A DNA stretch of 64,000 nt, from positions 2,294,001 to 2,358,000 of the forward strand of contig NZ_JAQOUE010000001.1 of the NCBI RefSeq assembly GCF_032191465.1, read 5' to 3'. The notes beneath the pieces were generated by a model. It worked only from the letters and a program-made list of their open reading frames with translations. It searched no databases and was not told the origin of the DNA. Position numbers and translations under genes: made by a program. This DNA comes from Candidatus Nitronereus thalassa (GTDB lineage Bacteria; Nitrospirota; Nitrospiria; Nitrospirales; UBA8639). Below, one piece after another: positions 1-64,000 of the stretch (positions are counted from its first letter, which is position 1; each line of letters opens with the position of its first letter).

Positions 1-2127
1 GAGCCGGATCATTTCTAACCAAGGAGCTGGGTTATGATCGTTGGAGAACGGAACGCGCTTGCCAAAATGCGGGGTCAACCATGGCCAAGCTACTTTTCCC
101 GTTGAGGGTTCAAACCAGATAGCCCGGCGTTTTCCGGGTTCATATCCCTGCCACTCTGGACGATACTTGGGATTTTCCCCGAGGGTGGCTTCCTTCTCAC
201 TCATTGCCCGATTACCTTCCCATACCCAATCGATGACGGTGGCATCATAGGCCTTCATCTGCCCAAGTTCGTCATCCTTATGACCTGGTTTACCTTGGTT
301 GCTCAGCTGCATGGAAACCCAATCCTTCAGATTGACCACCGCAGGCTCAGATTTCCAATTGCTTTTTCCTGACCCTACAATTTTAAATTGCTTTCCAAAC
401 CAGTTAACAGTGGTTCCCACTAATTTATCCGATGTCACTGGTTTATGAATTCGTCCAAGCCGATCGGGCAACTCCCGCAATGGAGTCATCACATCGTTTT
501 GGATTCCTGGCGTCTGTAGGGTGTTGTACACTCTCCAATACCCCCACATCCCGGCGACATAATGATGCGCGACATGGCAATGGAACAGGAAATCCCCAGC
601 CAACCATTGGCACAGACCAGAACCGCATTCCGTTTCCAGATCCAAGGCTTCTGAAGGCCCAATCACTTCGACATCGACCCGATCAGACTTTGTCCGTACC
701 ACTGGATACTTTACCGGACCGGCTTGACCCGTACTCCAGACAGGCATTTGGGTGGCCCGAGGACTTCGTTGCCAACGAATGGATCCACCATGTGGATGAT
801 GAGAATGGAAGACTTCCGAACCGCCGTGCACAATGCGGAATTTCGCCGGATCGCCTAAATAACTTCGCGGAATGGTCGGTGCCGCATCGCCAAACGTATA
901 GGAACTATACGCCATGGATTCGTCTTCGAACCCAAAGTATTCATGCTGCACATGCATATTATTGATGCCGAAGGGTTCGCTACGATAATTCAACGCGCGT
1001 GCGCCAGGTCGGTAGGCATCAGTCAACGGATCGCGTTGCGGAAGGAAGTCGCCGTGCTTATTCACCGGGCGAAACGCTTCATCACCGACCTCATGATATA
1101 TCAACACAAATTCCCGAAAGTCCGGGCCCGTGCCATTCTTAATCATGGTTTGCCAGCCGCTTCGATCCTTCGTCGCTGGCCCCGTCCCTAGGGGATCGTA
1201 ATATTCCGAGCCACGGGGCTCGACAACAAAGACACCAAACAGCCCCATCACCGTCAACTCTCGGTCATTACTAAACGTGTGAAATTGGCGTCCACCTTCT
1301 TGCGTATCAGGATGGATGTACCATTCCATTTCCACGGTCTCGCCTTCACCAGCCACAGAATCAGGATTCGTTGTTGTCGCGGGTTGACCGGTCTTGCTCA
1401 TGACCATATCCGACCCATTGATATGAAGGCTGACCTCTTCACCGAATTCAAGTTGATTGCGAAGAGTCACTTTGACACAGTCACCTTGATTTCCCCGGAT
1501 TACTAAAGGCTGAATCCATTGATCTTGTATGCCATTTTTTACTCCGCCCGGATCATGATGACCTTCTGTTTCACGGGCTTCCGCATTCTTCGCTTCTTCT
1601 TCACGAATCTTGTCGATATCTTCGGTCAGGGCATACATATAACCCGGATAGAAATCCAACCATTGGTTCAACGTAATTTCTACGTCAATTGCGGAGATAT
1701 CATAATCCCGGACCGGGGCAGTTTTTGGACACATTCCCCCTTTCATAGAGACTGGCTCCACCCCGGAGGTGGAGGCCAATAGTCCATTGGCTGGACCGGC
1801 TCCATATTGATGCATCATGGACATGGTATTAAAGGCACCAGTGGTGTCACCACGGTGTTCCATTTCCTTTCCCATTTGCTGCATCAGACGTTGATGTTGA
1901 AGTTCAACCAAGGCCGAACGCTCCGCCCGCCCTTCTACTGAATTTTCAGTGATTGTTTGTCCTTTGAGCCGCTCGGCCCAACCTGGGGATTGAGAAGACA
2001 TCCCGGTTTGATGAACATGAGTGGAGTCCTCGGCATTGACTTGGGTGTTCATGCCAAATCCCATGATTCCGCCCCAAAGAGCCAGTACCGCCGTAACGGT
2101 GAGTGTTAACCGCGTGCCGTAAAACAT
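1..2127 (-). CDS. Exported multicopper oxidase-like protein (C-terminus beyond left edge)
   Basis: Exported cupredoxin-fold oxidase-like protein, at least 709 residues, open to the window edge. The ATG is preceded by AAGGAGG. Residues 1-35 look like a signal peptide ending NAEDS. Copper-type motifs read in order: LHING near 232, FHTF near 284, FHSHHPHGG near 442 and HCHVAHHYVAGMW near 515; the last matches the HCH-x3-H-x4-M ligand cluster of multicopper oxidases (family knowledge). The first two motifs deviate from the usual HWHG and YHSH, so a full trinuclear site is not certain. About 195 residues follow the last copper motif, which normally lies close to the C-terminus. Substrate unknown; oxidation of a metal or electron transfer with the c-type cytochromes nearby is conceivable. 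The leader carries a terminator-like hairpin (2241-2319). Confidence 0.85.
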   Translation of the reverse strand, partial: MFYGTRLTLTVTAVLALWGGIMGFGMNTQVNAEDSTHVHQTGMSSQSPGWAERLKGQTITENSVEGRAERSALVELQHQRLMQQMGKEMEHRGDTTGAFNTMSMMHQYGAGPANGLLASTSGVEPVSMKGGMCPKTAPVRDYDISAIDVEITLNQWLDFYPGYMYALTEDIDKIREEEAKNAEARETEGHHDPGGVKNGIQDQWIQPLVIRGNQGDCVKVTLRNQLEFGEEVSLHINGSDMVMSKTGQPATTTNPDSVAGEGETVEMEWYIHPDTQEGGRQFHTFSNDRELTVMGLFGVFVVEPRGSEYYDPLGTGPATKDRSGWQTMIKNGTGPDFREFVLIYHEVGDEAFRPVNKHGDFLPQRDPLTDAYRPGARALNYRSEPFGINNMHVQHEYFGFEDESMAYSSYTFGDAAPTIPRSYLGDPAKFRIVHGGSEVFHSHHPHGGSIRWQRSPRATQMPVWSTGQAGPVKYPVVRTKSDRVDVEVIGPSEALDLETECGSGLCQWLAGDFLFHCHVAHHYVAGMWGYWRVYNTLQTPGIQNDVMTPLRELPDRLGRIHKPVTSDKLVGTTVNWFGKQFKIVGSGKSNWKSEPAVVNLKDWVSMQLSNQGKPGHKDDELGQMKAYDATVIDWVWEGNRAMSEKEATLGENPKYRPEWQGYEPGKRRAIWFEPSTGKVAWPWLTPHFGKRVPFSNDHNPAPWLEMIRL

Positions 2128-2240
2128 TATCCGGCCTCCTTAACTGAGGTTATTAAAGACGATCCCGCTAAGGGAGTATTATTTTTTTAAAAAATAATTA
2201 ATGAACTTCTTGCCATACCTATATTTTCCAGCCTCAGGGG

Positions 2241-2319
2241 AAAAAGCCGGGGAAGAGTCATCCAAAAAGGAGGTTGGGTATTCCGGAGGCCGGTCCATCA
2301 CACCCACGTCTTCCCCGGC
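2241..2319 (-). terminator. Terminator-like hairpin in the leader of the multicopper oxidase gene
   Basis: On the minus strand GCCGGGGAAGA (2319-2309) pairs perfectly with TCTTCCCCGGC (2256-2246), followed directly by TTTTT. The 52-base interior holds further pairing (GGGT with ACCC, CCGG with CCGG). No minus-strand gene lies between it and the lipoprotein gene on the opposite strand, so it cannot simply end an upstream gene. It sits about 115 bases before the oxidase start, as expected of a leader attenuator. No known riboswitch class is recognised. Confidence 0.6.
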
Positions 2320-2773
2320 ACTTAATATTGAGAGCAAATTGAATGCCGAATGAGGTGGAAGTGAAAATTACATAAAAAAATCTTACGATTTAGCAGGTTA
2401 TGAACTTTTTGGTGCAATGATTGGCAAATGGCAGAACTGGACATAATTCCATGGAATTGGACAGATGTATGAAAGAAACATCAAAAAACGCATAAAAACA
2501 ATGCGTTACTGTGTCTAAACAATTAGACATCATTAATGAAACATTGACGCATTTTGGTCCAAAATAACTCATATTATTTTGTTTTGGAGCCCAATTTTTG
2601 AAAATAAAATGCCATTTTAAATAAAAATAAATACGTATAAAAATTAAGTCCATTTCTTCTGCATTGCCTTTCAGTCATTTCCTCGAGGAAATCAACCGAC
2701 AAGAGAGAAAAGAGAAACCCCGAATCAATAATCGTATTGAGGGCTATTATTGCCACACCGCAGGGAATTAAAA
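2320..2773. other. AT-rich intergenic region between divergent genes
   Basis: This stretch separates the minus-strand oxidase from the plus-strand acidic lipoprotein and should hold both promoters. It is clearly more AT-rich than its surroundings. A minus-strand open frame of about 87 codons here has no recognisable features. No promoter is called with confidence. Confidence 0.4.
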
Positions 2774-3418
2774 ATGAGCTGGAAACTTCAAGAAATTGGA
2801 TTAGGGATGAATCACGAGGAATTCATTTCGGTAGGGAAATATTGGTTATGGATGACGGTGTTTTCCACCTGCCTGTTTGCGAGCTGTGGGGAAACCAATC
2901 ACCCACACCAAGAACCGGGCATGCCAGCCCCTAAGGCCCAAGCCGTACCCGTAAAAAATGTTGTCCATGGTGAAATTCCGGAAGAAGGAATCTCTCTCGA
3001 GCCTCACGGCTATGAGGAAATCTCAGAATCAGATAATTTCGACTCCGATCTCGAACAATTCGAAGATGACAATGCCCTATCTGAGGAACTTGAAGAGATT
3101 CGAGATCCGGAATCCGAAGGTGAGAGTCGTGAGGTTCGCTCACTGCCCGAGCCGCAGGTAGAGACTCTCGATACCCAAACGGAAATCGCCCTCCGTGAGA
3201 CCCAAGATTCCGTAGACTCAAATGAACCGAAAACCTCTCTTGGTGGATCGCCACTTGCATCCTCCAAGGCCCCAGACAACACCGACGCCCAAGCGAAGTG
3301 GATCGCCCAATTCCAGGTCACTGGCGACTCCGATGATTTTGCACCAGATTCTCCCGATGAATTCGAATCTGATTCTGCGGATGATTTCGGGTCCAATACC
3401 TCACTCTCCGTGGATTAA
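2774..3418 (+). CDS. Acidic lipoprotein, unknown function
   Basis: Not recognised. A hydrophobic segment ending LFASC (Cys 38 from this start) is a lipobox, so the mature protein is probably lipid-anchored at the envelope. The rest is low-complexity and strongly acidic, rich in Asp, Glu and Ser, ending in repeated DDF and DEF patterns. It may be disordered or bind cations. Start is uncertain: ATG 2774 has only a weak GGGA before it; the in-frame ATG at 2807 would give a more usual signal-peptide length (Cys 27); a TTG at 2750 is less likely. It is followed by another lipoprotein gene on the same strand. Confidence 0.65.
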   Translation: MSWKLQEIGLGMNHEEFISVGKYWLWMTVFSTCLFASCGETNHPHQEPGMPAPKAQAVPVKNVVHGEIPEEGISLEPHGYEEISESDNFDSDLEQFEDDNALSEELEEIRDPESEGESREVRSLPEPQVETLDTQTEIALRETQDSVDSNEPKTSLGGSPLASSKAPDNTDAQAKWIAQFQVTGDSDDFAPDSPDEFESDSADDFGSNTSLSVD

Positions 3419-3593
3419 CCTCATCCTCTCTGAAACCGCAAACTCTACTTTCTCATTTACTTGCTCATTCTAATGTGCCACCAGGATCATCGTTTTCCCT
3501 CAATTCCCAGAGGTCTCTTGACCCTCAGCCTCTGTGAAAGAGTTGGTTCCGCCCTCTCTTCTTTGATACATTCATTGAAATTTGAATTCTCTC

Positions 3594-4712
3594 ATGAATA
3601 TTCTTCCCTCTACATTTCGAGCCGCCTGCATGGCGGCTCTCCTCGGGCTCTTCATGGTCAACGGGTGTGCATCCCCCATTGCCCTTCATCGAGCTGTACT
3701 GGAGTATGATTGGACGGTCAATCGAATCGAATCGGAACTCTTACTTCTCAACATTGCTCGCATGCGGTATCACGAACCCATTCATTTCACGGTGGTTTCG
3801 AGTATCGCCGCCACCTTTGACTTTCGAGTCAATACGGGCATTACTGGCGCAATAACCGAAAATCCTGGGCTCGACTCGTTGTCTCTTACCTTAGGAACTT
3901 CCGCCGCAGAAAATCCGACGGTGAGCATCATCCCCGTCCAAGGAGAACAGTTCACCAAACGGCTGTTAACCCCCATTTCCGAAAACACCATCCAATTCTT
4001 AGCGCATCAGGGGATCGATCCTGCAATTCTCCTTCGGCTCATGGCTCGAGGAATTATTCTTGAAGAAGGGGAGAGCCATCGGCGATTTATATTGAATCAG
4101 CCACACCGAAAAGAGGAATACCAAGAATTCCGTCAGCGAGTGATGCATATATCGTGGCTACAGTATGCTCGGAATTTGTTCATTGGCCCACTTCAATTTC
4201 AGAATGGAACGAAACCGACGGTGGGTCGTATCATCATCACCAATTATGACCCCGACTCACTCCCCAATCACGAGCGGCAAGCCTTACACGAACAAGCCAA
4301 CCGATTTCCCCTCAACCATATTAAGGTAGATATTCGACATGGCTATCCAGGCGGGGAATTCCCTATGCGGGGAGAAATTCACTTGCGCAGCTTTAAGGGA
4401 ATTCTAGGATTTATTGGGCGAGGGATTGTTCAAGATCAAGAGTTTCCTGTTGCTCCTGATCCACGCACACCATTCGTAATGGTGAATCCTGCCAAAACAC
4501 TCACCATCCAAGAATCTAGGACCCAACCGGCAGAGGCCATTGTCTCCGCCAAGAAACGGGATCGATGGTATTACATTGAAGAAGAATCCGAAGCGGGGGA
4601 ATTGGAAGACCAATGGAATCATGAAGCCTTTGATATTCTCTACCAACTGTACCATCTCACCGTTACGGATATTTCTCAAACCCCTGCTGTGCCCATTACT
4701 ATTTCCAAATAA
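3594..4712 (+). CDS. Lipoprotein, unknown function
   Basis: A 372-residue protein with a short signal peptide and lipobox ending NGC (Cys 25), so a predicted envelope lipoprotein. I do not recognise a domain. The mature part opens with a helical stretch rich in Leu and Arg (residues 30-55) followed by mixed alpha/beta sequence without obvious catalytic motifs. ATG 3594 is preferred to the in-frame TTG 12 bases upstream; neither has a strong ribosome-binding site. It lies about 175 bases after the acidic lipoprotein gene on the same strand, so co-transcription is possible. Confidence 0.7.
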   Translation: MNILPSTFRAACMAALLGLFMVNGCASPIALHRAVLEYDWTVNRIESELLLLNIARMRYHEPIHFTVVSSIAATFDFRVNTGITGAITENPGLDSLSLTLGTSAAENPTVSIIPVQGEQFTKRLLTPISENTIQFLAHQGIDPAILLRLMARGIILEEGESHRRFILNQPHRKEEYQEFRQRVMHISWLQYARNLFIGPLQFQNGTKPTVGRIIITNYDPDSLPNHERQALHEQANRFPLNHIKVDIRHGYPGGEFPMRGEIHLRSFKGILGFIGRGIVQDQEFPVAPDPRTPFVMVNPAKTLTIQESRTQPAEAIVSAKKRDRWYYIEEESEAGELEDQWNHEAFDILYQLYHLTVTDISQTPAVPITISK

Positions 4713-4812
4713 TATACCCGTCGGTGGTTGCCAGACCTTCGCCGCGCGTAGGTAAAAAAAATTATCACTCATTTTTCGAGCGACAACCGGCTAGGAACTT
4801 GGGAAAACTTTT

Positions 4813-5178
4813 CTACATTGAACGAAATACGGCCAGCAGATCACTGAGCGTCAACGTTTTTATTTGCAAGATATTTCGTTCCTTTGCGAGTTGAAGGTTC
4901 ATTCCGTTCTCACTTGACCGAGCCACCCAATCAACTCCTAACTGTAAAATTCTTTCTGATTCAACAGCCACCTTTTCTTTGACAATTCGATTACTCGCTA
5001 GCAATTCTGCAGCTTTCTCCCTGGTTGTCCGTAAATGTTCTTGAAATTCCGATTCCGGAAAGGCTGCCTTCGCGGCCTCATCATGACATCGATCCAAGTA
5101 TTGATTGAGCAGCACATATAATCGCAACACCGTTTCCGTGATTTGAATATATTGCTCCTGGTGGTCTTGAATCGGCAT
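4813..5178 (-). CDS. Hypothetical helical protein, 121 residues
   Basis: Not recognised. The sequence is almost entirely compatible with long helices, has no signal peptide or membrane segment, and one Cys. The chosen ATG (MPIQDHQEQY) has AAAGGAG at good distance, which excludes the upstream in-frame GTG. It lies about 100 bases downstream of the sigma-54 regulator on the same strand, which may suggest a shared transcript. Confidence 0.65.
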   Translation of the reverse strand: MPIQDHQEQYIQITETVLRLYVLLNQYLDRCHDEAAKAAFPESEFQEHLRTTREKAAELLASNRIVKEKVAVESERILQLGVDWVARSSENGMNLQLAKERNILQIKTLTLSDLLAVFRSM

Positions 5179-5312
5179 AAAGGCTCCTTTCATAAAGGCC
5201 ACACATTCAACGTTTCGAAGTGGCTTGAGGGTTGGGCGAATCTATTCCCCCGCAGTCTATCCCAATTGGTAGTGGGAGAAAAGTCAGGGGAAGAAGAGGA
5301 AGCGAACGACTG

Positions 5313-6713
5313 TTAGGAAATGTTATAGGCTTTGATCTTATTATAGAGCGTGGCTCGACTGATGCTTAATAATTTTGCCGCTAGGACTTTGTTCCCATTC
5401 GCTTCCCCCAAGGCTTTTACGATCATGTCTTTCTCTACCCTGGACTGAGCCAATTTCCTCATCTGATACAAATCTGGCGTCCCAGAAATTGAGTCAGGAG
5501 ACTCTTCTACAGCTGAGGCCTGTATGCAAGGCCCCTGAGTCGTCAACACGAGACGTTCAATGGCATGTTCCAATTCACGTACATTTCCAAGCCACGTCCT
5601 TTGGGTTAATTGAAGGATGGCATCAGGAGCAATTCCCACCTCGTCCTTATGATGCTTTTGGCAGGCACGACGAATAAATGTGTGAACAAGCAATGGAATG
5701 TCTTCCTGCCGATCCCGCAGAGGTGGTAGGGTAATGGGAAGAACCGCTAGCCGATAAAATAAATCCGTTCGAAAAGTTTGAGCTTCAATTAACTGCTCCA
5801 GCGGAATATTCGAGGCAGAAATAATTCGCACGTCAACTTTGGTAGGGTGATTACCGCCCACGGGTTTCACTTCGCCTTCCTGCAACACACGCAAGAGTTT
5901 AGCCTGAAAACTCGTACTGGTATTCGCAATCTCATCGAGGAAAATGGTTCCGCCTTCCGCCTCTTCAAACAGCCCCTTGCGATCGGCCACTGCTCCAGTG
6001 AAGGCCCCGCGTCGATGTCCAAATAATTCACTTTCCAACAAGGTTTCAGGCATGGCGCCACAATCAATGACAATAAAAGGGGCCTCGCGACGTGGACCCA
6101 ATTGATGAATCGTTTTCGCAACTAGCTCTTTTCCCGTGCCACTTTCTCCCTGCAATAACACTGTCGCCTGGCTGGTCGCCACCAATCGAATAGTATCAAA
6201 CACCTGCTGCATGGCCTCACTCTTTCCAACGATTACATCAAGGGGATTCGATTCCACGACTTTTTCCTTGACGAGAGGGAAAGAGCCTTTAACTGACGAA
6301 TGTAACACCATCGTTTCCCGTCCGGTTCGTCCTAACATCAATACACAACGAATGTGTTCCTGAGTGCCAACTAGGGGAAGCGCTTTGGGAAAAGGACAGG
6401 TGGGAGCTATCGATTCCGAAGGTTGGGCATGACCAGCCTCCTGACAAAAATTCCCCAACTCCAGCACATTTTTCCCTGGACAGGCCTCACAAGGCTGAGA
6501 GCGATGCTCAAATACCCCCCCCTCCCGCACCTGTTCAAGCAAAGGACAATCGTCAATCACTTGTTTAGCTGAAGCATTGGCATAAACTAAGTCATGAGTT
6601 GGGGAGACCACCATTACGGGCTCAGAGAGATGATCCGCTAGGCTCGCCAATGCCTCTATGCGTGCGGTAAGAATTGGGTCGAGCTGAGGAAAATGAATAA
6701 ACGATCCGGCCAT
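5313..6713 (-). CDS. Sigma-54-dependent transcriptional activator, PAS-like Cys-rich sensor
   Basis: Enhancer-binding activator of sigma-54 RNA polymerase, 466 residues. Order: PAS-like sensor (about 20-130), AAA+ ATPase (about 161-390) and a Fis-type helix-turn-helix at the end ([20 protein letters not shown]). Walker A is GESGTGKE (189-196), the sigma-54 contact loop GAFTGA is at 236-241, Walker B GTIFLDEI near 255-262. The sensor carries Cys at about 56, 75, 78, 90 and 106, including CEACPGK, a pattern seen in PAS proteins that may bind metal or sense redox. There is no receiver domain, but a stand-alone receiver gene lies immediately upstream on the same strand (31-base gap), so the two may act together. 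Targets unknown; I found no good -24/-12 promoter in the window. Confidence 0.9.
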
Positions 6714-6743
6714 CGTAAACTGTCGTTACGAAAACGCTCCTTT

Positions 6744-7199
6744 TTATTCGAGGTTCACCTGGACATGTGGACAATGAGGCACCGGACACACTTTCATCAC
6801 GAGCGTCTTCAAATCATCCATACGAACAGGTTTATCAAAGTATCCATCGACGCCAATATTCTTAGCGATGCCGTGCGTTTGAGAATCCCCAAACGCCGTC
6901 ACCACAATCACGCGACAATCGGGAGTGACTGTTTTGACATTTTTAATAAAATCAAACCCACCGGATTTCATTTGTAAATCAGTCACAATTAAACTCGGCG
7001 TCTTGGCTTGAATTTGGGAAAGCGCTTCTTCACCATCGGCGGCTTCTAGGACACAACACCCATAATCACCCAACTCATCGACTAAGAGGCTTCTCATCGC
7101 ATCATCATCGTCAACCACCAGAATGACACAACAATTCCTCCCTTCCTCATTAATACTGATTAGGGGTCTTGGCTGAAAAGAATTAGAAGAAATTGACAT
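6744..7199 (-). CDS. Stand-alone response regulator receiver protein
   Basis: CheY-like single receiver domain, 151 residues. An acidic cluster VVDDDD (28-33), phospho-acceptor Asp 74 in VTDLQM, a VVTAF switch segment and a C-terminal DKP lysine are all present, so it should be phosphorylatable. A short hydrophilic N-terminus precedes the domain and the C-terminus holds several Cys and His (CPVPHCPH). ATG 7199 is chosen over an in-frame GTG 57 bases upstream. It is the first gene of a probable two-gene unit with the sigma-54 activator; I infer it relays phosphorylation to that system. Confidence 0.85.
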   Translation of the reverse strand: MSISSNSFQPRPLISINEEGRNCCVILVVDDDDAMRSLLVDELGDYGCCVLEAADGEEALSQIQAKTPSLIVTDLQMKSGGFDFIKNVKTVTPDCRVIVVTAFGDSQTHGIAKNIGVDGYFDKPVRMDDLKTLVMKVCPVPHCPHVQVNLE

Positions 7200-7745
7200 A
7201 ACGCAACATTCGATAAGGGCTCTATTTTTTAAAACATGCAACACTAATGCCTGCACCGATCCCGCTCATTTCTGCCCTTAGAAAACACATTCTTGAGGTA
7301 TTCCAGGGGAGTTAATCAAGGGAATGAACAACTACGGTTCAAAATTTGACGAAAATATCTACAAGGTCTTCAGGTAAAATTGTAGCAAGAAGCGCCACCA
7401 TTTCGCATGAGAAAGGGCACCTCATATATTTTGGAATCAGGAGAGTCCATATCATGTTCCCACTGAAATTGCCCCATCACGGCCAAGCAATAAAGATAAC
7501 CCTTTCAATGAGACCAATCTCACCTTATCTTAGAAGTTTTGAAAAATCCTTCCTCTATGCCCTGTTCTAAACTTGGCCTTGATTTTGCGTGAGATACAAA
7601 GTGAAAGGCCCTCATTTTCCTATATTCTCGATAACAAACACGAATAATTCCTAAATAGTCAGGAGTGCTTTTAAGGTTTCATGGGTCTTGTAAACAGTCC
7701 CTCTCCGGAAGATTTGGGATTCACCATTAACGAGGATGACCGGAT
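7200..7745. other. Intergenic region between divergent genes
   Basis: About 545 bases between the minus-strand receiver gene and the plus-strand zinc-ribbon gene. Short open frames here show no ribosome-binding site or recognisable protein. No clear hairpin, repeat or promoter was found. Confidence 0.4.
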
Positions 7746-8324
7746 ATGACAATGCGAAAAACTAAGCGATATACCCTGCAATCCCTTAAGAAAAAAGAGG
7801 TGGTCGGCGATCCTTACGCGTCAACCTATCCTCGAACAGGATTTGCTATCTGTCCTGAATGTCAGTCCGTATATCACCGTAAACGATGGACATTACCTCG
7901 GACCGAGGAAGACACCATTATCCCTAAGTCCTCCAGACCTGCCAAGAAAATTGGGAAACCGTTAATGTTTCCGGAATTATTCCTTTGTCCGGCTTGTCAA
8001 AAAATTCGAGATGGCTATGCCGAAGGGTTTGTCTCTATTGTGTGGGAAAATTGGTTAGCCCATAAAGCGGATATCATGGGGTTTATCCACAATGAAGAAA
8101 AGCGAGCGAGTCATGTGAATCCGTTAGAACGGATTATGACCGTACGTACTCGGACTGACGGGATCGACCTTGAAACTACGACGGAGCGAATGGCCCAACG
8201 AATCGGCCGAGACTTAATGCGCGCGTTTAAAGGCAAGGTTCAGTACAAATGGTCACACAAGGATAAGCTCGCCAGAATTCAATGGAAAGGTCCAACAAAA
8301 AAGCTTGCGCCTCGCAAAAAATAA
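7746..8324 (+). CDS. BCAM0308-type zinc-ribbon protein
   Basis: Basic 192-residue protein with two CxxC pairs, CPEC near residue 36 and CPAC near residue 82, spaced as a treble-clef or zinc-ribbon unit with RKRW after the first pair and KIRDGY after the second. That pattern matches proteins annotated as the BCAM0308 family, resembling the zinc-binding N-terminus of NMD3-like proteins (recalled, not searched). The C-terminus is Lys-rich (GPTKKLAPRKK), suggesting nucleic-acid contact. Function unknown. GAGGATG before the ATG supports the start. The cytochrome gene 150 bases downstream may share its transcript. Confidence 0.7.
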   Translation: MTMRKTKRYTLQSLKKKEVVGDPYASTYPRTGFAICPECQSVYHRKRWTLPRTEEDTIIPKSSRPAKKIGKPLMFPELFLCPACQKIRDGYAEGFVSIVWENWLAHKADIMGFIHNEEKRASHVNPLERIMTVRTRTDGIDLETTTERMAQRIGRDLMRAFKGKVQYKWSHKDKLARIQWKGPTKKLAPRKK

Positions 8325-8477
8325 TTCAAGAAAATATGTAATTTGACGGTGCCAATGCCGATGACCAAAAAAGAAAGAAATTTCCATTTTTCCATGAGAA
8401 TTCGGTCTAGTGAAGAGATAGGACAGTGCTTGAGTTTGATAGATAGAATTTCAAGAAAGACAAAGAGGAGAAATATC

Positions 8478-8843
8478 ATGAAACAAAAAATTCGGTTTAT
8501 AGGAGCCTTGTGTTTTTTGCTGCTCTGGTCTTTAGGAATGGCTCCCATGCCAGCCGAGGTCGAGGAATTTGGGAAGTCGGTCTATGAACAGTATTGCCTT
8601 CAATGTCACGGCCCTAAAGGCCAAGGAGATGGTCCAGAGGCGAAAAATCTAGTCATTAAACCAGCCAATTTTCATGCACCAGACTCCCGAATGAAATCTG
8701 ACGGGGAACTCCTTTCGAAAGTCGTGTGGGGTGGAGTCTATAGCCCAATGCACGGGTGGGGAACACGGATCAGTCGACAAGAAATTCACTCAGTAATTCG
8801 ATACATTCGCCTGCTGGCTCCCCATGAAAGGAACGCAAATTGA
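8478..8843 (+). CDS. Periplasmic monoheme cytochrome c, MHGW type
   Basis: Small exported electron carrier, 121 residues. A signal peptide (about 1-25) precedes one haem site CLQCH, followed by GDGPEA. The probable axial Met lies in SPMHGW, and the domain ends with an IRYIRLLAP helix. AGAGGAG before the ATG fixes the start and rules out longer in-frame versions. Two paralogs in the window (9326-9697 and 34127-34495) share the GDG, PA(N/D), MHGW and YIR-LAP elements. Redox partner unknown; the multicopper oxidase-like protein is one possibility. Confidence 0.92.
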   Translation: MKQKIRFIGALCFLLLWSLGMAPMPAEVEEFGKSVYEQYCLQCHGPKGQGDGPEAKNLVIKPANFHAPDSRMKSDGELLSKVVWGGVYSPMHGWGTRISRQEIHSVIRYIRLLAPHERNAN

Positions 8844-8924
8844 TATCCGTTTATTAAAAAACCCATCTGTCCCAAACGGTTTCAAAGTATTAGGAAACAT
8901 TAAGCTAAATGAAGGCCACCACAA

Positions 8925-9194
8925 ATGAAAGAAAAAGAAGCTAAGCCCACATCTTTATGGATTGATGTCATCCACATTGATATGCCACGCACTCACTGGA
9001 TTTGGTGGGTGATAGAGGGGACACCCGATGCTCCAGGGGCGGGGAGTCGATCATTTAGCTCTCTTCATGCCATGCAAGAACATGTCAGGGAGCGAGGATA
9101 CAACCCACCAACGGCATCACAAATCAATGAGGCTGTTCTACAAGCAAGAGTTGACAACAAGGATGAGGTCACTTTGAAAGTTTCACCAAAATAA
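8925..9194 (+). CDS. Hypothetical protein, 89 residues
   Basis: Not recognised. Small soluble protein without signal peptide or Cys, with a Trp-rich stretch (HWIWWVIEGT) and a helical second half (SLHAMQEHVRERGY). Ribosome-binding site is weak. It sits between two related cytochrome genes on the same strand, 81 bases after the first and 131 before the second, so it is probably co-transcribed with them. Confidence 0.6.
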   Translation: MKEKEAKPTSLWIDVIHIDMPRTHWIWWVIEGTPDAPGAGSRSFSSLHAMQEHVRERGYNPPTASQINEAVLQARVDNKDEVTLKVSPK

Positions 9195-9325
9195 TTACCA
9201 ATACTATATCGCCCTGAGGGCATTCACAAAATCATGTAAAGACGTTTTCATGGCTGATATCATTTGTAGCTGCGACATACAGATGCCGAAGCTTCAGGCG
9301 CAGACATTTGAGGAGGGGATCATTC

Positions 9326-9697
9326 ATGAACCGTAAAACCTGCTGTGGTCTTGTGATCCTTGCCACTCTGCTTTTCCTGCCCATGGAACCTACAGCCTTT
9401 GCCCAATCCCAAATAGGAAATCTGGAACGGGGAAAAGTTATCTTTGAAGAAAACTGCATGGAGTGCCACGGACGAACCGGTGATGGGAGAGGCCCGGTAG
9501 GATATTTTCTCGCCGTTCAACCCGCAGACCTATTGTCCGTTGAAACCCGAAAGAAACCCGACTCAGAATTATATACCATCATCAGGGACGGCACCCTGTT
9601 TGATGAAATGCATGGCTGGGAAAAGATCCTGAGCGATCAGGATATTCATGACGTAGTTCGATACATCCGAACCTTGGCCCCGCCACTTCCCCAATGA
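9326..9697 (+). CDS. Periplasmic monoheme cytochrome c, MHGW type
   Basis: Exported electron carrier of 123 residues with a signal peptide ending near AFAQS and one haem motif CMECH followed by GDGRGP. The sequence DEMHGW supplies the likely axial Met and VVRYIRTLAP closes the cytochrome fold. GAGGAGGGG before ATG 9326 decides the start; an upstream in-frame codon would only add six residues. It is more divergent from the 8478 cytochrome than that one is from 34127-34495, so the trio is an old paralogous set rather than a recent duplication. Confidence 0.92.
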   Translation: MNRKTCCGLVILATLLFLPMEPTAFAQSQIGNLERGKVIFEENCMECHGRTGDGRGPVGYFLAVQPADLLSVETRKKPDSELYTIIRDGTLFDEMHGWEKILSDQDIHDVVRYIRTLAPPLPQ

Positions 9698-9943
9698 AAC
9701 AGCAATATTATCTCCCCCGGCACAGTTTACTACTTTAGCCATTACCTTATGCGAGCGATAGACAACCAGAAATAACATTTCCCAACACCTCTGCACACCT
9801 AGAATTCAAGACAGTAAATTTCATAAAAAAAGAATTTCTTCAAAAAATTTTCAACATTTTCCTGGTGACATTTATCCCAATGTGGCATAGGCTTAGACAG
9901 GCTAGGGGCCTGTCATTTTTTTTAAAAGGTACTGGGTGAAAGC

Positions 9944-12900
9944 ATGGGCACGGTACACAATAACCAAGAACAAACCATTGAATTTCTCCAAGCGAGAATT
10001 GCCGAGCTAGAAGAAAAGCTAAAAGAAACCTCTGCGCCATCTGAAGAAGGGATGCGATCAGCCCAATTTGCAATGGACCGCGCCAGTGATGGTATTTACT
10101 GTATGGGACCTGATGCCAAATTTATTTATGTCAACGATTCTGCCTGCCATTCTCTTGGGTATTCCCGTGAAGAAATGCTTTCTCTGTCCGTCCATGACAT
10201 TAATCCAGATTGCCCTGCTGATACTTGGCCAGACACTTGGGAAAAAGTAAAAAAGGACGGAATCTTTTTTTTCGATTCCCATCACCGTACAAAACATGGT
10301 CACGTTTTCCCTGTCGAAATCCGGATTAATTATCTGAAGTTCGATGAGAGGGAATTTAATTGCGCCATTGTTCGGGATATTAGCGAACGAAATCGGGGGC
10401 AGGAAAAATTGAGACAATCTCAAGCGTTGGTTCACGCTATTGTGGAGAACATCCCGAATATGGTGTTTGTGAAGGACGCCAAGGATCTTCGGTTCGTCTT
10501 ATTAAACAAAGCCGGCGAAGACCTCTTAGGATACCAACGTCATGAACTGATTGGGCGAACTGACTACGACCTTTTCCCCCAGAAGGAAGCCGATTTTTTT
10601 GCGGTCAAGGATCGCGAAGTGTTGGAGGGCTGTCGCTTGGTGGAAATTCCCAGAGAGCAAATTCATACGCGGGACAAGGGCTCGCGTTTGCTACATACCA
10701 AAAAGGTCCCGATACTGGACTCTCAAGGGAATCCTGAATACCTGTTGGGCATTTCACACGATATTACTGAACCTCAAAAGGCCGAATTGCAAAAGGCAGA
10801 GAAAGAAATGCTACTCACCACCATGCTCAAGACTGGACCCGGTTGCTTAAAACGAGTCGCTGCAGATGGCACACTGCTATCCATGAATCCGGCTGGTTTG
10901 GAATTTATTGAGGCGGATAGTGAGAATGAAGCCGTCGGCCTTTCTGTATTTGATCTTGTTCTCCCTGAATATCGTCATGTCTTTAAACAAATGCATCAAC
11001 GGGTCATAGAGGGAGATCCTCAAACCCTCCAGTTTAAAATCCAGGGACTCAAGGGAACCCAGTGTTGGATGGAAACCTATGCGACGCCGTTCAAGAATCC
11101 GCTTACCGGCCAGATCGAGCATTTAGCCGTAACACACGATATTACCAAACGAAAAGCCATAGAAAACAATCTTCAAGTCAGTGAGCGTTCAATTCGCCAG
11201 CTTTACGAAATTACCTCTTCGAAAAATCTTTCCTTTGATCAAAAAATTCGTGGCTTATTGATACTGGGATGCCAACGATTTGGGCTACCCTATGGCACCT
11301 TGACCAAACGGGTCGGCAAGCACCTCGAACTCGAATTTCTTCATGCTCCCGATAAGTGTTGGGTTGAGCATGCATTAGTGCCTATTTGTGAATCATTCTG
11401 TGGTTTGGCCCTAGAGCGGGAAACACCCCTGGTTTTCGAGAATGCAGGAAAGTCTGCCTGGGCGACCCATCCTGCCTATCAGGCTATGGGATTGGAAGCC
11501 TACATAGGAACCCGAGTCACGGTTGGGGAAACCATGTATGGAACCTTATGCTTTCTGGATCGAGTCCCATACCCACAAGAATTTACAGCAGCCGACCAAG
11601 ATTTCTCACAACTCATGGCTCGATGGATAGGCGCGGAATTAGAACGAAAGCAATGGGAACAGGCCCTTCAAGAAAGCGAACAACGTTTTCGAATGGTGTG
11701 CGAAGCCATTCCCCAACAAGTTTGGACGGCGCGTCCAGACGGTTCTCTGGATTACGTGAATCGTCGAGTAGTTGAATATTTCGAACTTCCCTTTGAACAG
11801 TTGATCGAACAGGGCTGGCAAAATGTGATCCACCCCGATGATTTACCCCTCTGTTTGGAACGGTGGGCTCATGCCAGACAAACCAATCAACCCTATGAAA
11901 CAGAGTTTCGCCTCAAAAGAGGGCATGATGATGATTACCGATCACATATTGGCCGAGCCCTTGCCATGTTCAATTCACAAGGGGAGGTAATTAAATGGTT
12001 CGGAACGAACACCGACATCACTGATTTAAAACGAATGGAAGCGCAATTACGACAGGGGCAAAAAATGGAAGCCATTGGCACGTTAGCCGGAGGGATTGCC
12101 CATGATTTTAACAATGTCTTAGGAGTTATTTTAGGATACGCCGAATTGGCGAAAAATAAGGCCAGTGGCAACGAGGCTCTAGAAAAAAATCTTCAGGAAA
12201 TTTTGTTTGCAGGAAAGCGAGCCAAAGATTTAGTCCAACACATTCTGGTCTTTAGCCGCCAAGAAGAGCTCGTCAGAAAACCCATTCACTTGAACGTGCT
12301 TTTGCCTGAGGTGTTAACCATGGTGCGCGCAACTTTGCCTGCCACCATCGAAATTCATCAAAAAATTCAGGAGGACATCGCGCCTATTCTGGGTGATCCA
12401 ACACAACTTCATCAAATTATCCTGAATCTTTGTTCCAATGCACAGTATGCCATGAGAGAAGAAGGTGGCTTGCTGGAGATAGGAGTTGAAAACCTCAATA
12501 TTGAAAGGCCCCAAAGGTTCGACCTTTTTACTTTAACTCCAGGGAACTATGTCCGCCTTTGGGTCAAAGACACTGGACAGGGAATAGCACCCGAATTATT
12601 AAATCGTATTTTTGATCCTTTCTTTACCACCAAAAGAATCGGAGAAGGGACAGGGATGGGATTATCCGTGGTTCTTGGAATTGTCACAGCTCATCACGGC
12701 GTCATTTCCGTTGAAAGCGCCTTGGGACAAGGTGCGACATTTTCAATCTATTTTCCAGAAGGTGAGTTAAAAAGTAACTCTGAGATCATTCCAGATCTCC
12801 AAGAGACTTCCTTAAAGAAAAAAGCGCAAATTCTCTTTGTAGACGATGAAATAGCTCTAGCCCGTATCGGAAAAGAAGTTTTGGAAGCTCTAGGATGTGA

Positions 12901-13180
12901 TGTTGATATTTGCACGAATGGAGAGGAGGCGTTGGCTCGGGTTAGGTCAGACCTCACACATTATGATGCGGTAATCTCGGATCAAACCATGCCTGGAATG
13001 ACCGGAGAAAAGTTGGCCCAACTCCTTCTGAGCCTCAAGAGTGATCTCCCCATCATTCTTTGTACCGGATTTAGCCACTCGGTCACGTTCGAAAAAGCTC
13101 AGCAAATTGGCTTACGGGCCTTCCTCAAAAAACCCGTATTAAAGGAGGATCTGATTCAAACCTTAAATAAGATTCTCTAA
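9944..13180 (+). CDS. Soluble hybrid histidine kinase (PAS x4, GAF, HisKA, HATPase, receiver)
   Basis: Cytoplasmic hybrid sensor kinase, 1078 residues, no membrane segment. A short coiled coil (8-35) leads into PAS domains at about 43-150, 155-280 and 285-400, a GAF domain at 405-570 and a fourth PAS at 575-705. The kinase core has the phospho-acceptor His 720 in GGIAHDFNN, an N box near ILNLCSNA, and G boxes in DTGQGI and GTGMGL. The C-terminal receiver (about 960-1078) has acceptor Asp 1013 in VISDQTMPGM and Lys in LKKPV. From the fourth PAS to the end it is closely similar to the kinase at 53693-56674. No DNA-binding output; a separate regulator must be the partner. Confidence 0.93.
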   Translation: MGTVHNNQEQTIEFLQARIAELEEKLKETSAPSEEGMRSAQFAMDRASDGIYCMGPDAKFIYVNDSACHSLGYSREEMLSLSVHDINPDCPADTWPDTWEKVKKDGIFFFDSHHRTKHGHVFPVEIRINYLKFDEREFNCAIVRDISERNRGQEKLRQSQALVHAIVENIPNMVFVKDAKDLRFVLLNKAGEDLLGYQRHELIGRTDYDLFPQKEADFFAVKDREVLEGCRLVEIPREQIHTRDKGSRLLHTKKVPILDSQGNPEYLLGISHDITEPQKAELQKAEKEMLLTTMLKTGPGCLKRVAADGTLLSMNPAGLEFIEADSENEAVGLSVFDLVLPEYRHVFKQMHQRVIEGDPQTLQFKIQGLKGTQCWMETYATPFKNPLTGQIEHLAVTHDITKRKAIENNLQVSERSIRQLYEITSSKNLSFDQKIRGLLILGCQRFGLPYGTLTKRVGKHLELEFLHAPDKCWVEHALVPICESFCGLALERETPLVFENAGKSAWATHPAYQAMGLEAYIGTRVTVGETMYGTLCFLDRVPYPQEFTAADQDFSQLMARWIGAELERKQWEQALQESEQRFRMVCEAIPQQVWTARPDGSLDYVNRRVVEYFELPFEQLIEQGWQNVIHPDDLPLCLERWAHARQTNQPYETEFRLKRGHDDDYRSHIGRALAMFNSQGEVIKWFGTNTDITDLKRMEAQLRQGQKMEAIGTLAGGIAHDFNNVLGVILGYAELAKNKASGNEALEKNLQEILFAGKRAKDLVQHILVFSRQEELVRKPIHLNVLLPEVLTMVRATLPATIEIHQKIQEDIAPILGDPTQLHQIILNLCSNAQYAMREEGGLLEIGVENLNIERPQRFDLFTLTPGNYVRLWVKDTGQGIAPELLNRIFDPFFTTKRIGEGTGMGLSVVLGIVTAHHGVISVESALGQGATFSIYFPEGELKSNSEIIPDLQETSLKKKAQILFVDDEIALARIGKEVLEALGCDVDICTNGEEALARVRSDLTHYDAVISDQTMPGMTGEKLAQLLLSLKSDLPIILCTGFSHSVTFEKAQQIGLRAFLKKPVLKEDLIQTLNKIL

Positions 13181-13313
13181 CCTAGTCCTCCACTCTGTTC
13201 CTAAAACTGCTCAAATACATACAAGACATATTCATTTTGTTAAGACAAATATACTTTTTCAAGCGAGTATTCGACCAAATCGCCTGGCTTTTTTCTGAAA
13301 AGGAGAAGAAATT

Positions 13314-13580
13314 ATGGATACCCAAATGAAAGAACTCATTGCCATCGGCGCATCAGTCACCGCCAATTGCGTCTTATGTCTTCGACATCATATTATTCAG
13401 GCCAAGAAGGCTGGGATTGACGATGATCATATCCAGGAAGCGGTGGAGGTTGGCCGTATGGTTCGAAAAGACGCGGCTGCAAGTTGGGATGAAGAGGCGG
13501 ATGCCCTTCTCTGTCTTGAATCTGCTATTGGTGATGCCCAAGAAAGTGCGGATGAGGGTAGTGGTTGTAAGAATATCTAA
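13314..13580 (+). CDS. Carboxymuconolactone decarboxylase/AhpD-like protein
   Basis: Small helical protein of 88 residues with the family motif CVLCLRHH (Cys 20 and Cys 23, His after), the CxxC-x2-HH arrangement of AhpD-like peroxidase partners. That family includes alkylhydroperoxidases and decarboxylases; with only this short domain a thiol redox role is more likely, but the substrate cannot be told. A GGAGAAG site precedes the ATG. It is a single gene between the hybrid kinase and the lipid-transport operon. Confidence 0.85.
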   Translation: MDTQMKELIAIGASVTANCVLCLRHHIIQAKKAGIDDDHIQEAVEVGRMVRKDAAASWDEEADALLCLESAIGDAQESADEGSGCKNI

Positions 13581-14085
13581 TCCTTCAGGGATTTGAGTCA
13601 CCAAAGCTAAGCTTTAAAAATCCCGAACCCAATACATCCAACTCCCGCAAGGATGTAGAGGTACTTTTCCCTCCTATTAATAGAACACGACAGAACTGAG
13701 GAAATGAAATAACCCTCAAATGGAACATTTTAAGGAGACGGAGACGGGGGGAAACCCCATCGAAGAAAAACAGAAAATGAGGACTTAAGCATAGTGAACC
13801 AAAACTTGTAGACATTTGCGCCAATTAAGATTCCCGCTCTTAGACCAAAATGTCCTCAGTAAATGTAACCCAAACTCATCCCTGAGCAACTTTTTCTAAT
13901 ACTTCTTTCCCTCCCAACCCGCTCTCTGGGTTGGTTCTACTGGATTCTTGCTCCAAACATTCATTCACTTACAGGCTGGCAACCCTCCCTTCGTATTTTG
14001 AACATCAATTTTGCATTGAAATGGTTGTGGATGGCCCTGGTGAGTTTCCGTCCGTGCTTTACAAAGATTGGCCGGGCAGATCTTT
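13581..14085. other. Intergenic region upstream of the mla operon
   Basis: About 500 bases without a supportable gene. Contains a 7-bp perfect hairpin (13914-13934, listed separately). A 22-codon frame from 13719 is not supported. The mla operon promoter should lie in the last 150 bases, but no hexamer pair is convincing. Confidence 0.4.
13914..13934 (+). terminator. Short hairpin upstream of the mla operon
   Basis: CCAACCC and GGGTTGG pair perfectly around a 7-base loop, followed by TTCTACT. The T-run is poor, so this is at best a weak terminator or a leader structure. Confidence 0.35.
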
Positions 14086-15237
14086 ATGACAGCACCGAAA
14101 CAACACATTTCCCTTATGACGAAAGACCAAAATGCCAAGATCAATATTGGAGAAGACCAGACTATTTACTGCGAAGGGTGTTGGACTATATCGAAACTGG
14201 CTGACCTCGACCGACGACTCCAAGCCTTTTCCTGGCCCACCCAGACAGACCTTGTGTGGGACGGCAACGATATTACCGCGATCGATACCGGTGGAGCCTT
14301 GGTTCTTCACCGAAGCCTTACCAGGCTTCAACAACAGGGCCATCACATTACCTGGCGGAGATTGCGGGCTGAATTCGCCGAGCTTCTCAAACTCGTCGCC
14401 AACAAGCAGGAAGTCCTGGAAACAGCCGCCCATCCACCAACTCAGAGTTGGCTGGAGCGGATTGGTATGCATGTGTGGACAGATTTGCACCAAGGAATCC
14501 ATGCGTTGGGGTTTCTTGGGGAAAGCACCATTGGGCTGTTTGGACTCCTCGGCTCTCCGCGCAGCATCCGTTGGCGCGTACTCATTCGCAATCTGGAACT
14601 AGATGGATTTCATGCGCTCCCAATCGTTGGCCTCCTGAGCTTTTTGATGGGTGTCGTGATTGCCTACCAAGGCGCAGAGCAACTGCGAACCTTTGGCGCC
14701 AATATTTTTATTGTGGACCTGGTGGGCGTCTCGTTGTTGCGGGAAATTGCTCCATTGGTGACAGCCATTTTAGTGGCGGGTCGATCCGGGTCCGCGTATA
14801 CCGCGCAAATCGGCACCATGAACGTCACAGAAGAATTAGATGCCCTGCGTACACTCGGCATTTCACCCATGAATTACCTGGTGCTCCCCCGAGCCTTAGT
14901 GCTGGTCTTAGCACTTCCATTGCTCACGGTCTACGCGGATATCGTCGGCGTCTTCGGCGGCATGCTGATTGCCAAGACTCAATTAGGTGTGAGCTTTACG
15001 GAATTTATCGACCGCTTCGAATATGCGATCGCACTTAAACATTACGTCATCGGCATCATCAAAGCCCCGGTTTTCGCGGTGATTATTGCATTAACCGGCT
15101 GCTACCAGGGGTTTCAGATTCGTGGAAGCGTGGATAGTGTCGGCCAGCACACGACGATCAGCGTGGTCCAAAGCATTTTTTTGGTCATTGTGTTCGATGC
15201 GTTTTTCTCGGTCTTTTTGAGTTGGTGGGGAATATGA
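14086..15237 (+). CDS. mlaE: Mla-type phospholipid ABC transporter permease with N-terminal STAS domain
   Basis: Inner-membrane permease of an MCE/Mla lipid transporter, 383 residues. The first ~110 residues resemble a STAS domain (a MlaB-like module, including AIDTGGALVL), fused to a MlaE permease body (about 125-383) with several membrane helices and the typical segments GRSGSAYTAQIG and LRTLGISP. In enterobacteria MlaB is a separate protein, so the fusion merges two subunits. ATG 14086 is preferred to a TTG 18 bases upstream; an ATG at 14116 is also possible. The stop overlaps the next start (ATGA), so the operon continues tightly into the ATPase, MCE and lipoprotein genes. Confidence 0.9.
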   Translation: MTAPKQHISLMTKDQNAKINIGEDQTIYCEGCWTISKLADLDRRLQAFSWPTQTDLVWDGNDITAIDTGGALVLHRSLTRLQQQGHHITWRRLRAEFAELLKLVANKQEVLETAAHPPTQSWLERIGMHVWTDLHQGIHALGFLGESTIGLFGLLGSPRSIRWRVLIRNLELDGFHALPIVGLLSFLMGVVIAYQGAEQLRTFGANIFIVDLVGVSLLREIAPLVTAILVAGRSGSAYTAQIGTMNVTEELDALRTLGISPMNYLVLPRALVLVLALPLLTVYADIVGVFGGMLIAKTQLGVSFTEFIDRFEYAIALKHYVIGIIKAPVFAVIIALTGCYQGFQIRGSVDSVGQHTTISVVQSIFLVIVFDAFFSVFLSWWGI

Positions 15238-16043
15238 TTGACATACCAACAGCACCAACCACAACCATTGGGGAGGCGTTAATCGAAGTAAGGCACGTCT
15301 GCACGCGCTTTGGCTCAGCGGTGGTTCATGAGGATGTGAGCCTTGATATCTATCAAGGAGAGGTGTTTGCCATTGCCGGTGGAAACGGATGCGGGAAATC
15401 CACGTTGCTCCGGGAAATCATCCTGCTGCTCGAGCCCAATTCCGGAACAATTCGGATTTTCGGACAAGACACCAAGGGGTTGAATGCAAAAACCGAACGA
15501 GCCTTGCATCGCCGTATCGGCGTCATGTTTCAACATGGCGCGTTATTTAGTTCGCTGAACGTCGTGGAAAATGTAGAGGCCCCATTGCGAGAGCACACAG
15601 ACCTGAATAAACGCCTCATCCACGAGATCGCACTCATGAAGATTTCACTGACCGGCTTTCCCATGAACAGTGTCACGAAATTCCCAAACGAACTGAGCGG
15701 CGGGATGCGCAAGCGTGCCTCACTCGCTCGGGCCATTGTTCTCGACCCCGAAATCTTATTTTTGGATGAGCCCACTTCTGGGCTCGACCCGATTAGTGCC
15801 GGGGCATTTGATGATTTGGTGCAACAACTCAAAGAATGGCTGGGACTCACCATGGTGATTGTCACGCACGATTTGGATTCTCTCTGGAAAGTCACGGACC
15901 GTGTCGCCTTGTTGGGAAATGGACGAGTCTTAGGAACGGGCACGATGGAGGAGCTTTCTCAATCAGACGACCCACTCATTCGTGAGTACTTTCATGGGCC
16001 ACGAGGTCGGGCCGCACGGGAGCAAGCATGGAGCCAAAAGTAA
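15234..16043 (+). CDS. mlaF: Mla-type ABC transporter ATPase
   Basis: Cytoplasmic ATPase subunit, 269 residues, energising lipid transport across the envelope. Walker A GGNGCGKST, signature LSGGMRKRASLARA, Walker B ILFLDEPTSG and the switch His in VIVTHDL are all intact. The start is the ATG of an ATGA overlap with the permease gene; an in-frame TTG 12 bases earlier is not needed. The 3' end overlaps the MCE gene by 16 bases, so translation is probably coupled. Confidence 0.93.
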   Translation: MIDIPTAPTTTIGEALIEVRHVCTRFGSAVVHEDVSLDIYQGEVFAIAGGNGCGKSTLLREIILLLEPNSGTIRIFGQDTKGLNAKTERALHRRIGVMFQHGALFSSLNVVENVEAPLREHTDLNKRLIHEIALMKISLTGFPMNSVTKFPNELSGGMRKRASLARAIVLDPEILFLDEPTSGLDPISAGAFDDLVQQLKEWLGLTMVIVTHDLDSLWKVTDRVALLGNGRVLGTGTMEELSQSDDPLIREYFHGPRGRAAREQAWSQK

Positions 16044-16963
16044 ATTACGTGGTGGTCGGCGCGTTCGTCGTGCTGCTCGGTGCTCTCTTGGTCGGAGTCG
16101 TGCTGTGGTTGGGCAAAGGCTTCGATCAAAAGACCTATGACCGCTACTATGCCTACATGGAGGAATCAGTCACTGGATTGAGCGTTGACGCTTCTGTGAA
16201 ATATCGGGGGGTGGGGGTTGGCCGCGTGAAAGAAATCGTGCTTAACCCCGACAATCCGCAACAGGTGCGGCTGACCTTAGAAATTGAACGAGGCACACCC
16301 ATTAAAGAAGACACCATCGCGATTTTAGATGTTCAAGGACTCACCGGTCTCGCAATTGTGGATCTTACCGGCGGCAGCCGTGAATCGCCTCCATTGGAAG
16401 CGAAGTCCGGCGAATCCTATCCCGTGATCCAAACCGGCCCGTCTCTCCTGGTTCGCTTTGACCAGGCAGCGACACAGCTGTTCACCAACCTGAACCGTGT
16501 AACCAAAAATGTGGACGCCTTGCTGGATGAAACCAATCGGGAAGCCCTCAGCCAACTACTAAAAGATCTGGCAACGCTAACCCAGACGTTAACCGCCAAC
16601 AAACAACGGTTTGACGAGGGGATCACAAATGCCGCGCAAACCATGGAGAATGTATTGAAAGCCAGTAAAATGCTGAACGAGGAGATGCCCTTTTTAATCG
16701 ATCGTATGCATGGGAGCGCCGATTCTTTGGAGGCCATGGCCGAAAAGGTCGGTCAGGCTAGCACCGCCGTCGGTTCAGCGGTCGAGAGGACCAAACCCGA
16801 CGTTGAACGATTTTCTCAACAGACCCTGAGTGAAATGAGTGCGCTAGTGGCGGAGCTTCGCCAATTAACCTCCACCTTGCAACGAACGGCTCAACAACTG
16901 GAGCACCAACCCAATTCGCTCATCTTTGGGCGAACACCCCCACCACGGGGACCAGGCGAATGA
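16028..16963 (+). CDS. mlaD: MCE-domain substrate-binding protein of the Mla-type transporter
   Basis: Membrane-anchored periplasmic protein of 311 residues. One N-terminal transmembrane helix (about 7-29) precedes an MCE domain (about 40-120, including VDASVKYRGVGVGRV), then a long helical region (about 140-300) typical of MlaD/PqiB relatives that form a hexameric lipid channel. Longer than E. coli MlaD (183 residues) because of this tail. Overlaps the ATPase gene at its start and the lipoprotein gene at its end. Confidence 0.92.
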   Translation: MEPKVNYVVVGAFVVLLGALLVGVVLWLGKGFDQKTYDRYYAYMEESVTGLSVDASVKYRGVGVGRVKEIVLNPDNPQQVRLTLEIERGTPIKEDTIAILDVQGLTGLAIVDLTGGSRESPPLEAKSGESYPVIQTGPSLLVRFDQAATQLFTNLNRVTKNVDALLDETNREALSQLLKDLATLTQTLTANKQRFDEGITNAAQTMENVLKASKMLNEEMPFLIDRMHGSADSLEAMAEKVGQASTAVGSAVERTKPDVERFSQQTLSEMSALVAELRQLTSTLQRTAQQLEHQPNSLIFGRTPPPRGPGE

Positions 16964-17610
16964 TAGTTATACGGAAGAAAATTTTAAGGTGTGTCATCCG
17001 GCTTCTTGTTGTCACCACTCTAATCATGTCGGGTTGCGGAATGTTTCCAGTCCGTACTGATGAACCCATACACACTTATTTTCTCCGTGCTGAAATACCA
17101 ACCGAGGCACGCCCAATGACACAAAGTACAGGCACCTTGCTTGTGAATTTGCCTCGTGCGCAATCCGGGTTCAACACACACCGCATGGCCTATATCACAC
17201 GAGACCACGAACTCAACTACTTCGCCGTGAACCAATGGGCTGAGACACCGGCTCACATGCTTCTTCCTCTGTTAGTCAAAGCCCTGGAACATACCAATCA
17301 ATGGGATGCCGTGGTGCAAATGCCTAGTCCCGTCCGAGGCAATTACCAACTCATTTCTGAAAACCTTTTGCTCCAACACGAATTTACCCAAGAGCCAAGC
17401 CGGATCCGAATACATCTCCGATTACAACTGATTCGTGTGAAAAATTTTCACGTCCTAGCCACGCGAGAATTTACGGTATTGGAAAATGCACAAAGCAACG
17501 ACCCTTATGGCGGTGTTCAAGCCGCCAATTCCGCCACAGAACAATTATTAAAAGAAATTTCAGAGTGGGTTTCCCTTTGTAGGGTCGAACCCACTGATAA
17601 AAAGTGCTAA
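16960..17610 (+). CDS. ABC-type transport auxiliary lipoprotein (PqiC-like)
   Basis: Predicted outer-membrane lipoprotein of 216 residues; the signal peptide ends LIMSGC (Cys 26). The body resembles PqiC/auxiliary lipoproteins found with MCE operons (for instance YFLRAEIP near the start of the mature chain and the RIRIHLRLQLIRV strand segment). It would receive or stabilise the lipid-transfer channel at the outer membrane. ATGA overlap with the MCE gene indicates a four-gene operon. Assignment rests on context plus moderate similarity. Confidence 0.8.
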   Translation: MIVIRKKILRCVIRLLVVTTLIMSGCGMFPVRTDEPIHTYFLRAEIPTEARPMTQSTGTLLVNLPRAQSGFNTHRMAYITRDHELNYFAVNQWAETPAHMLLPLLVKALEHTNQWDAVVQMPSPVRGNYQLISENLLLQHEFTQEPSRIRIHLRLQLIRVKNFHVLATREFTVLENAQSNDPYGGVQAANSATEQLLKEISEWVSLCRVEPTDKKC

Positions 17611-17649
17611 GGGTTTTTGACATCATTCATCGCTAAGGAGGGACTGATT

Positions 17650-17913
17650 ATGGGGTACACAAAAGACGATCTCAAAAAACTGGTTGACGAGCTAACGAAA
17701 CAACGTGATGAACTCAAGGTAAAACTTCACCTGGCGAAAGCCGAAGGTCGAGATGAGTGGGAAAAGCTTGAAACCAAATGGGAAGAAGTGAAAGGAAAAA
17801 TGAAAACAATGGGCGAAGAAGCTGGGGAGGCGGCTGATTCCGTCACCGCCGCCGCAGGGTTGTTAGCCGATGAAATCAAGAAAGGGTACGAACGAATAAA
17901 AAACGCGTTCTGA
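17650..17913 (+). CDS. Hypothetical coiled-coil protein, 87 residues
   Basis: Not recognised. Charged, heptad-patterned protein over residues 5-60 with an Ala-rich second half; no membrane segment. AAGGAGG before ATG 17650 decides the start. It follows the transporter operon by 39 bases and may be a last, accessory gene. Confidence 0.75.
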   Translation: MGYTKDDLKKLVDELTKQRDELKVKLHLAKAEGRDEWEKLETKWEEVKGKMKTMGEEAGEAADSVTAAAGLLADEIKKGYERIKNAF

Positions 17914-18007
17914 GATATTTCTAAGTATTGTTCATTTTCATTCAAAGCACTCCAAACTGAAAATTCACTATCTTATTTACCGGCTCACTCGCCAAGGAGG
18001 ACCATTC

Positions 18008-18496
18008 ATGATTCAAGAAGTAGAAGGGGACATTCTCTTAACCAAAGCCAATGCCATAGCCCACGGAGTGGCGCCCCATGACAATTTCGCCAATGGCTTA
18101 GCCCTGGCGCTACGAGAGCGATGGCCAGCCATGTACAAAGACTTCAAGCACGCTTGCCAAGTCTCAGAACCAAAAACAGGTGAATTATGGACGTGGGGTG
18201 GAGCGGGTGGAGTACGCATTATCAATCTGCTCACGCAAGAGCCACCACCTACTCGGGGGGGAAGACCAGGAAAAGCCAGCGTGGAAAACGTTAATCACTG
18301 TCTCAAAGCTTTGCGAAAAACCATTGAGGAGGAAAAATTCACCAGCGTGGCCCTCCCGAAGTTGGCCTGCGGCGTCGGAGGTTTGGATTGGAAAGATGTC
18401 AAACCGCTGATTGCTAAACACCTGGGTGATTTAAAAATACCCATTGTCGTGTATTCGACCTATCACTCTGGAGTAGAGGCCACCGAGAAATTATAA
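18008..18496 (+). CDS. Macro-domain protein (ADP-ribose binding or hydrolysis)
   Basis: Single macro domain, 162 residues. The motif GDILLTKANAIAHGVAPHDNF near the N-terminus (residues 8-28) and VALPKLACGVGGLDW (115-129) match the ADP-ribose-binding loops of ALC1/TARG1/DarG-like macro domains. Such proteins bind or remove ADP-ribose from proteins or DNA. No adjacent ADP-ribosyltransferase or DarT toxin gene is seen, so a toxin-antitoxin role is not supported. An AAGGAGG site precedes the ATG. It is convergent with the cupredoxin gene, with a 10-bp hairpin between. Confidence 0.88.
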   Translation: MIQEVEGDILLTKANAIAHGVAPHDNFANGLALALRERWPAMYKDFKHACQVSEPKTGELWTWGGAGGVRIINLLTQEPPPTRGGRPGKASVENVNHCLKALRKTIEEEKFTSVALPKLACGVGGLDWKDVKPLIAKHLGDLKIPIVVYSTYHSGVEATEKL

Positions 18497-18521
18497 GGTG
18501 CGTGTCATTCCCCCAAAAGGC

Positions 18522-18555
18522 CGTGCAGAGGGCCAGAATCTAGGTCCTCTGCACG
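18522..18555. terminator. Hairpin between convergent genes
   Basis: CGTGCAGAGG and CCTCTGCACG form a perfect 10-bp stem around a 14-base loop, placed between the macro-domain gene and the convergent cupredoxin gene. It lacks a clear T-run on either side, so it may act as a processing or partial terminator structure. Confidence 0.5.
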
Positions 18556-18599
18556 AACACCATGGGATAAGGAATGGTGACGAGTAGGGAAAGAGCCCA

Positions 18600-19055
18600 C
18601 TACACAACATGGATGACTAAATTATTCAAGTGATCCATGCCGATGCAATCCACAATACAAAAGCCTCGATAACTGGTTCGCCCCTCTTCGCCTGCGAGAA
18701 AGGTGACGCTCGCTGTTTGGTCCCACATCCAGATTTTCTTCGATTCTTGCTCCCACCCATCTTTTGAAATAATCGAAACCTGATGAGTATCCCCATAGGC
18801 TAAACTGGTCACCTTTTCGCTAAACTCAAACGTAATGCGGACCACCTTTCCCTTGGGGATATTCAGGGGATTTTTCGGCCCAAAGGGCTTATTCCGATGA
18901 TCCAGAAACCCTTGTTGAGACACCTTGACCGTAATCTCGACCTCTGCAGGGGCAGCACCTTCTTTGGAAGCCAACACTGCCGGGGTAAAAATCAAACTGA
19001 CACAAAACAATAGCGTCGTGCCAACCGCGGACCATTTAGACAACAATCTTTGCAT
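18600..19055 (-). CDS. Exported cupredoxin-like protein
   Basis: Periplasmic copper-protein candidate of 151 residues. The signal peptide ends near VLASK. The mature chain has a beta-rich cupredoxin pattern: an N-terminal strand segment EVEITVKVSQQGF, a central YGDTHQVSII with a potential ligand His, and a C-terminal FCIVDCIGMDHL resembling the C-x3-C-x-H-x-M cluster of CuA or blue-copper sites, though spacing differs from classic CuA. Metal content is inference. AAGGAGG before the ATG fixes the start. It follows the cysteine-rich gene by 42 bases, so both would be controlled by the upstream cyclic-di-GMP riboswitch. Confidence 0.8.
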   Translation of the reverse strand: MQRLLSKWSAVGTTLLFCVSLIFTPAVLASKEGAAPAEVEITVKVSQQGFLDHRNKPFGPKNPLNIPKGKVVRITFEFSEKVTSLAYGDTHQVSIISKDGWEQESKKIWMWDQTASVTFLAGEEGRTSYRGFCIVDCIGMDHLNNLVIHVV

Positions 19056-19097
19056 AGAGACCTCCTTAATTAAGGGAAACGAATTTTAATTCGTTTG

Positions 19098-19358
19098 TTA
19101 GCCAATAACGTTGGTTCCGATTTTTCCAAGTTCCTTCTGATGTTTTTCGACTTCCCGTTGGTGGATGGCATGCGCCTCTTCGGTGTGAATACAGTTATGC
19201 CCACAGGTGACCACCCCTTTGCCGTTCAAAAATTCGGAACATCCTGTCACCTCCACTCCACCTTTTTCTGCACCTCGAAACACATTAATTTCAAAACCAA
19301 CTTCACGTTTCTCTTTCAAATTGGGACATTGTACTTCTGCTGGAACTTCTGACTTCAT
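19098..19358 (-). CDS. Small cysteine- and histidine-containing protein
   Basis: Not recognised; 86 residues, no signal peptide. Cys occur in CPNLK near residue 11, GCSEF and TCGHNCIHTEEAHAIH, a cluster that could bind metal. A GGAAGGGGGAA site before ATG 19358 decides the start; longer in-frame versions reach into the leader. It is the first gene after a cyclic-di-GMP-I riboswitch and terminator, and probably forms an operon with the cupredoxin gene downstream. Confidence 0.75.
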   Translation of the reverse strand: MKSEVPAEVQCPNLKEKREVGFEINVFRGAEKGGVEVTGCSEFLNGKGVVTCGHNCIHTEEAHAIHQREVEKHQKELGKIGTNVIG

Positions 19359-19619
19359 GATGATTCCCCCTTCCGAGAATTGAAAATTACGTGAGATAGG
19401 ATCGCCCGAAACGTGACGGAAGCGACCGTTCCCACTCCCCACCCACCTCTCGTACTGGCGGAGTGAAGGGCACTCGTTGTTAAAGTCCGGCCTTGGATTC
19501 AACTAAGATTCAGCAAACAAGACGTTTGCAAGCTTATTAAGAATGGAGCCTGTTGGAGATCAGGAAGGGAATGCCACTTTCATCACAGCGGCGAACTAAA
19601 TCCTGACGAAAAATGGCAT

Positions 19620-19680
19620 AAAAAAACCCCTCAGCACGGAAGCATCCTTAAACAAAGAAGGCACTTCCTTCCTGGGAGGA
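19620..19680 (-). terminator. Rho-independent terminator downstream of the riboswitch
   Basis: On the minus strand CCTCCCAG pairs with CTGAGGGG (7 of 8), enclosing GGAAG/CTTCC and CCTT/AAGG stems, and is followed by TTTTTTT. It begins 17 bases after the riboswitch core, the layout expected of a transcriptional riboswitch expression platform. Confidence 0.8.
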
Positions 19681-19696
19681 TTCGGAGAATCTCTCT

Positions 19697-19787
19697 CCTT
19701 CCTTCGGCAACCCGGCCATCAGGGTTTTTGCCTGATCCGTGGTTTTGCGTCCCCGCCTCACAGCGGGTTTGCCTTTATCGGGAAGTG
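19697..19787 (-). promoter_or_regulatory. Cyclic-di-GMP-I (GEMM-I) riboswitch
   Basis: On the minus strand the conserved GGCAAACC is followed by a stem CCGCU/GGCGG with a GUGA (GNRA) tetraloop, then GGGACGCAAAACC, a second stem AUCAGG/CCUGAU carrying the tetraloop-receptor side, and GGCCGGGUUGCCG. The closing P1 helix is CUUCC/GGAAG. These are the defining elements of the GEMM-I class that binds cyclic di-GMP. The terminator lies directly downstream, and the first gene begins about 340 bases after the aptamer. Whether ligand turns expression on or off cannot be told by eye. An HD-GYP phosphodiesterase gene lies 5 kb away. Confidence 0.93.
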
Positions 19788-20096
19788 GTTCTTCTTGGGT
19801 CTGCTTATGACTTCAAGAAAGTATCAGACAAATCTCACTATGTCCAAATCGGAATAGTTTAGTGGAACTTGAGACACCCGAAGGCGTTGACCACCTTCCG
19901 CTCATAAAGAATCGTGATTCAACTGAAGGAATACATCTGAATGGCAATAAAGAAATAAAACAACAAATTCAGAATGAAAAAATTTTCCTGTAGGCTGCTG
20001 ACCTAACTCCCCAGAGCCATCAACACCAGTTTTCTTCATTGTCCTTTTATGGAACACAAAATACCAACTGATAAAAATCTATTGTCGCGTTTTTCA

Positions 20097-21113
20097 TCAA
20101 TTAGCCAAACAACAGTGCTTGTACTTTTTTCCGCTTCCACATGGACAAGGTGCATTTCGCCCCAGTCCTCTAGAATTTGGAACAACCATTGTGAGCAAAG
20201 CATTCTTCATACGTGATTGTGGGTCTTGGCGAAACACTTTTTCGAGCATCGTATAAAGTTCTGGGTGTTTCCGACGCATCTTGTCCGGATTTTCAAAAAA
20301 GTACTCGGAAGCCACCGCAAAAAATTCTGCCTCACTCTTCAATCCATACGGATTAATATCCGAATGATGGCTCCGCATCTTATCCATTTCTCGATGCACG
20401 AGTTTCATCCAAGGAACGACTGCGCTTTGTGACAAACCAACACTCGGCACGCCATCAACCGCACCGTCGGACTTATCCAGCAAGTGCGCAAACTCATGAA
20501 TACCCACATTCTTGCGATCCTGAGGCTTGCGAAAACCTTGTAGTAAATCAGGCTTAGAGAGAATCATCATACGACTCATCGCCCCGCTTCCGACCATGCC
20601 AAGAATATCCTCATCTCCCGTACGGCCAATCTCGTATTGATCATTAAATGTCGTCGGATACAGGAGCACCTCGCTGATTTGGTCCCACTCCCACCCAGGA
20701 AACCCAAAAATCGGAATGATCGCACTCGCCGCCACCAACACACGCACCGTGTCATCGACTGAGGTTTGAATGCCCGTAATTCGTTTTTCAGAAAGAAAGA
20801 TTCGCACCTCTTCCCGAAAACGGGCTTTCTCCAACTCATCGAGTGATTGATAAAACGGCACCTCTCGCTGCAAGATGGTTTCCCACTCTGCGGGAAATGG
20901 CTGCTTCCGAAGCACCGACCTCCGCCGAGCTTTGCGGGTCAAAAACCAGTACAAAAAAGCAACCACAAGGAAAGCTCCCACAATGCGAATAACAATTTCC
21001 GAAGTTTCCTGTCTCCCGGCCAACAACATTACCAAGAGCAACAAAAAAATCATCCCGGAAAGAAATAGTGATAACCGATGAGTGAAATGTTCTTGGTGTT
21101 GACGTGCATCCAT
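20097..21113 (-). CDS. mtfA: MtfA-like M90 family zinc peptidase with membrane anchor and SEC-C motif
   Basis: Predicted membrane-anchored metallopeptidase, 338 residues from this ATG. Two hydrophobic segments lie near residues 14-33 and 39-58. The M90 domain carries the zinc site HEFAHLLD followed by a downstream Glu in EFFAVASEYFFE, as in E. coli MtfA, a regulator-interacting aminopeptidase of 265 residues. The C-terminus adds a SEC-C zinc motif, CPCGSGKKYKHCC. Both the membrane anchors and SEC-C are additions relative to MtfA. The start is uncertain: no strong ribosome-binding site; a TTG 93 bases upstream is also open. Confidence 0.88.
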   Translation of the reverse strand: MDARQHQEHFTHRLSLFLSGMIFLLLLVMLLAGRQETSEIVIRIVGAFLVVAFLYWFLTRKARRRSVLRKQPFPAEWETILQREVPFYQSLDELEKARFREEVRIFLSEKRITGIQTSVDDTVRVLVAASAIIPIFGFPGWEWDQISEVLLYPTTFNDQYEIGRTGDEDILGMVGSGAMSRMMILSKPDLLQGFRKPQDRKNVGIHEFAHLLDKSDGAVDGVPSVGLSQSAVVPWMKLVHREMDKMRSHHSDINPYGLKSEAEFFAVASEYFFENPDKMRRKHPELYTMLEKVFRQDPQSRMKNALLTMVVPNSRGLGRNAPCPCGSGKKYKHCCLAN

Positions 21114-21345
21114 GTTGATCAACAATTTTGAAACGTTTAGAAGAATGTTACTTTTCTCACTATACGAAAAATGGAGCTGCTCAAAAACCTTAGGAGAGTA
21201 CCCCAAGCAAATTCTCGATTTCTCAGATACTTTGGATTAAGCTTTTGCGAAGGCCGAAGGGAAATCTTTCGGGGTCAGTATAGTCTATAATAGGATCGTC
21301 CACACTGAACACCGCAATCACCTCAATCATGGCAAGGATCACTCA

Positions 21346-22074
21346 ATGACCATAACAAACAGCCAATCTGGGACAAATGTGCATGAGATTGCTGACGGGA
21401 TCTATCGCATTAACACCCCGGTTGAGATCGAAGGGGCAGGAGGGTTTTCCTTCAACCAATATCTCATTGTGGATGATGAACCACTGCTTTTCCACACCGG
21501 CCTGCGAAAAATGTTTCCCCTGGTGCGGGAAGCGGTAGCCACTATTTTGCCGGTTGAAAAACTTCGTTACATTGGATTTTCTCATGTGGAAGCCGACGAA
21601 TGCGGCTCGCTCAATGAATGGCTTATGGCTGCTCCACATTCTGAACCACTGTGCGGTACTGTCGCTGCGTTGGTTTCAATCGGTGACTTGGCTGATCGGG
21701 CACCTCGCGCCCTCGCCGATGGAGAACTGCTCTCTTTGGGTACACACTCCGTACGGTGGATCGACACACCGCATCTGCCACATGCGTGGGAATGCGGGTT
21801 ATTGACTGAAGAACGAACATCGACTTTGCTATGCGGCGACCTATTGACCCAGGGAGGAGCCAATCTTCCGCCCATTACGGAAGCGGATATTCTCGGCCCG
21901 AGTGAATCGTTCCGTCAGGGGATGGATTACTTCTCCCACACGAAAGACGCACGCGCTATGCTTGAGCGACTAGCCTCAACGAACCCAACGACCCTCGCGT
22001 GCATGCACGGCAGCACCTGGCAGGGTGATGGAGCAAAGCTGCTGCGTGCACTAGCGGATGAGCTATCAACATGA
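21346..22074 (+). CDS. MBL-fold metallohydrolase (oxygen-binding diiron protein-like)
   Basis: Metallo-beta-lactamase-fold protein of 242 residues. The metal motif reads SHVEADECG (about 83-91) rather than canonical HxHxDH, similar to the HxExD form of flavodiiron and ODP proteins; further ligands are plausible in DTPHLPHAWE, CGDLLT and the C-terminal CMHGSTW. That pattern favours a diiron redox role over hydrolysis, but no flavodoxin domain follows. An AAGGA site precedes the ATG. The gene stands alone, with AT-rich DNA beginning right after it. Confidence 0.8.
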   Translation: MTITNSQSGTNVHEIADGIYRINTPVEIEGAGGFSFNQYLIVDDEPLLFHTGLRKMFPLVREAVATILPVEKLRYIGFSHVEADECGSLNEWLMAAPHSEPLCGTVAALVSIGDLADRAPRALADGELLSLGTHSVRWIDTPHLPHAWECGLLTEERTSTLLCGDLLTQGGANLPPITEADILGPSESFRQGMDYFSHTKDARAMLERLASTNPTTLACMHGSTWQGDGAKLLRALADELST

Positions 22075-22100
22075 GATATCACCAAATCTGAGGAACCAAA

Positions 22101-22115
22101 AACAGTTGTTTTTGA
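22101..22115 (+). repeat. 15-bp direct repeat, left copy
   Basis: AACAGTTGTTTTTGA, identical to 23192-23206. It lies 26 bases after the MBL gene stop; the other copy lies 19 bases after the protease stop. The pair brackets the protease gene. Confidence 0.6.
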
Positions 22116-22257
22116 TTGAAGCATGCTTTTCAAAAACCCTTCCATTTTTCTGACGGTCAGTATTTGATATTATTGGAGTTTCGAAGCTTCTACTTTTAGT
22201 TTCAAAAACAAATGTTAAAGGTCAAAGTTAACTAATTCCCACATGATGTGAAGACTG

Positions 22258-23172
22258 ATGCCTCAAAAAGTAAAGAAATATGTTTTTCAAAAAGAGAAAG
22301 GAAGTTTTAACCCTGACCAGTTAGCTATGGATATTGAAGAAAAGCTTAATATCTCGATTTTTGGTCGTGGTCCTTATGCTCCCATTGAAGGCTTTTTAAG
22401 CACGAAGGATGGAGAAATTATAGTTAGCATTTATCAGGAGGATAAATTACCGAATTTTAGTGCTCGCCATCTTACTCCCGATGAGGAAGAGCGTTTAGCC
22501 AAAATAATTAGCGAGCACAAACCATACAAAGAAACTCACCGTGGCCCTCATGCAAGAGTAGTCTCAAGATTTTCACCATCGATCGGGCGTATATTAGTAA
22601 AGAACCAAAAGACAGGGGACGAGAAATTTGCGACAGGATTTTTGTTTAAACAAACGGATTGGTTAATGACAGCAGCCCATGTTGTAGAAAAGGATAAATG
22701 GGTAATCCAACAAATAGAATTTGGCAGTACAGTCGTTTCTTGCAATGAAGTTCTATACTATGACCTCCAAAAAGATTTGGCTCTTCTTCGCCTCGGGAAA
22801 AAAATTTCATCTTCTCCGGTTTTTATTCGACAAAAGTTAAATTATCCGGATGATCTCGGGATGAGATGTGCAGTCTTGGGATACCCCAATATTCCAGGAA
22901 TGGAACCTTCCCCCTCTATTTATGAGATTTCAATCGTTTCTCAAAAAAACAATTATCTAATGAAGCAAAACCTCTTGGAAATGTCCACGCATCTAGGTTC
23001 TGGTATGAGTGGGACACCTGTGCTCAACGACAACCTTAGCTTAGTCGGAATCGTCATTGGCTTTCCTGGGGAAGAAGGCCCTTGGCCCAAATGGACGCCT
23101 GTGGCCCTGCCATGTAATGAAATTATTGCAGCAGACGAATCGTTGCCAGCAGGGAAATCTTATTTTCATTGA
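22258..23172 (+). CDS. Trypsin-like serine protease with unknown N-terminal domain
   Basis: Soluble S1-fold protease of 304 residues without signal peptide, so probably cytoplasmic. The catalytic triad reads His 141 in MTAAHVV, Asp 173 in KDLALLRL and Ser 251 in GSGMSGTPV. The first ~95 residues form a separate alpha/beta domain that I do not recognise. Cytoplasmic trypsin-like proteins of this kind occur as effectors in bacterial conflict systems, but that is inference here. The gene is more AT-rich than its neighbours, has a weak ribosome-binding site, and is flanked by 15-bp direct repeats, all consistent with transfer. Confidence 0.85.
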   Translation: MPQKVKKYVFQKEKGSFNPDQLAMDIEEKLNISIFGRGPYAPIEGFLSTKDGEIIVSIYQEDKLPNFSARHLTPDEEERLAKIISEHKPYKETHRGPHARVVSRFSPSIGRILVKNQKTGDEKFATGFLFKQTDWLMTAAHVVEKDKWVIQQIEFGSTVVSCNEVLYYDLQKDLALLRLGKKISSSPVFIRQKLNYPDDLGMRCAVLGYPNIPGMEPSPSIYEISIVSQKNNYLMKQNLLEMSTHLGSGMSGTPVLNDNLSLVGIVIGFPGEEGPWPKWTPVALPCNEIIAADESLPAGKSYFH

Positions 23173-23191
23173 CTGGGTAAAATAGTTCAAT

Positions 23192-23206
23192 AACAGTTGT
23201 TTTTGA
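23192..23206 (+). repeat. 15-bp direct repeat, right copy
   Basis: AACAGTTGTTTTTGA, the second copy of the repeat at 22101-22115, just after the protease stop codon. AAAAC and GTTTT arms could also form a weak hairpin in the first copy. Confidence 0.6.
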
Positions 23207-23301
23207 CTTTGAAGTTTTGGAGTTCTTTTGTAACAAATTCAGAGCGATTTAGTTCTGAGATTTTCTATAGTTTTTGAACATCCTCATTGTCCCATTGTCT
23301 A

Positions 23302-23703
23302 ATGAAAAATGAGACATACTCATATGACGATTTGGATAAAGGATGGACGATTGTTCACCTTAAACGAGATGTATTGCTTGAGGCAGTGAGAGATGTTTGG
23401 CTTCTAGATCACATCAAATGCGAGTTTGAGGAGGAACTAAATGTTGCCCCAGATAAAGTCACCCAGTATACGGTTCGATTTATTTTAGAGCTTATTAAAT
23501 CCAAATTTGTTCGAGTAGCTCGATGGGACAAAGAAGATCAAGAAATAGAACTTGACCTATCCCCGGCAGAGCTAGAAGATTTGATAGAAAATCTTGATCA
23601 TCCTTCTTTTTCTTTGCAAACCTTTCTTACAGCGACAGAAAAGGGCTGTGCATGGGTAAGCCGGTATGAGGATCTAATAAAAGAGTTAAAATTAAGGCAG
23701 TAA
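23302..23703 (+). CDS. Hypothetical acidic protein next to the trypsin-like protease
   Basis: Not recognised; 133 residues, soluble, acidic and largely helical, with single Cys residues in HIKCEFEE and EKGCAW. ATG 23302 (MKNETYSYDD) is preferred to an in-frame TTG 15 bases upstream; the ribosome-binding site is weak. It lies 129 bases after the protease on the same strand and shares its low GC, so the two probably arrived together. A partner or inhibitor role is speculative. Confidence 0.6.
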   Translation: MKNETYSYDDLDKGWTIVHLKRDVLLEAVRDVWLLDHIKCEFEEELNVAPDKVTQYTVRFILELIKSKFVRVARWDKEDQEIELDLSPAELEDLIENLDHPSFSLQTFLTATEKGCAWVSRYEDLIKELKLRQ

Positions 23704-24390
23704 AAAAAATACATTTTTATATAGCCCAAAACCTTAGTTAGCTAATACCAATTCGATTAATGATTGTGCTCATTTTGTGCTCAACGCCATCACACTCCGG
23801 CCTATTCAGACCTATTCCAGCCAACCTTCGGATTGAGCCAAAACCTTGGCTGGAGTTGGGTGAAATGAGCTGAAGTTGGCTCTAATAGAGTGAGGGGTTT
23901 CGCATTCCTATAGTGTTTCCAATTATAATTTTCGCGTTTCTCCCTTTCCACACTTTCGCTGTTATCGCTGCCTTTGCTTTGTCCCTTTCGCTTCAATTTT
24001 TAACTGCCGAGAGAAGCTTCTTTCCCCCTTCCTTTGTCATCCTGAGCCAGCAGGCGAAGGATCTGCCTTTCTTGCGCTGATGAGGATAGGTGACAGCTCT
24101 GACCATTGAAGGAGAGATTCTTCGCTCCGCTCAGAATGACAGGCGAAATCCTTCTTGAGGAAGTTGAAGGAACAGCTCGAGATCCAGTCCCTTGGTTTTT
24201 TGTGACAAGGCATAAAATTGTGACTGGCTCAGAGAAAACACGCTAAGGCTTCCTCACGGTTCCATTCCTCTCTCGACTAAAAATTTCCAGAAAAGAATCT
24301 ATCCTTCCTCCCTTCTTTCCTCTAGGATACTCGTAGCTCGTCTCGACCAAGAGCGTTTCATTATTCACTTCATCCATCAGGAGGTGCAGC
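23704..24390. other. Intergenic region with small repeats at the end of the AT-rich insert
   Basis: No supportable gene in about 690 bases. Contains a tandem TGTGCTCA pair (near 23766 and 23777), a CCAGCCAA/TTGGCTGG inverted repeat (23818-23825 with 23846-23853) and the larger inverted repeat at 24035-24141. A 64-codon minus-strand frame across 23802-23996 looks like low-complexity chance translation. It may mark an old integration border. Confidence 0.4.
24035..24141. repeat. Imperfect inverted repeat of the TGTCATCCTGAG type
   Basis: The left arm TGTCATCCTGAG...GCGAAGGATCT is mirrored by the right arm AGATTCTTCGCTCCGCTCAGAATGACA. This resembles a dispersed intergenic palindrome seen in many bacterial genomes (general knowledge). 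The arms are separated by about 45 bases. Confidence 0.7.
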
Positions 24391-24720
24391 ATGCCTATTT
24401 ACGTCAGCTTAGTGAACTTTACCCATAATGGATTGATGACCATGAAGGACAAAGGTGTAGCACGGTCGGACATGGTCAAAAAGAATGTGGAAGCCTTGGG
24501 AGGTAAATTGCTTAACGCTTATTATTGTTTGGGTGAATATGACGTGGTGGCAATTTTGGAATTTCCGCACAATCGCGCCGCAATGAAGGCGGGTGTACTC
24601 AATGCCTCGATGGGCCATATTCGCATTAAGACGATGCCGGCGGTGTCCCGCGAGGAGTGGAAAACGGTGCTGAAAGAAACGTGGGGAAAATCTAAATCGA
24701 AATCCAAAAAGAAAAAGTAG
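24391..24720 (+). CDS. GYD-domain protein
   Basis: Small soluble protein of 109 residues matching the GYD domain family, a ferredoxin-like fold named for a conserved Gly-Tyr-Asp; here the family position reads GEYDVVAILEFP. Function of the family is not established. The C-terminus is a Lys/Ser-rich tail (KSKSKSKKKK). AGGAGGTGCAGC precedes the ATG, a strong site. Single gene, convergent with the HD-GYP gene. Confidence 0.85.
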   Translation: MPIYVSLVNFTHNGLMTMKDKGVARSDMVKKNVEALGGKLLNAYYCLGEYDVVAILEFPHNRAAMKAGVLNASMGHIRIKTMPAVSREEWKTVLKETWGKSKSKSKKKK

Positions 24721-24823
24721 GTGAGTACCTCGTCACCCAAGCTTGATAGGTCGGCTCAACGTGGCTTTTTTTGAAGTCTATCAATCCACACGATACAGGC
24801 CCCGTCACATCCAATTGGTTTTT

Positions 24824-26182
24824 TTAGGCTGGAGCCAAGGAGGGTTGGGGAGCCGGGGCCGCTCCCGGTGTCGCCATTGGAGACACACCGGTATTGCAGG
24901 CAAAATAACTGATCATTCCTCGCGGATTGAGATACTTCCAGACTTTGCGTGGAACATCCATCGGGCGCAGGCTTTGCTTAAGGCTTAACGTGGGCTCTTG
25001 TTGATATAAGTCTACAATGATCGCTTCTTCCCTGGGAATATCCTGATTATACAGCATGATGGTTGGACGCATTCGATCAACCAGGTTAATGCTTGTGACC
25101 ATGCCAAACGACCCATTGGACAGCTCGACAATTGAACTCGGAGGATACACTCCCAAATTTTGAATCAGCGCGATAACGGCTTCTTCCCAAAATTCATCTC
25201 CGCGCTTGGCATAAATTTGACAGATGGCCTCATGCGGAGTCAGGCTTTTTTCAAATTGCGAGTTATTACATAATTCATCATAGGTATCTGCCACCATGAC
25301 GATTTTAGACAGCAGGTGAATGGCGCTTTCTTTCAAGCCGTCGGGGTAGCCGCTTCCATTAAGCCGTTCATGATGCTGCGCAATGGCTTCAAGACTCGGT
25401 TCCGGGAAGCCAAATCCCCCAATCATTTTTCTTCCATTTTTGGGATGGTTCCGTAGGAATAGGAGTTCTTGTTTGTTCATCTTTGCACCTTTTTTGATGA
25501 ACATTCCCGCCCCGTCGAGTTCACCAATATCATGAAACAGGGCTCCGATGCCTAGCATCTTGATGGTTTCATCCGGGAGATCCAACCCTTGCCCTAACAC
25601 CATGGACAACATACAGACGTTGAGCGAATGATAGTAAAAGTCATCTCCCATTTCCTGGTTCGTGTTGAAATTCAGAATGCTTATTAACGTTCCATTTTCA
25701 TCCAATATCTTCGCAAGCGTGTTGACCAGACTTTCCGCCTTTCGAACTCCCTTGGCATAACCGGCTTTTATTTCGCGAATGCTGTCTTTATTTTGCTTGA
25801 GCACTTCCTTGTAGGACTTTTCAGCCTCCTTGAGCTTGTTCAGCCTGGCTTGATTGGCACGGAACTTTTCCGGGCTGTCCAGGTAGGGAGAAAGGACTAT
25901 TGGCAGATCTTGGCTATCTGGCATTTCCTGGACAATGGATGGACTATCTACAACTTGGACCTCTTCGATGCTGCCATCTTCCACTTCCTCAGATGGCAAG
26001 GGATCGGAGCGGTCGGGGTCATACAGAATTTTACAGTTGCGCAAAGCCTGCACTGTGGCGAGTTCTTTTTGATCTTTAATTTTAAAGCTATTCGTCGGGA
26101 AGGGATGGGTAAACCAATTCCCACTTAACTTGATGTACAATCCAATACGTAAGTCTTCTCTTGCTGCTGGATAAAATGCCAT
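24824..26182 (-). CDS. HD-GYP cyclic-di-GMP phosphodiesterase
   Basis: Predicted cytoplasmic c-di-GMP phosphodiesterase, 452 residues. The N-terminal ~60 residues match DUF3391 (LRIGLYIKLSG, HPFPTNSFKI). A linker with a charged helix (about 120-165) leads to the HD-GYP domain (about 185-400): HD in FHDIGELD, then HHERLNGSGYPDGL. The C-terminus ends in a Pro/Ala-rich tail. No receiver domain, so its input is probably through the N-terminal domain. It lies in the same neighbourhood as the c-di-GMP riboswitch at 19.7 kb; no GGDEF cyclase is in the window. Confidence 0.93.
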   Translation of the reverse strand: MAFYPAAREDLRIGLYIKLSGNWFTHPFPTNSFKIKDQKELATVQALRNCKILYDPDRSDPLPSEEVEDGSIEEVQVVDSPSIVQEMPDSQDLPIVLSPYLDSPEKFRANQARLNKLKEAEKSYKEVLKQNKDSIREIKAGYAKGVRKAESLVNTLAKILDENGTLISILNFNTNQEMGDDFYYHSLNVCMLSMVLGQGLDLPDETIKMLGIGALFHDIGELDGAGMFIKKGAKMNKQELLFLRNHPKNGRKMIGGFGFPEPSLEAIAQHHERLNGSGYPDGLKESAIHLLSKIVMVADTYDELCNNSQFEKSLTPHEAICQIYAKRGDEFWEEAVIALIQNLGVYPPSSIVELSNGSFGMVTSINLVDRMRPTIMLYNQDIPREEAIIVDLYQQEPTLSLKQSLRPMDVPRKVWKYLNPRGMISYFACNTGVSPMATPGAAPAPQPSLAPA

Positions 26183-26411
26183 ATCGATATAATTCGCTGA
26201 TTTGGTTGAACAACTCTTTTTTTAAAAATCGGCATGAATTCCTTGAAACTTAATGTGACTTACTTAAACAGCCTCACCAATTATCGAGTTAAAACCTAGC
26301 TGTTAATACGTACTTTCAATTAAAATGCTAGAAAATTTAGAAAAAATGAAGGGTTGGAAAAATGGAGAATTTGCGCTGATTTTTTAGGGGTTCATAAGAT
26401 TTGTTTCCAAA

Positions 26412-26624
26412 CTATCTGAACAGCGCTTTGCAATTCGCAATATCCTGCTCTGGTTCGATCCCTTGGGGAGGACTTCCATCCACCACGCCGAACGCGATAT
26501 TCGGCACCGCCGTCACCAAGGCTTCATGCAGACCCTCGACAGTCTTGATGAAATGAGCTTGCCCCATGATGACATTCACATCCTCGGGTTTTTGAATGGT
26601 GTGAGGAATGAACTGTATGGACAT
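26412..26624 (-). CDS. Miniature adenosine-specific kinase-like protein, internal deletion
   Basis: A 70-residue protein whose two ends match opposite ends of the adenosine-specific kinase family (about 160 residues, recalled consensus). Residues 10-43 (KPEDVNVIMGQAHFIKTV and the following LVTAVPNIAFG) match the family N-terminus, while GVVDGSPPQGIE and the remaining tail match its C-terminus. The middle, about 90 residues, is missing without a frameshift. AAAGGA before ATG supports translation. Either a decaying gene or a functional mini-protein; enzymatic activity is unlikely. Confidence 0.65.
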   Translation of the reverse strand: MSIQFIPHTIQKPEDVNVIMGQAHFIKTVEGLHEALVTAVPNIAFGVVDGSPPQGIEPEQDIANCKALFR

Positions 26625-26687
26625 GGCCAATCCTTTCTCATGGTCCCCACCAAAACCCTATGAGACGGGTAAGATTTTTACTCTCCA

Positions 26688-27380
26688 TCAGGGTGTCGAG
26701 ATTTCCTCAGTGCGATCTCTCAGTTTGGTGACCAATTCACCATAGGAGGAAGAGCGTATGATCCGATCAAATTGATCTCGATAATTTCTCACCAAGCTCA
26801 CACCATTAATCACGATGTCATAAATCCACCATCGATCGGTTTGGCGCACTAAGCGATAGTCCAAATGTATTTCGGTTTTGGCGGATGCGATCTTCGTTTG
26901 AACTTCCGCATAGGAGCCCTTCAATCGGACTTTTGTGTACTGCACGACCTCATCCGAATAGGTTTCAAAGCGTTTCGCATAGGTTTTGGAAAGAAACGTA
27001 TGAAAGACATTCACGAATTCCTCTTGCTCGGTTGGAGTTCGATTTCGCCAATGCAAGGCCAATGTACGCTTGGCCATTTCTTCATAATTCAGCTTCCGTC
27101 CAACCGCATTTTCGAGTAACGCGCGCCGCTCCTGAGTCTGCTCCGGCCCTTTCAATTCCTCTTTCTTTAATATGGTGATGACTTCATCGACCATGGATTT
27201 CACAGCTGCTGTGGGATCGCCTTCCCCAGAGGCCAAGATGCCACCCGTCAAGAAAATGGTCGCAGTCAGGGCGAGTACCACCTGGAACTTCCTTGCTCGT
27301 CTCTTGGTCCCGAAACTTTTCACGGCGATACAGACCTTATTCTTTCCGCTGTTTTCCAACTTTATCCGCGTATTAGGCAC
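26688..27380 (-). CDS. mlaC: MlaC-type periplasmic phospholipid-binding protein
   Basis: Periplasmic lipid shuttle of 230 residues, carrying phospholipid between the outer membrane and the MCE transporter. After a hydrophobic export segment (about 33-50, ending ILASG) the Ttg2/MlaC pattern is clear: YEEMAKRTLALHWRNRTP, FVNVFHTFLSKTYAKRF, WWIYDIVINGVSLVRNYRDQF. The start is a GTG overlapping the ppsA stop (GTGCCTAA), which implies translational coupling; the export signal is long from this start, so an internal start is possible. It lies 10 kb from the mlaEFD operon, an unusual split. Confidence 0.9.
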   Translation of the reverse strand: MPNTRIKLENSGKNKVCIAVKSFGTKRRARKFQVVLALTATIFLTGGILASGEGDPTAAVKSMVDEVITILKKEELKGPEQTQERRALLENAVGRKLNYEEMAKRTLALHWRNRTPTEQEEFVNVFHTFLSKTYAKRFETYSDEVVQYTKVRLKGSYAEVQTKIASAKTEIHLDYRLVRQTDRWWIYDIVINGVSLVRNYRDQFDRIIRSSSYGELVTKLRDRTEEISTP

Positions 27381-29790
27381 TCAATGACTTTTCCATCTCC
27401 AAAATGGATTTCGTGGTTTTCATGACCGCATCTGGGTTGAGGGAAATGCTATCGATTCCTTGTTCAACCAGGAATTGGGAAAACTCAGGGTAATCGCTTG
27501 GGGCTTGGCCACAGATTCCGATTTTTCGGCCTTTGGCTTTGGCGCTCTTGATGACCTGGGCGATAAAGGTTTTAACGGCCGGATTTCGTTCGTTAAAAAT
27601 ATGTGCCACGATTTCGGAATCTCGGTCGACACCTAACACCAGTTGCGTCAGATCGTTGGAGCCTATCGAAAACCCATCGAACACTTCGGCAAACTGTTCC
27701 GCCAATATCACGTTACTGGGGATTTCGCACATCACATACACTTCAAGCCCATTGTCGCCTTGCTTGAGTCCATGCTTCTCCATCTCGCTAATCACGTGCT
27801 TTCCTTCTTCCACTGTCCGGCAAAAAGGAATCATCAACTTGACGTTGATGAGGCCCATCTCCTTTCTGACCTTTTTCATGGCCTGACATTCCAGCGCAAA
27901 CCCTGCCTGGTAACGCGGATCGTAGTACCGTGAAGCTCCACGAAACCCGAGCATGGGGTTTTCTTCGACGGGTTCGTATTGTTTCCCCCCAATCAGATTC
28001 GCATATTCGTTTGATTTGAAATCGCTCATCCGAACGATGACATCGCTGGGATAAAACGCCGCCGCGATCATCCCCACCCCTTGAGCCAACGTATCGATGA
28101 AAAATTGCGACTTATCGGGGTAGCTCGATGTGAGTTTCTGGATTTCCGACTTTACCGTGGGATCAGTCAACTGGTGGTAATCCAGCAAGGCGAGGGGATG
28201 AATTTTGATCGCTGTGTTGATGATAAATTCAAGCCGCGCCAACCCAACCCCATCGTTAGGAATGAACGAGAGAGAAAAGGCTTCTTGGGGATTACCGACA
28301 TTCATCATGACTTTGGTCTTGGGACGAGTCAGGCTTTCCAAGGTGATTTGCTCCACTTCAAACGGTAGCGCTCCTTCATACACAAATCCGGTATCGCCTT
28401 CCGCACACGACACAGTGACCGCTTGTTGGTCTTGCAATATCTCAGTCGCGTCCCCAGAGCCTACGATGGCTGGTAACCCTAATTCACGGCTGACAATGGC
28501 CGCATGACAGGTTCGCCCCCCGCGATTGGTCACAATGCCCGCGGCTTTCTTCATGATGGGCTCCCAATCGGGATCGGTCTTATCCGTGACCAGGACTTCG
28601 CCTTTTTGGAATTGCTGAATATGGTGGACATTTCGAATGACTCGAACAGGGCCTTGTCCAATTTTTTCTCCGACACTTCTACCTTTAACCAAAACCGGTC
28701 CTCGTTCCTTCAGCTGATACGATTCCATCATGTCGAGAGATTTTCTGGACTGAACGGTTTCCGGCCGTGCTTGAACGATGAACAGTTCGCCGGTATGGCC
28801 ATCCTTGGCCCATTCAATATCCATGGGGCTTGGGCGACCACGCTTGGCGCTATAATGGTCCTCGATGATGCATCCCCATCGTGCAAGTGTGAGGATTTCT
28901 TCATCGGTAATGGCAAACCGTGTTCGATCCTCTGGTGAGACTGGAACATTTTTGACCATCTTGCTCCCGCCCACGTCGTAGATGAGTTTGAATTCCTTGC
29001 TGCCACACATTTTATGAATGATCGGCCGGAATCCTTGCTTTAGGGTAGGCTTAAATACGTAATATTCATCTGGATTGACCGAACCCTGGACCACATTTTC
29101 TCCCAGCCCATAGGAAGCGTTAATGAGCACGGCGTCTTTAAACCCCGTTTCAGTATCGATCGTAAACAACACGCCGGCCGCCGCGAGATCGGACCGTACC
29201 ATGCGTTGCACACCAATGGAGAGCGCCACCCTGGTATGATCAAAACCTTTATCCACCCGATAGGATATGGCCCGGTCCGTAAACAGCGATGCAAAACACC
29301 TTTTGCACGTCTCCAGCAATGCCTGATGCCCTTGGACGTTCAGGTAGGTTTCTTGTTGCCCGGCGAAACTCGCATCGGGCAAATCCTCCGCTGTGGCGCT
29401 GCTGCGCACCGCGACATCCAGAGGCTCTTCCGCTCCACCGCTTAATTGGTCATAGGCTTCGACAATAGCCTGTTCCAAATTAGCAGGAAGGGGAACTGAC
29501 AGTATTACTCTTCGGACTTGCCCTCCGCGTTGCCGAAGGTTGGCGAGATCATGGATATTTAAGTCTTTGAGAATGTCGGCGATGCGGGCATCGAGTGAGG
29601 TTTCACGCAAAAAGTCCCGATAGGCTTGAGCCGTCAGGGCAAACCCATTCGGGACCTTCACACCCTTCGAGGCGAGTTCTCGATACATTTCCCCTAAGGA
29701 AGCATTCTTGCCACCGACAACCGGAACATCCTCGACTTTGATCTCATCAAACCACAGGATATAGGGGTTATTTTTTTGACGAATATTCAT
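27373..29790 (-). CDS. ppsA: Phosphoenolpyruvate synthase
   Basis: Makes phosphoenolpyruvate from pyruvate, ATP and water, feeding gluconeogenesis; 805 residues, the usual size. The N-terminal ATP-binding domain begins VVGGKNASLGEMYREL. The swivelling phosphohistidine is His 429 in GGRTCHAAIV. The C-terminal PEP/pyruvate barrel ends with GICGQAPSDYPEF, containing the catalytic Cys, and SISLNPDAV. In an autotroph using pyruvate-forming CO2 fixation it would link fixed carbon to sugar synthesis (inference). Overlaps mlaC. A REP-like repeat lies upstream. Confidence 0.96.
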   Translation of the reverse strand: MNIRQKNNPYILWFDEIKVEDVPVVGGKNASLGEMYRELASKGVKVPNGFALTAQAYRDFLRETSLDARIADILKDLNIHDLANLRQRGGQVRRVILSVPLPANLEQAIVEAYDQLSGGAEEPLDVAVRSSATAEDLPDASFAGQQETYLNVQGHQALLETCKRCFASLFTDRAISYRVDKGFDHTRVALSIGVQRMVRSDLAAAGVLFTIDTETGFKDAVLINASYGLGENVVQGSVNPDEYYVFKPTLKQGFRPIIHKMCGSKEFKLIYDVGGSKMVKNVPVSPEDRTRFAITDEEILTLARWGCIIEDHYSAKRGRPSPMDIEWAKDGHTGELFIVQARPETVQSRKSLDMMESYQLKERGPVLVKGRSVGEKIGQGPVRVIRNVHHIQQFQKGEVLVTDKTDPDWEPIMKKAAGIVTNRGGRTCHAAIVSRELGLPAIVGSGDATEILQDQQAVTVSCAEGDTGFVYEGALPFEVEQITLESLTRPKTKVMMNVGNPQEAFSLSFIPNDGVGLARLEFIINTAIKIHPLALLDYHQLTDPTVKSEIQKLTSSYPDKSQFFIDTLAQGVGMIAAAFYPSDVIVRMSDFKSNEYANLIGGKQYEPVEENPMLGFRGASRYYDPRYQAGFALECQAMKKVRKEMGLINVKLMIPFCRTVEEGKHVISEMEKHGLKQGDNGLEVYVMCEIPSNVILAEQFAEVFDGFSIGSNDLTQLVLGVDRDSEIVAHIFNERNPAVKTFIAQVIKSAKAKGRKIGICGQAPSDYPEFSQFLVEQGIDSISLNPDAVMKTTKSILEMEKSLSA

Positions 29791-29877
29791 GGAACAGTCT
29801 AGCGTTGCCGCACTAATATCTCCGAGTATGGCCCGCCAACGTGAGCGAATATCTATTCTTTAGAAAATGGCCTCCTT

Positions 29878-29943
29878 CAGTAGCTGCAGCATCTAAAGCT
29901 GCCACCCCGCGCGACAGAGACGCCATATGATGGCGCAGCTACA
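29878..29943. repeat. REP-like palindromic element, copy 1
   Basis: Bounded by GTAGCTGC and GCAGCTAC in inverted orientation. Inside are two hairpins, GCAGC-N7-GCTGC (29886-29902) and CGCCAT-ATG-ATGGCG (29921-29935). Related elements lie at 36398-36502, 45831-45916 and 49587-49609, all intergenic. Confidence 0.7.
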
Positions 29944-30039
29944 AAAACGTAGGAAGGCGGCTTAGGCCATTTTCATCGGCAGGGCGACCCTCTAGTGCCA
30001 AAATGAAGACTCCGGAAAATTTTCGAAGGAACAAGCACA

Positions 30040-30402
30040 TTAATAAACATCATAGGGATCAAACTTTCTTCCTCCCGTGCCCGCTTCCGTTTTGTGAGGA
30101 CGAGAAAGTTGTTTCCCGCAATTTGGACATTTCAACAGGTCCCTCGAACTCTCTCCCGAAGAAGCCACCGGCACCATGACCTGAGCAGGCCAGGTACATT
30201 GACATAACACATACCCTAGGGTTGCTCCCATCTCTGCCTTCGCATGCAGAATGGCATGCTCAACTTCTTCAATTTTTTTGACAACGGCTTCCTTATCTTT
30301 TCCCTCAGGCAGTTTGTCCTTCGCCGTCTTTAGCCCCTCCAACGCACCTTGTACGGCTGTCATCCCCTGGGTGTAGGCTTCCACGATTTTCAATAATTCC
30401 AC
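30040..30402 (-). CDS. Hypothetical protein with C-terminal zinc-ribbon-like Cys pairs
   Basis: Not recognised; 120 residues. The first 60 are helical and charged. Cys 67 and 69 (CQC) and Cys 92 and 95 (CPNCGK) could together bind one metal. The start is a GTG with GGAGG seven bases upstream. It follows the dodecin gene by 39 bases on the same strand, so an operon is likely. Confidence 0.75.
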   Translation of the reverse strand: MELLKIVEAYTQGMTAVQGALEGLKTAKDKLPEGKDKEAVVKKIEEVEHAILHAKAEMGATLGYVLCQCTWPAQVMVPVASSGESSRDLLKCPNCGKQLSRPHKTEAGTGGRKFDPYDVY

Positions 30403-30441
30403 TGTTCATCCTCCGGTCCCAGATCCCTGCAAAGTTTTTAA

Positions 30442-30645
30442 CTAATCCAAGGCAAATGATATCTTGGCGTTGATGCGATACTGGACAATTTTATTGCTAT
30501 CCACTTTCGCTTCAAAATCCTTGATATAGATGGACTTGATACCATGGACTGATTTGCTCGCTTGCGCGACCGCTTTTGCGGCAGCATCCTCCCAGCTTTT
30601 TTCAGACTCCGCTAACACTTCGATCACTTTTAACATGTCAGACAT
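30442..30645 (-). CDS. Dodecin flavin-storage protein
   Basis: 67-residue dodecin: a small beta-alpha-beta-beta protein that assembles into a hollow dodecamer and stores or quenches flavin. Matches the family across its whole length, with KVIEVLAESEKSWEDAA containing the flavin-stacking Trp and IKSIYIKDFEAKVDSNKIVQYRI forming the core strands. Strong AGGAGGGTGAGG before the ATG. Dodecins often appear in stress gene sets, which fits the neighbourhood. Confidence 0.95.
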   Translation of the reverse strand: MSDMLKVIEVLAESEKSWEDAAAKAVAQASKSVHGIKSIYIKDFEAKVDSNKIVQYRINAKISFALD

Positions 30646-30761
30646 GGCCTCACCCTCCTAGATTTAGATAATTGAAAAAAATTGGCCTACGGTTTTCATT
30701 GCCAATCACCCTCAAGATGAGAGGATTTAAATAGGTAGGCTCGCGTTTATTTAATTGGAAC

Positions 30762-31139
30762 CTACGGTTCAATGAGTAATTGCTTGGGTTTGTTTTTCAT
30801 CCCCTTCTCGTAGTCTAATTTTAATTTCATCAGATGTTGCGTGATTAATTCTGCCTCCTCTGACGGCATCGTTTTAAATGCCGGCATTAATCGTTGATGA
30901 TTCGAGTCAGTGGTAATGTATCTCACGATCTCTTCCGGACTTTTTTGAGTCAAGATATTTGCTGGAAGGGAATCAAACAAAATTCCCGTCCCATCCTCCC
31001 TATGGCATTCGGCACAATGAAGGTTGTACAACTGCTCTCCTGTTGTTCCGTCCGGATGATCATGCTGTTCCCCTGAGCATCCGTAGGCACTGATCATGAT
31101 ACAGGCGCCAATCCAGAAGAGTATTCGCAGGGCTTTCAT
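30762..31139 (-). CDS. Monoheme cytochrome c, probable lipoprotein
   Basis: 125-residue cytochrome with a hydrophobic export segment ending ISAYGC (Cys 21), a plausible lipoprotein site, followed by a short linker and one haem motif CAECH. Probable axial Met in RLMPAF. Class I cytochrome pattern, but without the MHGW signature of the other set. ATG 31139 with a GAGGG site is chosen over upstream frames that would mask the export signal. It lies between dodecin and an unknown helical gene on the same strand. Confidence 0.88.
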   Translation of the reverse strand: MKALRILFWIGACIMISAYGCSGEQHDHPDGTTGEQLYNLHCAECHREDGTGILFDSLPANILTQKSPEEIVRYITTDSNHQRLMPAFKTMPSEEAELITQHLMKLKLDYEKGMKNKPKQLLIEP

Positions 31140-31278
31140 TCTTTCCACCCTCTTGTGAGTGTGCACCTCAGACCTTTTCTCATGACCTGAGGACACCTAT
31201 ATCCCATTTCACAAGATTCGCTTTATCAATAAGATGGCATAGGCGAAATTTCTCTTTGTGCCATGCATATGACTAATT

Positions 31279-31629
31279 CTACTGTCTCTGGCGTGCCTGC
31301 ATTTCAGCTAAGCTTTGCTCTAATACAGCTTTGCGTTGCTGAAGACTTTGCTGAGCGATATCTTGATCGCCTTCTAATTGTGCTTCTTCCGGCAAATTGA
31401 TAAGTCCGCCGGCTTCTCCCAGTTGAGCATACGCATAGGCTTCAAACATATTCGACGGATTTCCAAACGCATCCGCCAAAACTGATTCCGTTTCAACATC
31501 GAATGCTTTGAGGTCTTCGTCCGACGCTTCCACCAAAAGCAGATTATTGAATTTTTCAATTTGGCGTTGAAGTCGATTCAGGGCCTCCAAGGGAGCAAGC
31601 CGGGGTTTCGCAGGATTTGTCTGGCTCAT
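31279..31629 (-). CDS. Hypothetical helical protein, 116 residues
   Basis: Not recognised. Soluble, Gln- and Glu-rich, probably all helical, with a coiled-coil C-terminus (LQQRKAVLEQSLAEMQARQR). AAGGAGGTGACC before ATG 31629 decides the start. It lies between two cytochrome genes in the same direction and may belong to their transcript. Confidence 0.7.
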   Translation of the reverse strand: MSQTNPAKPRLAPLEALNRLQRQIEKFNNLLLVEASDEDLKAFDVETESVLADAFGNPSNMFEAYAYAQLGEAGGLINLPEEAQLEGDQDIAQQSLQQRKAVLEQSLAEMQARQRQ

Positions 31630-31695
31630 GGTCACCTCCTTGATATTGGAAATTTTAGGCATTCGGGATGAATGAACACCCTGCGCCTTTTTTCA

Positions 31696-32148
31696 TCACG
31701 ATTCCTGAATGGACTCCAAATACATCAGTAACTGCCACAATCGGCCTCGCACTTGATCTCGCCAATCCCCGGGCCCATGCCCCTCATCCTCCGGAATCTG
31801 AAACCAATTTCCCCAGGCCGGCATTTCCCGAGGGCCATGTTGCGCAATGGCCTCCCGGCCATCAATCACGCGGTACACTCGCCAAAAGGGAAAGGTTCCG
31901 CCGTTTCTTTCCGACAATTGGGTCAAATTGGCAGGATGACCTAGCAAGTGCGAAGTCAGAGGCCCGGTCCCTTGAGCATTGGTGCCATGACAAGCTGCAC
32001 AATGCTGCACAAACAATTCCCGCCCCCCTTGCACAATTTCGGCTTTTTGAGCCCAGACAACCGTCGGGAAGCTACCACTGCTCAAGACTATGGCCCACCC
32101 TGCTATACAAAAAAAGAAAACGACTTTGCGAGAAATGATTCGAGGCAT
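31696..32148 (-). CDS. Periplasmic monoheme cytochrome c
   Basis: Exported 150-residue electron carrier. The signal peptide ends near VVWAQ. Haem motif CAACHGTNAQGTGP is followed by LTSHLLGHPANLTQL and a probable axial Met in REMPAWG. The C-terminal RLWQLLMYLESI helix completes a class I fold. Pattern resembles small cytochromes or the cytochrome-like domains of quinol-type complexes, with a longer insertion than the MHGW set. ATG 32148 is preferred to a TTG six bases upstream. Confidence 0.9.
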   Translation of the reverse strand: MPRIISRKVVFFFCIAGWAIVLSSGSFPTVVWAQKAEIVQGGRELFVQHCAACHGTNAQGTGPLTSHLLGHPANLTQLSERNGGTFPFWRVYRVIDGREAIAQHGPREMPAWGNWFQIPEDEGHGPGDWRDQVRGRLWQLLMYLESIQES

Positions 32149-32593
32149 AAACAAATCCTTTGCTTCTTATTAAAGATCCAAACCCAAGAAAATTTTCCGA
32201 ACGCTACTCAGTGTAATTTCATAAAATCCTGCTACGCGTTTACTCTGCCGATTTCTATTCCCATTTTATTTTTATTCATTTTTCATGCCACTTCATTTTT
32301 CCCGAAACTTTATGTTCGTAAGCTATCTGAAAAATCCGGAAGACCCATTAGTCCACATTATTTGGGAAAACGTGGTTCCCAAAAGGGCCAATTTCTATTT
32401 CCCTAATTGGTAACTGGGTTGCTAGAAAAGAAAGTGGATAGGCCGAAAATCGAGTCCCGACGTTCGTTTCCCCAACTTAACGTCGGGCTTTTGTTCACCA
32501 GATGGCTAATTGATGGAAAACCACCGCAGGAAGAAAAGGGTCTAGCGGATTAAAAAACGGGAGTAATAGGAAAGGGAAATCGAGGGACTATGG
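32149..32593. other. Intergenic region with a strong hairpin
   Basis: About 445 bases between the cytochrome gene and cfa, both on the minus strand. Holds the 9-bp hairpin at 32456-32487. An open plus-strand frame antisense to the cytochrome extends into it but has no support. Confidence 0.4.
32456..32487. terminator. Terminator-like hairpin downstream of cfa
   Basis: CCCGACGTT and AACGTCGGG form a perfect 9-bp stem with a 14-base loop, 107 bases after the cfa stop. The T-rich side (CTTTTGTT) lies on the plus strand, while the minus strand continues ACTCGATTTT, so it may work for cfa only weakly. Confidence 0.6.
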
Positions 32594-33805
32594 TCAACTG
32601 ATTCGGCATACGTCCTCAAAAACTCCTGGCACGCATCGGGTTTCCTCTTTAGCCGGCGAGTACAAGCCGTGCTCGAGTTGAGTTTGATTCCTGCCACGAC
32701 ACCAGCCACCCTTCACGCCGGTGGGTGATAGTACGAGCTGCCAGACCTGATTTTTCCGCGCCCGAAAAACGCCGGCGCAGGAAAGGAGGTAGAACGTCCA
32801 CATGCGGTAAAACCGGTCGTCGTATTTCCATTTCAGGGCCGGCCAATTCTCGTCAAAATTCATATACCATTGCATAAGAGTATTGTCGTAGTCATAGCCG
32901 AAATTTTGCCAATCCTCGAGCACGAACACGCCTTCGAAAGCACTTGCAAGTTGCTTGGCAGACGGGATCATCGAGTTGGGAAAAATGTAGCGCGCAATCC
33001 AGGGGTCCGTGCTTGTCACCGATCGATTGTTGCCGATAGTGTGCAAGAGCAATAAGCCGTCTTCACGCAAATGCCCTCTGACAACGTGCATGAAGGTACT
33101 GTAGTTTTTGTGACCGACATGTTCAATCATGCCGAGCGAAAAAATGCGGTCAAACATTCCCTCGGCCTTGCGGTAATCCTGAAGTCGGATTTCCACCGGC
33201 AAGTCCCGGCAGAGTTTTCTGGCATACTGCGCTTGTTCGTGTGATACAGTAATCCCAACCACTTCTACGCCATAGCGTTCAGCGGCAAACCTGGCGGCGC
33301 CACCCCAGCCGCACCCGATATCCAGTACCCGCATCCCTGGCTGCAAGTCCAGTTTTTGGCAAACCAGGTCAAGTTTGGCTTCCTGCGCTGCGTCCAGCGT
33401 CGCAGCATGCGGCCAGTAGCCACAACTATAAATCATGCGCTGATCCAGCATGCACTGGTACAGGTCGTTCCCGATGTCGTAATGGTGCCGCCCAATCTCA
33501 TAGGCACGGGACGGTTTCTGAAGATTAAACAGCTTAGCCCTCCACAAATGGAATAAATCCCACCGTGGATGGATCTTTCCATCCAACTCAGCGCGTAAAA
33601 TTCTGCAGACACATTCGTCAAGCCGATCACAGTCCCACCAGCCATCCATGTAGGATTCCCCCAAACCCAGTGAGGCATGCGCCAATACCCTGGCATACAG
33701 CTTTTCGTTATGAACCTGAAGATCCCAAGGGCGGTCACCGTTGATCTTGATGTCGGCAGGGGACAACAATCGTTCGATGACTCGACGCAAACTACTCGAT
33801 TCCAT
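32594..33805 (-). CDS. cfa: Cyclopropane-fatty-acyl-phospholipid synthase
   Basis: S-adenosylmethionine-dependent enzyme that methylenates unsaturated membrane lipids, 403 residues (E. coli Cfa has 382). The N-terminal lipid-binding part includes GLGESYMDGWWDCD, the SAM site is VLDIGCGWGG, and FDRIFSLGMIEHVG plus RMWTFYLLSCAGVF are typical of the family. AAAGGAGGGTGCA before ATG 33805 decides the start. Cyclopropanation is commonly a stationary-phase or stress response, matching the surrounding genes. Confidence 0.95.
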   Translation of the reverse strand: MESSSLRRVIERLLSPADIKINGDRPWDLQVHNEKLYARVLAHASLGLGESYMDGWWDCDRLDECVCRILRAELDGKIHPRWDLFHLWRAKLFNLQKPSRAYEIGRHHYDIGNDLYQCMLDQRMIYSCGYWPHAATLDAAQEAKLDLVCQKLDLQPGMRVLDIGCGWGGAARFAAERYGVEVVGITVSHEQAQYARKLCRDLPVEIRLQDYRKAEGMFDRIFSLGMIEHVGHKNYSTFMHVVRGHLREDGLLLLHTIGNNRSVTSTDPWIARYIFPNSMIPSAKQLASAFEGVFVLEDWQNFGYDYDNTLMQWYMNFDENWPALKWKYDDRFYRMWTFYLLSCAGVFRARKNQVWQLVLSPTGVKGGWCRGRNQTQLEHGLYSPAKEETRCVPGVFEDVCRIS

Positions 33806-34126
33806 TGCACCCTCCTTTCCAGGTCTCCTCCCAGCCCTCAAAGGAAGCGACATTTTCTCCAGCCTAGGCAAGGAACATTCTGAACGACTTTTCTCTCGTC
33901 TTCAAAATAACGAAATCAAGGTGCCCAGATTGTCTACCGGAGGAAACTGGGAAAGACCCTGGGCTTCCTTTCAATTTTTCCTAGAAACCACGCGGAGCCA
34001 AGAGCTGCAACAAAAATCTATGAGATCATCGTTGACAGCATATTGAATCACTTTCCCCAAAGGCATAGAGGCCAAGGACTTCTCTCATTTTTATTTTTAT
34101 GAGACTCACAGGTTCTCCATTCGCCA
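33806..34126. other. Intergenic region between cfa and a cytochrome gene
   Basis: About 320 bases; no gene, repeat or convincing hairpin found. The cfa promoter should lie here. A CCTAGG at 33864 is not part of the paired operator described below. Confidence 0.35.
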
Positions 34127-34495
34127 TTATTCCACTCGAGCAATGGCTTTAAAGGGGGCCAAAAACCGGATGTACGCCACCACATCCCACATCGCGCTTT
34201 CGCTTAACCGACCTCTCCACCCATGCATGGGGCTGTAGACACTTCCATGGGCAATAGTCATGAGCAATTCAAGATCGGACTTCATTCGTGATTGGTCGGA
34301 CAAAAAGTTGGCTGGGGGAACAGTCAGATAGGCGCCTTCAGGACCATCACCGCTTCCGTTACTCCCGTGACAGCGTAGGCAATGTTCTTGATAAATCGCC
34401 TCTCCGTTTTTGAGATCGCCTGGCCGATCCTGCGCAAACGTTGGAGTCGTGCTGGCGAATAGTATCAGGAACAGGAGAAACATTTTTTTTCTCAT
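34127..34495 (-). CDS. Periplasmic monoheme cytochrome c, MHGW type
   Basis: Exported 122-residue cytochrome, third member of the MHGW set. Signal peptide ends TFAQD; haem motif CLRCH followed by GSGDGPEG; axial Met in SPMHGW; closing helix VVAYIRFLAP. It is closest to the 8478-8843 protein, sharing SRMKSD and VYSPMHGW, although 26 kb away. ATG 34495 has GGGAC upstream. It follows the DUF2934 and nucleotidyltransferase genes on the same strand with a 26-base gap, so it may be transcribed from the operator-bearing promoter at 35.9 kb. Confidence 0.92.
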   Translation of the reverse strand: MRKKMFLLFLILFASTTPTFAQDRPGDLKNGEAIYQEHCLRCHGSNGSGDGPEGAYLTVPPANFLSDQSRMKSDLELLMTIAHGSVYSPMHGWRGRLSESAMWDVVAYIRFLAPFKAIARVE

Positions 34496-34521
34496 TATAG
34501 GTCCCTTCATCGATTGAGAAG

Positions 34522-34827
34522 TTAACACCCTTCTTTCAATACCTGTCGTTCGGCCTCTAACCAATCCGCTTGATCCTGACCATGATGACCTCCCCGGTGC
34601 GTGTAAAGCTCATAGGCCCTATCAGCAATTCGCGCATAAAGATCTGGGGGATCAGAAGGCGATCCGTTTTGTGTCGCTTCAACGGTGGCTAATTTCTTAC
34701 TCCCTGAACGAGAAGTGGTCCGCGATAGGGAGTCACTCTTTTTTCTTAACTGCGGCTGAGATTTTGGTAAAACCCCAGCACTTTTTTTCGGTTTATCCGA
34801 TAGAGATGAAACTTGTTTTCTGGCCAT
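34522..34827 (-). CDS. DUF2934 protein with basic N-terminal tail
   Basis: 101 residues: a Lys/Ser-rich tail (1-55) and a C-terminal DUF2934 module (ARIADRAYELYTHRGG and WLEAERQVL). The module is a short helical unit of unknown role. The basic tail suggests DNA or RNA contact. GGAGGTAGAATA precedes the ATG, which overlaps the last base of the nucleotidyltransferase gene. A paralog lies at 50654-51028. Confidence 0.85.
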   Translation of the reverse strand: MARKQVSSLSDKPKKSAGVLPKSQPQLRKKSDSLSRTTSRSGSKKLATVEATQNGSPSDPPDLYARIADRAYELYTHRGGHHGQDQADWLEAERQVLKEGC

Positions 34828-35822
34828 TATTCTACCTCCACAAATTGTTGTTCCGAGTATTGCTCCGAGACTCCAACGGGTTGAGCCCTCACAGTATGGT
34901 CTTGCCTAAAAACAGGGGTTTTCCCAATTTGATGAAGTGTCTCAATAATTCGGTCAGGATTTCCCCAATCACTCCACATCACATCCTGAAGTTCTAACAC
35001 CCCCACATGATCGGGAACGCGTTGCAAAAGACCCGAAGAAAAATTCTGTCTCGGCATATCCTGGTAAATGGCTTCAAGCACAGCGCCTTCCCGGGGAGTA
35101 CCAATGGCCGTCGTCAATTGTTCAAACCGAGCCATAATCTCTGGGAAACACATCCATCCCAACCTCCAGAGGGTTTCCACCTTGCCCGTCAATACCATGG
35201 TATTCCAGAGCGCCCCGTTTGCCAGGGCCTTTCGGGCGGTGTTTCGATCTGGTTTTTCCAGAAAAGTTTTCACCGATTTAATAGGACTTCCTTCGCACCA
35301 TCCAAGAATCTCTCCTGGCTCAATCCATCCGTATTCCAACTCAACATGCGTCGGAGTCAGACCAAGGAGGATCAAACGGTCAGTGAGCCAATCCGTAGCC
35401 TGGACCGCCTGTTGAACCTGATGCACAAATTGCTGCTCTGGAAAGATAAAATGATCCGACGGAAACACGACGACCGTGGCCTCAGGATTCCAGGTCCGCA
35501 CATACGCCAACGGCAAAAACACTCCGGCGGCCGTATCCCGGTTGTGTGGTTGGAACAGAACCTTTCCACCTTGCTGTTTTTCGAGGTGCTCCCAGGCAAG
35601 ACGGTGATGATTTTTCGCCATCACGGTCAGTTTGTGGTCCGGATCGCCGAGTTGGTCGGCACGGTCCCAGGTATGTTGAAGCATGGAACGTGTTCCCACG
35701 AATGCACAATATTGCTTCGGAAGATGACATCCCAACCACCGCTCGATAAAAGGACGGGTTCGTTCCCCTTCCCCTCCTGCCAACACGACGGACCAAAGAG
35801 TTCTCCTCGGCTGCGCATTCAT
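34827..35822 (-). CDS. Sugar-1-phosphate nucleotidyltransferase (mannose-1-phosphate guanylyltransferase-like)
   Basis: 331-residue NTP transferase that would make an activated sugar for polysaccharide synthesis. The nucleotide motif LAGGEGERTRP with LPKQYCAFVG matches the ManC type; VVFPSDHFI is the metal-binding Asp segment. It lacks the C-terminal isomerase domain of long ManC enzymes. Sugar specificity is uncertain. GAGGAGGG precedes the ATG. Its promoter region contains operator copy A of the CTAGG family at 35937-35952, so expression is probably tied to the NarL-type regulators. Confidence 0.85.
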   Translation of the reverse strand: MNAQPRRTLWSVVLAGGEGERTRPFIERWLGCHLPKQYCAFVGTRSMLQHTWDRADQLGDPDHKLTVMAKNHHRLAWEHLEKQQGGKVLFQPHNRDTAAGVFLPLAYVRTWNPEATVVVFPSDHFIFPEQQFVHQVQQAVQATDWLTDRLILLGLTPTHVELEYGWIEPGEILGWCEGSPIKSVKTFLEKPDRNTARKALANGALWNTMVLTGKVETLWRLGWMCFPEIMARFEQLTTAIGTPREGAVLEAIYQDMPRQNFSSGLLQRVPDHVGVLELQDVMWSDWGNPDRIIETLHQIGKTPVFRQDHTVRAQPVGVSEQYSEQQFVEVE

Positions 35823-35907
35823 ACGAAACCCTCCTCTTCATCCTAGAAATAGAGATGAAGAATGAATACACCTACATGGACATCAAAAAAAAATTAATCA
35901 TGGAAAA

Positions 35908-35952
35908 CAGATACGTCCCGAATCGTTCCACGAAAACTAGGAATACCCCTAG
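35908..35952 (-). promoter_or_regulatory. Predicted operator-promoter A (CTAGG-N6-CCTAG)
   Basis: Minus strand: operator CTAGGGGTATTCCTAG, then TTTTCG in the -35 position, 17 bases, and TATCTG as -10. The operator symmetry extends into AAAA/TTTT arms. About 115 bases upstream of the nucleotidyltransferase start. Confidence 0.65.
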
Positions 35953-36073
35953 TTTTTCGTGCGATAGTTTCTAGGGCCCCGGAGGAGATAAGGAAAACAA
36001 GAAAACCCATGGCCATATCCGGGAAAGAGCCTTTCCTTTTTCATGACATCCGCCAAACTCCTCATGGATGCCC

Positions 36074-36277
36074 TCATGCGACATGAACCGTCATGCCCAC
36101 GGCGAAAGAATTATACGGATCGAGGATGATCGATCCACATTCTCGACACACGACATGGTAGCCATTCCGCTGGTTCTTTGGCTCGAGAGGTTCAATGATT
36201 CTTGAATGCGAGCACACTTGGCTGCCATGCTTGGTTTTCCAGACATCTTGAAGGAGATTGGCCTTTTCAGCAGTCAT
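36074..36277 (-). CDS. Small putative zinc-ribbon protein
   Basis: 67 residues, not assigned to a named family. CSHSRIIEP and CRECGSIILDPYN provide four possible ligands (C-x-H and CxxC). A paralog at 49714-49944 has CLHQRM and CKECAAIILDPAD, so the pair defines a small family. AAAGGAGGAA before ATG 36277 decides the start. Confidence 0.75.
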   Translation of the reverse strand: MTAEKANLLQDVWKTKHGSQVCSHSRIIEPLEPKNQRNGYHVVCRECGSIILDPYNSFAVGMTVHVA

Positions 36278-36638
36278 GATTATTCCTCCTTTCTCCAATT
36301 GCTTTTTTTGGCTCTTCCGGGGACTGTGTGAGGCAATCCATGAACATGGCGCATTGCCTAGAAGGCCCGATGAGGGTTTGCGCAGTATTTCTGTGGGGTA
36401 GCCGCGCCATCTAATGGCGCCTCTGGCACGCGTGAGAGAGCAGCATGAGATGCTGCCGCGACAAAATCCCGATGAAGAGGCATCATAAGATGCTGCAGCT
36501 GTCCCGAAAAAGGCATTCTTCCCTCTTATTTATGTCCAAGGATGATAATAACGGCCATATCTTTACCCCACACAATTTCCTGATGAGCCCTTTTGATATT
36601 AGCACCCTAAACCCAACCGAAGACTGAAACTTGCATTA
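36278..36638. other. Intergenic region filled by a REP-like element
   Basis: About 360 bases between two minus-strand genes; the central part is repeat copy 2 (36398-36502). No gene seen. Confidence 0.4.
36398..36502. repeat. REP-like palindromic element, copy 2
   Basis: Three hairpins in a row: GCGCCAT-CTA-ATGGCGC (36404-36420), GCAGCAT-GAG-ATGCTGC (36440-36456) and GCATC-N4-GATGC (36480-36493). Begins GTAGCCGC and ends GCAGCTG, the same frame as the other copies. Confidence 0.75.
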
Positions 36639-37052
36639 TCAAAAACTTCTGGCCGGTTGCTCTTGTGTGTCAATCATTCCAGAAAGAGACCTGGTTGATT
36701 CGGGCTGACATGCCGATTGAATGGCACATTCCAACGGACCGAGATTCGATTCGCCGCCAATCACTTGATCCACCCCAAGCCGAAGCGCTTCTGAAATCAT
36801 CGGACTGACGGAAATTCCTCCCATCAGGATGATCTTTCCTGCATAGCCGTCCTCCCGAAGTCGATGCAGGATGTCCATGCCACTTGGTTCTTTCACATAG
36901 AGATCCAACACGACGACACATGGCACGTCTCGCTGTGCATGCTGAAGGCCTTCCTCTCCATCGCAGACCAACGTACAGCGGAACCTTTTGTAATCCAGCC
37001 ATTTCTTTAAATAGCGACCGAATTTTTCGTTTTGGGTGATAATGAGCACCAT
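36639..37052 (-). CDS. Receiver-like protein lacking the acidic pocket
   Basis: 137-residue CheY-fold protein. The phospho-acceptor position is kept (VVVLDLYVKEPSGMDIL), but the usual Asp pair after the first strand is replaced by ITQNEK and the conserved Lys near the end is not evident (IGGESNL). It is therefore likely a degenerate or phosphorylation-independent receiver. AGGAGGGCGTC precedes the ATG. It lies 83 bases downstream of a canonical receiver gene on the same strand. Confidence 0.8.
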   Translation of the reverse strand: MVLIITQNEKFGRYLKKWLDYKRFRCTLVCDGEEGLQHAQRDVPCVVVLDLYVKEPSGMDILHRLREDGYAGKIILMGGISVSPMISEALRLGVDQVIGGESNLGPLECAIQSACQPESTRSLSGMIDTQEQPARSF

Positions 37053-37135
37053 GACGCCCTCCTAGAAATGCCGTGAAGGGTGAAACCTCGTAAATCCCGA
37101 CAACCGAATTTTTTCTGTGCCCTGGTGTGAGGGAC

Positions 37136-37642
37136 CTATGCGACTTCCTGTTGTCGGATTCCCATTCTGACTTTAGGAGCTCCGCCCCATTCAAGTGACT
37201 CTCGGTTCTTATCTGGAACAAAACATCGCTCACATTCGGCATGTAAGGTTTCGAGGGTAAAGGGCTTTACGAGAAATCCTTGCGCACCTTCATTTTGCAT
37301 CATTCGTAGCCTATGGACATCGGCTCCACCCGACATCACGATGACGGGCGTATGATCGCCTCTCCAACGGAGCTCATCCAACATCGTTGCCCCGTCCATC
37401 ATTGGCATGTCGAGATCTAGAACAATCCCATCAACGTGTTCGGTCCTGAGCCGATCCAATCCTTCCCGTCCATTGCTTGCGGTGACCACCTCACATCCCC
37501 AGTCTTGTAAGAGTTCCCACAATGCGCTGGCAATTGACGATTCATCTTCAACCACTAGGATATTTTTTACGCTGGTTCGGTGCGCATGGGCAGCTGACTG
37601 ATACCCTCCTTCTTTTTGTCCCGATGCCTGTGCCGATTCCAT
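37136..37642 (-). CDS. Response regulator receiver protein
   Basis: 168-residue protein with one receiver domain (about 27-140): acidic pair in LVVEDESSIAS, acceptor Asp in GIVLDLDMPMMDG, Ser in VIVMSGG and Lys in FLVKPF, all canonical. No output domain; the C-terminal 30 residues are unassigned. CCAAGGAGGACAAT before ATG 37642 decides the start over longer frames. Its promoter carries operator copy B. Confidence 0.88.
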   Translation of the reverse strand: MESAQASGQKEGGYQSAAHAHRTSVKNILVVEDESSIASALWELLQDWGCEVVTASNGREGLDRLRTEHVDGIVLDLDMPMMDGATMLDELRWRGDHTPVIVMSGGADVHRLRMMQNEGAQGFLVKPFTLETLHAECERCFVPDKNRESLEWGGAPKVRMGIRQQEVA

Positions 37643-37689
37643 ATTGTCCTCCTTGGGGGGTTGAAGATGCTCACTCATCGTGCAGAGAC

Positions 37690-37735
37690 AAAATAGCGAA
37701 GCAGGCAGTATGAAAAGAACTAGGTAGAACCCTAG
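37690..37735 (-). promoter_or_regulatory. Predicted operator-promoter B (CTAGG-N6-CCTAG)
   Basis: Minus strand: CTAGGGTTCTACCTAG, then TTCTTT, an 18-base spacer and TATTTT. It lies 78 bases upstream of the receiver gene start at 37642. Confidence 0.65.
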
Positions 37736-37793
37736 TTTATGCACAAAAAAATACTTGAAGCGATGGGGAAGGGGTGTGAGGGGGGTCTCAAAC

Positions 37794-38435
37794 CTACCGT
37801 GCCGCTAAACCATGATTCATGGCATATTTGGTCAATGCCGCGGTAGTATGAATACCTAATTGATCCATAACCCTGGCCTTATGAAACTCCACCGTCTTCA
37901 CGGAGATGTTCAAGGCAGATGCGATTTCTTTAACGGAATGGCCTTCCGCGAGAAGTTGCAGGACCTCGCGTTGCCGAAGCGTGAGAGATCCAAGTTTCAA
38001 GGATTTGCCGGATGAGGTCTCGGATAAAATAAAGTCATCATGGGGAATAAGCGGGGTGAGATATCTGCGGCCCTTCAGCACCATCATGATGGCTTCCTTG
38101 AGTTCTGAAGCCGCGGACCGCTTCAACAGATAGCCAGATCCGCCGGCATCAAAGGCTTCGCGGGCATAGGTGGCATCGGCATGCATCGTGAGGAAAATCA
38201 ACTTGCATTGTGGGAGCAGTTTCTTAAGCTGCCGCGCGGCCGCCATGCCATTTAACAAGGGCATGGAAATATCAAGGATGATTACATCCGGCCGATGCCG
38301 TTGCGCGACTTCCAACAAATCCCGTCCATTTTCCGCGGTGGCCACGACGTTGAACCCTTCCCCTTCCAATAACTTCTGCAAGCCTTGGAGGACCAGGGGG
38401 TGGTCATCGGCTAATAGTATCCGTGCGGACTGCAT
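37794..38435 (-). CDS. NarL/FixJ-type response regulator
   Basis: DNA-binding regulator of 213 residues: receiver (about 4-120; DD in LLADDHPLV, acceptor Asp in VIILDISMP, Lys in YLLKRS) and LuxR-type helix-turn-helix (about 148-205; LTLRQREVLQLLAEGHSVKEI). About half identical to the regulator at 38590-39231, so the two are paralogs. It has its own promoter with operator C, suggesting autoregulation, and lies downstream of the kinase-regulator operon. I infer that it and its paralog bind the CTAGG operators. Confidence 0.93.
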   Translation of the reverse strand: MQSARILLADDHPLVLQGLQKLLEGEGFNVVATAENGRDLLEVAQRHRPDVIILDISMPLLNGMAAARQLKKLLPQCKLIFLTMHADATYAREAFDAGGSGYLLKRSAASELKEAIMMVLKGRRYLTPLIPHDDFILSETSSGKSLKLGSLTLRQREVLQLLAEGHSVKEIASALNISVKTVEFHKARVMDQLGIHTTAALTKYAMNHGLAAR

Positions 38436-38491
38436 GAATGATTTCCCTTCCTGGAATTTTACCCATCATAAATCTTCCATACCTATTGACC

Positions 38492-38536
38492 TTTCTAACG
38501 CAAAATCCAGAAAAACAGGACTAGGTAATTCCCCAG
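38492..38536 (-). promoter_or_regulatory. Predicted operator-promoter C (CTAGG family)
   Basis: Minus strand: CTGGGGAATTACCTAG (one mismatch in the distal half), then TCCTGT, 17 bases and TAGAAA. It lies 86 bases upstream of the NarL-type regulator at 37794-38435 and after the end of the paralog gene. Confidence 0.6.
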
Positions 38537-38589
38537 GTATCGAAGAAATTTCTGCTAGGTAGCATCCAAGCACAAACTAAACCCATGGG

Positions 38590-39231
38590 TCACTCTGGGG
38601 ACACTATGCCCTGAGCAATAGCATATTTGGTCAACTCGGCGGTGGTGTGAAGATCTAACTCCCGCATAATATGGGACTTATGAAACTCCACGGTTTTGAT
38701 GGAAATGTTGAGAATGGTCGCAATATCCTTGGTGGATTTCCCCTCTGCGACAAGTTGAAGCACCTCTCGCTGACGGGGAGTCAACTTGTCCGAAGGCACG
38801 GGGGACGGGGTTGAGGTCTGCAAACATGAATCGAGGACCTCTTTAGTAATCGCCGGAGTCATGTAACATTGATCCTTGAGTACGGCATGAATCGCTTGGA
38901 TCAGTTCTGACCCGGCCGATCGTTTAAGCAAATATCCCGACGCCCCGGCGCGAAAGGCTTCGTTCGCGTAGCTGACATCCCCGTGCATGGTCAAAAAAAT
39001 CAGCTTGGTGGTGGGGAGCAGTTTTTTGAGTTGACGAGCCGCGTCCAACCCATTGAGTTTCGGCATGGAAATATCAAGGACTATGACATCCGGTTCCAAG
39101 CGTGTGGCCATCTCCACCAAGGCGCGACCATCTTCTGCTAACCCGACGAGATCAAAATCATCTTCGAGAATTTTTCGTAGTCCCTCAAGAACGAGGGTAT
39201 GGTCGTCAGCCAACAGCACGCGAGCCCGCAT
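38590..39231 (-). CDS. NarL/FixJ-type response regulator
   Basis: 213-residue paralog of the neighbouring regulator: receiver with LLADDHTLV, VIVLDISMPKLNG and YLLKRS, then a LuxR-type helix-turn-helix (LTPRQREVLQLVAEGKSTKDI). The ATG overlaps the kinase stop as TAATG, so it is translated with the kinase and is its most likely phosphorylation partner. No operator copy lies directly before it; transcription would come from the CheB-CheR promoter. Confidence 0.94.
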   Translation of the reverse strand: MRARVLLADDHTLVLEGLRKILEDDFDLVGLAEDGRALVEMATRLEPDVIVLDISMPKLNGLDAARQLKKLLPTTKLIFLTMHGDVSYANEAFRAGASGYLLKRSAGSELIQAIHAVLKDQCYMTPAITKEVLDSCLQTSTPSPVPSDKLTPRQREVLQLVAEGKSTKDIATILNISIKTVEFHKSHIMRELDLHTTAELTKYAIAQGIVSPE

Positions 39232-42200
39232 TATGAAGACTCCCGTGTCAGGGGCACCCACACCGAAATGTTGGTGCCTTGTCCCTTTCGAGAATCTATC
39301 GTCAAGGTCCCGTTCACATAACTCACGCGTTCGCGCATACCTACTAATCCCAATCCAGGTTTGTGATTCCGCACCATCTCAACATCAAATCCCTGACCAT
39401 CATCGGCAATCGAAAGACGCAGCCCATCCTGTGTTCCTGTGAGCTCGATCACGACCTGGGAGGCCTGTGCATGTCGGGCCACATTTCTGAGGCTTTCCTG
39501 TGTGAGGCGATACAGGCACGCCGCAATGTCTTGTGGAATCGATTCCGGAACATCTTGAGTGCGAAAGGTCGCAGGAACATGCGCCCATTGGATAAATTCC
39601 TGAACGAACGATTGTAGTGCAATCTTTAATCCCAGGTCATCTAACACGGACGGATGCAATTGATAGGCTAATCGGCGTATATCATCCGAGATATTCGACA
39701 CCTCGTCATAGAGCCTTGCCAGGGCGGCAAAATTCGGGTCAGTTTCCGCCATGCTCCGTTGAGTGGTTTGAATCGTCAAGGCCAAGACTGCCAGCCGTTG
39801 ATTCATATCATCATGAAGTTCACGAGAAATTCTGCGCCGCTCCTCCTCTTGTGCGTTGACCAGGCGCTTGCCAAGCGCTTGGAGATTTCCCTGGAATCGA
39901 CGAAGGTCCTGCTCGCGTTCCCTCACGGCTTGTTCCGCTTCTATACGAGGGGTAATGTCCAACCCAATGCCACCAATAAGGAGATCTTTTTGATCTCGGT
40001 GAACGGGAAATCCCAATAAGACCCAATGCCGACGTTTGCCCTGGGAATCCAATGTGGTTTCTTCGGATTCCCAAACCCCTCCCTTCATGACCGTATGGGA
40101 ACCTATTTCCTTAAACATTTGGGCAATGTCATGGGGGAACAGTTGCTCATCAGTTTTCCCAAGACATTCGGCCTGTGAACGACCAAAGATTTTTTCAAAC
40201 GGCTGATTCACATACACATACTTCCCACTTCGATCCCTCAGGAAGGCCACCGTGGGGGTATGATCCATAAAGGCTTGAAATCGTTCCTGGCTTTCACGCA
40301 ACGCGCGTTCAATGTTTTTTCGGTCGGTAATATCCACTCCGGTTCCAATAATATGCTCCACTTCGCCCTTGTCATTTTTCAGGACAGAATTGGACCATGC
40401 GATCAAACGCTCCGTCTTGTCTTTGTCCATCCAACGGTTTTCCCCTTGGACGGGGGAATGCCCTGCCACCAACTTTCGAAAGACTTTCTTGACCTGTGGT
40501 AATTCTCGGGAATTAAAGATACCCAAGGCCCCAATATTTCGTCCAACCACATCCTGGTGGGCCAAACCCGTCACCTGTTCGCAGGCTCGGTTAAACCGCA
40601 CGACTCGCCCTTGTCGATCCAGGACGATAACCAAGGCACCAGCCGTCTCAAGCACCGCATTGATAAAATTTCGTTCTTTCATCAGGGCCTGTTCCATATC
40701 TTTTCGATCATGAATATCCTGGTGAACGCCGCTCATACGCAGGGGAGCTCCCTTGCTATCCCGATCCACCACTTTGCCTGTATCCAATACCCATTTCCAT
40801 TTGCCAGACTTCGTGCGCAGACGATACTCGGTCTGGTAAAAAGGTGTGTGACGATCAAGATGGGCTTCCAAGAGCTTCATCACCATCGCCCTGTCCTCGG
40901 GATGGATCATTTGTCGCCAGACTTCGACGGTCGGTTCAATCTCATGCTTGGCAAACCCCAGCATCTTGGCCCACCGTTCGTTAAAGAGCACTTCACCAGT
41001 TTGAATATTCCAATCCCAGATTCCGAGGCGCGCGCCAAACACGGCAAGGTCCAATCGCTCTTGGCTGGCTTGCAGGGCTTCTTCACTCTGCTTTTGTGTA
41101 GTGATATCCGTGATGAATCCCTCCAGAGCCACGACTTTGCCATCTGGCGAATAAATGGGCAGGCCTTGTTCCCAGACCCATTTGAGAGTCCCTTCAGCGG
41201 CGTTGATTCGATAGGTATAATGATACGGCTGCTTTTTTTTGAGTGCAGCTTGGGTATTTTTCCACACACGATCGCGATCGTCAGGGTGGATAACCTGTCG
41301 GCCCCACGAAATCTTGTGATTGCGCAATAAATCCTCAGGCTTGTAGCCAGTCAAGGCGAACGCACCTTCGCTCACGAATTCCAGGGTCCAGTCCCGATCA
41401 TTTCCACAACGATAGGCCATGCCAGGAAGGTTTTTCATTAACGTCGAAATTCTTCGTTGGCTTTCCTGGAGCGCCTCTTCGGCCAATCGCCGTTCGGTGA
41501 TATCGCGTAGGATGACTGTCATTAATTTTTTTCCACCGGTTTCGAATTGGGAGATCGAGGCTTCAATAGGAAATTCTTCGCCATCGGCACGCAAGGCAAA
41601 TAAGGTTCCCAATGCCCCCATGGACCGAGTGGTTTCCCCTGCCTGCTTGAACCGTTGGATATGATCCTGATGCGCTTTCCGTAACGGCGCTGGAATAAAC
41701 TGGTCGATCGTTTTGCCCATCACGACTGAAGATGCACAACGGAATATCCCCTCAGCGGCTTTATTAAACAGCACAATCCGACGCTGCTCATCGACCGTGA
41801 TCACCGCATCCATGGCCGTATCGAGCACGCCACCGAACCAGGCTGTCTGTTTCAGCTTTTCCCGCTCGGCCAATTCTCTTTTGGATAAGTCCATCACGGC
41901 GATTTGAACGATCGGTTCACCTATTGCTTCCCGATCGGTTTCAAGAAGACTTTCCAGCCGGATCATGAGGGCGGAATGGTCCTGCCTGATAGGATTCAGT
42001 TCTAATATTTGTTTGGTCTTAGTTGCCAGGGTGCGTTGGAAATGTTGCCGAAACAGGATTTGATCAGATGGAGAAAAAAACCGATCCAATCGCGACCCAA
42101 TGATGAAGGATCGTTTCGTCCCCAGGAGGTGACTGGCCGTGAGATTGGCTTCCAGCACCGTGCCAGTTGAATCGAGGGTGAGAAAACCTACCGGCGCAAA

Positions 42201-42506
42201 ATCGTACAAATCGCTATAGCGATCTCGCGCGGTTTCGAGTTCGAGTTGGGTGCGACGCAGCTCTTCATTTTGCATCTCCAACTCGATTTGATGCACTTGA
42301 AGTTCATGGATGAGTGTTTGAATGTCCTCGGGGGACATCGCTTTGATCTGCCGACGAGTCGTCGTGAGGGCGGATTCCGCCCGTTGCCGCAAGTTTTTCG
42401 GACTCGCAGAGCCACGGCCTTTTGGCCTTGCAGGAACCTTGGCAGATGTCGCCTGTTTTCTCTTTCGGGCATGTGGAATCTTTTTCTTCACGCCTCTGCT
42501 CTTCAC
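39231..42506 (-). CDS. Six-PAS sensor histidine kinase, NarX-type core
   Basis: Large cytoplasmic sensor kinase, about 1091 residues, no membrane segment. A basic N-terminus and a helical stretch (about 45-80) precede six PAS domains between about 85 and 855. The core is of the HisKA_3 type, with RRRISRELHDDMNQ carrying the phospho-acceptor His, and an HATPase domain with ESLRNVARHA and DDGQGFD. Such kinases pair with NarL/FixJ regulators, and one overlaps its stop codon. The start is the GTG of a GTGA overlap with the CheB-CheR gene; a frame open further upstream lies inside that gene and is rejected; a second GTG at 42491 is possible. Confidence 0.92.
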   Translation of the reverse strand: MKSRGVKKKIPHARKRKQATSAKVPARPKGRGSASPKNLRQRAESALTTTRRQIKAMSPEDIQTLIHELQVHQIELEMQNEELRRTQLELETARDRYSDLYDFAPVGFLTLDSTGTVLEANLTASHLLGTKRSFIIGSRLDRFFSPSDQILFRQHFQRTLATKTKQILELNPIRQDHSALMIRLESLLETDREAIGEPIVQIAVMDLSKRELAEREKLKQTAWFGGVLDTAMDAVITVDEQRRIVLFNKAAEGIFRCASSVVMGKTIDQFIPAPLRKAHQDHIQRFKQAGETTRSMGALGTLFALRADGEEFPIEASISQFETGGKKLMTVILRDITERRLAEEALQESQRRISTLMKNLPGMAYRCGNDRDWTLEFVSEGAFALTGYKPEDLLRNHKISWGRQVIHPDDRDRVWKNTQAALKKKQPYHYTYRINAAEGTLKWVWEQGLPIYSPDGKVVALEGFITDITTQKQSEEALQASQERLDLAVFGARLGIWDWNIQTGEVLFNERWAKMLGFAKHEIEPTVEVWRQMIHPEDRAMVMKLLEAHLDRHTPFYQTEYRLRTKSGKWKWVLDTGKVVDRDSKGAPLRMSGVHQDIHDRKDMEQALMKERNFINAVLETAGALVIVLDRQGRVVRFNRACEQVTGLAHQDVVGRNIGALGIFNSRELPQVKKVFRKLVAGHSPVQGENRWMDKDKTERLIAWSNSVLKNDKGEVEHIIGTGVDITDRKNIERALRESQERFQAFMDHTPTVAFLRDRSGKYVYVNQPFEKIFGRSQAECLGKTDEQLFPHDIAQMFKEIGSHTVMKGGVWESEETTLDSQGKRRHWVLLGFPVHRDQKDLLIGGIGLDITPRIEAEQAVREREQDLRRFQGNLQALGKRLVNAQEEERRRISRELHDDMNQRLAVLALTIQTTQRSMAETDPNFAALARLYDEVSNISDDIRRLAYQLHPSVLDDLGLKIALQSFVQEFIQWAHVPATFRTQDVPESIPQDIAACLYRLTQESLRNVARHAQASQVVIELTGTQDGLRLSIADDGQGFDVEMVRNHKPGLGLVGMRERVSYVNGTLTIDSRKGQGTNISVWVPLTRESS

Positions 42507-45500
42507 GCCTTGCGAATGGTGATATCTTCCATGGCCAAAAGTATCCGTGGCGTCTTGCCCGGCTCTTGAACGATTCGCCGAGCATTCAATAATAATTTTC
42601 GTTTCCCAATCCCAGGAAATTTCTGCTCCATAAGAAAATCCTGGAATGCGGTGTTGTGTGGCAACACTTCCTCCAACAGATGACGCAATTCTGGAACGTC
42701 CCATTCTCCTTGCCCGAGACTATACAGAAGTTTTTGTTCTACTTTGGGAGGAGTAAGCGCGAACGTGCGATAGAAGGCCTGATTCGCGGACACCACTCGC
42801 AAATCTCCATCTAAAATGATTAAGGATTCCCGCACGGCCTGAATAACACTTTGGGCAAATTCCTGTGCTTCCTGGGCGACGAGTTCCGATTGTTTGACCT
42901 GCGTAATGTTCAAGAAGGTCAGCACGAGTCCCTCGATGGTATTCTTGCCAGTCCGATAGGGCAAAATTCTGAGGTAATACCATTGTCCATCCGTGGCCTG
43001 AACTTCACGTTCTTGAAACACCAGCGTATCCAGAACGTGGCGGGCATCGTCGATCAGCTTGGTATCGATTAAATTCTGAACAATATCCTCCAGCGGGCGG
43101 CCCACATCCGTGGGGATGACTTTCACCACTTTTTTGGCTTCCGGTGTGAATCGCTTGATGTTCAGGTCGTTGTCCAAAAAAATGGTGGCGACTTCCAGAC
43201 TGTTCAGCAAATTATGGAGGTCGTCATTGGCATCCGAGAGTTCGTTGATCTTTCCTTGCAATTCCGCGTTGACGGTCACCAGCTCTTCATTCAAGGATTG
43301 CAATTCTTCTTTTGATGTTTCGAGTTCTTCATTCGTGCTTTGTAATTCTTCATTGGTGGACTGCAATTCTTCATTCGTGGATTTCAACTCTTCGTTCGAG
43401 GTTTGCAGTTCCTCGTTCGTCTGTTGCAACCGCTGCTTAGTATAGTGCAACTCCTGAAGCACGCTGGCATCGGGCGTGTGTTTTCTCTTCGCGGTTCCTT
43501 TCGGGGAAGCGGGCGGCTTGGTCACGGCCTTGGGCTCAAACGTGACCATTAAAAACCCGCGTAGCGCTTCGGGGTCCTCAACCCGCTTCACTGTCACGTT
43601 CACCAACTCGTAGGCACCATTGGTTTTGACCCGGACTCCTTCCTTGACCACTGCGTCTTCTTGCCGACTGGCTTGATGAAGGGCGGCGGCCAGCTCATAC
43701 CGCAATCCCTCGCGCGCCATGTTCAGCAAAATCAGATTGGGCTGGCCCTGGGCTGGCTCCAAATACGAGCCGGTCCGGCCATGGATATACACGATCTCGC
43801 CTCGTTCATTCACGATCACACTGGCCGGAGCGTATTCCTCCAATAACATGGTTTCGATCAAATCTGTCAGAGGAGGGGCCGGGCTGACAGGGAAAGGCTC
43901 GGACGCGCTGACAAGCTCGGCCGTGGACTTGCCTTTGCCCACCGAAAACTTTTGCAGCGTGGTTCGATCCGTTTCTCCGGCTTTTCGTTTATACAGTTTC
44001 CATTTTCGATCCACGACTTCAAATAGATGCTCTTCCATGTCGGCAATGGTTTCGGATGAACCCAGAAACAACAACCCGTTTGGGTTCAAGGCGTAATGAA
44101 ACAGAGGAAACAGGCGACGTTGAGTCCGAGCCTCCAAATAAATGAGAAGATTTCGGCACGAGAGGAGATCTAATTTCGTAAAAGGCGGGTCCGTGAGCAC
44201 ATTATGCGGGGCAAAAATCACCATATCGCGGATCTCTTTCTTGATGCGAAAACTATGGTCCTCCTTGGAGAAGAACCGTTGCCTTCGTTCCGGGGTCACG
44301 TCATTGGCGATTCCCGCTGGATACAGGGCTTTCCGAGCCATGTCGATGGCCGGTTCGTCCAAATCCGTGCCAAAAATTTGGACTTGCAGCCTGATGTGTC
44401 GAGTCGTCATGTACTCCCGGATTAACATCGCCAGGGAATAGGCTTCTTCCCCGGTTCCACAGGCCGGGACCCACACCCGGACGTGCTCTCCATCGCGTTT
44501 GGAGTCGAGCAGTAACGGCAGGCCATGTGTGGCAAGGACATCGAAGGCCAGGGGATCGCGAAAAAAACTTGTGACGCCGATGAGAATTTCTTGGAACAGG
44601 GCATCCAGTTCAAAGGCATTGGCCATCAAGTAACGAAGGTATTGTTTGGGGGTTTCGATCTGATGCAGGTTCATGCGCCGCTCAATTCGCCGTCGGATGG
44701 TATTCGTTTTATACAAGGAAAAATCATTGCCCGTCCGATCACGCAGCAAGACGAAAATTTTCTGCAGAATCTGTCCGGTCTCCGTTTCCGGCATAATGGG
44801 GGATGGAACGGGCGTCAGGTACGGCCCTTTGACATAGGACAGTAATTGTTGGGGCATTTCTTGGGGTGGACGCACATAATCCACATTTCCGGTGGCGATG
44901 GCGCTAGTGGGCATTCCCTCATATTTGGCGGAATGAGGTTCCTGCGCCATGGTCATCCCGGATTCCCCTTTAATGGCCTTCAGTCCAAGGGTGCCATCTG
45001 AGCCGGTCCCCGACAGCACAATTCCAATCGCGTGGTGTTTCTGGTCCTCGGCAAGGGAACGGAAAAAATAGTCGATGGGCAAGGGAACACGGTCGGCCGA
45101 CGCCGGCTCCAGCAGATGTAATACTCCGTTCAGAATGGCCAGCTGTTTTCCCGCCAGCGCGAGATAGACGGTGTTGGGTTTGACGGTGACCCCATCCACA
45201 ACTTCCATGACGGGCATGGTTGTGCACTTTTGAAGAAGTGAGGAGAGTAAGCTGGCATGCCCTGGGTGCTGATGCGGCACCACAATAAAGGCCAAGCCAC
45301 TGTCTGACGGCATCTGCGTAAAAAATTCCTCAAAGGCCTCTAAGCCCCCAGCCGAAGCGCCAATCCCCACCATAGGGAATCCATGATCCAGTTCTTTGTT
45401 GACTGGCACCTGGTTTTTCTTTGAAACCCTATTCCCTTTGGATGTATTGGAGGGAAGGGTAGACTGTGGCTTTGTTGATCTCTTTGGCGAAGGTGTCCTC

Positions 45501-45571
45501 TGTGTCACATTCTTCTTCTGAAGTTTCTTGGGACGGGCCTGAGGTTTCATGGGTTTGCGTTTTTCTGCCAT
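42503..45571 (-). CDS. CheB-CheR-PAS fusion protein
   Basis: 1022-residue fusion. A basic linker (1-62) leads to a CheB methylesterase domain (about 65-255; Ser in GASAGG at 71-76, His in VPHQHPGH, Asp in GTGSDGTLG) without a receiver. A CheR methyltransferase follows (about 275-550; SFFRDP and ACGTGEEAYSLAM). A Glu-rich coiled coil of seven-residue repeats (NEELQST type, about 710-790) joins it to two PAS domains. No chemoreceptor or CheA gene is nearby, so it probably acts in signalling other than chemotaxis, upstream of the kinase with which it overlaps by four bases. Confidence 0.94.
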   Translation of the reverse strand: MAEKRKPMKPQARPKKLQKKNVTQRTPSPKRSTKPQSTLPSNTSKGNRVSKKNQVPVNKELDHGFPMVGIGASAGGLEAFEEFFTQMPSDSGLAFIVVPHQHPGHASLLSSLLQKCTTMPVMEVVDGVTVKPNTVYLALAGKQLAILNGVLHLLEPASADRVPLPIDYFFRSLAEDQKHHAIGIVLSGTGSDGTLGLKAIKGESGMTMAQEPHSAKYEGMPTSAIATGNVDYVRPPQEMPQQLLSYVKGPYLTPVPSPIMPETETGQILQKIFVLLRDRTGNDFSLYKTNTIRRRIERRMNLHQIETPKQYLRYLMANAFELDALFQEILIGVTSFFRDPLAFDVLATHGLPLLLDSKRDGEHVRVWVPACGTGEEAYSLAMLIREYMTTRHIRLQVQIFGTDLDEPAIDMARKALYPAGIANDVTPERRQRFFSKEDHSFRIKKEIRDMVIFAPHNVLTDPPFTKLDLLSCRNLLIYLEARTQRRLFPLFHYALNPNGLLFLGSSETIADMEEHLFEVVDRKWKLYKRKAGETDRTTLQKFSVGKGKSTAELVSASEPFPVSPAPPLTDLIETMLLEEYAPASVIVNERGEIVYIHGRTGSYLEPAQGQPNLILLNMAREGLRYELAAALHQASRQEDAVVKEGVRVKTNGAYELVNVTVKRVEDPEALRGFLMVTFEPKAVTKPPASPKGTAKRKHTPDASVLQELHYTKQRLQQTNEELQTSNEELKSTNEELQSTNEELQSTNEELETSKEELQSLNEELVTVNAELQGKINELSDANDDLHNLLNSLEVATIFLDNDLNIKRFTPEAKKVVKVIPTDVGRPLEDIVQNLIDTKLIDDARHVLDTLVFQEREVQATDGQWYYLRILPYRTGKNTIEGLVLTFLNITQVKQSELVAQEAQEFAQSVIQAVRESLIILDGDLRVVSANQAFYRTFALTPPKVEQKLLYSLGQGEWDVPELRHLLEEVLPHNTAFQDFLMEQKFPGIGKRKLLLNARRIVQEPGKTPRILLAMEDITIRKA

Positions 45572-45712
45572 CAGTCATGATCCGAAAATTTTCTAAGGCA
45601 CTGAGATCTTCAAGACGCATCATATCCTTTTTAGATTCTCAAGAGATACCCTTCCCTTCTTATGTTTTCTCTATAAATAGGGAAGGAGCACTAGGGGAAA
45701 AACTTCTTAAAA

Positions 45713-45728
45713 CTAGGAGAAAACCTGG
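45713..45728. promoter_or_regulatory. Predicted operator D (CTAGG family) between divergent genes
   Basis: Minus strand reads CCAGGTTTTCTCCTAG, with a second isolated CCTAG at 45695-45691. It lies between the divergent CheB-CheR gene (142 bases) and the methyltransferase-esterase gene (290 bases). Unlike the other copies no good -10 follows on the minus strand at the fixed spacing; on the plus strand TACCCT sits 23 bases after it. Confidence 0.5.
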
Positions 45729-45830
45729 TTCTTCCCCAATCACTCTCCTGATACCCTCCTTACTGGGAATGGTGAAAAAAGCATGTCCTGAGCAAAGTCG
45801 AAATGGCCGGCAGCCTTGAAAGTATTTTCT

Positions 45831-45916
45831 GTAGCCGCAGCATCTCATGCTGCCTCTTCCTGACGGCAGTAGCAATTGGTGCATCCGCAGAAGGCATTAT
45901 GAGATCGTGCAGCTAC
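45831..45916. repeat. REP-like palindromic element, copy 3
   Basis: Starts GTAGCC, contains GCAGCAT-CTC-ATGCTGC (45837-45853) and ends GCAGCTAC. Lies in the divergent spacer upstream of the methyltransferase-esterase gene. Confidence 0.75.
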
Positions 45917-46017
45917 ACAAGAAATTTGGCGGCATTCCTATTAACAGCCCCAGGAGTAGACGGAAATTTGTAATCGGTAGTTCTTGCGGGACAGCTTATG
46001 AGAGAGGATTGGCCGTA

Positions 46018-48018
46018 ATGGACTTTGCACAACAACGCAAACGGATGGTGGCGGAACAGATTGCCGCACGGGGCGTGCGCGACAGAAACGTGTTGAATGC
46101 CATGGGCAAGGTACGCCGAGAGGCGTTTCTGCCAAAATATTTGCAGGAACAGGCTTATGAAGACACCCCTCTCCCGATCGCGGAAGGACAGACGATCTCT
46201 CAGCCCTACATTGTGGCATATATGATCGAAGCGCTGGCGCTTCAAGGGGGTGAAAAAGTCCTCGAACTCGGCGCCGGGTCCGGTTACGCGGCGGCGGTTC
46301 TGGCTGAGATCGCGGGACAGGTGTATACCATTGAACGGATTGGCCAGTTGGCTGAAAAAGCCGCCTCTCATCTGATTGATGAAGGCTATGACAACGTGCA
46401 TATCCTGCATGCCGATGGAACGCGAGGCTGGGTCGACCATACGCCGTTTGACGCCATTCTCGTGTCCGCCGGCGCACCCGAGGTTCCAGAATCCCTGAAA
46501 AACCAGCTTGCCATCGGCGGGCGTATGGTCATCCCCGTGGGCACCGATACGAGGGCGCAGGAACTGATCCGCATCACCCATCGGGAGGAGGGGCAATTCG
46601 ACCGCGAAGACCTGGCGGATGTGCGTTTTGTTCCGCTCATTGGCGAAGAAGGCTGGGAGGTCGAAGAACCCCAACCGGAGACCACGCGGCCTCGCGTGAT
46701 TCAGACAAGGCCACGGGTCAGCGAAACCCTTCCTGCTCTTCTTTCGCGTCGGGGCGAGTCCTTTGAGACACCGGAGGCAGCGGATCTCGATCCGCTGTTA
46801 GGCCGCATTGGCAACGCCCGTGTCGTGCTCATTGGCGAAGCAAGCCATGGAACGTCGGAATTCTATCGCTTGCGGGCATGCATCACGAAGCGGCTTATCG
46901 AAGAAAAAGGCTTCACCATCGTGGCCGCCGAAGCCGACTGGCCGGATGCGGCAAGGATTGATCATTATGTGCGCCATCGTGACGTGCCTCCATCTGAATG
47001 GACGGCGTTCGCTCGTTTCCCAACCTGGATGTGGCGCAATGAGGAGGTGCGTGATTTTATTGACTGGCTCCACAAGCACAACGCGCCGCTGGATATGCCG
47101 CAGCGCACCGGGTTCTATGGGCTCGACCTTTATAGCCTATATAATTCCGTGCGAGCTGTGATCAGTTATCTGGACGATGTCGATCCTGATCTCGCGACGA
47201 TTGCGCGCTGGCGTTATGGCTGCTTGAGCCCATGGGAAGGAGACCCGGCAGCCTACGGCCATGCCGCACTCACGGGTGCTTATCGCAACTGCGAACAGGA
47301 TGTCGTGCAAATGCTGTCCGAGCTGTACAGGAAACGGCAAGACTATGCACACAATGACGGTGAGCGATTCCTGGATGCTTCACAAAACGCCCATTTGATC
47401 GCGAATGCCGAGCGCTATTACCGGATCATGTATTACGGTTCGCGCGCCTCCTGGAACCTTCGCGACCGCCACATGTTCGATACTCTTGTGCGAGTCATGG
47501 ACCACCATGGCAAAGGATCGAAGGCCGTAGTCTGGGCACACAATTCTCATATTGGCGATGCCTCGGCCACGGAAATGTCGGCACGCGGGGAATTCAATAT
47601 CGGTGAGCTGTGTCGCAAGGCCTTTGGTGATGACTCCTATCGCATCGGATTTGGCACCGATCACGGGACCGTGGCGGCGGCTTCAAACTGGGACGGCCCC
47701 ATGGAAGTCAAACTGGTGCGTCCCTCTCACCCGCAAAGCTATGAACAATTGTTTCATCGGACCAACAAGTCGGGTCTTATTCTTCCGCTCAAGGACGGCC
47801 ATGTTCTGGATGTTGCCAGGGAACTCACCCAACCCCGGTTGGAGCGCGCCATCGGTGTGATCTATCGGCCAGAAACGGAAGTCGCCAGTCATTATTTCGA
47901 GGCCGAACTCCCGCGACAGTTCAATGAATATGTGTGGATCGACCGCACTAAAGCGGTCACCCCTCTGACAACGGGAGAAATGCAGGGCGTGCCTGACACC
48001 TATCCTTTTGGAGTTTAA
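46018..48018 (+). CDS. Protein-L-isoaspartate methyltransferase / erythromycin esterase-like fusion
   Basis: 666-residue two-domain protein. Residues 1-215 are a PCMT protein-repair methyltransferase, with the typical QTISQPYIVAYMIEAL and the SAM site VLELGAGSGYAAAVLAE. Residues 235-655 are an erythromycin-esterase-like domain with IGEASHGTSEFY, AAEADWPD and AHNSHIGDA, the His and Glu positions of the Ere family. The natural substrate of the second domain is unknown; macrolide resistance should not be assumed. Higher GC than its surroundings suggests transfer. ATG 46018 has GAGAGG upstream; an open frame reaching back through the repeat is rejected. The next gene follows by 17 bases. Confidence 0.92.
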   Translation: MDFAQQRKRMVAEQIAARGVRDRNVLNAMGKVRREAFLPKYLQEQAYEDTPLPIAEGQTISQPYIVAYMIEALALQGGEKVLELGAGSGYAAAVLAEIAGQVYTIERIGQLAEKAASHLIDEGYDNVHILHADGTRGWVDHTPFDAILVSAGAPEVPESLKNQLAIGGRMVIPVGTDTRAQELIRITHREEGQFDREDLADVRFVPLIGEEGWEVEEPQPETTRPRVIQTRPRVSETLPALLSRRGESFETPEAADLDPLLGRIGNARVVLIGEASHGTSEFYRLRACITKRLIEEKGFTIVAAEADWPDAARIDHYVRHRDVPPSEWTAFARFPTWMWRNEEVRDFIDWLHKHNAPLDMPQRTGFYGLDLYSLYNSVRAVISYLDDVDPDLATIARWRYGCLSPWEGDPAAYGHAALTGAYRNCEQDVVQMLSELYRKRQDYAHNDGERFLDASQNAHLIANAERYYRIMYYGSRASWNLRDRHMFDTLVRVMDHHGKGSKAVVWAHNSHIGDASATEMSARGEFNIGELCRKAFGDDSYRIGFGTDHGTVAAASNWDGPMEVKLVRPSHPQSYEQLFHRTNKSGLILPLKDGHVLDVARELTQPRLERAIGVIYRPETEVASHYFEAELPRQFNEYVWIDRTKAVTPLTTGEMQGVPDTYPFGV

Positions 48019-48035
48019 ATTTTTGAGGGAGAAAG

Positions 48036-49205
48036 ATGAAGCAGACCGCACCCTCAGAGGAAGTCAGGGACCTGATGATCCAGTTTGCCGAGAAAACTGG
48101 AATCTCCACCCCAAAGACTTTACCAAAACGCTACTTGTGGACCGATGCTTTTGCGGTCTGCAACTTTCTGACCTTGTATCGTCAGACGGGCGACGAAGAA
48201 TACATTCGTCTGGCCCTAAATCTCATTGATCAGGTCCACAACGTTCTTGGGAAGCACCGCGCAGACGATCCGCGAACCGGCTGGATAAGCGGCTTCAGTG
48301 ACGAGGAAAGGCAACGCCATCCAACTGCTGGCGGTCTCAGGATCGGCAAGCCCCTCCCTGAACGAGGTCCCACTGATCCCTACGACGACCAGTCGGAATG
48401 GGATCGGGATGGACAATATTTTCACTACCTGACCAAGTGGATGCATGCACTGTGTCGAACCAGCATGGTCACGGGCAACCCGCAATATTGCCGCTGGGCG
48501 GTAGAACTCGCCCAAGCGGCTCATGATGGATTTCGCACTCTTCCCCAGCCTGACGGTAAAAAGCTCTTGTACTGGAAAATGAGCATTGATCTCTCGTACC
48601 CGCTTGTTCCTTCCATGGGCCTTCACGATCCGTTGGACGGCCTTATCACCTACCATGAACTTTCCTTGTGTACCCAAAAATTCACAGGAGCTCTCACAGG
48701 GCCGGACCTTACGTGGGAGCTTACCGACGCAGCCACCATGTGTGAAGGTCAACATTGGGAAACGACGGATTCACTTGGAATAGGTGGGCTGTTGTGTGAT
48801 GCCTACCGTGTGGTCCAAATGACCGCGAAGGGACAGGCCAACATGTCAGGTTTACTGTTGGCACTGTTGAGGGCCTCGCAATATGGTCTTGGTGTCCTTG
48901 CCAGCCATGATCACTTAAACGATCCACCTGAATACCGTCTTGCATTTCGCGAATTGGGACTTTCAATTGGATTGAAGGCGATTGCGAACATGCGAGACAT
49001 TGTTACCGCTCACCCCGACCTGTTTGACTATAGTCTCGCACAAGATCTTGAAGGCCTGATGGCCCATGTTCCGTTGATCGAAATCATAGAGGATTTCTGG
49101 CGGAAGCCCACCAATCAACACCAAGAAAGTTGGTTGGACCATCGCGATATCAACATGGTCATGCTCGCGACAAGCCTTTCACCAGAAGAATTTTTGTCGG
49201 TTTAA
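48036..49205 (+). CDS. Hypothetical alpha-helical protein, possible alpha/alpha-barrel fold
   Basis: 389 residues, no signal peptide. The pattern of paired helices with Trp- and Tyr-rich turns (RYLWTDAFAVCNFL, EWDRDGQYFHYLTKWMHAL) resembles six-hairpin or alpha/alpha-toroid glycosidase-like proteins, but no catalytic motif is identified. GAGGGAG before the ATG and a 17-base gap to the methyltransferase-esterase gene indicate an operon of these two with the small membrane protein that follows. Confidence 0.75.
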   Translation: MKQTAPSEEVRDLMIQFAEKTGISTPKTLPKRYLWTDAFAVCNFLTLYRQTGDEEYIRLALNLIDQVHNVLGKHRADDPRTGWISGFSDEERQRHPTAGGLRIGKPLPERGPTDPYDDQSEWDRDGQYFHYLTKWMHALCRTSMVTGNPQYCRWAVELAQAAHDGFRTLPQPDGKKLLYWKMSIDLSYPLVPSMGLHDPLDGLITYHELSLCTQKFTGALTGPDLTWELTDAATMCEGQHWETTDSLGIGGLLCDAYRVVQMTAKGQANMSGLLLALLRASQYGLGVLASHDHLNDPPEYRLAFRELGLSIGLKAIANMRDIVTAHPDLFDYSLAQDLEGLMAHVPLIEIIEDFWRKPTNQHQESWLDHRDINMVMLATSLSPEEFLSV

Positions 49206-49230
49206 TAAGGAATCCGGAAGGAGGGCTCGC

Positions 49231-49458
49231 ATGATCACAAAAAACGTCGGAAAAAAAGAAGGGATATTTCGAATCGTACTTGGACTGGGATTATTGGCCT
49301 TGCCACCAATGTTCCAATTTCCCGTGTGGGCAACGACAGTGACTTATGGGTTTGGGCTGGTGGCGCTTATCACCGGAATCATTGGCTATTGTCCGGGGTG
49401 GCATCTGTTCGGAATAAACACCTGTCACAAGGATGATTCTAACCAATCTACCAATTGA
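49231..49458 (+). CDS. DUF2892 small membrane protein
   Basis: 75-residue inner-membrane protein with two hydrophobic segments (about 13-30 and 35-53) and the family end motif CPGWHLFGINTC. Function of DUF2892 is not established. GGAAGGAGGG precedes the ATG. A paralog with CPLWKWLGINTS is at 59960-60184. Confidence 0.88.
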   Translation: MITKNVGKKEGIFRIVLGLGLLALPPMFQFPVWATTVTYGFGLVALITGIIGYCPGWHLFGINTCHKDDSNQSTN

Positions 49459-49586
49459 AAGATTATAGTTACGCTTGAATGACAGGTAGGAAGCCTTCCC
49501 TCTTATCCTAATAGCGAGTTCTCCGGTTTTTTCTTTTGTATCGTGCCTTCTTCTCATGCAGCAATGGCCAACAATATCAGGGAGGG

Positions 49587-49609
49587 GCAGCATGAGATGC
49601 TGCAGCTAC
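49587..49609. repeat. REP-like palindromic element, copy 4 (half)
   Basis: GCAGCAT-GAG-ATGCTGC followed by AGCTAC. Matches one hairpin plus the right end of the longer copies. Confidence 0.7.
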
Positions 49610-49713
49610 AGGAAAGGTTTGGAGGTGGCGTTATCTATTCCGTGGCCTTGTCACGTGAATATGAAACGAGGGATTAATCTCTCTCCACAAAAATGCTATT
49701 ACACTGGTTGGAT

Positions 49714-49944
49714 TCACACCCGGCGATCTGCCGGATCGAGGATAATAGCTGCACATTCTTTACAAACAAATTTTCCAGTCCGCTTGCCTTGTTCATCATA
49801 CTGATATTCAATCATTCTTTGATGAAGACAAGAAATTTCCAAACCCGAGCCTTCATCCTCCGGACGACCGGCCTCGTCAGAAGTCATACGTTTTACCCCG
49901 CGATCGATTATTGGGAAGGATTGTGGGCCTTTAACTACTGACAT
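49714..49944 (-). CDS. Small putative zinc-ribbon protein
   Basis: 76 residues, paralog of 36074-36277, sharing C-x-H (CLHQRM), CKECAAIILDP and the same spacing. No named family recognised. The ATG at 49944 has only a weak site; an internal ATG after 19 residues is possible. Next on the minus strand is a CBS-domain gene, 87 bases upstream of which this gene ends the other way round, so they may not share a transcript. Confidence 0.7.
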   Translation of the reverse strand: MSVVKGPQSFPIIDRGVKRMTSDEAGRPEDEGSGLEISCLHQRMIEYQYDEQGKRTGKFVCKECAAIILDPADRRV

Positions 49945-50031
49945 TTCAATACAGGCTGCCTCTTAATTAGCCTTCACGAACTCTCTGAATTCGGCCATAT
50001 TTCCACTTCGAGCCCTTGAAATTTTCCGTGC

Positions 50032-50472
50032 TCATTTTTTTTGGGCGAGTTCTTCTTCTCCCAAGCCTTGAATCATCCATGCCCGAAGGAGATCCTGGCG
50101 GGTGATACATCCCACAACGGCTCCATCCCTCTCAACGGGCAAAACCAGAAGGTGGTGTTTTTTCATCAACCGAACCGCATCCACCAGACTCGTGGATTCC
50201 TGAATCGCGATACGGTCCTGAACCATGATTTCCTCGGCGGTGAGCTGACTGATGTCTCGTCCGGATTCAAAGGCACTCAAGATATCAAATTCACTGACGA
50301 ACCCAATGAATTTTCCTTTGTCATCAACAACGGGGGCTCCCGCCATCGGTGAAGTTAACAATTGTCGAGCCATGGACAACCCATCTTGATCCTTCTGAAA
50401 AGTTAGGATGTGAGTGAGCGGAACCTGGCTGATAGAACGAAGTCCGACGATGGAAATAGAATGCACACTCAT
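50032..50472 (-). CDS. CBS-domain pair protein
   Basis: 146-residue protein consisting of two CBS motifs (about 20-70 and 82-135; GAPVVDDKGKFIGFVSEFDIL and LVLPVERDGAVVGCITRQDLL). CBS pairs bind adenine nucleotides and sense energy state. No partner domain. GAGAGGCTTCC precedes the ATG. One of four CBS proteins in this region. Confidence 0.92.
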   Translation of the reverse strand: MSVHSISIVGLRSISQVPLTHILTFQKDQDGLSMARQLLTSPMAGAPVVDDKGKFIGFVSEFDILSAFESGRDISQLTAEEIMVQDRIAIQESTSLVDAVRLMKKHHLLVLPVERDGAVVGCITRQDLLRAWMIQGLGEEELAQKK

Positions 50473-50653
50473 GATGGAAGCCTCTCTACATGTGTGTTTT
50501 CCACTCTTTGAGAAATTTTATCCTGAGCCGCAGAGGCGACTCTGACTTCTTTGAGGTATTGGCGGACCTGCTCAACCTCGGCTTTCCTCACAGTTGGTGT
50601 CATGCAGACCCACTATCTCATGAGTGAATAGAAATTTTTTATTCAGCGACAAA

Positions 50654-51028
50654 TTAGAACCGTGGCTTCTCTCCTAAAATTTCCTGTTCTGCCTTTAACC
50701 AGTCCTGCCAGTCATCTCCATGGCATCGGCCCCGCTGTTCGAATAATTCGTGGGCTCGCTCTGCAACTCTCGCTTGAATATTATCCACAAGTGGTTCACC
50801 CAGCAAAGGGGGATGGTGCCTTTGGCTTTTGTTTTTCTCTCCCAATCCAGTGGAACTATTTTTAGATTTGGGACTCACGTTAGACGACTTTTTCCTTCCA
50901 GAGGATTTGGCAGCCGTCTTCGTACTTTTTGAATTTGTTGACTTTACCGCCGACGAGGTCTTCTTTTTTTTAAGCAACTTCTGCCCTCTGGTGAACCGTG
51001 CCGTAGACAAGGCCATATCCTTGGCCAT
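50654..51028 (-). CDS. DUF2934 protein with long Lys/Ser-rich tail
   Basis: About 124 residues: a strongly basic Lys/Ser/Thr-rich N-terminal half resembling histone H1-like tails and a C-terminal DUF2934 module (ARVAERAHELFEQRGR, WLKAEQEIL). Likely nucleic-acid associated (inference). Start uncertain: ATG 51028 or ATG 51016, both inside the 3' end of the LuxR-type gene in another frame. Paralog at 34522-34827. Confidence 0.8.
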   Translation of the reverse strand: MAKDMALSTARFTRGQKLLKKKKTSSAVKSTNSKSTKTAAKSSGRKKSSNVSPKSKNSSTGLGEKNKSQRHHPPLLGEPLVDNIQARVAERAHELFEQRGRCHGDDWQDWLKAEQEILGEKPRF

Positions 51029-51278
51029 GGTCCTTCCGAGACAACTCAAGGACTTTGTTGTACGCCTGGATCCGAGAATGCACTCCCAACTTGAGAAAAA
51101 CATGCTCGATATGCTTGGAAGCTGTATGGATGGAGATCCCTAAGATATTCCCAATCTCCCCATTCGTCTTTCCTTGCATTATCCACATCAATACTTCCCG
51201 CTCCCGCTTCGTTAATCCACGAACTTCAAGGACTTTTGCGGCTGATGTCGTATTATTCCATTCATAATTTTGTTGCAT
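50970..51278 (-). CDS. Small LuxR-type DNA-binding protein without receiver
   Basis: 102 residues. A LuxR/GerE helix-turn-helix (about 18-80; LTKREREVLMWIMQGKTNGEI and GISIHTASKHIEHVFLKLG) with no receiver or sensor domain, so activity would depend on abundance or partners. The C-terminal tail overlaps the start of the DUF2934 gene by 59 bases. A predicted operator-promoter of the CTAGG family lies 400 bases upstream, with a long leader in between. Confidence 0.85.
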   Translation of the reverse strand: MQQNYEWNNTTSAAKVLEVRGLTKREREVLMWIMQGKTNGEIGNILGISIHTASKHIEHVFLKLGVHSRIQAYNKVLELSRKDHGQGYGLVYGTVHQRAEVA

Positions 51279-51756
51279 GATATTTTAATTCCCTCTTGAT
51301 ACGCTGTCTTCCCATTGGCCATGGGAACAGGATGGCAGCCTGCCCCCAAAGCCAACATTATCAACATCCATGAGCTTGCTCTTCTCAACATGGCTCCCTC
51401 ATGGGATCAATCAATATTCACGTCAACAGATCGGCTCTTTGCTTCTTCAGATTTTGGGTGGTTCACTTCAAGCACTCCATTTTTAAAAGAGTCTTTTACT
51501 CAATCCCCTTTGATCGGAATGGGCTCCGTTCTTTTGGCTTTCCCGACTATTCTTTTTCATCACTTTCCCCATGGGAAACAATCAAAAAATAATCCTATCA
51601 TTCGGATTCCCTACCTGGTTCTTGGCTCAGCATCCGCTTCAAGCATTCATGCAATTGGCTTTTACCCTGACTTTATAAGGCTTTTCGCAACTAGATCCAC
51701 CTAGGGAAATCCCTAGATCAGAGAAGAAACTCTACTAGGCAAAGGACTTTTCCGTC
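51279..51756 (-). other. Long leader or unannotated transcript downstream of promoter E
   Basis: 478 bases between two minus-strand genes, containing promoter E at its far end. Candidate small frames on the minus strand: a 59-codon frame 51391-51212 beginning MLRRASSWMLIMLALGAGC (lipoprotein-like, but with its GGGAG only two bases from the ATG and overlapping the LuxR gene), and a 25-codon frame beginning MKKNSRESQK. Neither is firm. A small RNA or a regulated leader is equally possible. A plus-strand frame of about 129 codons has no support. Confidence 0.4.
51672..51716 (-). promoter_or_regulatory. Predicted operator-promoter E (CTAGG-N6-CCTAG)
   Basis: Minus strand: perfect inverted repeat CTAGGGATTTCCCTAG, then GTGGAT, 17 bases and TATAAA, the best -10 of the set. 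It faces the 400-base region before the LuxR-type gene. Confidence 0.7.
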
Positions 51757-52374
51757 CTAATGTGCCGGAGTCGATCCCTCCATCAGGTGTCTAATAACCG
51801 GGGCGCAAGATGGGCAGAATTTTGGGGAAAAGGTAATCTCTACAGATGATACGCCATGCCGCTGAAGATATTCCGCGAGATCGCACCAAATCTCCTGGTG
51901 AGGTTGTGATTGCACGTCATCGCAAATCCGCTCGCACCAGTAACACACAGGCAACACATGAGCCTTTGGTACCGTCACATCGACCATCTGGCTCAGAATA
52001 TTTGGCCTGGAAATCATCCCAACAAGTTTTCGGTTTCGTACTACCGGCAACCGAATAATTCGATGCTCAATCATTAATTGTAAAACATGAATGAGTGGAG
52101 ACTCTTCCGTCACACAGACCGCTGGAGTATTCATAATGTCTTCGGCCTTGAGCATGGTTAAATCTTGCCCGTTTAATAAGGCCTGAATGACATCGAATTC
52201 ACTCACGATTCCCACAACTTCTCCATCATCTTCCACCACGGGCAAACCACTGAATTGTCCAGTCAAAAGCTGTCGGACCAGAATATTCACGTTGGTTCCC
52301 CTTGTCGCGGTGATCACCCGTGGATTCATCACTTCGGAAGCCACCTGATTGAGTCCCTTATCCTTCATTGCCAT
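51757..52374 (-). CDS. CBS-domain pair protein with C-terminal zinc-binding segment
   Basis: 205 residues. Two CBS motifs (about 10-70 and 80-135) are followed by a Cys-rich end, CYWCERICDD and FCPSC, of the kind found at the end of some sensor proteins, probably one zinc site. Close in sequence to the CBS protein at 58813-59238 (shared SEFDV, LKAEDIM, HRIIRLPVVR). GAAGGGAGCGG precedes the ATG. Operator F lies 75 bases upstream. Confidence 0.9.
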   Translation of the reverse strand: MAMKDKGLNQVASEVMNPRVITATRGTNVNILVRQLLTGQFSGLPVVEDDGEVVGIVSEFDVIQALLNGQDLTMLKAEDIMNTPAVCVTEESPLIHVLQLMIEHRIIRLPVVRNRKLVGMISRPNILSQMVDVTVPKAHVLPVCYWCERICDDVQSQPHQEIWCDLAEYLQRHGVSSVEITFSPKFCPSCAPVIRHLMEGSTPAH

Positions 52375-52419
52375 AATCCGCTCCCTTCGAAATTTTCTTG
52401 GCTACTGTGATTGGAAAAG

Positions 52420-52464
52420 AGTGTAAACCCAAGAGGCATGATCTTGAACTAGGGGGAACCCCAG
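52420..52464 (-). promoter_or_regulatory. Predicted operator-promoter F (CTAGG family)
   Basis: Minus strand: CTGGGGTTCCCCCTAG, then TTCAAG, 17 bases and TACACT, upstream of the CBS gene. The opposite-strand nucleotidyltransferase gene starts 93 bases away and could also be affected. Confidence 0.65.
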
Positions 52465-52556
52465 CCTAATAGGTTATTGTTACTGGTGTAGGGAATTTGG
52501 ACCAAAGAAGGAGAATAGGGGTACCGCCCTTTTCGCGATTCCCCTATAGTACGGAC

Positions 52557-53234
52557 ATGACGCCAACCTCATCATCACAACGTACGACCATTCTGAAAGT
52601 TCAGGTTGGTTCCCATGCACATGGCCTGGCTGGACCGGAGAGTGATCAAGACTTCCGAAGCGTATTTGTGATTCCAACCACGGATCTCTTTCGGCTCGAC
52701 TTCAAATATCCGGCGACCAGTTGGAAGAAAGGCGATGGCGATGAAGCATCTTGGGAAATCGCTCCGTTTTTATCCCTCGCCCTCCAAAGTCATCCTTTAA
52801 TTTTGGAAACCTTTTTGGCCCCGGTGGTAAAAACGAATGATTGGGGGAAGGAATTGCAAACACTGTTCCCAGCAGTCTGGAGCCCTCAAAAAGCTTTTGA
52901 TGCCTTCATCGGCTATGCCAAAAATCAACGCACGAAATTTTTAGATAAGAAAGACAGCCGGCCAGAAAAATATGCCGCAGCCTATGTGCGAGTACTATCC
53001 AATCTTTGTGAACTTCTTGAAACCGGCACATTTACGGTTCGAATTCGGGATACACCGTTGGGAGAATCAATTGTTCGCATCAAGCAAGGAGCCTATCGTA
53101 TCGGGGAGGTTATCGACCTTGGAGAAGAGCTTACCCAGAAAGCGTCGAGGGCTCTACACCCATGTCCACACCAACACAATATCCAACAGGTTGAGGATTT
53201 TCTTATAAGGATTCGAACCGCTTTCCTCCCTTGA
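52557..53234 (+). CDS. RlaP/YcgL-type predicted nucleotidyltransferase
   Basis: 225-residue protein of the DNA polymerase beta superfamily (PF10127-like). The catalytic motif GSHAHGLAGPESDQDFR near the N-terminus supplies the GS and SDxD residues. FLDKKDSRPEKYAAAYVRVL and the LHPCPHQHN end fit the family. These are thought to transfer nucleotides to RNA or protein; substrate unknown. ATG 52557 (MTPTSS) is chosen over an earlier in-frame codon that would add an unconserved segment. Confidence 0.85.
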   Translation: MTPTSSSQRTTILKVQVGSHAHGLAGPESDQDFRSVFVIPTTDLFRLDFKYPATSWKKGDGDEASWEIAPFLSLALQSHPLILETFLAPVVKTNDWGKELQTLFPAVWSPQKAFDAFIGYAKNQRTKFLDKKDSRPEKYAAAYVRVLSNLCELLETGTFTVRIRDTPLGESIVRIKQGAYRIGEVIDLGEELTQKASRALHPCPHQHNIQQVEDFLIRIRTAFLP

Positions 53235-53692
53235 CCTCAGCCCCCAACAAAATTGTGCGATTCAAAAAGCTCTTTTGTCCACACCACTAAAAGGCCTCAG
53301 ATTCCACACTTTTCGTTTAATCCTTTTTCTTTTTTGGGAAAACCGCTCACGGCCTACCAGGTAGCCCTTTGCAAGCCATCCATATACTTCACCATCTGAG
53401 GTTCTTCTTCCCTCTCTAGAAGGACATCCGCAAAGCCTTTAACAATCCCTGCAAACACGTCTTTTTAGATGACATATTGGTCTGCCCGGGTTAGGATTAT
53501 TGGAACTGGTCAATCAACAGTCCTCTTCAATTAATCGAGTTCGAGCCAAGGCTCTGCCGTTTCGTATTGAATAGCCGAAGGGCACAGCAAATTCCCAAAT
53601 GGGTTTATTGATAAAGTTGAGCCTGGGGTTATGCATGATGATGACCCTTAAGGGCAGGCTTTATCGTTAAATAGTCCACGGAACACATAAGA
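53235..53692. other. Intergenic region before the membrane hybrid kinase
   Basis: About 458 bases. No gene, strong hairpin or repeat was found; the kinase promoter should lie here. Confidence 0.35.
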
Positions 53693-56674
53693 ATGATCTG
53701 GAACTCCACATTCTTAATGGCCATGGTTGATGTCGCGATCATTATCATCGTCGCGGCATCTTTCTTGGTCACGATTCGATTTCGCAAAAAACTGAAAACG
53801 CTCCGGGCAAATCTTGGGTTTAGCATGATCATGGCTGGTCTTGCCTTAACAGGCTTGATGTATTCCACAGATCTGTTCGCCATGTTTTTCCTGCCAGGGC
53901 TCACCTCATCCCAAGCCGCACTGACGTTTATGACGGACCTGCATCTTAATTATAGTTGGCTGGTCACATTGTTTGGGACATTAATGATTTTTGGGGGATT
54001 TACCCTGACTCACCTCAACATGGTACGAACGCTTGAGAAAAACCAACGATACGAACAAATTGTAAGTGGGACAAATGATTTTTTAGCCTTTATTGACTGT
54101 GAATTCAGATATCAGGAAGTAAATTCTTCTTATTTAGAAGCTTTTGATTGGAAAAGAGAGGAGATCCTTGGAAAAACGGGGGCAGAGCTCTTCGGAGCAG
54201 AAGCCTTTCACACCGTATTGCGCCCGGCCCAAGCCAAGTGTTTGGCAGGGGAAAATATCACGTACGAAACCTGGTTGAATTTCCCGGTTTTGGGACGACG
54301 ATGCCTTGATGTCCATTATACGCCCTTTCAAGAATGGGATGGGAGCATTACCGGGATGATCGTGGCCGTCCGGGATGTCACGGAACGTAAAGCAGCAGAA
54401 GAAAAACTACTTAAGTGGGAACATATTTTTCGTTTTGCAGGATGGGGCGCCACCATTGTAGATCCCAAAACCAACACGATGGAAGCAGTCAATAATGCTT
54501 TTGCCGAGATGCACGGATTTGACGTTGAAGATCTTGTTGGTAAACCCTTTGAAGTGGTCTTTGCTCCTGAATGTAGCAATGAGATTTCTTTGCATGCCGA
54601 ACAGGCCCATATTCACGGATACCACGAATATGAATCTCTCCACGTCCATAAGGATGGCAGGAGGTTTCCCGTTCAAACCAATGTCACCGCGTTTAAAAAC
54701 AAGGAGGGGGAGGTCCTGTTTCGAGCAGCAACGTTTCAAGACCTCACCTCCCGAAAAGAAGCCGAAGGAGCCCTTAAAGAGAGTGAGGAGCGATTTCGCC
54801 AACTCGCGGAGAATGTCAATGCTTTGTTTTATGTCCAATCCGCCGATTTTGAAACCGTACTGTACATTAACCCCGCTTTCGAGGAAATCTGGGGAGTCCC
54901 TCTCGAGGTCGGTTACAATGATGCAAATTATTGGATCCAGTCAATTCATCCCGAAGACCGTGAAAGAGTAAAAACCGCTTTCATCAATCTCGTAAACGGT
55001 TCCACCTATGAAGAGGAATTTCGAATCTTTCGGCCAGATGGATCTGTTCGATGGATCTATGACCGGGCGAAATGTGTCAAAAACCAAGATGGTGAAATTT
55101 ATCGTGTCGTCGGCATCGCGGAAGATGTGACCAAAAAACACGAGGCCCAATCGGCAATTCGTGAGACTCAAGAAAATTTCCAAATGGTATGTGAAGCCAT
55201 TCCGCAGCAGGTATGGACCGCAGGGCCGGATGGAAAATTAGACTATGTCAACGGTAGAGTCTGTGACTATTTTCAACTCCCTGCTGACCAAATTGTCGGG
55301 GAGGGATGGCACCAAGTCGTTCATCCAGATGATTTATCTCTCTGCCTTCAACGATGGGAACATTCCCTTCGAACGAACCTCCCCTATGAAGTCGAGTTCC
55401 GTTTAAAACAAGGGGAGGACCAAACCTACCGTCATCATATTGGCCGTGCGCTTCCCATATTCAATTCTGCAGGCCAGGTCTTCAAATGGTTTGGGACCAA
55501 TACGGACATCACCGATTTCAAAAAATTGGAAGCACAACGCAGACAAGGGCAAAAGATGGAGGCTATTGGGACTCTGGCCGGAGGCATAGCTCATGATTTC
55601 AATAATGTCTTAGGAGTCATCTTAGGTTTTACGGATTTGGCTCAGCAAAAGGCCAGAGGCCATGATGCTTTGGAAAAAAACCTTCAGGAAATCAGTCGCG
55701 CTGGAAAACGAGCACGAGACCTGGTTCAACATATCCTGACGTTTAGTCGACAAGAGAATATTCATAAATCCCCCATTAATCTGACATCTTTGATCCCGGA
55801 CATCCTCAGTATGGTTCGAGCGACAATTCCATCGACCATTGAGGTTCGGATGATGGTGCCCAATGCGCCAAAAGCCATTCTGGGTGATTCCACACAAATT
55901 CAGCAGATTATTTTGAACTTGTGCAGCAATGCAGAATATACCATGAGGGAAACCGGTGGAAGGCTTGAGGTCACTTTGGAATCTGTGAATTTTCCCAATC
56001 CCAGAATTTTCGAAAACACGACCTTACCCCCTGGTCCATACCTTTGTCTCAAGGTTAAAGATACGGGAACAGGCATATCGAAACATGATATGAGTAGAAT
56101 TTTCGACCCCTTCTATACGACCAAAGGGGTGGGGGAGGGAACGGGATTGGGACTCGCCGTCGTTCATGGAATTGTGTCGAATCATCAAGGAGCCATCTCC
56201 GTGGAAAGTACCGAGGGGAAAGGGACAACCTTTTCGGTCTTTTTCCCTGAAATCGACTCCATTGAAATATCCACGGAAAATTCTCCTTTAGCACCTCCCG
56301 TTGGTTTGGAAAAACCAGCTCGCATCCTATTTGTTGATGACGAAAGGCCCATTGCAGAAATTGGAAAAGAAGTGCTCGAGTCAATGGGATGTCAGGTAGA
56401 AATCTGCACAAACGGAACCGAAGCATATCGCCGCTTTCAAGAAGACCCTGATCGATTCGATATGGTGATTTCCGATCAAACCATGCCAGGCATGACAGGC
56501 GACGCATTGGCAAAAGCCCTACGAACTCTTAGGGCCGACCTTCCTATTGTTCTGTGCACAGGATTTAGTCATACCATGACACCTGAAAAAGCGAAACAAA
56601 CTGGAATCCACGCCTTCCTTAAAAAACCTGTTCTCAAAGAAGACCTCATTGAAACCTTAAACCAAATTCTGTGA
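53693..56674 (+). CDS. Membrane-anchored hybrid histidine kinase (PAS x4, HisKA, HATPase, receiver)
   Basis: 993-residue hybrid sensor kinase. Three hydrophobic segments at about 8-27, 42-67 and 90-108 anchor it in the membrane. Four PAS domains follow (about 118-235, 238-360, 363-490, 495-625). The core has phospho-acceptor His 634 in GGIAHDFNN, ILNLCSNA and GTGLGLAVVHG; the receiver has acceptor Asp 928 in VISDQTMPGM and Lys in LKKPV. From the last PAS onward it is a close paralog of 9944-13180, while the sensor halves differ. No output domain. Confidence 0.94.
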   Translation: MIWNSTFLMAMVDVAIIIIVAASFLVTIRFRKKLKTLRANLGFSMIMAGLALTGLMYSTDLFAMFFLPGLTSSQAALTFMTDLHLNYSWLVTLFGTLMIFGGFTLTHLNMVRTLEKNQRYEQIVSGTNDFLAFIDCEFRYQEVNSSYLEAFDWKREEILGKTGAELFGAEAFHTVLRPAQAKCLAGENITYETWLNFPVLGRRCLDVHYTPFQEWDGSITGMIVAVRDVTERKAAEEKLLKWEHIFRFAGWGATIVDPKTNTMEAVNNAFAEMHGFDVEDLVGKPFEVVFAPECSNEISLHAEQAHIHGYHEYESLHVHKDGRRFPVQTNVTAFKNKEGEVLFRAATFQDLTSRKEAEGALKESEERFRQLAENVNALFYVQSADFETVLYINPAFEEIWGVPLEVGYNDANYWIQSIHPEDRERVKTAFINLVNGSTYEEEFRIFRPDGSVRWIYDRAKCVKNQDGEIYRVVGIAEDVTKKHEAQSAIRETQENFQMVCEAIPQQVWTAGPDGKLDYVNGRVCDYFQLPADQIVGEGWHQVVHPDDLSLCLQRWEHSLRTNLPYEVEFRLKQGEDQTYRHHIGRALPIFNSAGQVFKWFGTNTDITDFKKLEAQRRQGQKMEAIGTLAGGIAHDFNNVLGVILGFTDLAQQKARGHDALEKNLQEISRAGKRARDLVQHILTFSRQENIHKSPINLTSLIPDILSMVRATIPSTIEVRMMVPNAPKAILGDSTQIQQIILNLCSNAEYTMRETGGRLEVTLESVNFPNPRIFENTTLPPGPYLCLKVKDTGTGISKHDMSRIFDPFYTTKGVGEGTGLGLAVVHGIVSNHQGAISVESTEGKGTTFSVFFPEIDSIEISTENSPLAPPVGLEKPARILFVDDERPIAEIGKEVLESMGCQVEICTNGTEAYRRFQEDPDRFDMVISDQTMPGMTGDALAKALRTLRADLPIVLCTGFSHTMTPEKAKQTGIHAFLKKPVLKEDLIETLNQIL

Positions 56675-56982
56675 CTTAAAAGACTCAAGAGAGCACAAAG
56701 GTGGGAAAAAGGGCCTTTCCGTCCACAGTCATCCGGACAACAAGGACCTAAAAGCCACACTTTCTTCTATTCTCCTTTTTTCTTTCATCGCAAAATCCTC
56801 TTAACCTCCTGACTAGCCCTCATTTTTTGGCCGCTTGTCTTGAAGCCAGCTTTGGCATCCGGTTTGCCCTTATATGAATAGTGAGTGTCACGACATAATT
56901 ATTGAAAGCTGGTCAACCATCAGGCTAGGTAGGGCTGTAACGTCGCTGTTATCTCCATGATCCGGAACAAGGCTGAAAGAAC
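56675..56982. other. Intergenic region
   Basis: About 308 bases; nothing supportable. A single CTAGG at 56926 lacks the paired half. Confidence 0.35.
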
Positions 56983-57429
56983 TTGCCCAACGCTACCCCA
57001 CCCCTTGAACCACAACCCGGAGAGGCATTTGTCCTTTCCTGGCCCGGCTGGCGTACCCTGGTGGCCTCTCCGGTTCTTTACTCCATGATTATCCCTTTGG
57101 TATTTTTGGATTTATTCCTGGAATTGTATCATCGAACCGTGTTTCCCATTTTGGGAATTCCCAAGGTCGTTCGGAAAAATTATATCCTGATAGACCGGCA
57201 TCGAATGCCTTTTTTGCCCATTGTCCTAAAATTCGCCTGTGCCTATTGTGGGTATGCGAATGGGCTTCTTCACTATGCGTTTAAAATTGCGGGAGACACG
57301 GAGAAACATTTTTGTCCAAGTAAACACCAAGCCCATGCGGGCTTTCAGGCGCCTTCCCATCATGAGGCCTTTTCCGAATACGGTGATGCGAAAGGGTTTG
57401 GGCAACGTTTTCATGGCAATCCGAAATAA
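56983..57429 (+). CDS. Hypothetical membrane protein with Cys motif
   Basis: 148 residues, not assigned to a named family. One hydrophobic segment (about 27-50), then CAYCGYANGLLHY and FCPSKHQ, a Cys pair and a later Cys that recur together in a family of small membrane proteins (recalled pattern). The start is a TTG; a downstream ATG would remove the segment before the membrane helix. It is followed 86 bases later by the CbpA gene, which oddly begins with the same five residues, MPNAT. Confidence 0.65.
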   Translation: MPNATPPLEPQPGEAFVLSWPGWRTLVASPVLYSMIIPLVFLDLFLELYHRTVFPILGIPKVVRKNYILIDRHRMPFLPIVLKFACAYCGYANGLLHYAFKIAGDTEKHFCPSKHQAHAGFQAPSHHEAFSEYGDAKGFGQRFHGNPK

Positions 57430-57515
57430 TCAGGTAAAGTGTAATGGAGTCAGAAGATTAAATTCGACGCATACATCTACCCTTCTTTTTAGTTAGTTGT
57501 TTTCTCCTACTGCTT

Positions 57516-58481
57516 ATGCCAAACGCCACCCAAGATTTTTACAGCCGTCTCGGCCTCTCTAAAACCGCGACTCAAGACGAGATTAAAAAAGCCTACAGAA
57601 AATTGGCCCGTAAATGTCATCCCGACCTTCACTCAGGTGAGAAAAAGTCGGAAATGGAAAAACAGTTCAAGGAACTCAGCGAAGCCTACGAGGTGCTTGG
57701 GAACGAGGAGACGCGAAAAAAATACGACAAATACGGTGCCCAATGGAAAGAGGCGGAGGCCTACGAACAGGCTCGCCAACAAGCGGGAGCCACCGGGAGA
57801 GGAGGAGAATGGCACACCCAATATTCTCAGGGCGATGCTCGGGACTTTAGCGACCTGTTTGAAAACCTTTTTGGGAAACAAGCCAGGTCCTACGGGGGAA
57901 CCCAACGCGGATTTGCGATTCCCGGGGCAGACCTTGAAGCCAATGTTCAACTCTCGCTTCACGAAGTTTTTGCCGGGACCAGTAGACATTTGGAAATCCC
58001 GGAAAAATCCGGAAGCGTCAAATCCCTCGAGGTCCGAATTCCCAAAGGCGTTCGAGACGGAGAACGGGTTCGCGTAAAAGGCAAAGGTGGCCCTGGCCAG
58101 AATGGTGGGCCATCCGGTGATTTATTCATGAAAATTCATGTCAGGCCTCATCCGGTTTTCCTTAGATCCGGCGCCAACGTATCAATCGACTTGCCTGTCT
58201 ATCCCTGGGAGGCGGCCTTAGGAACTGAAGTGCAAGTGCCAACGTTAACCGGCCCTGTTCGGTTGAAAATTCCTCCGGGCAGTCATTCCAAACAGAAAAT
58301 GCGCGTGAAGGGGAAAGGCCTGCCGAACCGTACCGGAGGCTATGGCGATCAATTTGTCATTCTCACCATCACGAACCCTCCTTCGTGCTCTGAACAAGAA
58401 CGGGCGTTGTATGAACAACTCCAAAAGCTGGATCACCCTGATCCACGAGCCGCACTCATCCGCGAGGCGACACATGCCTAA
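57516..58481 (+). CDS. cbpA: DnaJ-family co-chaperone, CbpA type
   Basis: 321-residue co-chaperone for Hsp70. J domain at 7-72 with the essential HPD in KCHPDLHSG, a G-rich linker, then the two C-terminal substrate-binding domains (about 135-300; VRVKGKGGPGQNGG). The zinc-finger domain of DnaJ is absent, which defines the CbpA/DnaJ-II type. The stop overlaps the CbpM gene, its specific inhibitor. Confidence 0.94.
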   Translation: MPNATQDFYSRLGLSKTATQDEIKKAYRKLARKCHPDLHSGEKKSEMEKQFKELSEAYEVLGNEETRKKYDKYGAQWKEAEAYEQARQQAGATGRGGEWHTQYSQGDARDFSDLFENLFGKQARSYGGTQRGFAIPGADLEANVQLSLHEVFAGTSRHLEIPEKSGSVKSLEVRIPKGVRDGERVRVKGKGGPGQNGGPSGDLFMKIHVRPHPVFLRSGANVSIDLPVYPWEAALGTEVQVPTLTGPVRLKIPPGSHSKQKMRVKGKGLPNRTGGYGDQFVILTITNPPSCSEQERALYEQLQKLDHPDPRAALIREATHA

Positions 58482-58803
58482 AGACTACGACCGAGACATT
58501 GAACAGGTCACTGGGGAACTGGTGTACCATGCCTCTATCAACCAAGAAGAATTGTGCACTCGGCTTGGTATTGGTCCCGAACTTGTGGAATTGTGCATGG
58601 AATGGGACATTATCCACCCCCTCCACACCACCTCAGAAGGCGTCTTAATGTTTTCTATGCAAACAGTGGATCGTCTCTCAAGTGGGTTACGCCTTCATCG
58701 GGACTTGGGGGTCAACTGGGCAGGGGTCGGCATTGCCTTGGACTTGTTGGAACGTATTGAAGCATTGGAATCTCAATTGAAAGAATCATTTCCCCTTGAA
58801 TAG
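58474..58803 (+). CDS. cbpM: Chaperone modulator CbpM
   Basis: 109-residue MerR-like helical protein that binds and restrains CbpA. Matches the family in size and in the segment RLSSGLRLHRDLGVNWAGVG and the following DLLERIEALE. Its ATG lies inside the cbpA stop region (ATGCCTAA), giving a translationally coupled pair. Confidence 0.92.
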   Translation: MPKDYDRDIEQVTGELVYHASINQEELCTRLGIGPELVELCMEWDIIHPLHTTSEGVLMFSMQTVDRLSSGLRLHRDLGVNWAGVGIALDLLERIEALESQLKESFPLE

Positions 58804-58812
58804 GAGCGAGAC

Positions 58813-59238
58813 ATGGACGATAGCCTTCTCAATACCAAAGTTCGCGAGATGATGACCACCCGCATGGTGGCAGCGACACGAGACTATAATGCCCGTGATT
58901 TAGCGGTTCTTCTCCAATCCGGGACGTTTAGCGGCATCCCTATTCTTGAGTCAGGGAATAAACTCGTCGGGTTAGTCACTGAATTTGATGTACTCAAAGC
59001 CATGGTAGACGGCAAGGATCTTCAAGCGCTGAAAGCCGAAGACCTTATGAGCTCCAACCCGGTTTCGGTGAATGAGCACCAAACTGCGAAGGATGCCATG
59101 ACCTTGATGATCGCTCATAAAGTCATCCGCCTTCCTGTGGTTCGCGATGGCAAACTAATCGGACTAATTGCTCGAACGGATATTATCGACCGCCTGGTCG
59201 ATCCTCACTTAGTCAATGTGTATGGCGCGTTTGCATGA
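58813..59238 (+). CDS. CBS-domain pair protein
   Basis: 141 residues, two CBS motifs (about 8-65 and 76-132), closely similar to the first 140 residues of 51757-52374 but without the Cys-rich end. Probably an adenine-nucleotide sensor. TAGGAGCGAG precedes the ATG. Nine bases after cbpM, so in the same operon. Confidence 0.93.
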   Translation: MDDSLLNTKVREMMTTRMVAATRDYNARDLAVLLQSGTFSGIPILESGNKLVGLVTEFDVLKAMVDGKDLQALKAEDLMSSNPVSVNEHQTAKDAMTLMIAHKVIRLPVVRDGKLIGLIARTDIIDRLVDPHLVNVYGAFA

Positions 59239-59253
59239 GCCCTAGAAGAATAG

Positions 59254-59616
59254 ATGATTGATATTCTTCCAGAAAGCCAAGGCAACATAATCGGGATCCG
59301 GGCTTCCGAACAACTTACTGACGAGGATTATCAGACGATCCTTATCCCTCGCCTGAAAGCCATCATTCATGAGTTTGCAAAAGCTCGGGTCCTTTTTCTC
59401 ATGGATCAAGATTTTCAAGGTTGGGAGTTGGACGCCATGTGGGATGATGCCAAATTTGGAGCTACCCACAGACACGATTTTGAAAAGTTTGCCGTGGTTG
59501 GTGGCCCGCTTTGGGTCGAATGGGGTGCCAAACTGGGAGCGCTTTTCATGAAAACCCAACTCCGCACCTTTTCCAATGACCAACTTCAAGAAGCGTGGGC
59601 ATGGATTAAATCTTAA
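59254..59616 (+). CDS. SpoIIAA-like STAS protein
   Basis: 120-residue protein of the SpoIIAA-like family (PF11964 pattern): DFQGWELDAMWDDAKFG and RHDFEKFAVVGG. These resemble anti-sigma antagonist folds but their role is unknown. It is the last gene of the cbpA-cbpM-CBS operon, 15 bases after the CBS gene. Confidence 0.9.
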   Translation: MIDILPESQGNIIGIRASEQLTDEDYQTILIPRLKAIIHEFAKARVLFLMDQDFQGWELDAMWDDAKFGATHRHDFEKFAVVGGPLWVEWGAKLGALFMKTQLRTFSNDQLQEAWAWIKS

Positions 59617-59959
59617 CACCCTCCGAAATTTATCTCGCAATTTGGTGGGACATCATCCTACGCACCAACCTTTCCTTTTGAGACAGTCCGGAAAGGGGGG
59701 ACTCAAGAGGGCCTCTCACCCCGTTTATTACATTTTTCTGGCATCTCGAATATCGCGGCATTGTTGGACCGTTCCCAGCTGATCGTTGTGGTTAATTCGG
59801 ACAACCCGTCATCCTCTTCTCTACTTATCTCCTCAAATTTCAAGAACCTTCTTCAGTTATTTCTCTGGCACCAGTTTTGAATGACTTTCCATTAGGATCG
59901 CGAGAGTCGACTGAGGGAGAAAGAAAAGAATTTTAATTCTTTTCCAGAGAAGGTCGCCA
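59617..59959. other. Intergenic region
   Basis: About 343 bases; no gene or structure seen that I would defend. Confidence 0.35.
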
Positions 59960-60184
59960 ATGGGGCATATCGTCAATATCGGAAAACATGAATGTCGCAT
60001 TCGTATCGGCCTTGGCCTGTTCCTTTTTGCGACTGGCGGTTTAACCGCCTTGCCCGATTGGGCTTCCCTCGGGGCCTTCTGCCTTGGAGCCATCTTTTTA
60101 TATACCGGCATCCACCATTTTTGCCCATTATGGAAATGGCTTGGGATTAATACGAGTGACCAACCGGGTCAAAAACATCACTAA
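59960..60184 (+). CDS. DUF2892 small membrane protein
   Basis: 74 residues, two hydrophobic segments (about 15-32 and 36-53) and the motif HFCPLWKWLGINTS. Paralog of 49231-49458. It precedes an exported protein by 24 bases and a persulfide-dioxygenase-like gene, a grouping also seen for DUF2892 proteins with rhodanese genes (general knowledge). Confidence 0.85.
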   Translation: MGHIVNIGKHECRIRIGLGLFLFATGGLTALPDWASLGAFCLGAIFLYTGIHHFCPLWKWLGINTSDQPGQKHH

Positions 60185-60207
60185 CCCGCGCACCCAAGAG
60201 GTTCATC

Positions 60208-60759
60208 ATGCGACACGCACCGATGTTTGATGCAAAAGTTTCTAGATTGACGAAGACATATCTTCACGCCCTCGCCATAGGGGTAACAATCACTCTGATC
60301 AGTATGGGTCTCGCCAATAGTAAGGCCTTGGCGATTTCGAGTTCCCCCCCCATCGTGGATCACGTCACAATTCAGTCTCAAGGGGACGGCTTCCCTTCTT
60401 CCTACACCATACCCATTTATCAGGTAGGAGATATTCGCTTTTTGAGTGCGGGAATTGGGCTGGAAGAACGTAAGGCCGCCTATCCTTCCTTTCCCTTAAA
60501 ACTGATTTTCGCACAAGCCGGAGGTGCGTTGGTTGCTGGGGTTTCGGTCACTGTTCAGGATGCATCTGGAACCGAAATCTTAAAAATATCCGGGGACCAG
60601 GTATCCGGGCCTTGGTTGTTCTTGGACTTGATTCCAGGCACTTATCGGGTCACCGCCGCCCGGGGCGATGGGAATTCCGTGACAAAAACTATTCAATTGC
60701 AAAAGGGGTCGACCAAGAGCATCCACCTTCATTGGCGTTCACCAAATAAACAGGGATAA
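60208..60759 (+). CDS. Exported protein with carboxypeptidase-regulatory-like domain
   Basis: 183 residues with an N-terminal signal sequence (about 18-42, ending KALAIS). The mature chain is beta-rich; VAGVSVTVQDASGTEI and the later DLIPGTYRVTAA resemble the transthyretin-like regulatory fold used in many exported proteins for binding. No enzyme motif. AAGAGGTTC precedes the ATG. Confidence 0.75.
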   Translation: MRHAPMFDAKVSRLTKTYLHALAIGVTITLISMGLANSKALAISSSPPIVDHVTIQSQGDGFPSSYTIPIYQVGDIRFLSAGIGLEERKAAYPSFPLKLIFAQAGGALVAGVSVTVQDASGTEILKISGDQVSGPWLFLDLIPGTYRVTAARGDGNSVTKTIQLQKGSTKSIHLHWRSPNKQG

Positions 60760-60852
60760 CCGGAGATCTCCACTTCAGGATACACCAACAGTCCGGCTTA
60801 AAAAATTACGCCAGGGGATCTCAGTGATAATGGCTTGCCCTCGGAGGATCTG

Positions 60853-62283
60853 ATGATTTTCAAACAATTCTACCTCCCAGTTCTGTCCCATGCATCCTAT
60901 TTCATTGGCGATGAGGGCAGTAGAATGGCCCTAGTCGTCGATCCCCAGCGTGATATTACGCAGTATGTGGAAGAAGCCAAAAAATACAAGCTGCGGATTG
61001 TCAATGTTTTTTTGACTCACTTTCATGCCGATTTCGTGGCCGGGCACCTTGAGCTTCACCAACAAACCGAAGCGCAAATTTGCCTTGGAGCTCAAGCGCA
61101 GGCCGGTTATCCCTTCCAGGCATTTCCAGACGGAAAGAGCCTGACCTATGGGGATTTGCGGGTCCAGGTGTTAGAGACCCCAGGCCACACCCCCGAAAGC
61201 ATTTCCTTATTGGTTTTTGACCTTCACCAGAGTTCAGACCGGCCCTATGCTATTCTCACGGGAGATGCGTTGTTAAATGGAGATGTCGGACGCCCCGATC
61301 TACTAGAGTTTCAAGGGTATAACTCTCGTACATTAGCGGAAAATTTGTACGACTCTCTTCATGAAAAAATATTACCCTTGCCGGATGACACTCTGGTGTA
61401 TCCAACCCACGGCCCCGGAACGTTTTGCGCGAAAATACGACACCATGAATTGTTTTCCACGTTGGGTGTACAGAAACACACCAACCCGGCCTTGCAACCC
61501 ATGGAAAAAGAATCCTTTTGTGACAGGCTCACGACAAATCAACCAGACCCCCCTTCCTATTTTCGGTATGATGCGGCCGTGAACGCCAGGAACAGATCCT
61601 GCCTGGACAAGGTCATCAACAATGCCCTCAACCCGTTGCCCCTTGATCAGGTGTTACGGTGGAAAACATCCAGGGCCAACCTTCTCGATATTCGTGACGC
61701 GGAGGAATTTGCCAAAGAACACATGTTGGATTGCCTGAATATTGGATTGAACGGGAAATTCGAATTCTGGGTAGGCACGCTCCTTCATCCTGAATCACCC
61801 ATCGTCCTCATAGCTGAACCCGGACAGGCGCGGCAAGCGGTTCTCCGTTTAGCCCGAATTGGTTTTGATCACGTCGTGGGATATTTGAAAGGTGGCGCCC
61901 TTGCCCTGGCCGCCACGCCTGAACTTATTCATTCGGTCCAGCACATGACGGTAGAAGATCTTGATGCCCATTTGCTGTCTGAAAATCCGCCTTATATAGT
62001 GGATGTACGCAGCAAAGAAGAATGGGAGGAACGGCGAATCGATCACAGCCACAATATTCCCCTGAATCATCTCCAGGACCGGCTTCAAGAGATACCAACG
62101 GATCGAGAGGTCGTGGTCCATTGCTCAGATGGATATCGGTCATCCATTGCCGTCAGTCTGTTACACCGACATGATGTGTGCCATGTGAGACATGTATTAG
62201 GTGGATTCGAGGCTTGGGAGCATATGGTGATGAATTCCTCCGGAACTCTTGCAGATGTTTCTCGCCAAATCGGAGGTCGTTAG
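60853..62283 (+). CDS. MBL-fold persulfide dioxygenase-like protein with two rhodanese domains
   Basis: 476 residues. An MBL domain (about 1-240) has metal motif HFHADFVAGH at 56-65, PGHTPES and GDALLNGDVGRPDL, the pattern of ETHE1-like persulfide dioxygenases. Two rhodanese domains follow (about 265-355 and 370-470). Only the second has an active Cys (Cys 424 in HCSDGYRSS); in the first the loop reads IAEPGQARQ, so it is inactive. Likely role: oxidation or transfer of sulfane sulfur. GGAGGATCTG before ATG 60853 decides the start. Phosphofructokinase follows after nine bases. Confidence 0.9.
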   Translation: MIFKQFYLPVLSHASYFIGDEGSRMALVVDPQRDITQYVEEAKKYKLRIVNVFLTHFHADFVAGHLELHQQTEAQICLGAQAQAGYPFQAFPDGKSLTYGDLRVQVLETPGHTPESISLLVFDLHQSSDRPYAILTGDALLNGDVGRPDLLEFQGYNSRTLAENLYDSLHEKILPLPDDTLVYPTHGPGTFCAKIRHHELFSTLGVQKHTNPALQPMEKESFCDRLTTNQPDPPSYFRYDAAVNARNRSCLDKVINNALNPLPLDQVLRWKTSRANLLDIRDAEEFAKEHMLDCLNIGLNGKFEFWVGTLLHPESPIVLIAEPGQARQAVLRLARIGFDHVVGYLKGGALALAATPELIHSVQHMTVEDLDAHLLSENPPYIVDVRSKEEWEERRIDHSHNIPLNHLQDRLQEIPTDREVVVHCSDGYRSSIAVSLLHRHDVCHVRHVLGGFEAWEHMVMNSSGTLADVSRQIGGR

Positions 62284-62292
62284 TTATTCATC

Positions 62293-63558
62293 ATGAAAGG
62301 CAACTTGAAGAAAATTGGAATCTTGGTCGGCGGAGGACCCGCCCCAGGTATCAACAGCGTGATCGAAGCCGCCATGCTACGTGGCCTATCCGAGGGGCTG
62401 GAGGTCATTGGCCTCATGGATGGCTTTCACTGGTTGATGCAGGGAGACACCTCGCACATTATCCCACTGAATGAAGACACCGTTCATCGTATCCATTTCA
62501 GAGGCGGGTCACTTCTCAGAACGTCACGAGCCAATCCCACGAAGGATCCGAAACATCTGAAGACAACCTTGGCCTCCTTACAAAGCCTGAATATAGACGG
62601 ATTGATCACGATTGGTGGAGACGACACGGCCTCGTCTGCCATGAGACTCGAACAATTAGCCGGCGGATCGCTTCAAGTGGTTCACGTCCCCAAAACTATC
62701 GACAACGATCTATGTCTACCCCACGGCATTTCCACGTTTGGATTTCAAACCGCTCGCCACCTCGGTGTTGAAATCGTCAAGAACCTCATGGTGGATGCCC
62801 ATACGACTTCTCGATGGTACTTTGCTGTCGCCATGGGACGTAAGGCCGGGCATCTGGCCTTAGGCATAGGAAAAGCCGCGGGAAATGCGATCACCATTAT
62901 CCCCGAGGAATTTCATCATCGCCCTCTCAGACTATCAAACCTGTCGAACATTCTTTTGGGTTCAATTATCAAACGCTTAGGTGCAGGACGACCCGATGGC
63001 GTGGCGATTTTGGCAGAGGGGTTGCCCGAACTCTTAAACCCCGAAGACTTATCTGAGGTCGGAGATGTGGAGCGGGATGAGCACGGCAATATTCGGTTTG
63101 CGGAACTCGATATTGGGCAGGTCTTGAAAGAGACGGTTCAACGGGAACTCAAACATTACGGAATCAAACTCACCATTGTGACCAAAAACATCGGCTATGA
63201 ATTACGATGCGCCGACCCCATACCTTATGATATGGAATACACTCGAGATTTGGGATACTGCGCCGCTCAATTTCTTCTCGAGGGCGGCAATGCCGCGATG
63301 GTCGCCATCGATACGGGGAAGTTCACGCCGCTTCCTTTTAAGGATATGTTAGACCCTGATACTGGAAAGGCAAAAATTCGACTCGTGGATGTTGAATCGG
63401 AATACTACAAAATCGCGAGGCAATACATGGCACGAATGGAACGCGAGGATGTTGAATCTCATGAAGCCATCGCCAAATTCTCTCAGGTGTTAAAGATCTC
63501 ACCTGAAGACTTTACACAGAAATTTGGCAACATCTCGGAGGACAATCGTAATTCATGA
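62293..63558 (+). CDS. 6-phosphofructokinase, probably pyrophosphate-dependent
   Basis: 421-residue phosphofructokinase. GGGPAPGIN (13-21) and the donor-site motif GGDDTA (108-113) with PKTIDND (133-139) are seen. An Asp at the second GGDD position and a Lys in PKTIDND are markers of PPi-dependent enzymes, whereas ATP enzymes usually have GGDGS and PGTIDND (family knowledge). A PPi enzyme is reversible and suits a gluconeogenic or energy-limited cell, matching ppsA nearby. Forms an operon with the persulfide-dioxygenase-like gene. Confidence 0.9.
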   Translation: MKGNLKKIGILVGGGPAPGINSVIEAAMLRGLSEGLEVIGLMDGFHWLMQGDTSHIIPLNEDTVHRIHFRGGSLLRTSRANPTKDPKHLKTTLASLQSLNIDGLITIGGDDTASSAMRLEQLAGGSLQVVHVPKTIDNDLCLPHGISTFGFQTARHLGVEIVKNLMVDAHTTSRWYFAVAMGRKAGHLALGIGKAAGNAITIIPEEFHHRPLRLSNLSNILLGSIIKRLGAGRPDGVAILAEGLPELLNPEDLSEVGDVERDEHGNIRFAELDIGQVLKETVQRELKHYGIKLTIVTKNIGYELRCADPIPYDMEYTRDLGYCAAQFLLEGGNAAMVAIDTGKFTPLPFKDMLDPDTGKAKIRLVDVESEYYKIARQYMARMEREDVESHEAIAKFSQVLKISPEDFTQKFGNISEDNRNS

Positions 63559-63644
63559 AGCGTGATTTGTGAAGCGAACAATTCAACACTTCCCCTGTTG
63601 TACACATCATCCATAACAGTTCACGTTCATTCATCCCTTCCTAT

Positions 63645-64000
63645 CTAAATCCATAATTCCAATGGAACTTGGTTCATTACCGTCCGCAGAATATCGCTTC
63701 GGGTGATTATTCCCACCGGATAGCCTCTTTCATTCACAATAGGAAGTGCCCCGATACGCTCCTCAAACATTACCCGCGCAATAGTGCGAATTTCGGTGTC
63801 CGGGTGAGCCGTGAGCACACGATCAACCATAATATCCTGCACCGTAAGGCTGCTCAGTGGCACTGATTCAATCTCGGTATGTTGATGAATGCCTGCGGCC
63901 TCTCGCCAAAGATCACGATCGGAAAGAATGCCAACAATCCGATCCTCATCATTCACCACAGGGACATGACGAAAGCGATGATGGTAAAACAATTTCCAGG
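63645..64000 (-). CDS. CBS-domain protein (N-terminus beyond right edge)
   Basis: At least 118 residues; the start lies outside. Two CBS motifs are visible (FRHVPVVNDEDRIVGILSDRDL and IGALPIVNERGYPVGIITRSDIL), the first incomplete. Fourth CBS protein of the region. Convergent with the phosphofructokinase gene. Confidence 0.88.
   Translation of the reverse strand, partial: WKLFYHHRFRHVPVVNDEDRIVGILSDRDLWREAAGIHQHTEIESVPLSSLTVQDIMVDRVLTAHPDTEIRTIARVMFEERIGALPIVNERGYPVGIITRSDILRTVMNQVPLELWI

Follow-up and report, generated by a model that had tools for sequence, protein, structure and literature searches.

In the genome of Candidatus Nitronereus thalassa, two small reverse-strand genes, coding for a Cys/His protein and a cupredoxin-fold protein, lie behind a sigma-28-like promoter motif, a c-di-GMP-I riboswitch aptamer and an intrinsic terminator. 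At the level of sequence, the aptamer, the terminator, the promoter motif, the gene order and the conservation of this arrangement among relatives are established in a stretch of 64,000 nucleotides, hereafter the window. The explanation that accounts best for these features, and in which we place fairly good confidence, is that a sigma-28-type promoter and a c-di-GMP-I OFF switch with its terminator stand ahead of the operon, within a family-wide regulon on which c-di-GMP acts at two levels. Most likely, the operon is part of a regulon of the motile state under c-di-GMP gating, and this gating probably operates at both levels. Taken by itself, the window riboswitch is a typical representative of its class, which is well known. 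The unusual part is its setting, namely a flagellar-type promoter ahead of the riboswitch, which is common to most c-di-GMP riboswitches of the family, and the fact that a second sigma factor of the FliA type also follows such a riboswitch.

Aptamer, terminator and predicted direction of switching

A full-length c-di-GMP-I aptamer was found by cmscan at 19782-19702 on the reverse strand, with 73.7 bits against RF03167 (cut-off 59, E 1.4e-15) and 72.9 bits against RF01051 over the same span (cut-off 35), a difference of 0.8 bit. An earlier note on this DNA, made from the letters alone, had claimed that all GEMM-I elements are present and had named a poor covariance-model score as grounds for abandoning the claim. 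The RF01051 score lies far above its cut-off, and every named element was recovered, including the GUGA tetraloop, the second stem and the closing strand. The possibility that the better score of RF03167 points to an altered ligand was rejected, as the consensus of this model reads CGCGAA and the window carries CGCAAA, as in RF01051, so that the RF03167 consensus G is absent. Judging from these letters we provisionally file the switch under c-di-GMP-I, although this G may not be what defines RF03167. The nucleotide preceding CAAACC in the window is a G, as in c-di-GMP binders, and it is presumably here that they differ from cGAMP binders. The equivalent of G20 has been described as a selectivity factor (PMC9262584), and c-di-GMP is the expected ligand of the window aptamer.

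The aptamer is followed by an intrinsic terminator at 19683-19620 on the reverse strand, made of a bulged stem of -22.4 kcal/mol and of the seven T that had already been noticed, here placed at 19626-19620. A simple terminator scan missed it, probably owing to its bulges and loop. Folding of the window leader indicates that P1 is compatible with the terminator and excludes the best antiterminator. The latter would form between the 5' strand of P1, CACUUCC (19781-19787), and the GGAAGUG stretch (19662-19668) of the terminator's 5' arm, a pairing that constrained folding favors over P1 by 6.6 kcal/mol once the RNA has grown to nt 155. From this balance, c-di-GMP is predicted to cause termination. 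Upon binding of c-di-GMP, P1 would form between CUUCC and its partner GGAAG (19702-19698), the terminator would fold and transcription would stop. Without c-di-GMP, CACUUCC would instead pair with the terminator arm and allow read-through, so that motile cells, in which c-di-GMP is low, would express the operon.

The window riboswitch is thus predicted to be an OFF switch, with moderate support. Shuffling produced a complement as long as the antiterminator in 66 of 2000 trials, and an equally good pairing is available to 7 of 31 unrelated leaders. Conservation of the antiterminator across all Cys/His leaders was considered and rejected, the pairing being absent from the other ones; the terminators of four relatives (G013, G014, G062 and G070) have no clear T run after their hairpins. 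The lack of conservation gives some room to the opposite sign, i.e., an ON switch behind the same promoter, in which c-di-GMP would prevent termination and the operon would serve the sessile state. c-di-GMP-I switches of both signs are known, and an ON and an OFF switch with homologous aptamers have been compared (PMC9262584). We nevertheless regard an ON switch as unlikely, given that P1 and the terminator can coexist in the window leader at the expense of the best antiterminator.

Regarding the supply of the ligand, seven reading frames of the window genome carry a total of eight GGDEF matches, and HD_5 domains number 14; this genome can therefore make and break c-di-GMP. The HD-GYP phosphodiesterase gene reported about 5 kb from the aptamer is real (24824-26182, reverse strand). 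A link between this gene and the riboswitch was rejected, since genes on both strands lie between them and the HD-GYP gene carries only one of the 14 HD_5 domains; its proximity is uninformative. Elsewhere in the window, the forward-strand region 14068-17610 resembles a lipid-transport system of the Mla/MCE type, with an ABC_trans_aux match at 16960-17610, and a separate MlaC-like gene (26688-27380, reverse strand) is located upstream of the HD-GYP gene.

A sigma-28-like motif shared by c-di-GMP-I leaders

Ahead of the window aptamer, the motif TCAAGTTC-N11-TCCGATTT (19872-19846, reverse strand) is sigma-28-like with 13 of 16 matches, its -10 box TCCGATTT being the weakest of the set. The pattern TMAAGTT-N13-CCGAT matches once in the 64-kb window, against 0.05 expected. 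When the upstream regions of the Cys/His homologues of the family are read side by side, TCAAGTTT-N11-TCCGATA or near variants precede all eight homologues for which upstream sequence is available, including those devoid of an intact aptamer. In Bdellovibrio, attack-phase promoters of the form TTAAG-N16-CCGATA are ascribed to FliA (PMC3627812). Of six main flagellins of the family, five are preceded near position -160 by TCAAGTYY and a spacer of 11; the flagellin of the window genome itself has TTAAGTTT with a spacer of 12, which is not better than shuffles (7/100). The same genome encodes a FliA that scores 269 bits. By motif match and family conservation, the operon promoter looks like a sigma-28 (FliA) type and is predicted as such, and given its likeness to the promoters of the flagellin genes of the family, the operon seems to be part of the motility/sessility program. 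The earlier remark that the genes are not the usual motility targets misses this promoter.

The motif extends to most c-di-GMP-I leaders of the family. With at least 13 of 16 matches required within 250 nt upstream of the aptamer, it was found in 45 of 72 leaders; the reverse strand gave none of 72, and shuffles led to an expectation of 0.3. Common descent links many of these leaders, which therefore do not represent independent events, and some of the consensus letters were picked once the first leaders had been seen. When the sigma-factor leaders are left out, the count is 44 of 61. The motif precedes all five Cys/His-cupredoxin leaders, 19 of the 22 leaders of exported FN3 proteins, 12 of 16 Flp pilin leaders, half of the ten response regulator leaders and three of the eight remaining ones. 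A genome-wide scan for the exact pattern TCAAGTTT-N11-TCCGATAA offers a more independent test. Four copies were detected in eight genomes, all of them just upstream of c-di-GMP-I aptamers, one preceding the Cys/His gene of G013, and the reversed exact pattern was absent from the eight genomes even with one mismatch allowed. With a looser pattern and at most one mismatch, 3 of 13 sites in the window genome precede riboswitches, although the reversed pattern yields at least as many sites in total. In this genome, the best site of the sigma-28 type (L084; G000:C2:269912-269937, reverse strand) lies before an OmpA-family protein and is not associated with a riboswitch.

Several of these leaders deserve a separate description. 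Exported FN3-domain proteins stand behind c-di-GMP-I aptamers at L002, L009, L013, L014, L016, L017, L021, L027, L032, L133, L135 and L164. In FN3 leaders, the 5' strand of P1 pairs in a leader-specific manner with a downstream strand able to pair near the ribosome-binding site, and in each of 12 cases at most two of 24 unrelated leaders pair equally well. The sequence of this pairing differs between leaders, and the partner strand can mask the ribosome-binding site. Among 11 Flp leaders, 6 show a similar leader-specific pairing of the P1 strand. In the window genome, Flp pilin and TadE-like genes are preceded by a pair of c-di-GMP-I aptamers some 550 nt from each other (L003/L004; G000:C1:275024-275663, forward strand), and the spacing in G004 and G008 is similar. 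Another aptamer precedes a reading frame of 494 aa (L007; G000:C1:1572670-1572772, reverse strand).

Most genomes tested encode, besides FliA (about 263-269 bits), a second protein of the FliA/WhiG family (about 193-208 bits; cut-off 189.6). In all eight genomes having one, the matched part of this second sigma factor is preceded, at a distance of about 220-240 nt, by a c-di-GMP-I aptamer, and the five leaders that were folded all show hairpins followed by T runs. The gene stands directly behind an aptamer at L005 (G000:C1:732134-733117, reverse strand), L125-L129, L138, L144, L152, L158, L160 and L165. A sigma-28 promoter for the paralogue itself was rejected, the motif being present in only 1 of its 11 leaders. 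FliA and the second protein share long blocks of sequence within what we take to be regions 2 and 4, so that both may read the same promoters, and the second sigma factor may read those of the riboswitch leaders.

The motif could instead be read by another sigma factor or activator that is not of the FliA type, in which case the link to motility would be only apparent. Several leaders without a good -35 would suit such a reader, and the assignment of the motif to its reader is drawn from sequence, with a consensus whose letters were partly chosen after inspection of the first leaders. We give this alternative little credence, because the motif matches the FliA motif of Bdellovibrio and precedes flagellins of the same family, and because most of these genomes encode two FliA/WhiG proteins that score above the curated cut-off. 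Moreover, in G012 and G049, which have no flagellin and no FliA/WhiG protein above the cut-off, no c-di-GMP-I aptamer was found.

With a sigma-28-type reader, c-di-GMP would act in this family through two kinds of leader, that of the second FliA/WhiG sigma factor and those of genes transcribed from sigma-28-type promoters. One step further, we tentatively propose a feed-forward circuit in the Nitrospirales, to which we give slightly less than even chances. A riboswitch would gate a dedicated FliA paralogue, the paralogue would read the promoters of the riboswitch leaders, and the targets would be mostly non-flagellar, i.e., pilins, surface FN3 proteins, response regulators and the cupredoxin pair.

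An operon for a Cys/His protein and a cupredoxin-fold protein

From its sigma-28 (FliA-type) promoter, transcription would proceed through the riboswitch and the terminator into an operon of the Cys/His gene followed by the cupredoxin gene. Both open reading frames, 19358-19098 (86 aa) and 19055-18600 (151 aa) on the reverse strand, have a ribosome-binding site. The 86-aa product had been described as an unknown Cys/His protein and remains one, as it has no match in Pfam, NCBIfam or PDB sequences, and its structure model (pLDDT 57) is too poor for use. Among 98 genomes searched, homologues were found with confidence in nine relatives and weakly in a tenth, and named records assign these relatives to the Nitrospirales; the alignment reveals four invariant Cys and three invariant His. 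The cupredoxin gene follows in 9 of the 10 genomes with a confident match, its own included, the exception being G013.

The placement of a riboswitch in front of this operon was also right, and it is conserved in five other members of the family, in two of them decayed. An aptamer lies about 200-345 nt before the Cys/His gene in G027, G013 and G014, and a weak, decayed one in G062 and G070. An apparent remnant was seen in G029 and no aptamer upstream of the gene in G023 and G033; three genomes of the family keep the gene without an intact aptamer. L048, L051 and L052 are decayed aptamers before the Cys/His gene at which the sigma-28-like promoter is kept, and form a series of riboswitch loss.

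These data bear on a further alternative, in which the terminated leader is itself the main product, a short RNA serving as a c-di-GMP sponge like the merRNA of Bdellovibrio, while a promoter of their own, independent of the leader, serves the genes that begin 260 nt beyond. The long distance from aptamer to gene (344 nt) and the merRNA precedent (PMC3627812) speak for it. Such a promoter between the terminator and 19358, bypassing the riboswitch, had been named as a finding that would overturn the regulatory claim. None came to light: no sigma-70-type promoter was found in 18400-20100, and hence none in the gap. In addition, aptamer and gene occur together in several genera, and it is the upstream promoter that is kept where the aptamer has decayed. 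A sponge RNA is therefore improbable, and control of the operon by its leader remains our preferred reading.

The 151-aa protein has no match in Pfam, NCBIfam or PDB sequences either. Its structure model (pLDDT 73) displays the Greek-key beta-barrel of cupredoxins, and its best structural matches are copper proteins of this fold, the best with a Z of 10.3 over 99 residues. Across 20 homologues, H91, C133, C137 and M140 do not vary, whereas H142 does. The conserved loop, C-x3-C-x2-M-x-H, follows an order that we take to be unlike those of type-1 and CuA sites. The model and the invariant residues make copper binding likely, and the hydrophobic N-terminus, read by eye, suggests export. The earlier label of an exported copper-type protein thus finds support in the fold and the invariant His, Cys and Met, and none in Pfam or NCBIfam family matches. 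A search for the cupredoxin alone in named genomes returned nothing. Another 16 loci with cupredoxin homologues, most of them from outside the family, had no riboswitch nearby at E 0.1. Beyond the gene, between the convergent cupredoxin and macro-domain genes, an inverted repeat (GTGCAGAGG...CCTCTGCAC, 18523-18554) possibly marks the end of the operon.

Relation to known systems

Regulation by riboswitches and regulation by alternative sigma factors are commonly regarded as distinct layers. Here, a single second messenger appears to control a sigma factor and, in addition, the transcripts carrying promoters of the corresponding type, in several genera of mostly uncultured Nitrospirales, and an undescribed cupredoxin and Cys/His protein appear to be tied to the motile/sessile decision. 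The promoters and leaders reported here form a defined set on which the circuit can be tested. In the literature that we covered in part, no paper joined Nitrospira with "c-di-GMP riboswitch", or a cupredoxin with a riboswitch and c-di-GMP.

Compared with known c-di-GMP-I (GEMM-I) switches of RF01051 and RF03167, the window riboswitch has all helices, high scores and a terminator as expression platform, and differs in its target genes, which are undescribed. With cupredoxins such as auracyanin, rusticyanin, CuA domains and nitrosocyanin, the 151-aa protein shares the fold (Z 8-10 over about 90-100 residues), but it lacks a sequence family match and its loop order is apparently different.

At the level of the circuit, a close likeness is with Cd1 of C. 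difficile, a c-di-GMP-I OFF switch before the flgB operon, which holds sigD; Cd1 is transcribed from a sigma-A promoter, and 338 nt separate its termination site from the first gene (PMC5386303, PMC9262584). The two systems have in common a c-di-GMP-I switch with a terminator, a long stretch before the first gene and a sigma-28-type factor under the control of such a switch, SigD in the case of Cd1. They differ in that the window promoter is sigma-28-like, and in that a separate FliA paralogue lies here behind its own switch. The merRNA of Bdellovibrio, which holds a c-di-GMP riboswitch, belongs to an attack phase ruled by FliA-type promoters (PMC3627812). That phase resembles the situation proposed here, as it combines FliA-type promoters far beyond flagellar genes with an abundant c-di-GMP riboswitch RNA. 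However, no gene lies downstream of merRNA, for which a FliA promoter is not indicated, whereas the switches of this family lead genes.
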